Shown: piece after piece, positions 1 through 21,155 of the stretch
How positions within the stretch are numbered: the stretch's first letter is position 1
How the letters are laid out: every line of letters begins with the position of its first letter
Virus record (IMG/VR): IMGVR_UViG_3300036861_000171
Span: 1 to 21,155 of that record
Strand: one strand, 5' to 3'
Origin: a virus
Length of the DNA stretch: 21,155 nt
The notes under the pieces: generated by a model
Told to the model about the DNA's origin: nothing
The model's input: the letters and a program-made list of their open reading frames with translations, nothing else
The model's database searches: none
Position numbers and translations under genes: made by a program

Positions 1-233
1 GTGGCCTTCTGGGTGGTGGTGAGACCGTGGCGGTGCCTGCCTGCCCAGCCGGCCGTGCAGACGTCGGCGCTGCTGGTCGTTGCCACCACGCCGGGGGTCA
101 CGTGTGGGCGTGGATGGCCGACCGTGACGGCGATGGTCGTGGGTGGTGATGCTGGTTGCGCTCGAGGGGTGCACGCGGCCGCCACGAGCAGTACCGCCAG
201 CAGCAACACCCGCATCCCGGACGGATTACCCAT
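1..233 (-). CDS. Truncated lipoprotein, possibly with a nuclease-like domain (3' end outside window)
   Basis: The frame is open from ATG at 233 to the window edge, so the C-terminus is missing. An in-frame ATG at 215 is an alternative start; neither has a clear Shine-Dalgarno sequence. The ATG at 233 overlaps the stop of the upstream gene, which favours coupling. The N-terminus is a hydrophobic stretch (MRVLLLAVLLVAAAC) ending in a lipobox-like AAAC, then a Pro/Thr-rich linker. This suggests export and lipid anchoring. The last visible part, ADVCTAGWAGRHRHGLTTTQ, resembles the start of a small cysteine-containing domain seen in actinobacterial and phage proteins that continues into an HNH-like DHLxPLELGG motif. 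That catalytic part would lie outside the window, so nuclease function is only a suggestion. Being last in the visible lysis region, it could act at the cell surface, for example in superinfection exclusion. Confidence 0.5.
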   Translation of the reverse strand, partial: MGNPSGMRVLLLAVLLVAAACTPRAQPASPPTTIAVTVGHPRPHVTPGVVATTSSADVCTAGWAGRHRHGLTTTQKA

Positions 234-558
234 GGCACTGACAGAGACAGCTGGTCCCGTCGTTCAGGCACGGCTCGTGGTCCTCGCCATGCGCGCGGAA
301 CCGGTTGCGGCAGTTCAGGCTGCGCATGAGCTCCTGCGCATACTCCTCGCCACGTCGGCGCCCTTCCCTGATGCGCTGTTCCCGCAGCCGGGCCCGCTCG
401 GCCGCGTCGGCTGGGTAGTCGTTCATGCTGGCATCACCTCCATGACCGACACGGAAACAGGTGAGCTGGGTATGGACAGCGCCGGGATCGTCGAGGCGGC
501 CACCGCAGGAACATGAGGTCCCTGGCGGCATCTCCCGCAGCGTCGTCGGCGGGTTCAT
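226..558 (-). CDS. Cysteine-rich small protein, putative metal binding
   Basis: A 110-aa product whose ATG overlaps the stop of the upstream gene (ATGA). The N-terminal third has a CSCGG motif (C16, C18) followed by H29 and C34, and the C-terminus ends in a Cys/His cluster (C97, C104, C106, C108, H109). Both could bind zinc. The middle (about residues 50-80) is highly charged, rich in Arg and Glu, and probably helical. A second ATG at 426 (MNDYPADAAER) lies 10 nt after a strong GGAGG (ACCTCC on the + strand at 436-441). A shorter 66-aa product with only the C-terminal cluster may therefore be made as well or instead. No function is recognised; small proteins of this kind are common after the lysis genes of actinophages. 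Confidence 0.65.
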   Translation of the reverse strand: MNPPTTLREMPPGTSCSCGGRLDDPGAVHTQLTCFRVGHGGDASMNDYPADAAERARLREQRIREGRRRGEEYAQELMRSLNCRNRFRAHGEDHEPCLNDGTSCLCQCHG

Positions 559-710
559 GGCACGGACCTGTGGGCTTGATGCTGGCGCCGGATCTCATCC
601 CAGCTCATGCCGAGCTGGTGGTCCCACAGATCGCACACCCATCCCGTCAGCAGCCGCGGCACCCACCGCAACCACGGCTGGTGGATCAGGCCGTCGAGAC
701 GCCCGATCAT
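555..710 (-). CDS. Small hypothetical protein (51 aa)
   Basis: The ATG at 710 overlaps the stop of the upstream gene (ATGA) and the TGA overlaps the ATG of the next, so the gene fits a coupled chain. This start is preferred over upstream codons in the same frame because of that overlap. The product (MIGRLDGLIHQPWLRWVPRL and onward) is rich in Trp and Arg and ends in a helical, charged segment. I do not recognise the family. Coding status rests mainly on the two overlaps. Confidence 0.55.
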   Translation of the reverse strand: MIGRLDGLIHQPWLRWVPRLLTGWVCDLWDHQLGMSWDEIRRQHQAHRSVP

Positions 711-910
711 GGCGCAGCCTCCAGCTCCTCGATCCAATGCGGGCTCATGTTGCCCTGCGCTTCACCTTCACTGGAATCCCAGATCACGTATGCCACGCCG
801 TCGACGACGCTGTCGACCGTCCCGGCTGGCGAGGCGAGGCCGAGTTGGGCGTTGATGACGATCATCGGGTCGTACTGCTCCTTCCAGCGGACGCGGTCCC
901 CGGCGTTCAT
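707..910 (-). CDS. Small hypothetical protein (67 aa), SH3-barrel-like composition
   Basis: The ATG at 910 overlaps the endolysin stop codon (ATGA), and its own stop overlaps the next ATG. The sequence starts NAGDRVRWKEQYD and continues with short beta-type segments (AGTVDSVVDGVAYVIWD), the pattern of a small SH3-like or KOW-like barrel. It ends in an acidic, helical tail. This is composition and pattern only; no named family is recognised. It sits directly after the endolysin gene. Confidence 0.6.
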   Translation of the reverse strand: MNAGDRVRWKEQYDPMIVINAQLGLASPAGTVDSVVDGVAYVIWDSSEGEAQGNMSPHWIEELEAAP

Positions 911-1794
911 GGCGCGGTTGGGGGGCTGACGGCGAGCTGGATAAGCGCGGACCCCTCCAGCGTCACCGCCTGCTTCAGTTCGGTGAGCTGCTCGGGGTCC
1001 AACGTGACCGACGGGCCCGAGTCCAGCCGGTTGACGATCGCGTCCAGCCGGGTGGCCACGGCGGACAGGCCAGCGGCGAGGTCCTGACGGGTCCGCTGCA
1101 GGTTGTCAGGGTGGGTGTCCTTGGTCGGGTCAGTGGTCTCGTCACCGCGGATCACGATCAGCAGGCCCTGCTGCACAGCGGCGAACTTGGCGTCCAGGTA
1201 GGTCCTTGTAGCGTCGTCGAGCACGGTGAGATCTCCTTCCGTGTCCCACAGTGGTGTGGAGTCGGCCACTAGGGAGGCGTCGTAGGGCTGCCCGAGCGTG
1301 GTATCCCCGCCGTACTGGGTCGCTGCGCAGCCCGGATTCAGGTGCGGTTCGTTGGTCCACTGGGCATCCCAGTACCCACCCGACGGTTTGGGGTTCTGGA
1401 GGACGGTCCGCCGGGTGCCGTATACCATGACCCGCCACCCGGCATCCATGACCGCCCGATCGAACGCGGCCAGGTAGCCCGCGTCGACGCGAGTTTCGTA
1501 GTCCAACGCCAGGGTGACGCCGCGGGGGACCTCGTGGCGGACCAGCCAGGTGATCGAGCTGTGGGCGTCGGCGAGTGGGTCGCCATCATGGGAGCGGACG
1601 AAGATCGGAAGCCTGAAGCGGGCTGGCTGGCGGGCGATCTCCGTTTCGGTCCAAACGTGAGGAGTATTACCGCCTATGTAGAACGCGACGACTTCCCACT
1701 TCGGCGGAGAAGTCGGCGGATAGGCAGAGTCCCACATCCTGCGTAGCGCCATCGTGCTCCCGTAGGTGTCGAGGTAGACATCCGAATAGGTCAT
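907..1794 (-). CDS. Endolysin with Rv2525c-like glycoside hydrolase-type domain (DUF1906)
   Basis: A 295-aa protein expected to degrade host cell wall at the end of infection. Residues about 1-195 form the Rv2525c-like (DUF1906) TIM-barrel-type domain. The visible marks are VVAFYIGG near residues 35-42, the acidic strand LALDYE at 95-100 (D98, E100 as likely active-site residues), YWDAQWT at 141-147 and ATQYGGD at 158-164. Residues about 229-259 are heptad-like (NLQRTRQDLAAGLSAVATRL), probably a short coiled coil, followed by a tail instead of a standard wall-binding domain. No signal peptide is visible, so release would depend on a holin; two or three membrane proteins are encoded immediately upstream. 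The ATG at 1794 has GGACGG upstream. The N-terminus TYSDVYLDTYGS resembles the Tyr/Asp repeat at the end of the 658-aa tail protein. Confidence 0.85.
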   Translation of the reverse strand: MTYSDVYLDTYGSTMALRRMWDSAYPPTSPPKWEVVAFYIGGNTPHVWTETEIARQPARFRLPIFVRSHDGDPLADAHSSITWLVRHEVPRGVTLALDYETRVDAGYLAAFDRAVMDAGWRVMVYGTRRTVLQNPKPSGGYWDAQWTNEPHLNPGCAATQYGGDTTLGQPYDASLVADSTPLWDTEGDLTVLDDATRTYLDAKFAAVQQGLLIVIRGDETTDPTKDTHPDNLQRTRQDLAAGLSAVATRLDAIVNRLDSGPSVTLDPEQLTELKQAVTLEGSALIQLAVSPPTAP

Positions 1795-1806
1795 CAGCCG
1801 TCCAGG

Positions 1807-2196
1807 TCAGCGCGGAAGGCATGCGGGGTGCAGGGTACTCGAAGGGTGCACCGTGCTCTTGGGTGTCCGGCATACAGTCGTGGTCACCCCGACCGTGGTG
1901 GGTGTGACCGTGGCCGGCGGCCCAGTCGTCGGCGGTGGCATCACCACGATGACCCCTGACGATCCCGCTGGCCCGGGCGGTCCTGGTGGGCCCTGCACCC
2001 CTGGTGCCCCAGTCACCGCCGGCCCGGTCGAACTCGCCACCCTCGACGATGGCGGCCCGGTCGTGGACGGCTGGGTACTGACCGGCGGCCGCGTCGTCGA
2101 GGTCGGGACGGTCGGCTCGAACACCTTCGAGCTGACCGTGACGGCCGCGATAAATGCTGCGGTGGCGATCAGACCGAGGATCACCGTCCATCTCAT
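1807..2196 (-). CDS. Membrane-anchored protein with short collagen-like segment
   Basis: A 129-aa product with one N-terminal membrane segment (residues 3-22) followed by a long extended region rich in Pro, Thr and Ser. Residues 63-81 contain six consecutive Gly-X-Y triplets (GAPGVQGPPGPPGPAGSS), a short collagen-like stretch. The C-terminal part carries two Cys (C109, C126). The ATG overlaps the upstream stop (ATGA) and the endolysin gene follows after 12 nt, so it belongs to the lysis cassette. The tail would face the outside of the membrane if the N-terminus acts as a signal anchor. It could help a holin, anchor to the wall, or be an antiholin-type regulator. The function is unknown. Confidence 0.7.
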   Translation of the reverse strand: MRWTVILGLIATAAFIAAVTVSSKVFEPTVPTSTTRPPVSTQPSTTGPPSSRVASSTGPAVTGAPGVQGPPGPPGPAGSSGVIVVMPPPTTGPPATVTPTTVGVTTTVCRTPKSTVHPSSTLHPACLPR

Positions 2197-2528
2197 GGGG
2201 GCTCCCCATTAGGAGTCGCAATGCCCTCGCGGTGCAGCGCGTCCTCGAGCTTGCGGATCCATCGGCGCAGCCCTTGCTCACGGGTCCGTGCGGCCTCCAC
2301 GTCAGCTTCGAGGGTGGCGACCCGCCGGTTGCAGTTCTCAATCCGGCGTTGCGCCTCCGTGATGCCAGCCTGGTAGAGGTCTCTGGCCGCGTTGAACGCC
2401 TCGCGGACCTCATCTTTGCTGGCCTTGGATGCGGCCTGCCGGCGGGCCGCGCCAGCCTGTGCGTATACCAGGATGCCCGGGATGATGCCGACCATCGCGA
2501 CCAGGATGCCCGGCAGCCAGGCAGGCAT
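2193..2528 (-). CDS. Putative holin: one membrane segment plus coiled coil
   Basis: A 111-aa protein with one hydrophobic segment at residues 4-24 (LPGILVAMVGIIPGILVYA), then a long charged helix from about residue 30 to 100 (SKDEVREAFNAARDLYQAG and following) with coiled-coil character. A single N-terminal membrane helix with a charged cytoplasmic tail fits several actinophage holin candidates. It sits two genes before the endolysin. The ATG at 2528 follows the upstream stop by four nt, and the stop overlaps the next ATG. The neighbouring 147-aa multispan protein is the alternative holin. Confidence 0.6.
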   Translation of the reverse strand: MPAWLPGILVAMVGIIPGILVYAQAGAARRQAASKASKDEVREAFNAARDLYQAGITEAQRRIENCNRRVATLEADVEAARTREQGLRRWIRKLEDALHREGIATPNGEPP

Positions 2529-2532
2529 GGTG

Positions 2533-2976
2533 TTAATCCTCTGGGAATGGGAGGCCAGCAGCGCACACGCTCACGATGCCCCCCAAGATCAAGAACGTCA
2601 TCGTCGCGCGGATCACGGCCACGCCGACGGCCGGCCAGGTCGCCAGGGTCAGCGCGGCCCACACCAGCTTCCACGAGATCGCCAGACCGAACGCGAGGCG
2701 GTCGTCCCGTATCCACACCTGAATCCCGCAGACCACGCCGATCCCGCCGATGACCAGTGCCCACACCCATAACGGCGCGACCCTGATGATGATTTGGTAG
2801 CTCGGCGCGACCTTGAGCGTCTTCGCGGAAGTCGGGTCCAGCAGCGAGTACGCCCACACCAGGTCGAGGAGTGACAGCAGCCCGAGGAACGCGCCGCGGT
2901 AGCCGATCCGGCGGGCCGCCCGGTGCGCCACCATGGCGGCCCGGTGGTCGAGGTCGAGGAACCGCTCGCGGATCAT
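2533..2976 (-). CDS. Multispan membrane protein of the lysis cassette (holin candidate)
   Basis: A 147-aa protein starting MIRERFLDLDHRAAM; this ATG lies 4 nt after the upstream stop and is preferred over a longer open frame upstream. After a basic N-terminal helix there are three or four hydrophobic segments at about residues 29-46, 64-84, 95-113 and 116-139. Proteins with this basic amphipathic start and four spans are found near actinophage lysis genes. It may be a holin or antiholin acting with the single-span protein encoded next. The family is recognised only by general resemblance. Confidence 0.7.
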   Translation of the reverse strand: MIRERFLDLDHRAAMVAHRAARRIGYRGAFLGLLSLLDLVWAYSLLDPTSAKTLKVAPSYQIIIRVAPLWVWALVIGGIGVVCGIQVWIRDDRLAFGLAISWKLVWAALTLATWPAVGVAVIRATMTFLILGGIVSVCAAGLPFPED

Positions 2977-2980
2977 CGCT

Positions 2981-3535
2981 CTACTGCTTCGATGACCAGC
3001 GGATGGACAAGTAGGTCCGGTCCGCGCCGGTCGCAAGCGTCCCCGCGGTCCCACCGGTGTCAAAGTAGGCGAACAGCTCCACATAGTCCCCGCTGGTGAG
3101 CGGGAAGTCGGTGCTCCGGCCGATCGAGGTGACCAGCCCACCACCAGCGCCGTTCTGGGTGGTCAGCAGCACCCGCGTCCCCGAGGCGACGTTCCCGGCG
3201 GCGTTCTGCCGGACCTGAAGCTGAAATGCGGTGTTGCCGAGCGTGTTCGAGCTGGAGACCTGGCAGTGGACCGTGTAGATGCCGGTCTCGCGGGCGAATA
3301 CGCGGCTGTTGTTGGTGACGGTGTCGTGCCCGGTCACCGAGTAGGGGTCGTACAGCTCACCGCCGAGGGAGATGAGCGTCCACACCCCGTTGGTCAGGGT
3401 GGTCCCGGCGGTGTGATAGGCGTACACCCGCGGGGGGGCAAGCAGGAAGTTCCCCAGGTCGCGGATCTCCCGGTTCAGATCAGAATCAGCGACCAGAGAA
3501 GCGGCCGCCCAAGTCTGCGGGGCAGGAACAGCCAA
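2981..3535 (-). CDS. Minor tail protein with C1q/TNF-like jelly-roll domain
   Basis: A 184-aa product. Residues about 1-35 form a short shaft-like helical region (SLVADSDLNREIRDLGNFLL) common in small phage fibre proteins. The rest (about 40-184) is a beta-rich head with the pattern of a C1q-like trimeric jelly roll: SRVFARETGIYTVHCQV in the middle and TSGDYVELFAYFDTGG near the end. This suggests a receptor-binding or fibre-tip protein. The start is TTG at 3535 with GGTGAG upstream. It follows the GH26 tail enzyme, and the two probably sit together at the tail tip. Confidence 0.7.
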   Translation of the reverse strand: MAVPAPQTWAAASLVADSDLNREIRDLGNFLLAPPRVYAYHTAGTTLTNGVWTLISLGGELYDPYSVTGHDTVTNNSRVFARETGIYTVHCQVSSSNTLGNTAFQLQVRQNAAGNVASGTRVLLTTQNGAGGGLVTSIGRSTDFPLTSGDYVELFAYFDTGGTAGTLATGADRTYLSIRWSSKQ

Positions 3536-3541
3536 GTCTCA

Positions 3542-3554
3542 CCTACCAGGTAGG
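3542..3554. repeat. Short inverted repeat CCTACC-A-GGTAGG
   Basis: A 13-bp perfect inverted repeat with a one-base centre in the 26-nt gap between the GH26 gene and the jelly-roll gene. It overlaps the GGTGAG ribosome-binding region of the latter. The centre is too short for an RNA hairpin, so at most it is a protein-binding site; it may be chance. Confidence 0.3.
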
Positions 3555-3561
3555 ATCAGGA

Positions 3562-5910
3562 TTAAGCCGGCTCGTAAAGAAAGCCGCATCTTTGCCCAGT
3601 AGAAGCGGCGGCGGTCGAAAGCAAACCGATGGTCCATCCGATGCCCAAGTAGCTGGTCGCTGAGGCGGTGTAGGTCTTACTTCCATATACCCCGGCGGCA
3701 TGCGTAGCGCCGTCGTCGGTGACCACGCCGGCGACCCGGCCATCGGCGGTGCCGGTGGGGAACGCCACGGCCCGCTGTGCCTCCCCGCCCGGCAGCGTCC
3801 ACGAACTCGTGAGCCCGCCCGGGTTGTCGCGGGTGAACGCGGCGGAGATGACAAGGTCGGCGGCGCCGGTGGTGGTCGCGTTCGGAGTGACAACCGTGGC
3901 CGAATCAGCGTTCTTGGTGGATGACTGGTCGACATCCACCAGGGCGAGCTGGTCGGTGCCGGAGTAGGCGACCAGCTGGATCGACCCGTGCGCGTTCACG
4001 GGGGTGCTATCAGTTGCACTCACCACCGTGTTCAATGCAATGGTGCTGCCGGAGTCGCCGGCGGCGGCAGTCTTGCGGTACAGGCGGCTCACCAACTCCC
4101 CAGCGCCGGCGGCGAGCAGCCTTGAGTCGACCGCAGTCCATCCGGTCGGGGCGGTCAGGACCGCGCTGGTGCCGACCGGGCCCATCCACGCGTCGGTCGC
4201 AAGACCCATGTCATCCAGGTACAGATCGTAGGTTTGCGCGACCGAGCTGGCCAGCCCGAAGTTGTAGGATACCCCAGCGGCGGCCATCGTGAACGCAGTC
4301 GAGGAGCCGGAGTCGTCCAGGGTGGTCTCGGACGCGCCGGTGTTCTCGTAGATCCGCACATCGACCGTGGTCGTTGACCCGTTCCAGACCGCCTTCCACT
4401 CCACCCGGTTCCACACGTTCGCGGCGGGGGTAATCGTGCTGGTGTAGCGGGTCGCGCCGGCGGTCAGGTCGCGGATGATGACTTTCCCGGCGGTGTCCAA
4501 CCCGATCCCCCAGTTACTCCCGGTGGTGGGGTTCTGCTGCATCAGCCGGGTGATCTGGGCGGGCAGCGCGGTCCGGTAGTAATACAGCCGGCCGTAGTAG
4601 GTGCTCGGCGAGCCGAATGCAGTACTCCAGGTTGTGCGTGAGGTGGACTGCGCTGTGAGGGTGTGGTGGATCGACGTGGTCCCCGAGTGAGCCTGCGTGC
4701 TCGAGTACACCGGATTGGGGGTCGTGCTCAGCGAATCCCACGGGTTCGATCCCGCCGAGTTCGAATTGCCGGTGGTCACATTGGCGAGGTTGGTGCCCTC
4801 CCCGGCGTTCTTCAAACCGACGCGAGTGCACGTGTGGAACAGCAGCATCCCATCCCCGGCCTGCACCGTAGCCGGGATCACCAGCGTCTGGCTGGCCGAA
4901 TTGCTGTACGCCTTGGTTGCGTCATCCCGGAAGGAGCCCTGGTTGACCGGCGGCGGGTTCAAGCTCATGTCCGGGTTGAAGAACGAGTCGCCCGCCAGCG
5001 CCTTGTACCCGTCCAGCGTGGTGGTGGAGCTGTTGAGGCATTCGCTGGCGCTGGCCGACCCGTTGAAGTACACGGCCGCCTTGATGATGTCGTAGGGGGG
5101 GCTTTTCAGCAGTGCCCGCATGTCGGCGAAGAACTGCGCTTTGGCGTTCGGCTGCCCGCTGACCTCCCGCTTGCCCCACTCAGCCATCATCATCGGCTTG
5201 GTGTGGCTGCCGCTCTTGGTGACCGTCGCCCAGTTCACCATCGGATACTTCGTCGAGAGAACGTACTCGGCGGTGTCACTGGCCGAGGTGTTGCCGTAGG
5301 GGTCGAACCCGATCCAATCTACGTACTGATCGCCCGGATAGAGGGCATTCATCCGGGTTGGGAACTGGGTCTGATACCCGGATGGCTTGAACACCCAGAT
5401 GACATTGGTGGCGCCCTGGGCCACAAAGACATTGTGGATGTGCTGCGCTGCGGAGGCGTACTCCGCGTCGGTCCCGTAGGTGCCGCCACCCTCAGTCGAA
5501 CTGGCGTTCATCTCGTTGTGGAACGCCAAGAAGAACTTGGACCCGAAGTCCCGCATCGCCTGCGCAGTCGGGATCACATAGGACGTATCGTAGGTCCCCG
5601 CGGCGATGTCGGGCCAGCGGAATTGCGTCGTCGTGCCGAAGATCCGGGGAGTCCAGTGGATCAGCAGCAGCCGACCCTCCGCCGCCATCGTCGCCTCACC
5701 ACCACTGGCCGCGAACGAGGTGGTGAAGTCGTTCCAGTCGTGGTAGGCGCTGGCCACGTTGAGGATGCCGTTGGTGGCGGCGGTCCGGTCGATCAGAGTC
5801 TCGTGGTTGCGAAGCCGGGTGAGATCCGAGGTGGCGGCGTCGCAGGAGCTGGACGGGTAGCCACCGAATAAGCAGCCGCTACTCGGAACCAAGATGCTGG
5901 ACAGGCTCAC
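3562..5910 (-). CDS. Tail-tip glycoside hydrolase, GH26-like, with nested LamG and beta-sandwich domains
   Basis: A 782-aa protein, most likely a virion-associated enzyme that cuts a beta-mannan, beta-glucan or other surface polysaccharide during adsorption. Residues about 10-315 match the GH26 layout: GCLFGGY near 12-18, AYHDWNDF at 55-62, LIHWTP at 83-88, the acid/base motif FHNEMN with E133, WIGFDPYG at 199-206 and the nucleophile motif MMAEWG with E244. Residues about 340-360 (VIPATVQAGDGMLLFHT) start a beta-sandwich module that resumes at about 581 (TSAVLTAPTGWTAVDSR) and runs to about 765. A LamG/concanavalin-like domain (about 366-579, ending YDLYLDDMGL) sits in between. GTG start with GGAG upstream. 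A GH26 enzyme in a tail operon argues for a depolymerase-type spike; the substrate cannot be told from sequence. Confidence 0.82.
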   Translation of the reverse strand: MSLSSILVPSSGCLFGGYPSSSCDAATSDLTRLRNHETLIDRTAATNGILNVASAYHDWNDFTTSFAASGGEATMAAEGRLLLIHWTPRIFGTTTQFRWPDIAAGTYDTSYVIPTAQAMRDFGSKFFLAFHNEMNASSTEGGGTYGTDAEYASAAQHIHNVFVAQGATNVIWVFKPSGYQTQFPTRMNALYPGDQYVDWIGFDPYGNTSASDTAEYVLSTKYPMVNWATVTKSGSHTKPMMMAEWGKREVSGQPNAKAQFFADMRALLKSPPYDIIKAAVYFNGSASASECLNSSTTTLDGYKALAGDSFFNPDMSLNPPPVNQGSFRDDATKAYSNSASQTLVIPATVQAGDGMLLFHTCTRVGLKNAGEGTNLANVTTGNSNSAGSNPWDSLSTTPNPVYSSTQAHSGTTSIHHTLTAQSTSRTTWSTAFGSPSTYYGRLYYYRTALPAQITRLMQQNPTTGSNWGIGLDTAGKVIIRDLTAGATRYTSTITPAANVWNRVEWKAVWNGSTTTVDVRIYENTGASETTLDDSGSSTAFTMAAAGVSYNFGLASSVAQTYDLYLDDMGLATDAWMGPVGTSAVLTAPTGWTAVDSRLLAAGAGELVSRLYRKTAAAGDSGSTIALNTVVSATDSTPVNAHGSIQLVAYSGTDQLALVDVDQSSTKNADSATVVTPNATTTGAADLVISAAFTRDNPGGLTSSWTLPGGEAQRAVAFPTGTADGRVAGVVTDDGATHAAGVYGSKTYTASATSYLGIGWTIGLLSTAAASTGQRCGFLYEPA

Positions 5911-5974
5911 AGTCGCACTCCTCTATGATGGGGCGCGACACGGCGTGGCAAGGCTAGGCCGGGCAGGCATGGCC

Positions 5975-6544
5975 TTAATTGTCCCTATATTTCAGAACAA
6001 CCAGTAATCCCGCACCGTCCGACCCTTGCGTGATCTGCGGCTTCAGGATGTCGTCGGCGACCAGCCCGGTCGAGGTGAACACGGGCGCATTGGTGTTGAT
6101 CGCCTGCCCAACCGTGATGCTCGGTTTGGTCGATAGCACCGACACGCCGTTCTTTAATAGGTCCACCACACACGCCAGGCCGGTGGCGGCGACGGTGCCG
6201 AGCACCAGCCGGATCGACAGGAGCGTGCCGGCCTGTTCGACCCGCCACGGCGTCCCGTGGGTGGTGGGGCTGGTGACGGTGGCGAACTGCCACGGCACGT
6301 CATGCTGCTGGGGGAACAATGTGACAGCATTCAGCTCCGCCGTCCCGGTCCCCGTGCCAGCGAGGTAGGTGCTCGCCGACGGCGCCAACGTCGACCCGGT
6401 CCCAAGGAACGTCTCGATCGTCCGGACGGCCTGCGCGAGGTTCTGGTGATGCGCCAGGTGCCCCGTCGACCCGGGGGTGATCGGATCATCGGGGATAGTG
6501 CTGTCGTCGTCGATCGCTACCCTGTTCAGGTATTTGCTCGCCAC
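5975..6544 (-). CDS. Minor tail/fibre protein
   Basis: A 189-aa product. Residues about 15-50 contain the motif TPGSTGHLAHHQNLAQAVRT, which is common in actinophage tail fibre proteins that start with a short trimeric helical neck. The remainder is beta-rich (for example SIRLVLGTVAATGLACVVDL and TQGSDGAGLLVVLKY) and could be a fibre head. GTG start preceded by GAAGGCGG. It lies between the Tal-like tail protein and the GH26 enzyme, so it is probably part of the same tail-tip assembly and may connect the two. Confidence 0.7.
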   Translation of the reverse strand: MASKYLNRVAIDDDSTIPDDPITPGSTGHLAHHQNLAQAVRTIETFLGTGSTLAPSASTYLAGTGTGTAELNAVTLFPQQHDVPWQFATVTSPTTHGTPWRVEQAGTLLSIRLVLGTVAATGLACVVDLLKNGVSVLSTKPSITVGQAINTNAPVFTSTGLVADDILKPQITQGSDGAGLLVVLKYRDN

Positions 6545-6558
6545 AGGGCCGCCTTCGC

Positions 6559-8535
6559 TCAGTAGGTGTCGGAATAGGTGTCGGAGTAATTACCAACGGA
6601 TGCGATCGCGCCGGCCTGCGCCAACCGGGTCGTCACCCCGAGCTCGCTGCGGCCGGTCACCCCGAGCTGCCACACGTCGTCCACGTCGCCGGGGGAGCAG
6701 TTGAAGCTGAGCGTCCACGTGTCCCCGGTGAACTGCTCCGAGTAGCCCTCTATGAACACGTCGACCGTGCTGGTCGGCGCCTGGCTGGGGAGGTTCGCCA
6801 GGCGGACCTTCGTCGAGATGTCCGCCCCCAGCAGACTCGGGATCAGCGACGCGACCCGCAGATCGTGGAGGTTCACGGTCACGGTCGGAACCCGGATGTG
6901 GGGCTGCCCGTAGGTGTTGACCCGCCACGACGCGGCGCTGGACAGCTCATCCGCCGACCCGGCGGGAATCTCCTGCGAGTCCCGGTACAGCCCGTACTCG
7001 TCGATCGAGGCTTGGTCGGTGAACCGTGCGCTGGCCCCGTCTGGGCGGGAAATGGTGAGGTCGTTGACCACGCCGAAATCGTCAGCGGGGAAAGCGAGGT
7101 CTGGGGCGATGTGGCCCTGCGCGACATCAAGGGTGATCGTGGGGGCGAGATTGTAGCGGCGGCTGCGGTTGTGGAATGTCAGCACCCCTGAACGGGAGAA
7201 GAACAGCACCCCCGACTCGACTGAGGCGGCTTGGCGGAGCGCCTCGATCGGCTGCTGCCCGCTGGTGGACTGCGCCCCCATCGTCCCGTTCCCGACATCA
7301 AAGGACCGGTCGGCAGAAGGGAGGCTGATCCAGTCGGCGATCCGACCGATCCGCTGGTCGGTCCGCTCCCCCGCAAGCCCCGTCAGACCGGCCTGCGCGT
7401 GCGCGGCGACCCTGGCGGCGCTGAGCGCGGCAGAGTGGGCCGCCACATGCGACAGGGTGCCGCTGAACAGGCGGCCCGCCTTCGGATCCCCACCGATCGA
7501 CAGGCGCAAGTAGGTGCTGAGCGCAGTCGTGGTGAACGTGGTCGAGTCGACCTGCGCGCCATCCAGGTACAGCAGAGCAGTCACCGTCGACCCGGAGATC
7601 GACATCGTCAGCGCGCCATGATGGGTGCGGCCATCGTCGACCCGGCTCGAGGACTCAAGGTTGAAATAGTAGCCCCCATCCACCGCGGTCCACGCCGCCG
7701 CAGACAGCTTCCCGGAAGCGGAGATGCGGAGCTCCGCGGTCGCGCCGGCGGGAGTGGACAGCATCCCCACGATCGCGATCGTGCTGACCGTCCCCTCCGC
7801 GCGGAAGAACCCCTCCAACGTGACGCCGGCCGAGCCGACCCCGGTCCGCAGGGTCGCATCCAGCAGCTTCCCCGCGGTGGAGGATGCGGGAGTGAATAGC
7901 GGCGCGGACAGCCGGTCGGTCCCGGGCCCAGTACCGCTGCCGAACTCGAGCGTCCCCCCGCTGCCGACCTGCCGGATCGTCGCCGGGTCCTGCGGCTGCT
8001 TGGTGATGCTCCCCGCCGACGTCGCCTCCGCCTGCTCACTCAGCGGGTAGTACGCGGACCCGTGGGTGGAATCTGCGGCGACCGCGTCGCGGAGGATCTC
8101 CTCCTCGACCATGGAACGGAGCTCACCGGTCTGCCCCAGCCGCTTCGACCGGTCCGTCGCGGTGACCGCCACCCACGACTGTGCCCCGCCGGTGCCCTCC
8201 TCCCACGTCGTCGGCCACTCGTTCACATGCCCATCAAAACGGACATACGTGGTCGACGAATAGATCATTGAGATGCGGATCCGCCGGCCGTTCCGCACGT
8301 TCGGATAGTAGGGGCTCGAGGGGCGGTCGCGGGTGAACCTGCCGTCGGCGTTGTTCAGCAGCAGGCTCATCGTCCCCGGCTGCACGTCAGAGAACTCGTC
8401 CGGGCGGCCCCGCTGAACACCGAGCGGGTTCACCGCCGACGCGTACGCGGAGATGTCGGTCCAGGTCGGCGAGGCAGCCATCGGCTGGGTCGCAAAAGCT
8501 ACTTGCACCAGATGCGACCAAGCGAAATCCGCCAC
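6559..8535 (-). CDS. Distal tail / Tal-like minor tail protein with LamG-like insert
   Basis: A 658-aa structural protein that follows the tape measure gene by 1 nt, the usual place for distal tail and tail-associated proteins. Residues about 1-160 show the tail-hub pattern typical of actinophage minor tail proteins (PDEFSDVQPGTMSLLLNNAD then GRRIRISMIY). Residues about 160-385 look like a LamG/concanavalin-like beta-sandwich: YYPLSEQ opens it, with VTLEGFF, LLYLDGAQVD and GTLSHVAAH further on. The hub-type fold resumes from about 390 (ADWISLP, GVLFFSRSGVLTFHNR) to about 640. The end is a direct repeat, YSDTYSDTY. GTG start; the Shine-Dalgarno is weak, so translation may depend on coupling to the tape measure gene. 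Confidence 0.8.
   Translation of the reverse strand: MADFAWSHLVQVAFATQPMAASPTWTDISAYASAVNPLGVQRGRPDEFSDVQPGTMSLLLNNADGRFTRDRPSSPYYPNVRNGRRIRISMIYSSTTYVRFDGHVNEWPTTWEEGTGGAQSWVAVTATDRSKRLGQTGELRSMVEEEILRDAVAADSTHGSAYYPLSEQAEATSAGSITKQPQDPATIRQVGSGGTLEFGSGTGPGTDRLSAPLFTPASSTAGKLLDATLRTGVGSAGVTLEGFFRAEGTVSTIAIVGMLSTPAGATAELRISASGKLSAAAWTAVDGGYYFNLESSSRVDDGRTHHGALTMSISGSTVTALLYLDGAQVDSTTFTTTALSTYLRLSIGGDPKAGRLFSGTLSHVAAHSAALSAARVAAHAQAGLTGLAGERTDQRIGRIADWISLPSADRSFDVGNGTMGAQSTSGQQPIEALRQAASVESGVLFFSRSGVLTFHNRSRRYNLAPTITLDVAQGHIAPDLAFPADDFGVVNDLTISRPDGASARFTDQASIDEYGLYRDSQEIPAGSADELSSAASWRVNTYGQPHIRVPTVTVNLHDLRVASLIPSLLGADISTKVRLANLPSQAPTSTVDVFIEGYSEQFTGDTWTLSFNCSPGDVDDVWQLGVTGRSELGVTTRLAQAGAIASVGNYSDTYSDTY
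6562..6585 (-). repeat. 12-bp tandem repeat encoding SDTY-SDTY
   Basis: Two copies of a 12-bp unit (ATAGGTGTCGGA and GTAGGTGTCGGA on the + strand) end the 658-aa tail protein gene and encode the C-terminal YSDTYSDTY. One base differs between the copies. The repeat is in frame, so it adds four residues per copy. Confidence 0.7.
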
Positions 8536-8536
8536 G

Positions 8537-11053
8537 TCAGGACAGCCCCAGGCTCATGCGACCCAGGGTGGTGTTCTTCTTCCGCAGAAGCCCCGCGTGG
8601 ATGTCATCCACCGCCACCCTGGGCGGCGATGTGCGCAACGCCTCCACCAGCGCCGCGGCGATCTTGCGGGCCAGCCGATCCTCATCGACGCCGACCGGTT
8701 CGGCGCGGCCAGTGCCGTTATAGGCCATCGACAGGCCAGGAGGCAGGAACCCGCCACGGTCGAACTTGTCGATGCGGAGCTTGCCCGGATCACCACCGAT
8801 CGCCACGCCAGCGCGTAGCAGCGCCTTGAGGTCGACTAGGCCACCCTTGGCCATGTGGTAGATCTGCGGCATGGAGAAGACGCTGGTCGCGGCGCTGCCG
8901 ACCTTGATCCCCGTACGGGTGCTCTCAGCCTCGAATGGCAGACCGCCGTATCGGCCGACCATGTGCCCGTGGCCTCGGTTCACGCCGATCTGATAGATCC
9001 CGCCTGGGCCGGGTTTGAACCCGAGTGCGGTGAAGTTGGATTGGGTGGTGAAGTAGCGCCGATAAGGATTCTGGTGGCGCATGAGCGCATACACCGCGCC
9101 GGTCAGCCCAGAACAGTCGTACCCTCCGGGGCCGACTCCGCCCCAGATGTAGGGGAGCGCGTCGGCGTGGCGGATGAACGCCTTGATCCCGGCGCTGCCA
9201 CCGAACAGCTTGCGGCCAAGCGCCATCATGCGGGTCCGTAGGGCTGGCAGTGCGGAAACCTCGTCGACTAAGCCACCACCGGCGAACCGCATCGCGTTCA
9301 GCCGCTTCATGTTCTCCACGCCGATACTGCGGACCGCGGCGGCGTTGACAACGAACTCGCCGGAGCTGAGCAGTGCGGGGATCCGGTCGCCGGTCGGCCC
9401 GCCCGGGCCGGTAATGTAGCCACCCTTGGCCTCGCGGCGCACGCCACCCCGCAGGGTCGAGCGGAGCACCTGACCGGGCAGTACCCCGGTCAGGTTGGCC
9501 AGTTCCTGGCGGATCCGCCGAGCGACCGGGCCGACCAGGTCCCGTCCCTTGATGTCAATGGTCTTGTCGTGCATCTTGTCGATCTGGGCCTGGGTGCGAC
9601 GGGAATCCTCAGCGAGTTTGCCGAGCTGCACGCGGGTCTTGTCTTTCATGTCGCGAGCCCAGTCGACCATCGCCTGGCCGGCCTTGCGGGTGTTGGGATC
9701 GAAGAATCCGATCGCCTTCAGCGCCATGCCGGCGGCCACGACCAAGTCGAGGATGCGCAGTTCCAGGTTGCCGACGAAGCGGGCCAATTGGATGAAGTCC
9801 TTGGTGGTCTGCAACGCCGCCCACATGATCCGGTCGAGAATGCCGGCAAGACCACCCAGCTTGTTGGAAAGTCCCCCGATGCTGATGTCGGCATCGCTCG
9901 CCGAGGTGGTGAAGGTGTCGCCCAGGATTGAGGCGAGCTCGCCGACCGATGTCTTGTTGTCGTCCCACCATTTCTTGAGCGTCTTCAGCCCTGGGATGAC
10001 CGTGTTCGTCATGAAATCAGAGAGGCCCTTCAATGCCGGGGTGGCGAGTGTGCTGATCGCGGTGAACAGCGCCGAGACGGCCGGCTCGGCCAAGACCTTC
10101 ATGCGGTTGGAGAACACCTTCCACTTCTCCGCGAAGTCGGCGGTGTCGGCCGCCGCGCCACGGATCGTGTCCTTGCCACCGGCGATCGTCTTGATCAACG
10201 CGTCGAGATCGAAGTGGCCCTCACGGATCGCCGCAGCAAGGTCCGGGCCCGCGCGGGCACCGAAGGTTTTGAACGCGATCGTGTTCGCCTGGGCGGTAGT
10301 GCCCGACTCCTTGATTCGCCTGATGGTCTCGATCAGGGCCTTCTGCGGGTCCTTGTGCGCCAGCGCATAGTTCTTCAGCGCCATCTTGAGGCCGGGGAGA
10401 ATGGTCTCGGTGACCACGCCGGCCCGTTCGAACTCGCCGAACAGCGCGGTGGTCTGGTTGAGGTTGAAACCGAGTTGCCGCAGCGGCGAGCCGAACTGGA
10501 CCACCGAGGTCATCAGATCCGTGACACCGATCCCGGTGGCCTGCGCGGCGCGGAACATCTCGTCCAGGGTGCTGGCCTGCTTCCGCGTCGGAATCGACCA
10601 ATCCCGGAACAGCCGGGTAGACGCGGCGATGTTCTCGCCAAGGTCGGTTTTGGTGATCCGGGAAAGCTCAAGTTCCTGCGCGGCGAGGCGCTGCAGTCCC
10701 TTGCCGGTCTGCCCGGTCCGCTGGTTCAGCTTCCCGACCGCGGTGGCCGCCGACTCGAAATCGGTCGGGACGTCCTGGACGACCGCCTTGAAGTCCTTCT
10801 GCAACCCGCCGAGCGATTTGCCGGTCTTCCCGGTCGTCACCCGGATCGTATCGTAAGCCGAGTCGAACGATTCGCCGAGCTTGAACGCGCCGATGGCGAG
10901 CGCGCCGACACCGGCCGCTGCGGCGGCCGCGCCGCTGGCGATACCCACGCGCAGCCGAGCCCCGAACCGGCTCGAGGTCCGCTCCGCATCCCGGAACCCA
11001 CGGTTCCACTTGTCGACCCCCGCGATTAGATCGAAGCGGATGGCCTGCGTCAT
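8537..11053 (-). CDS. Tape measure protein with NlpC/P60-like peptidase domain
   Basis: An 838-aa protein, the longest in the window, which sets tail length and is carried into the cell on DNA injection. Residues about 40-60 are hydrophobic (AAAAAGVGALAIGAFKLG). About 60-340 is the TP901-type tape measure core, with FRAAQATGIGVTDL and GLKMALKNYALAHKDP. Two segments of the type AKGGYITGPGGPTGDRIPAL flank the C-terminal domain. That domain (about 630-740) is NlpC/P60-like: YIWGGVGPGGYDCSGL contains the likely nucleophile C647, and GHGHMVGR contains H695/H697 as the likely general base. It probably opens peptidoglycan during infection. The ATG follows the second chaperone frame by three nt. If about 1.5 angstrom per residue holds, the tail would be near 125 nm. 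Confidence 0.92.
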   Translation of the reverse strand: MTQAIRFDLIAGVDKWNRGFRDAERTSSRFGARLRVGIASGAAAAAAGVGALAIGAFKLGESFDSAYDTIRVTTGKTGKSLGGLQKDFKAVVQDVPTDFESAATAVGKLNQRTGQTGKGLQRLAAQELELSRITKTDLGENIAASTRLFRDWSIPTRKQASTLDEMFRAAQATGIGVTDLMTSVVQFGSPLRQLGFNLNQTTALFGEFERAGVVTETILPGLKMALKNYALAHKDPQKALIETIRRIKESGTTAQANTIAFKTFGARAGPDLAAAIREGHFDLDALIKTIAGGKDTIRGAAADTADFAEKWKVFSNRMKVLAEPAVSALFTAISTLATPALKGLSDFMTNTVIPGLKTLKKWWDDNKTSVGELASILGDTFTTSASDADISIGGLSNKLGGLAGILDRIMWAALQTTKDFIQLARFVGNLELRILDLVVAAGMALKAIGFFDPNTRKAGQAMVDWARDMKDKTRVQLGKLAEDSRRTQAQIDKMHDKTIDIKGRDLVGPVARRIRQELANLTGVLPGQVLRSTLRGGVRREAKGGYITGPGGPTGDRIPALLSSGEFVVNAAAVRSIGVENMKRLNAMRFAGGGLVDEVSALPALRTRMMALGRKLFGGSAGIKAFIRHADALPYIWGGVGPGGYDCSGLTGAVYALMRHQNPYRRYFTTQSNFTALGFKPGPGGIYQIGVNRGHGHMVGRYGGLPFEAESTRTGIKVGSAATSVFSMPQIYHMAKGGLVDLKALLRAGVAIGGDPGKLRIDKFDRGGFLPPGLSMAYNGTGRAEPVGVDEDRLARKIAAALVEALRTSPPRVAVDDIHAGLLRKKNTTLGRMSLGLS

Positions 11054-11056
11054 GGA

Positions 11057-11284
11057 TCAGTCCTCGTCGACAGATTCAGCGGGTTGTGAGGGGCCGAGCA
11101 TCCATGCCTTGTAGGCACGCAGTTCCTCGAACGTCAACTCGTCGAACTCGGCATCGCTCAGGCCGTAAAACGCCATCAGCTGGGCACGCTGGTGTCGGCG
11201 GGCCGCTTCGACCTTGATCCGGTCGGTGCGCTCTTTGCGGGCTCGGGCCCAGGCGAGCCACCTGGGCCGATCCGAGGAGGGGGC
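11057..11284 (-). CDS. Tail assembly chaperone, second frame (made by frameshift)
   Basis: This frame has no good start of its own. It is open from just after a TGA at 11285-11287 and ends at 11057, three nt before the tape measure ATG. It encodes PRWLAWARARKERTDRI near the front, then RRHQRAQLMAFYGLSDAEFD and ELRAYKAWMLGP, the typical second half of actinophage tail assembly chaperones. It is in the -1 frame relative to the 136-aa first frame, the usual G/GT arrangement. The fusion product is expected to bind the tape measure protein while the tail tube polymerises around it. It should be read as an extension of the first frame, not a separate gene. Confidence 0.75.
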   Translation of the reverse strand, partial: APSSDRPRWLAWARARKERTDRIKVEAARRHQRAQLMAFYGLSDAEFDELTFEELRAYKAWMLGPSQPAESVDED

Positions 11285-11586
11285 TCATCCCGGCTCAGAT
11301 CGAGTTCGCCATAAGGAGTATTCTCGGCCTGCTCCCACGTATAGGTGGGATCGGTGCGGGACTTCAGGCACCAGATGATGATGCTCATCCGATCCTCAAA
11401 TTCCATCGCGCTGACAAGGTCATACGGGTCGGGCGCATCGTCGCCGTAGAGTTCCCTGAGCATGGCGCGGGCGCGGCGCATGTCCGCCGAGTTGATCAGG
11501 TCCACATTGGGGCGGAGCTTTCCGGTGGCCTGCGCGACCATAGCGGCTTCCTGGTCGGCCGTGATCTTGCCGTTGGATAGGCTCAT
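11176..11586 (-). CDS. Tail assembly chaperone, first frame
   Basis: A 136-aa product starting MSLSNGKITADQEAAM at ATG 11586, with GGAGAGAG upstream and an ATGA overlap with the upstream gene; the longer open frame before it is not coding. The middle is helical and acidic (LRELYGDDAPDPYDLVSAME). The C-terminal part after GELDLSRDEP is Pro/Gly/Ser-rich and poorly ordered, as expected when the frame continues past the frameshift site. It lies directly before the tape measure gene, as in most siphoviruses. The abundant short form and a rare longer form that continues into the next frame would both be made. Confidence 0.82.
   Translation of the reverse strand: MSLSNGKITADQEAAMVAQATGKLRPNVDLINSADMRRARAMLRELYGDDAPDPYDLVSAMEFEDRMSIIIWCLKSRTDPTYTWEQAENTPYGELDLSRDEPPPRIGPGGSPGPEPAKSAPTGSRSKRPADTSVPS
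11278..11284 (-). promoter_or_regulatory. Candidate -1 ribosomal frameshift site
   Basis: In the first chaperone frame the codons GAG CCC CCT give the heptamer G-CCC-CCT. It is the first place after the TGA of the -1 frame where slippage back by one base can occur, and the only C-run in the overlap. It is not a perfect XXXYYYZ site (the first base is G), so the slip point is tentative; the need for a -1 shift is clear from the two frames. Confidence 0.45.
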
Positions 11587-12095
11587 ACCGCTCTCTCCAG
11601 TTTCGCTTTGACCTGGGCAAAAACCTGCTCGACTGCCTGGCGTGCCTGCGCCTCGTGGCGTTGCACGATGGGGTAGAACGTCTTGCGTGACTTCTGCCGC
11701 ACCCAGGTATCCCGCCGTCCATAGACCGGGTGACGCCACGGACGCCCCTCACCCTCCCAAGCCCGCGCCAGGCCCTTCATCCGATCAGGAAGACGACGGC
11801 CATCGACTCGGATGCGGGCGCCTGCCTGTTTGCCGGCCAGCCGCACTTCTATCCGGGTCGCCTTGGCCAGCAGCGCCCGCAAGTCGGCGCGGCCGCGGGA
11901 GCCACGCGCCATCGAGCCATGCCCCATCGACGGGGCCGCCTTGTACGCGGCGCGGACCTCGGGGACGATGGGGCGCAGAACGTTCCGGAATCCCTGGGTG
12001 AGGTCCTTCTTGATGGCCTTGCCATCAGCGAGTTCGCGGAGCTGCTTGTTGATCCGCTTCAGGTCACCAGCATCGCGGATCTCGAACTGGGCCAT
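11583..12095 (-). CDS. HK97 gp10-like tail completion / neck protein
   Basis: A 170-aa product starting MAQFEIRDAGDLKRINKQLR at ATG 12095, with GGGGGA five nt upstream; the ten residues before it in the open frame are not counted. The family marks are the helical, basic N-terminus, ARGSRGRADLRALLAKATRIEVRL in the middle (RGRADL near a Gly/Arg-rich turn) and KTFYPIVQRHEAQARQAVEQ near the end. Proteins of the HK97 gp10 type complete the neck or tail end. Its usual place is between connector and tail terminator, but here it comes after the tail tube gene and is separated from it by the inverted cassette. Its stop overlaps the chaperone start (ATGA). Confidence 0.75.
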   Translation of the reverse strand: MAQFEIRDAGDLKRINKQLRELADGKAIKKDLTQGFRNVLRPIVPEVRAAYKAAPSMGHGSMARGSRGRADLRALLAKATRIEVRLAGKQAGARIRVDGRRLPDRMKGLARAWEGEGRPWRHPVYGRRDTWVRQKSRKTFYPIVQRHEAQARQAVEQVFAQVKAKLERAV

Positions 12096-12132
12096 TGGTC
12101 CCCCAAAGACTGGACTGGGCGGCATCCACCCG

Positions 12133-12175
12133 TTACCCGCTTGTTACCTCCAGCTATTGCCTACTATTACCCGCT
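12133..12175. repeat. Direct repeats TTACCCGCT in the cassette leader
   Basis: Two perfect copies of TTACCCGCT, at 12133-12141 and 12167-12175, are 34 bp apart, with a partial copy (TTACC) at 12144-12148. They surround the candidate promoter of the + strand cassette and could be binding sites for its HTH protein or another regulator. No other copy was noticed in the window. Confidence 0.45.
12141..12167 (+). promoter_or_regulatory. Candidate promoter of the + strand cassette
   Basis: TTGTTA at 12141-12146 and TACTAT at 12162-12167 form a -35/-10-like pair with a short 15-bp spacer. An alternative is TTGCCT (12157-12162) with CACACT (12181-12186). The stretch 12126-12222 is the only sizeable non-coding region that could drive the three + strand genes, which have no other + strand gene upstream in the window. 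The exact boxes are uncertain. Confidence 0.4.
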
Positions 12176-12179
12176 AGTG

Positions 12180-12190
12180 CCACACTGTGG
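12180..12190. promoter_or_regulatory. Inverted repeat CCACA-C-TGTGG, possible operator
   Basis: An 11-bp inverted repeat with 5-bp arms lies just downstream of the candidate promoter and 33 nt before the GTG start of the membrane protein gene. Its position fits an operator; no protein can be assigned to it from sequence. Confidence 0.3.
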
Positions 12191-12222
12191 ATATCAAAGC
12201 TCACACATCGAGAGGAGCCACA

Positions 12223-12561
12223 GTGAGCACTCAGATCCCACAAACCCCACAGACCCCCGGATGGGGACCGTCCGTTCAGCAGGAGCAGCAGGAGCAGCCG
12301 CATCGCAAGCCGCGCATCTTCATGTGGGTCATCCTAGCGATCAACGCCCTGTTCCTGGTCTGGATCATCATGGGCACGCAGGGAGCCGCCAGCAGCGTGC
12401 AGGATTGCTCGACCCTGACCGGCGACGCGTTGGACATGTGCAACGCAGGCAACACCGGAACGGCGATCGGAGCCAGCATCGGCGTGTTCCTGATCGTTGC
12501 GTTCTGGGCATTCGTCGACGTGATCCTGGGCGTCATCTACCTCGTGACCAGGAAGCGGTAG
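12223..12561 (+). CDS. Small two-span membrane protein, first gene of inverted cassette
   Basis: A 112-aa product starting at GTG 12223 (MSTQIPQTPQTPG), chosen because AGAGGAG lies at 12211-12217; the in-frame codons before it have no ribosome site. Residues 1-30 are Pro/Gln-rich and end in a basic patch (HRKPR). The two membrane segments are at about 33-50 (MWVILAINALFLVWIIM) and 81-108. The loop between them has C62 and C73, which may form a disulfide outside the cell. Small proteins with this Pro/Gln head, two spans and paired Cys are common in actinobacteria and their phages. Function unknown; superinfection immunity or another lysogeny-related trait is possible given the opposite orientation to the virion genes. 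Confidence 0.8.
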   Translation: MSTQIPQTPQTPGWGPSVQQEQQEQPHRKPRIFMWVILAINALFLVWIIMGTQGAASSVQDCSTLTGDALDMCNAGNTGTAIGASIGVFLIVAFWAFVDVILGVIYLVTRKR

Positions 12562-12563
12562 CG

Positions 12564-12746
12564 ATGCCGCAGCTGCTCACCATCGATGAGGCTGCCGCGT
12601 ATCTTCGCCAACCCGTCAAGACCCTACGGAACTGGCGCTCTGAGGGCCGCGGCCCCGCCTCGATGAAGCTCGGCCGGCGGGTCCTCTACGACAAGACCGA
12701 CCTCGATGCCTGGGTCGAGCAACGAAAGCGGAACGGCACACCATGA
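12564..12746 (+). CDS. Excisionase-like HTH DNA-binding protein
   Basis: A 60-aa protein starting MPQLLTIDEAAAYLRQPVKT at ATG 12564, two nt after the membrane protein stop and with AGGAAG upstream. It matches the HTH_17 / MerR-type winged helix of the excisionase family: TIDEAAAYLR forms the HTH start, LRNWRSEGRGP the recognition region and LYDKTDLDAWVEQ the wing and closing helix. In phages such proteins serve as recombination directionality factors or small repressor-like regulators. No integrase or attachment site is visible here, so a regulatory role is equally likely. Its stop overlaps the next start (ATGA). Confidence 0.85.
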   Translation: MPQLLTIDEAAAYLRQPVKTLRNWRSEGRGPASMKLGRRVLYDKTDLDAWVEQRKRNGTP

Positions 12747-12931
12747 CCGGCAAGCTGACAGCGGTCGAGCAGGCAGTCTGGACTGCATGGGGCGCCCTAC
12801 CAGACGATGAGTCGGCGCCGGTCAAGCGCATCGCCGCCCAGCTCGACATGGTCCCGGCCGACGTCGCCTTCATCGTCTACCCAGTCGAAACGTTCGGACG
12901 GTGGGAAGACGACCAAGAACCAGACCTGTAG
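12743..12931 (+). CDS. Small hypothetical protein (62 aa), last gene of inverted cassette
   Basis: ATG 12743 overlaps the stop of the HTH gene (ATGA), so it is probably cotranslated with it. The product starts MTGKLTAVEQAVWTAWGALP, continues with a short helical region (VKRIAAQLDMVPADVAFIV) that could be a small HTH, and ends in an acidic tail (RWEDDQEPDL). The family is not recognised. It ends in a hairpin with the TAG stop in the loop and meets the tail tube gene tail to tail, 12 nt away. Confidence 0.65.
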   Translation: MTGKLTAVEQAVWTAWGALPDDESAPVKRIAAQLDMVPADVAFIVYPVETFGRWEDDQEPDL

Positions 12932-12937
12932 CAGGTC
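12923..12937. terminator. Hairpin at the convergent gene ends (possible bidirectional terminator)
   Basis: GACCTG-TAG-CAGGTC is a perfect 6-bp stem with a 3-nt loop, and the loop is the stop codon of the last + strand gene. It lies between the + strand cassette and the end of the tail tube gene on the minus strand, so it could stop transcription from either side. No T-run follows, as is often the case in actinobacteria, so its strength as a terminator is unclear. Confidence 0.45.
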
Positions 12938-12943
12938 AGAGGG

Positions 12944-13432
12944 TCAAACCGGGATCACGATGTCCTCGGCAGGCACTCGCGTGATCGCGAAGGTCACGCT
13001 GACCTGTGCGGGGTCTTCGAGTGCTCTGAGCTTTGGGACTGATGTAACCGTAGCAGGAAAGATGTCCATCCTACCCGTTGTAGCCGTATCGCCCCCATCC
13101 ATGAATATCACGTATCCGGTCGTGTCTCTGGGGAGCACCGACCGCGCGTCCGTGAACCCTGTCGAACTTGCATAGAAGTTCAGCGAGCTGTCATCCGCGT
13201 TGATACGACCCGCGATCTTCGGCACGAACCGGGTGCCAAGGTCCGGCGTCGGGATCGTGTCGGACGCCACGGAGAACCCGCCGATCTCCGCTATCTCGCC
13301 ACTCAAGTCCGTACCACTATTGATCTCGAGGCGGGTGGGGGCGGTGTAGAGGACGATGGCGCGGACCCAGTACACCTTGGTCGTACCGGGCCTAAAAAAC
13401 CTCACACTGGGCGTAATCGCCGTAGGCGGCAT
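12944..13432 (-). CDS. Major tail (tube) protein
   Basis: A 162-aa protein expected to polymerise into the tail tube. It starts MPPTAITPSVRFFRPGTTKV and has the tube-protein beta pattern: KVYWVRAIVLYTAPTRLEIN, then DLSGEIAEIGGFS, PDLGTRFVPKIAGR and, near the end, YVIFMDGGDTATTGRMDIFP. Family resemblance is to small actinophage tail tube proteins of this length. The ATG has a near-perfect GGAGG seven nt upstream, the strongest site in the region, as expected for an abundant structural protein. A small hairpin precedes it. It follows the tail terminator gene, but the chaperone genes that usually come next are displaced by the inverted cassette. Confidence 0.78.
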   Translation of the reverse strand: MPPTAITPSVRFFRPGTTKVYWVRAIVLYTAPTRLEINSGTDLSGEIAEIGGFSVASDTIPTPDLGTRFVPKIAGRINADDSSLNFYASSTGFTDARSVLPRDTTGYVIFMDGGDTATTGRMDIFPATVTSVPKLRALEDPAQVSVTFAITRVPAEDIVIPV

Positions 13433-13452
13433 TTACCCTCCTTGCTGTATTC

Positions 13453-13469
13453 GCGGATTCTTCATCCGC
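13453..13469 (-). other. Intergenic hairpin before the tail tube gene
   Basis: GCGGAT-TCTTC-ATCCGC gives a perfect 6-bp stem with a 5-nt loop in the 46-nt gap between the tail terminator stop and the tail tube start. In the minus-strand mRNA it ends about 20 nt before the ATG, leaving the GGAGG free. It could protect or process the mRNA of this abundant protein. Confidence 0.35.
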
Positions 13470-13478
13470 TACGGACAA

Positions 13479-13892
13479 TCACGTTGTGATGCGCAAAGTG
13501 AACTTCCCGCCAAAGTACCCAAGTATCCCGACTTCCTCATAGGTGAGGGGGTCGAAGGACAGGACCTGACACTGGCCGACAACGCCGCCGAGCCGATCAT
13601 CAGCAGCAATCGCCTTGGGGATGGACGTAGACGAATCAGGGTCGGCATAGTCAGCCAGAGCGAGTTGCCCGACACGGTCGACCGCAGCGCTGACCAGGAC
13701 GGTGACAACGGGCTGAAGGATGGGGCGCCGGTCGCCGTAACCGACTTGGTAGCTCGAAACGGGGGGGCACATCACCACGGCCTGTGGGGGATTCACTTGG
13801 CCGGGCATGTAGTCCAGGACCCGCAGGCCAGGGATGGTCAGTAGCCGAGTTTCGATGGCCTCCAGCACTTGCCGAATGGTGGGTGCGGCCAT
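13479..13892 (-). CDS. Tail terminator protein
   Basis: A 137-aa product starting MAAPTIRQVLEAIETRLLTI with AAGGAG upstream of ATG 13892. The family pattern of actinophage tail terminator / neck proteins is visible: an N-terminal helix, PGLRVLDYMPGQVNPPQAVV at about 21-40, a run of beta strands (RPILQPVVTVLVSAAVDRV) and a final strand pair (EVGILGYFGGKFTLRI). Such proteins cap the tail tube on the head side. It is placed between the connector and the tail tube genes as usual, with an HNH gene inserted upstream. Confidence 0.72.
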   Translation of the reverse strand: MAAPTIRQVLEAIETRLLTIPGLRVLDYMPGQVNPPQAVVMCPPVSSYQVGYGDRRPILQPVVTVLVSAAVDRVGQLALADYADPDSSTSIPKAIAADDRLGGVVGQCQVLSFDPLTYEEVGILGYFGGKFTLRITT

Positions 13893-13908
13893 CGCGCTCC
13901 TTCATCAG

Positions 13909-14391
13909 TTAGAGGAACGACTGCTGCCCAGACCCCGGCCGCGCCTTCCGACGTAGCCCGGCGGCCACGAATCGCCTTCGCTTTTCCTCAAGACAGCGAT
14001 TGCATGCCTGCCCTCCCGACGGCTCGATGTAGATGTTCGCCGGGATCCAAGGATGCCTTCCGTTGCGGCAGAGACCGTTCTTGTTCGGCATTCCACCAAT
14101 ACGGCGAGAGTTCTCTGCGCGAGTGACGATTTCCAGATGTCTCGGGTAGCAGCAGTTCTTCGCGCCGCAGAGATGATCGAGCGTCATGCCCTCGGGGATC
14201 GGGCCGATCAGCAGTTCCCAGACGAGGCGATGCGTCCGAGGACGAGTTCTGGAGCCGACCGGCCAGGTGACAAGACCGTAGCCACCCTTTTCGACGTAGC
14301 CCGTCCACAGCCAGCAGCCGGTCTCGGCATCTGTCCGGATCCTGGCGGCGATCTTCGCCGGCAACATGGACGGGTTGAGTACAGTCTCCAT
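13909..14391 (-). CDS. HNH endonuclease (HNH_3 type), likely homing endonuclease
   Basis: A 160-aa product from ATG 14391 (METVLNPSMLPAKIAARIR). An upstream in-frame GTG at 14436 is less likely because of the ribosome-site hairpin just before 14391. The motif series is that of HNH_3 proteins: GCWLWTGYVEKGGYG at 25-39, THRLVWELLIGPIPEGM at 53-69, LDHLCGAKNC at 71-80 with the catalytic H73, and RHLEIVTRAENSRR at 84-97. A second Cys-His cluster (CRNGRHPW at 108 and CNRC at 130-133) probably forms a zinc finger. It sits between two structural genes with its own leader, the pattern of a mobile intergenic homing endonuclease. Confidence 0.85.
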   Translation of the reverse strand: METVLNPSMLPAKIAARIRTDAETGCWLWTGYVEKGGYGLVTWPVGSRTRPRTHRLVWELLIGPIPEGMTLDHLCGAKNCCYPRHLEIVTRAENSRRIGGMPNKNGLCRNGRHPWIPANIYIEPSGGQACNRCLEEKRRRFVAAGLRRKARPGSGQQSFL

Positions 14392-14393
14392 GG

Positions 14394-14414
14394 CGACACG
14401 CTCCGTTCGTGTCG
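14394..14414 (-). promoter_or_regulatory. RNA hairpin with Shine-Dalgarno in the loop, before the HNH gene
   Basis: In the minus-strand mRNA, CGACACG and CGTGTCG pair perfectly (7 bp) around the loop AACGGAG, and the stem ends two nt before the ATG at 14391. The loop carries the GGAG ribosome site. Such a hairpin can limit ribosome access and so keep endonuclease production low, as is known for T4 homing endonucleases with sequestered ribosome sites. The effect here is inferred. Confidence 0.55.
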
Positions 14415-14470
14415 TCCGGGCCCCGGAGGTCGCCACCTCGCGGGGCCACTTGCCTTACTATTTTACCTGG

Positions 14471-15406
14471 TCAGGCCACTGGAACGGGCATGAGCTGATA
14501 GGTACTGATCAGCGCCTGGTATTTCGGGTTCGCGCGTACGCGAATTATGCCCAGATCAGCCATTCCAATTGCCCCGAACGGGGCGGAGTTGAGCTTGTAG
14601 ATCTCCGCGGCGGCGAGGCGGGTGGCCCGTCTGATGCGGTCGGGCACGGCTGGCCAGCCCCACACCCCGTTGATCTGGACGAGGTCGCTACGGGCCAGAT
14701 GCCACTGCCACAGCCAGGGGAACGTCTGCGTGCCGATGGCTTTGATGCGCCGGTATGGGCGCGGCTCGGGGCTGGCGTTGACGTTGGGGGTGCCGTCGGC
14801 GGTGAGGAGCTGGTAGTCGCTGGTGGCCCAGGTGGTTTCGAACGTGCCGTCCCCGTCCGCGTCGGTTTTGAGGGTGGTGACGGAGACCAGGTCCATGTAG
14901 GCGCCGAGCCGTAGGTGCCACCGGTCGGTGGGGGTGAGGGTGCGGGTCTCGGTGGTCTTGTAGAAGACCCGCTGGCAGTCCCCATCGACCGCGCGGGAGG
15001 CGGTGTTGATGGCTTCTTGGAGGTCGTCGTCGTCGACCGTGTCCGATTGGGGGATGGACAGGCCAGCCTTGAGTTCGGGCAGCGTGGTGTAGACCTGCGC
15101 GGTGGCGATCGGCCGGACGTAGAACTGGCCGTCCTGCGCCTCGGTGAGCGCCCCCGAGGCGACAAACCGATACGTCCAGGTGCCCGGCTGGGAGCAGGCG
15201 CCGACAGCGAGATATGCGCGGACATTGGCGGCTGGTGTGCCAGGGGTGACCGTCGGCGTATCTGCGGTGCCATCCGGGCGGGTGACCGTGGTGGTGACGG
15301 TGACACCCGCCCAGTTCGTGAACAGCGGGTCGGCGGCGGTCAGCGTGTAGGGAAGCTGGTAGGCGTCGCCCTGATCGTAGATTGAGACGGCGACCGTGGC
15401 GGTCAT
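14471..15406 (-). CDS. Head-tail connector (adaptor) protein with N-terminal Ig-like domain
   Basis: A 311-aa protein; ATG 15406 overlaps the stop of the repeat-protein gene (ATGA). Residues about 1-98 are an Ig-like or beta-sandwich domain (DQGDAYQLPYTLTAADPLFT, then PGTWTYRFVASGALTEAQDG and FYVRP). Residues about 108-311 are the gp6/phiE125 gp8-like adaptor: TLPELKAGLSIPQSDTVDDD, LQEAINTASRAVDGDCQRVF with YK, and the C-terminal helix RIRRATRLAAAEIYKLN. The adaptor domain sits under the portal ring. The added N-terminal domain is unusual and could project from the neck or link it to the decoration proteins encoded just before. Confidence 0.78.
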   Translation of the reverse strand: MTATVAVSIYDQGDAYQLPYTLTAADPLFTNWAGVTVTTTVTRPDGTADTPTVTPGTPAANVRAYLAVGACSQPGTWTYRFVASGALTEAQDGQFYVRPIATAQVYTTLPELKAGLSIPQSDTVDDDDLQEAINTASRAVDGDCQRVFYKTTETRTLTPTDRWHLRLGAYMDLVSVTTLKTDADGDGTFETTWATSDYQLLTADGTPNVNASPEPRPYRRIKAIGTQTFPWLWQWHLARSDLVQINGVWGWPAVPDRIRRATRLAAAEIYKLNSAPFGAIGMADLGIIRVRANPKYQALISTYQLMPVPVA

Positions 15407-16401
15407 GTCGGAGTCACACCTCCCTTTGCTTGCCCGGTGGGCCCGGCGGTGCCGCTGTCATGGTTGGCCGGTTGGACGGTGCCGCTGGCCTGATCGGTTA
15501 CGAGGACGCTGCCGGTGTCGTAGCCGGTCAGGATGGTTGTGGCGGTCGCTTGGCTGGCCGGCGTGACGGTGCCGTCGGCGGGGACAAACTCTGGTGGCAG
15601 TACCTGCGGCCACACCGGCTCGAAGAACCGCCCATGGATGCGTGGCCTCGGCACCGGCCGTCGCCGCGCAATGATCGGGCCCGGCCGCCACGCGCTCGGC
15701 TGTGGCGGAATGAACGACCATGGCGGCTCTGCGAACCGTCCACGGCGTGGCTTGGCCGTAGGCCGCCGCCGCGCACAGAAGAACGGCGGCGGTGGTCCCT
15801 GCGGGGTCGGGACCCAGGTGAACCGGCCCCGCCGTGGTGCGCCAGGCGGTGGGCGGTGACCCTGGAGTATCCGTGGGATGAACGCTGGCGGTGCTGGGGC
15901 CGCGGCGCCGACCCAGGGCGGCTCGATGAACTGGCCACGCTTGGGCGGCAACGCCGGACGGCGTGACTGGCGGGTGACCGCCGGGATCGTCGGTGGCGCC
16001 GGGGCGACGACGACTTGTGGCCAGGGTGGTTCGAAGAACTGGCCGCGGCGTCCAAGCAAGCCCCGTCGAGTGCCCTGGGCTTGCCGCTGGAACGGCGCAG
16101 GAGCGCCGGGGACCGGCGGGGTGACCCAGAACTTACCCCGCCGTCCGAGCGTGGACCAGCGGGGCCTGGAACCCGCTTGGCCGACCAGCTCCGGCACCCA
16201 CGTGGGGGCTGCCGTGACGGCCTGCGACCAGGGTGGTTCCGCGAACTGGCCTCGGCGGGACGGCCCGAGCCGCCGGCTCGGCTGCCCGGCCTGCTGTGTC
16301 TGCTCCGGAATCCACGTCGGCGCCGCTGGGGTGACCTGTGGCCAGGGTGGTTCGAAGAACTGGCCGCGGCGTGGCCACGCGGCCCGCCAGCGCCGCAGCA
16401 T
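15403..16401 (-). CDS. Pro/Arg/Trp repeat protein with A-A-B superrepeats and decapeptide tail
   Basis: A 332-aa, very basic protein; ATG 16401 follows GGAG by six nt. It has eight repeats that begin with (R/K)RG(Q/R/K)F or a close variant, at residues 11, 49, 87, 118, 154, 190, 219 and 254. Six are long (35-38 aa) with FxEPPW or FFEPVW after the start; two (87 and 190) are short (29-31 aa) with FWVTPP or FTWVPTP instead. The order is A-A-B-A-A-B-A-A. Residues 277-332 change to a ten-residue repeat of the type GTVTPASQAT / GTVQPANHDS. The protein is probably extended. It is encoded between the decoration genes and the connector, so it may be a head or neck component. No function is recognised. 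Confidence 0.75.
   Translation of the reverse strand: MLRRWRAAWPRRGQFFEPPWPQVTPAAPTWIPEQTQQAGQPSRRLGPSRRGQFAEPPWSQAVTAAPTWVPELVGQAGSRPRWSTLGRRGKFWVTPPVPGAPAPFQRQAQGTRRGLLGRRGQFFEPPWPQVVVAPAPPTIPAVTRQSRRPALPPKRGQFIEPPWVGAAAPAPPAFIPRILQGHRPPPGAPRRGRFTWVPTPQGPPPPFFCARRRPTAKPRRGRFAEPPWSFIPPQPSAWRPGPIIARRRPVPRPRIHGRFFEPVWPQVLPPEFVPADGTVTPASQATATTILTGYDTGSVLVTDQASGTVQPANHDSGTAGPTGQAKGGVTPT
16016..16051 (-). repeat. 36-bp exact direct repeat, copy 1
   Basis: These 36 bases are identical to 16337-16372, 321 nt away. Both encode the best-conserved part of an A-type repeat (RRGQFFEPPWPQ). The distance equals exactly 107 codons, the length of one A-A-B triad, so the repeat marks a duplication of the whole triad. 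Confidence 0.9.
16337..16372 (-). repeat. 36-bp exact direct repeat, copy 2
   Basis: Second copy of the 36-base sequence at 16016-16051. The flanking bases diverge, so the identity is confined to the RRGQFFEPPWPQ core; this fits either a recent exchange between copies or strong selection on the core. Confidence 0.9.
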
Positions 16402-16421
16402 CAGCTACTCCTTGGCTACCC

Positions 16422-16880
16422 CTAGTTGGTGACGGCGCAGGTCAGATGGCCAGTCGGCTGAGTGCTTTGGGCCGTTGTATAGATGTAGCCATTCGGCGTC
16501 TGGCCACTCGACAGCGGCTGACCATTCAGGGTCGGCTTCCACCAAACCGGAACAGGGACGTTCGGGAAGCTGAACGCGATCGAGAGAGCGGTCTCACCAG
16601 ATGGGCAATCGATCCGTCCGGTGTAGTCCGAGTAGAAGATATCCACGACATGCACGCCTGCGAGGCCGGGCGGGCCGGTCTGGTTCCAGTTGAGCGCCGT
16701 GTAGCCGCTCGGGCAGGAGGCGGCCGAGTCGATGGCGATCAGCGCGCCCTGCGCTGGGTTGCTGGTCTTGTAGCAGCCATGGATGACGCCGTCCGGGCCG
16801 GGGATCGAGGCGTAGGCGATGCCCGCACCGACGCCGATGAGCAAGAGCGCCGCAACAACCAGCGCGATTCGCTTCCTCAA
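16422..16880 (-). CDS. Secreted protein with signal peptide and actinobacterial GVIHGCY domain
   Basis: A 152-aa product with a clear signal peptide (MRKRIALVVAALLLIGVGAG, then IAYAS) and likely cleavage near residue 25. The mature part opens with IPGPDGVIHGCYKTSNPAQG, followed by SCPSGYTALNWNQTGPPGLA. This opening is common in secreted or surface proteins of actinobacteria, often before collagen-like regions. The Cys at 36, 56, 92 and 148 may form disulfides. TTG start with GAGGAGG upstream, overlapping the stop of the endonuclease gene (TTGA). A secreted protein inside a virion operon is unusual and may be a host-derived moron, for example for lysogenic conversion or superinfection exclusion. 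Confidence 0.75.
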   Translation of the reverse strand: MRKRIALVVAALLLIGVGAGIAYASIPGPDGVIHGCYKTSNPAQGALIAIDSAASCPSGYTALNWNQTGPPGLAGVHVVDIFYSDYTGRIDCPSGETALSIAFSFPNVPVPVWWKPTLNGQPLSSGQTPNGYIYTTAQSTQPTGHLTCAVTN

Positions 16881-17515
16881 GCTTCCTCCTCATCTGGCAG
16901 ATGCTTCCAGGACTTGCGAAGGACGATCATGCTTACCATCGCCTGCGTGATCCCGAACCGCGCCCCGACCTCAGCTTGCTTCATGCCGCCCGCAGCCAAC
17001 GCACGGATCTCGCGGACCTGCATCTCGGTGAGCCTCGCCATTCCATGCGACTCTCCCCGGGCACGAATCCGATCCTCGCGCGCTGGCAACTCAACAGGGC
17101 CAGCACGGTGCCGTTCGATGTAGTCGGCCAGAGCGCGGAGGATAACGGGATCATCCTGCACTTGGCCGAGTGCCGCGTTGCAGCTGTGGCAGAGCAGGCT
17201 ACGGAAGTTGCCGGTCACGTGGTCGTGATCGACATGGAGCCGCCGGAATGGGTGCTTCTGTGCGCGCTTGCAAACGGCACATTCGCCGCCCTGCGCCTTC
17301 ACCAGTGCCTTGTACTGGGATGCGCTCAGGCCATTCCGCCATGCCTGGTAGTACTCGGGATTCTGCTCGTTCCAGCGCTTGCGAGATGCGGCTAGGCAGT
17401 CGTGGCATTGGTTGGCTAGCCCATCAGGCTGTGCTCGGTTGCGGCCGAAGGCAGTGAGTGGCAACTCTGCGCGGCAATCGGAACAGACTTTTCGATCTCC
17501 TACGGCGAGGGGCAT
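16877..17515 (-). CDS. Endonuclease VII-type HNH endonuclease with C-terminal HTH
   Basis: A 212-aa protein from ATG 17515 (MPLAVGDRKVCSDCRAELPL), with GGAAGGAG seven nt upstream; an upstream TTG in the same frame overlaps that site and is rejected. Residues about 10-50 hold a zinc-ribbon-like part (CSDC, CHDC). Residues about 65-135 are the recombination endonuclease VII fold: CAVCKRAQKHPF with C79 and C82, HVDHDHVTG at 94-102, and LLCHSCNAALG at 107-117. Residues about 158-205 are an HTH of the type seen in homing endonucleases (MARLTEMQVREIRALAAGGM, then GITQAMVSMIV). It is inserted between structural genes and followed at once by a secreted protein gene. Probably a free-standing homing endonuclease; a true Holliday-junction role is less likely here. 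Confidence 0.85.
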   Translation of the reverse strand: MPLAVGDRKVCSDCRAELPLTAFGRNRAQPDGLANQCHDCLAASRKRWNEQNPEYYQAWRNGLSASQYKALVKAQGGECAVCKRAQKHPFRRLHVDHDHVTGNFRSLLCHSCNAALGQVQDDPVILRALADYIERHRAGPVELPAREDRIRARGESHGMARLTEMQVREIRALAAGGMKQAEVGARFGITQAMVSMIVLRKSWKHLPDEEEA

Positions 17516-17558
17516 TGGGTCTCCTTCCAACACCCCTTATCTTACTCCTTTCTACTCC

Positions 17559-18059
17559 TCATTCTTCATGTTCTAAGGCAAGCGTGTACTTGTGCAGCGA
17601 GGGGAGCGCGTTGTCGAGGTTGATGAACGCGATCCCGTTGGCGATACCGATCCCGCAGACCAGTTCCTCCAGCAGCTCGAACGGCAGGTCGACGCCCGAC
17701 TGGGTGTTGAAGGTCACCTGGTAGAGGTAGGGCGGGGTCCAAGTGGCGGTTGGTACCGTCGACCAGGCGGTGTCGAGGCCGGTGATACTGGAGGTCTGCA
17801 ACGAGTTGGGGTCCATCGCCTTCGGCGCAAGCGTGGTGGTTGCGGTGCCGCGACCGGTGGTCCGCACGAGGCCGACACTGGCCTGCATGGAGGTCGGTGA
17901 GGCGGTAGAGGCGACGACGCCAAGAGTGATCCGGCGCAGCTTATAGCCGCAGGTCGCCGACGCGTTCAGGTTGGCGAACAGCGCGTTGGCGGTGGCGCCA
18001 GTGGGAGCGGTGGCCACGATCGCCGCGGCGGACTCGACGTTGGTTGTGTACCGGGCCAA
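17559..18059 (-). CDS. Virion structural protein, 'MAR' family, copy 2
   Basis: A 166-aa beta-rich product starting MARYTTNVESAAAIVATAPT at TTG 18059, with AAAGGGGG upstream. CGYKLRRITLGVVASTASPT and VGLVRTTGRGT are the recognisable core of a small phage or prophage structural family of the type 'relation to a reference axis - L.R....GT'. It resembles the 147-aa protein encoded at 19085-19528 in length, opening, core and ending (GIGIANGIAFINL against ANGLGLISING). It is likely a paralogue. Probable role: head decoration or fibre base; not proved by sequence alone. Confidence 0.65.
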   Translation of the reverse strand: MARYTTNVESAAAIVATAPTGATANALFANLNASATCGYKLRRITLGVVASTASPTSMQASVGLVRTTGRGTATTTLAPKAMDPNSLQTSSITGLDTAWSTVPTATWTPPYLYQVTFNTQSGVDLPFELLEELVCGIGIANGIAFINLDNALPSLHKYTLALEHEE

Positions 18060-18075
18060 CGCGGCCCCCTTTCGG

Positions 18076-18249
18076 TTAGAAGAATCCTTGGTACTGGCTG
18101 ACCTGTGGCGGCACTTTCCCGACGCGTCGGAACAGCAGCAGGATAAGCAGATCCTCGAAGTTGGCGAGGCGCACCCACGCCAGCGTGACCACGACGATCA
18201 GGCCGTAGAGCAGGGCGGCGGCTCCGATGACGATCCATGCGATGGGCAT
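18076..18249 (-). CDS. 57-aa single-span membrane protein ending in SQYQGFF
   Basis: A small gene found from the TAATG overlap with the upstream gene (stop and start share one base). It encodes MPIAWIVIGAAALLYGLIVV, VTLAWVRLANFEDLLILLLF and a basic tail (RRVGKVPPQVSQYQGFF). One membrane span lies at about residues 3-26 and a second hydrophobic stretch at 33-40. The C-terminal SQYQGFF matches the ending of the upstream 271-aa protein (SQYAGYF). A membrane protein between structural genes is unusual. It may be a host-interaction protein or a small scaffold-type partner of the upstream protein. Confidence 0.65.
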   Translation of the reverse strand: MPIAWIVIGAAALLYGLIVVVTLAWVRLANFEDLLILLLFRRVGKVPPQVSQYQGFF

Positions 18250-19064
18250 TAGAAGTACCCCGCGTACTGGCTGATCTGCTGCAGCGCTCTACCAGCCGGT
18301 GGGGCGGCCCCGGATGGGTTGAGCGCGAGGATCGTGCCCTGCCCGACCGCCGAGTCGGTGATCGTCACCACTTCTGAGGTCGCCGCGGCGGTGCCCTGCG
18401 GCAGGTACTGCAAGTCGCCCCAGACGTTGGTGACTGCCGCGATCGAGCATTGGTTGATCGCGCCGGTGTCGGTCCACCCGGACGCGACGCTGATGGTCTG
18501 GGTGATGCCGGCGCCGACCTTCCCACCCCAGACCAGCACGAGCATCGCGAGGTTCTCGTCGGGGGTGAGCGTCCCCGACGTGTAGGTCCCGCTGGAGGCT
18601 TGGGCGGTCTGCTGGAAGTCGTTGTCGTTCGGGCCGAACGGATGGGTGGTGTCGACCCCACGGAACGCGGCCGCATGCGTGGACCAAGACCGGGCGGTCG
18701 ACAGGGTGAATCCTGGTGCGGTGTCTCCGGTGACGAAGAATCGGGTATAGGTCGCGGTTCGGATCGACGTGTCACTCAGGTCCGAGATGAGCGTCATCGT
18801 CGCGCCGCTGGTCTGGCTAATGGTGGTCGGGGTGCCGCCCGACCCGTAGGTCACCTCGAGGACGACCAGGTCCCCGTCGGTGAAGTCGCCGGTGGGCCAT
18901 GCGGTCGTGACGGCGGTACCCTGCGCGGTCGCTGCGGTGGTCCCGTCGGTGCCGACCTTGATGATCGGGGAGACCGCCCCGGCGGCAGACGCCGGCTTGA
19001 TAATGCGGGTGCCGAGCCGCGCCCGGGGCAGCCTTGGTCGGCGGATCGGCCGGAGGACCGGCAT
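18249..19064 (-). CDS. Virion beta-sandwich protein, copy 2, ending in SQYAGYF
   Basis: A 271-aa protein starting MPVLRPIRRPRLPRARLGTR; this Arg/Pro-rich head (about 1-25) is very basic. The body is a beta-sandwich with the features of the 253-aa protein at 19532-20293: GDLVVLEVTYGSGG, a central RTATYTRFFVTGD, AAFRGVDTTHPFG and later LVLVWGGKVGAGI. The same fold is seen in the GH26 tail protein. It ends in QQISQYAGYF. ATG 19064 with GGGGGTGA upstream. Likely a head decoration or fibre protein given its place between the capsid side and the connector. Confidence 0.65.
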   Translation of the reverse strand: MPVLRPIRRPRLPRARLGTRIIKPASAAGAVSPIIKVGTDGTTAATAQGTAVTTAWPTGDFTDGDLVVLEVTYGSGGTPTTISQTSGATMTLISDLSDTSIRTATYTRFFVTGDTAPGFTLSTARSWSTHAAAFRGVDTTHPFGPNDNDFQQTAQASSGTYTSGTLTPDENLAMLVLVWGGKVGAGITQTISVASGWTDTGAINQCSIAAVTNVWGDLQYLPQGTAAATSEVVTITDSAVGQGTILALNPSGAAPPAGRALQQISQYAGYF

Positions 19065-19084
19065 GGGTCACCCCCGGCAGGCTG

Positions 19085-19528
19085 TCACTGGTCGACGCTC
19101 CAGTACACGTCGGAGGCTTGGAAGGTCCCGTTGATGCTGATCAACCCGAGTCCGTTCGCCGTGCCGGACGGGACCAGCAGGCCACGGCCACCGAACGTCC
19201 AGATGATCCCCGACCCGATCGACGCGCCAATACTCACGCGGCGCACCTCGGCACCCAGCGGTGTACCCGCCGAGTGCGCTTGCACCGAAGCCCACTTGGC
19301 GGTCAGGTTCGCCGCGCCTTCCTCGTAGGTGATGGTGCCCGCCGCCGCGCCCTGGGTGCCGGCCACGGTCAGCCGCGCGAGCGTCAACTCGAACGCGGTG
19401 GTCGTGGTGCTGGTGAGACCGACCTCGACAAGCCATATGTCGCCGGTGCCAAGCGAGTAGATCGATGTCGCGGGCAGCGTCGCCGACCCGGCGCCGGTGG
19501 TGCGGTAGGCCACTGCCGTACGCGCCAT
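19085..19528 (-). CDS. Virion structural protein, 'MAR' family, copy 1
   Basis: A 147-aa product starting MARTAVAYRTTGAGSATLPA, three nt after the upstream stop. The core GDIWLVEVGLTSTTTTAFEL, LARLTVAGTQGAAAGT and the ending ANGLGLISINGTFQ align by eye with the 166-aa protein at 17559-18059, which has the same kind of opening and ending. The two are probably paralogues. Beta-rich, no membrane segment, no signal peptide; likely a virion surface protein. Confidence 0.65.
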   Translation of the reverse strand: MARTAVAYRTTGAGSATLPATSIYSLGTGDIWLVEVGLTSTTTTAFELTLARLTVAGTQGAAAGTITYEEGAANLTAKWASVQAHSAGTPLGAEVRRVSIGASIGSGIIWTFGGRGLLVPSGTANGLGLISINGTFQASDVYWSVDQ

Positions 19529-19531
19529 TAT

Positions 19532-20293
19532 CTAGCCTCCGATGATCGTGGACGGGCTGGGTGGTGGCGCGGCCGGGCCGACCCACTGGGTCCGCTCCGA
19601 AGGACGTGGAGAGCGCATCAGCACCTGCGGTGCCCCGGCCTCGGCGAGCTTGAACGCCACCGTCATCAGCGCTTTCGAGGAGGCGTTGGTGAGCGTGGCG
19701 GTCGACTGGCCGGTCGCCCCGGCGGTCGCCTTGGTCGCCGACACCATCCCGATCCCGCCACCATTCCCGGCGATCACCCAGTTGTCCATCCGCTCGGTGA
19801 TCGACGTATAGGCGCCATTGGTGAGCACGCCAAGGTTCGCGGTCGACGCCACATCCGTGCCGGTGGCGATGATCTCCAGGATCAGCGTGTCCGCCACCGT
19901 CGTTGTCGCTCCCGGCCAGGTCGCGCTCGTGTCCGAGGTTGCTTCGACCGCAGTCGCTGCCACGTCCCATGGGTTCCCGGTGGTAGGGCAGCCCCTTATG
20001 GCGACCATCCGGCCGACGTTGTGATCCCCACTGTCACCGAGGCTTGGGGCGGTGAACACGCCGTCGTAGCGTGCCCAGATCACCCACAGCCGCGTATTGG
20101 TGCCCTCCTGGATCGGCGAGCCGGTGATGTGCGCCCACCCGGACGGCAGGGTGTACGCGCCGGGGGCGGTGACCCCCTCACATTCGGCGATGGTGACCAG
20201 GATGTCGTCGGCGACGATCGAGGCGGGCAACGCCGGGGTGATCGCCGCAGTCCCGGAGGCGACCGCGCCCACATTGACGACGGTGGGCGGCAT
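19532..20293 (-). CDS. Virion beta-sandwich protein, copy 1
   Basis: A 253-aa protein, ATG 20293 two nt after the upstream stop. Beta-sandwich features are PASIVADDILVTIAECEG, LPSGWAHITGS, NTRLWVIWARYDGVF, RMVAIRGCPTTGNPWD and LILEIIATGTD, a series matching the 271-aa protein and the C-terminal module of the GH26 protein. The final 25 residues turn Pro/Ser-rich (RSPRPSERTQWVGPAAPPP). Modules of this kind are common in exported and virion proteins. Probable head-surface component. Confidence 0.65.
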   Translation of the reverse strand: MPPTVVNVGAVASGTAAITPALPASIVADDILVTIAECEGVTAPGAYTLPSGWAHITGSPIQEGTNTRLWVIWARYDGVFTAPSLGDSGDHNVGRMVAIRGCPTTGNPWDVAATAVEATSDTSATWPGATTTVADTLILEIIATGTDVASTANLGVLTNGAYTSITERMDNWVIAGNGGGIGMVSATKATAGATGQSTATLTNASSKALMTVAFKLAEAGAPQVLMRSPRPSERTQWVGPAAPPPSPSTIIGG

Positions 20294-20295
20294 GG

Positions 20296-21155
20296 TCAGG
20301 TCGGGAGGACCGGTTCGGGGTCGGGGTAGATCGCCACATAGTTGGTCGTCGGCTGATCGGGAGCGTCCAGCGTCTGGGTGTCAGCGGTAGTCGGCGGGAC
20401 GGAAACACTGGTCGGGGTCGTGTTGATCTCGTAGTACAGGGTGGCGGCCTTGTCTTGCGGGGTGGCTGTGGACAGGCTACGGATCCCGAGCGTGTTGGGA
20501 TTGACGGCAGCAGTCACGGTCACATCCCCGGCGGTGCCAAACATCGGCTGGGTGACAGCCTTACGGACCGCATATTCCAGATACACCGCGTCGACGCCCA
20601 TGTCGGGGGCCGCGTCGGTGGAGAACCCGACCCTGACCGTGGCGGCGGCCAACTTGGCAACCGTCCACCCGTTGGTGGATGGCCAAGTCCCGCACTGCCA
20701 GCGCGGCTCGGTGGAGGACACCGCGGTTGGGCTGGCCGCATCATAGGAGACGCCGGTGTCGACCAGGACCTTCTCGGTGGTCCCGTCAAAGCCGCGGATC
20801 CCCAGCGTGCCGGTACCCGCCCCGGTGCCACCCCAGGCGGGCGCCAACATCCGCACTCCGGTCACCACCTCGCCGGCGGTCACCGTCGGGGCGGCCATGG
20901 GGAACTCCATGTAGTCGCTTGCGGCGGTGGCGGTCTGGACCACCCCATCGGCGCTGGCGGAGATGGTCGGGGGGACTTCATCCAACGCGTCGCGCGCGTT
21001 GGTGGCGTTCCACGCGGCCAGGGTGCCATTGGCGGTGAACACGCTGAAGTTGGTGCTCGTGCCGGACACGGTGGGGGTGCCGGCGGGGTCGACGGTGAGC
21101 AGCCGGATCTCATGCGGGCCGAGCGGGTAGGCGGAGTAGTTTTGGGACAGGACCA
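20296..21155 (-). CDS. Virion protein with jelly-roll-like pattern, cut at its start by the window edge
   Basis: The frame is open to the window edge. A GTG at 21069 is not needed as start, because the reading continues upstream as VLSQNYSAYPLGPHEIRLLT. The last two bases (CA) would give an NTG codon directly before, so the start codon may be the first codon outside the edge, for a protein of about 286 aa. The body is beta-rich (SDYMEFPMAAPTV, TGVRMLAPAWGG, VAKLAAATVRVGFSTDA, AVYLEYAVRK), suggesting a jelly-roll-type structural protein. It ends just before the beta-sandwich gene. Family not recognised; likely part of the capsid decoration set. Confidence 0.65.
   Translation of the reverse strand, partial: VLSQNYSAYPLGPHEIRLLTVDPAGTPTVSGTSTNFSVFTANGTLAAWNATNARDALDEVPPTISASADGVVQTATAASDYMEFPMAAPTVTAGEVVTGVRMLAPAWGGTGAGTGTLGIRGFDGTTEKVLVDTGVSYDAASPTAVSSTEPRWQCGTWPSTNGWTVAKLAAATVRVGFSTDAAPDMGVDAVYLEYAVRKAVTQPMFGTAGDVTVTAAVNPNTLGIRSLSTATPQDKAATLYYEINTTPTSVSVPPTTADTQTLDAPDQPTTNYVAIYPDPEPVLPT

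Follow-up and report, generated by a model that had tools for sequence, protein, structure and literature searches.

RRGxFxxPP repeat proteins and their conserved partner in virion gene regions of putative actinobacterial phages

The repeat gene of the window and its neighbours

The window analysed comprises 21,155 nucleotides of the IMG/VR virus record IMGVR_UViG_3300036861_000171 (positions 1 to 21,155). It carries at 15403..16401, on the minus strand, an ATG-initiated gene for a repeat protein of 332 amino acids, the RRGxFxEPPW-type member of a family of RRGxFxxPP repeat proteins. The protein has a pI of about 12 and contains 12% Arg, 20% Pro and 4% Trp. It begins with the signature MLRRWRAAWP (16372..16401, minus strand), followed by RRGxF. 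Eight units, delimited by the unit profile and all on the minus strand, make up the array. Long units with EPPW are units 1 (residues 11-48; 16258..16371), 2 (49-86; 16144..16257), 4 (118-153; 15943..16050), 5 (154-189; 15835..15942) and 7 (219-253; 15643..15747); short units are unit 3 (87-117; 16051..16143), with FWVTPP, and unit 6 (190-218; 15748..15834), with FTWVPTP. The last one, unit 8 (254-275; 15577..15642), reads IHGRFFEPVW. Long units of this protein measure 35-38 amino acids and short units 29-31. The motif was counted five times, against 0.0 times in 2,000 composition-preserving shuffles. The preliminary description had placed repeat starts at residues 11, 49, 87, 118, 154, 190, 219 and 254, and all eight were recovered; the RRGxFx(E)PPW-type repeats of this minus-strand frame are real. 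The C-terminal tail (residues 276-332; 15406..15576, minus strand; read directly) consists of a second repeat of about 10 residues, G-[TS]-V-x7, in about 5.5 copies (GTVTPASQAT / ... / GSVLVTDQAS / GTVQPANHDS). This tail, which is not built of the repeat units, was absent from the earlier account.

The stop of the repeat gene overlaps by 4 nt (ATGA), both in the window and in locus L001, the start of a gene for a head-tail adaptor with an extra N-terminal beta domain (14471..15406, minus strand; phrog_442 by PHROG match), in agreement with the proposed membership of a virion operon. On the other side, and on the same strand, lie a small protein whose N-terminal part includes a hydrophobic, signal-like stretch (16422..16880) and for which L016 has a similar gene in the same place; a conserved 166-aa partner, MARY...EWEE/EHEE, predicted to be a beta-sandwich (17559..18059); and a beta-rich virion-type protein ending in ...QYAGYF (18249..19064). 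The small protein carries the stretch 'SIPGPDGVIHGCYK...TGPPG'. Two HNH/endonuclease VII-type genes, both on the minus strand, interrupt the virion operon: one (16877-17533; phrog_2633) between the partner and the small exported-looking protein, and one recognised by eye (13909-14436) between the adaptor and the tail terminator, where L001 also has one. The minus-strand tail operon contains, on the plus strand (12187-12746), an ORF of membrane type and another of excisionase-like helix-turn-helix type.

Codon-level constraint, whose absence had been named earlier as a refuting condition, is present over the seven pairs of relatives compared: the Nei-Gojobori dN/dS of the repeat gene was 0.25-0.50 in six pairs and 0.73 in one (L065/L082), and that of the adaptor and the partner was about 0.2. 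AlphaFold assigned no secondary structure to the repeat protein (pLDDT 51.8, pTM 0.14). An extended rod or a binding scaffold had been suggested; an extended scaffold is plausible because no globular fold is predicted, but the AlphaFold model contains no ordered structure that would correspond to a rod. The absent fold agrees with an extended or disordered chain but is weak evidence for it, as the low confidence was obtained on a shallow alignment of repeats.

The repeat family and its 166-aa partner

A profile made from the eight units of the window, one of the checks proposed, matched 21 of 7,556 ORFs at E<=0.01, each of them the equivalent ORF. The iterated unit profile (consensus RRGrFfepPwpqvapaaPpwvPqflrqagrRP), trained on most of the loci that it matches, detected 44 of the 7,556 ORFs, one per locus and no others. 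With it, 314 units of the family exceeded 5 bits, versus 0-3 in shuffled copies. Over 303 aligned units the fixed positions were R1 (100%), R2 (94%), G3 (91%), F5 (62%), P9 (77%), P22 (94%) and R31 (96%), and position 10 was W in 33% and P in 32%. By this alignment the window protein, with its EPPW core, represents one subtype within the family. The number of units ranged from one (L045, 82 aa) to about 20 (L017, 732 aa). Stand-alone members share a plan in which an MxRRWR...RRGxF start, common to nearly all of them, is followed by the unit array and by a tail of 9-10-residue repeats or of an RWxxGxP repeat. The N-terminus of the window protein, MLRRWRAAWPRRGQF, fits this start, of which columns R3, R6 and R12 were invariant in 17 sequences. 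The tail repeat differs in sequence by clade (GTVTPASQAT, TVTVDAYSA, GTVAISDVLA, LVTDGHTTG). In the proteins of L070, L060, L064 and L056 the TVTVDAY-type repeats are followed by the same final residues, ATNCGR, which form a conserved C-terminus containing Cys.

No family of Pfam, PHROG or NCBIfam matched the window protein or at least four relatives, fusion proteins being matched through their non-repeat parts only, and a PDB sequence-profile search with a 17-sequence profile gave no match up to E=1. The preliminary description, which could name no family, is borne out by these searches, and judged from sequence the repeat protein founds a previously unlisted family. Searches of INPHARED with the whole protein and a two-unit consensus, run with a low-complexity filter that may hide repeats, returned no match. 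The family was absent from all 50,697 phage records searched, low-complexity filtering possibly hiding repeats in part of these searches, so that no cultured model is known. Pattern searches of IMG/VR with the N-terminal signature RRWRG...RR...F gave chance matches only, and a general RRGxFxVPP DNA pattern gave none; L008, which matched the EPPW pattern, was likewise a chance match and was dropped. No description of the family was found in the literature on Arg/Pro-rich virion repeats, Frankia prophages and polyproline phage proteins.

Searches with the protein, the motif and the alignment brought up members in five further IMG/VR contigs, and also in regions resembling prophages in Candidatus Frankia meridionalis and in a Micromonosporaceae MAG; therefore at least some of the hosts are actinobacteria, and the carriers are probably phages of uncultured soil-type actinobacteria. 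All repeat-based matches came from a contig or prophage that also encodes the 166-aa partner. In the IMG/VR and prophage members the partner has 155-167 aa, keeps the MARY...EWEE pattern and is always located 5' of the repeat gene. A scan with the partner protein gave 55 viral loci, 41 of which (duplicate contigs counted) have a unit-profile ORF immediately downstream; several of the others stop at a contig edge or hold diverged units recognised by eye (L039, L041, L054, L057, L085, L087). Of 395 genomes sampled from the class to which the Frankia genome belongs, only this genome itself has the partner, and the family is therefore rare in cultured hosts. AlphaFold2 predicted the partner confidently as a beta-sandwich (pLDDT 89.5, pTM 0.86), with uncharacterised phage proteins as best structural relatives (TM 0.6-0.7). 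Matches in the PDB were weak ones to viral jelly rolls (TM 0.2-0.4) and were not used for naming.

Array turnover, genome position and fusions

The A-A-B-A-A-B-A-A order of long (A) and short (B) units noted previously is true of the window protein, for which only 28 arrangements of two short units among eight exist, but it is not a strict higher-order period, as the orders of relatives differ. In L001, the third and the seventh of nine units are short (A-A-B-A-A-A-B-A-A), and the orders in L004 and L016 are irregular. The nearest relatives do have in common one short unit as the third of the array and another as the third from its end; a strict A-A-B superrepeat was rejected as a family trait. 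The window and L001 share an 86%-identical DNA block (window 14024-16050) that takes in the adaptor and half of the repeat gene and has its edge at the first base of unit 4. The C-terminal halves are nearly letter-identical, and residues 1-189 overall are just 49% identical; units 1 and 2 of the window are closer to each other than to any unit of L001. Because of this block edge and the likeness of units 1 and 2, arrays seem to grow, shrink and swap through recombination at unit boundaries, and the last units and the tail seem to be inherited en bloc.

P30 of PRD1 is a tape-measure protein, a basic extended capsid polypeptide. By a mechanism analogy only, no sequence relation having been found, the repeat protein might be a capsid tape measure or a glue along the facets whose repeat number is set by capsid size. 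It is likewise basic and extended, with tandem units in variable number, but this number varies between close relatives (eight units in the window versus nine in L001 in spite of the shared block). Moreover, the repeat proteins of L015 and L017 are 70% identical, but their capsid proteins match different families, and cassettes occur in tail regions too; there is very little chance that this explanation holds.

The adaptor is the next gene after the repeat gene in 24 of the 44 loci, the repeat gene lying in tail or terminase regions in others. The cassette is 3' of the tape measure gene in L057 and L085 and 5' of terminase/portal in L045 and L065. Homologues of the adaptor unaccompanied by a repeat protein are present in Rhodococcus and Pontimonas phages, and the Micromonosporaceae MAG named above has, in L035, a second adaptor without the repeat protein. 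The homologous phrog_442 adaptor and a similar neck/tail gene order are seen in Rhodococcus phages REQ1/Madraxi and in Pontimonas phage phiPsal1, but no repeat protein is present there, and the slot is taken in phiPsal1 by glycosyltransferase and methyltransferase genes. As cassette positions vary, adaptors occur apart from repeats and the capsids of L015 and L017 differ, sequence comparison indicates that the repeat protein is specific neither to a single capsid type nor to the neck. A placement confined to the head or neck, as had been proposed, is not supported in view of the positions in L057, L085, L045 and L065 and of the tail and lectin-like fusions described below. A neck-assembly factor would also be compatible with the commonest position, which overlaps or adjoins the adaptor gene. 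Such a non-structural or transient head-tail joining factor would act in assembly as an unfolded chaperone or scaffold, bringing together either adaptor subunits or the partner; the 4-nt overlap in the window and L001 and the adjacency in 24 of 44 loci speak for it, but the four loci with the cassette away from the adaptor, and the adaptors of Rhodococcus and Pontimonas phages and of the MAG, which have no repeat protein, make it unlikely. L015:80-3244 encodes a capsid-protease fusion with a peptidoglycan-binding domain (PF01471, E 1e-16; phrog_29592). L017:9928-10338, in the tail gene region, encodes a 137-aa His/Arg/Lys-rich protein with HRRKG-like repeats and no Pfam match.

Several relatives carry the array within larger proteins. 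In L059 it stands behind a beta domain whose counterpart in L070, L004 and L077 is a separate gene immediately 5' of that for the partner (38-43% identity, E 5e-22 to 3e-40, pairwise BLAST). In L078 the N-terminal domain matches the separate upstream gene of L017 (E 9e-7) and also part of the GH26 tail protein of the window (E 3e-15; both by pairwise BLAST), and L061 and L052 have the same fusion plan. In L004, L070, L077 and L017 the slot equivalent to that of the window protein at 18249..19064 is occupied by proteins that L059 and L078 have in fusion with the repeats. The beta domains of the fusions escaped a profile built from the separate upstream beta proteins, but pairwise BLAST detected them. 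A Laminin_G_3 domain sits between RRG units in L047 (E 7e-9). In L057, RRG units are fused N-terminally to a phrog_5313 protein; the Laminin-G tail protein encoded in the window itself (phrog_5313 / Laminin_G_3; 6559-8535) belongs to this family but has no RRG units. In L085 an RRWR start is joined to a minor tail protein (phrog_1885). Through these fusions, whose other parts are beta-domain, Laminin-G or minor tail proteins, the repeat protein is linked with beta-domain proteins of the exterior or the tail. The GH26 tail-region protein of the window (3562-5910, minus strand) has a glycosyl hydrolase family 26 domain (PF02156, E 1.5e-7).

The fusions also bear on two explanations based on composition. 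An internal, packaged protamine-like protein, which would coat or condense the phage DNA in the head and be ejected with it, agrees with the pI of about 12, with Arg at 12-16% and acidic residues below 5%, and with the location of the gene mostly between capsid-region genes and the adaptor; the Arg-rich chain could equally bind DNA. It is nevertheless a rather unlikely explanation: an exterior or tail protein would better account for the Laminin-G and minor-tail fusions and for the cassettes located 3' of the tape measure gene, and the conserved Phe/Pro/Trp pattern is more than charge neutralisation needs. The second is a released or virion-borne cationic polymer, active on membrane or wall, that weakens the host envelope at entry or lysis. 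Trp- and Pro-rich antimicrobial peptides are a described class (PMC6017362), and the composition of the repeat protein is similar to that of Trp/Pro/Arg-rich peptides of this kind, a resemblance only. Unlike them, it is long and multi-unit, is encoded in a virion operon, has no signal peptide for secretion, and has units that lie within, or are joined to, large beta-domain virion proteins; this explanation is very unlikely.

Proposed role of the repeat protein

Tentatively, the repeat protein may well be an extended, mostly unfolded, polycationic multi-motif scaffold or tether of the virion exterior that acts with the partner; its presence in virions and its exterior position are what we infer. 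The long chain would carry eight RRG-x-F-x-x-P-P-[W/P] linear motifs (one to about 20 in relatives) and would probably form a multivalent extended tether or mortar outside the particle. Its Arg/aromatic/Pro motifs may dock on a repeated surface, for which the beta-sandwich partner or the capsid/tail lattice are candidates, or alternatively on anionic host wall polymers. Docking would keep beta-sandwich or lectin-like domains at a distance from the particle; the docking surface, the ligand and any adhesive role are presumptive. A more speculative proposal, which we regard as doubtful, is that the partner and the disordered RRGxFxxPP array form a portable cassette put at varied late-gene positions by actinobacterial phages, with the array as a mortar of tunable length displaying interchangeable lectin-like domains on head or tail.

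Among the closest known systems are phage capsid decoration proteins and head fibres (PMC7602432). Like the repeat gene in its commonest position, their accessory late genes lie between capsid and neck genes; variability among close relatives and beta-sandwich partners are also shared, but the known ones are mostly folded domains, and none in the libraries searched has arrays of RRGxFxxPP units. The previously unlisted repeat family is an addition to the unexplained genes of actinobacterial phages; its modules are defined and its partner is clear, and the fixed partner and the natural fusions make it testable. If the reading as an exterior scaffold is true, tailed phages would build adjustable surface tethers from short linear motifs and not from folded fibres, and there would be a sequence handle for spotting such phages in soil metagenomes.

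Glycosyltransferase-like genes were observed 5' of the cassette in L016:38-1472, L004:467-2036 and L032:582-2161, so that surface glycosylation is possible. Near the 166-aa partner, L142:6668-10294 and L144:2326-6180 encode proteins of 1,208 and 1,284 aa, respectively, giant diverged versions in which beta domains are followed by a different basic Pro-rich repeat (PRSRIRLLGAFRS...QKVPAPVISTVLQ in L144) and by short-period tails. Other tandem repeats near the partner are xDSAxASD (L054:6514-8316), SLAVTAGITA (L058:6824-8938), SIPSGESWGTPT (L085:6361-7719) and RxLxAxVxAxA (L076:6469-8328).
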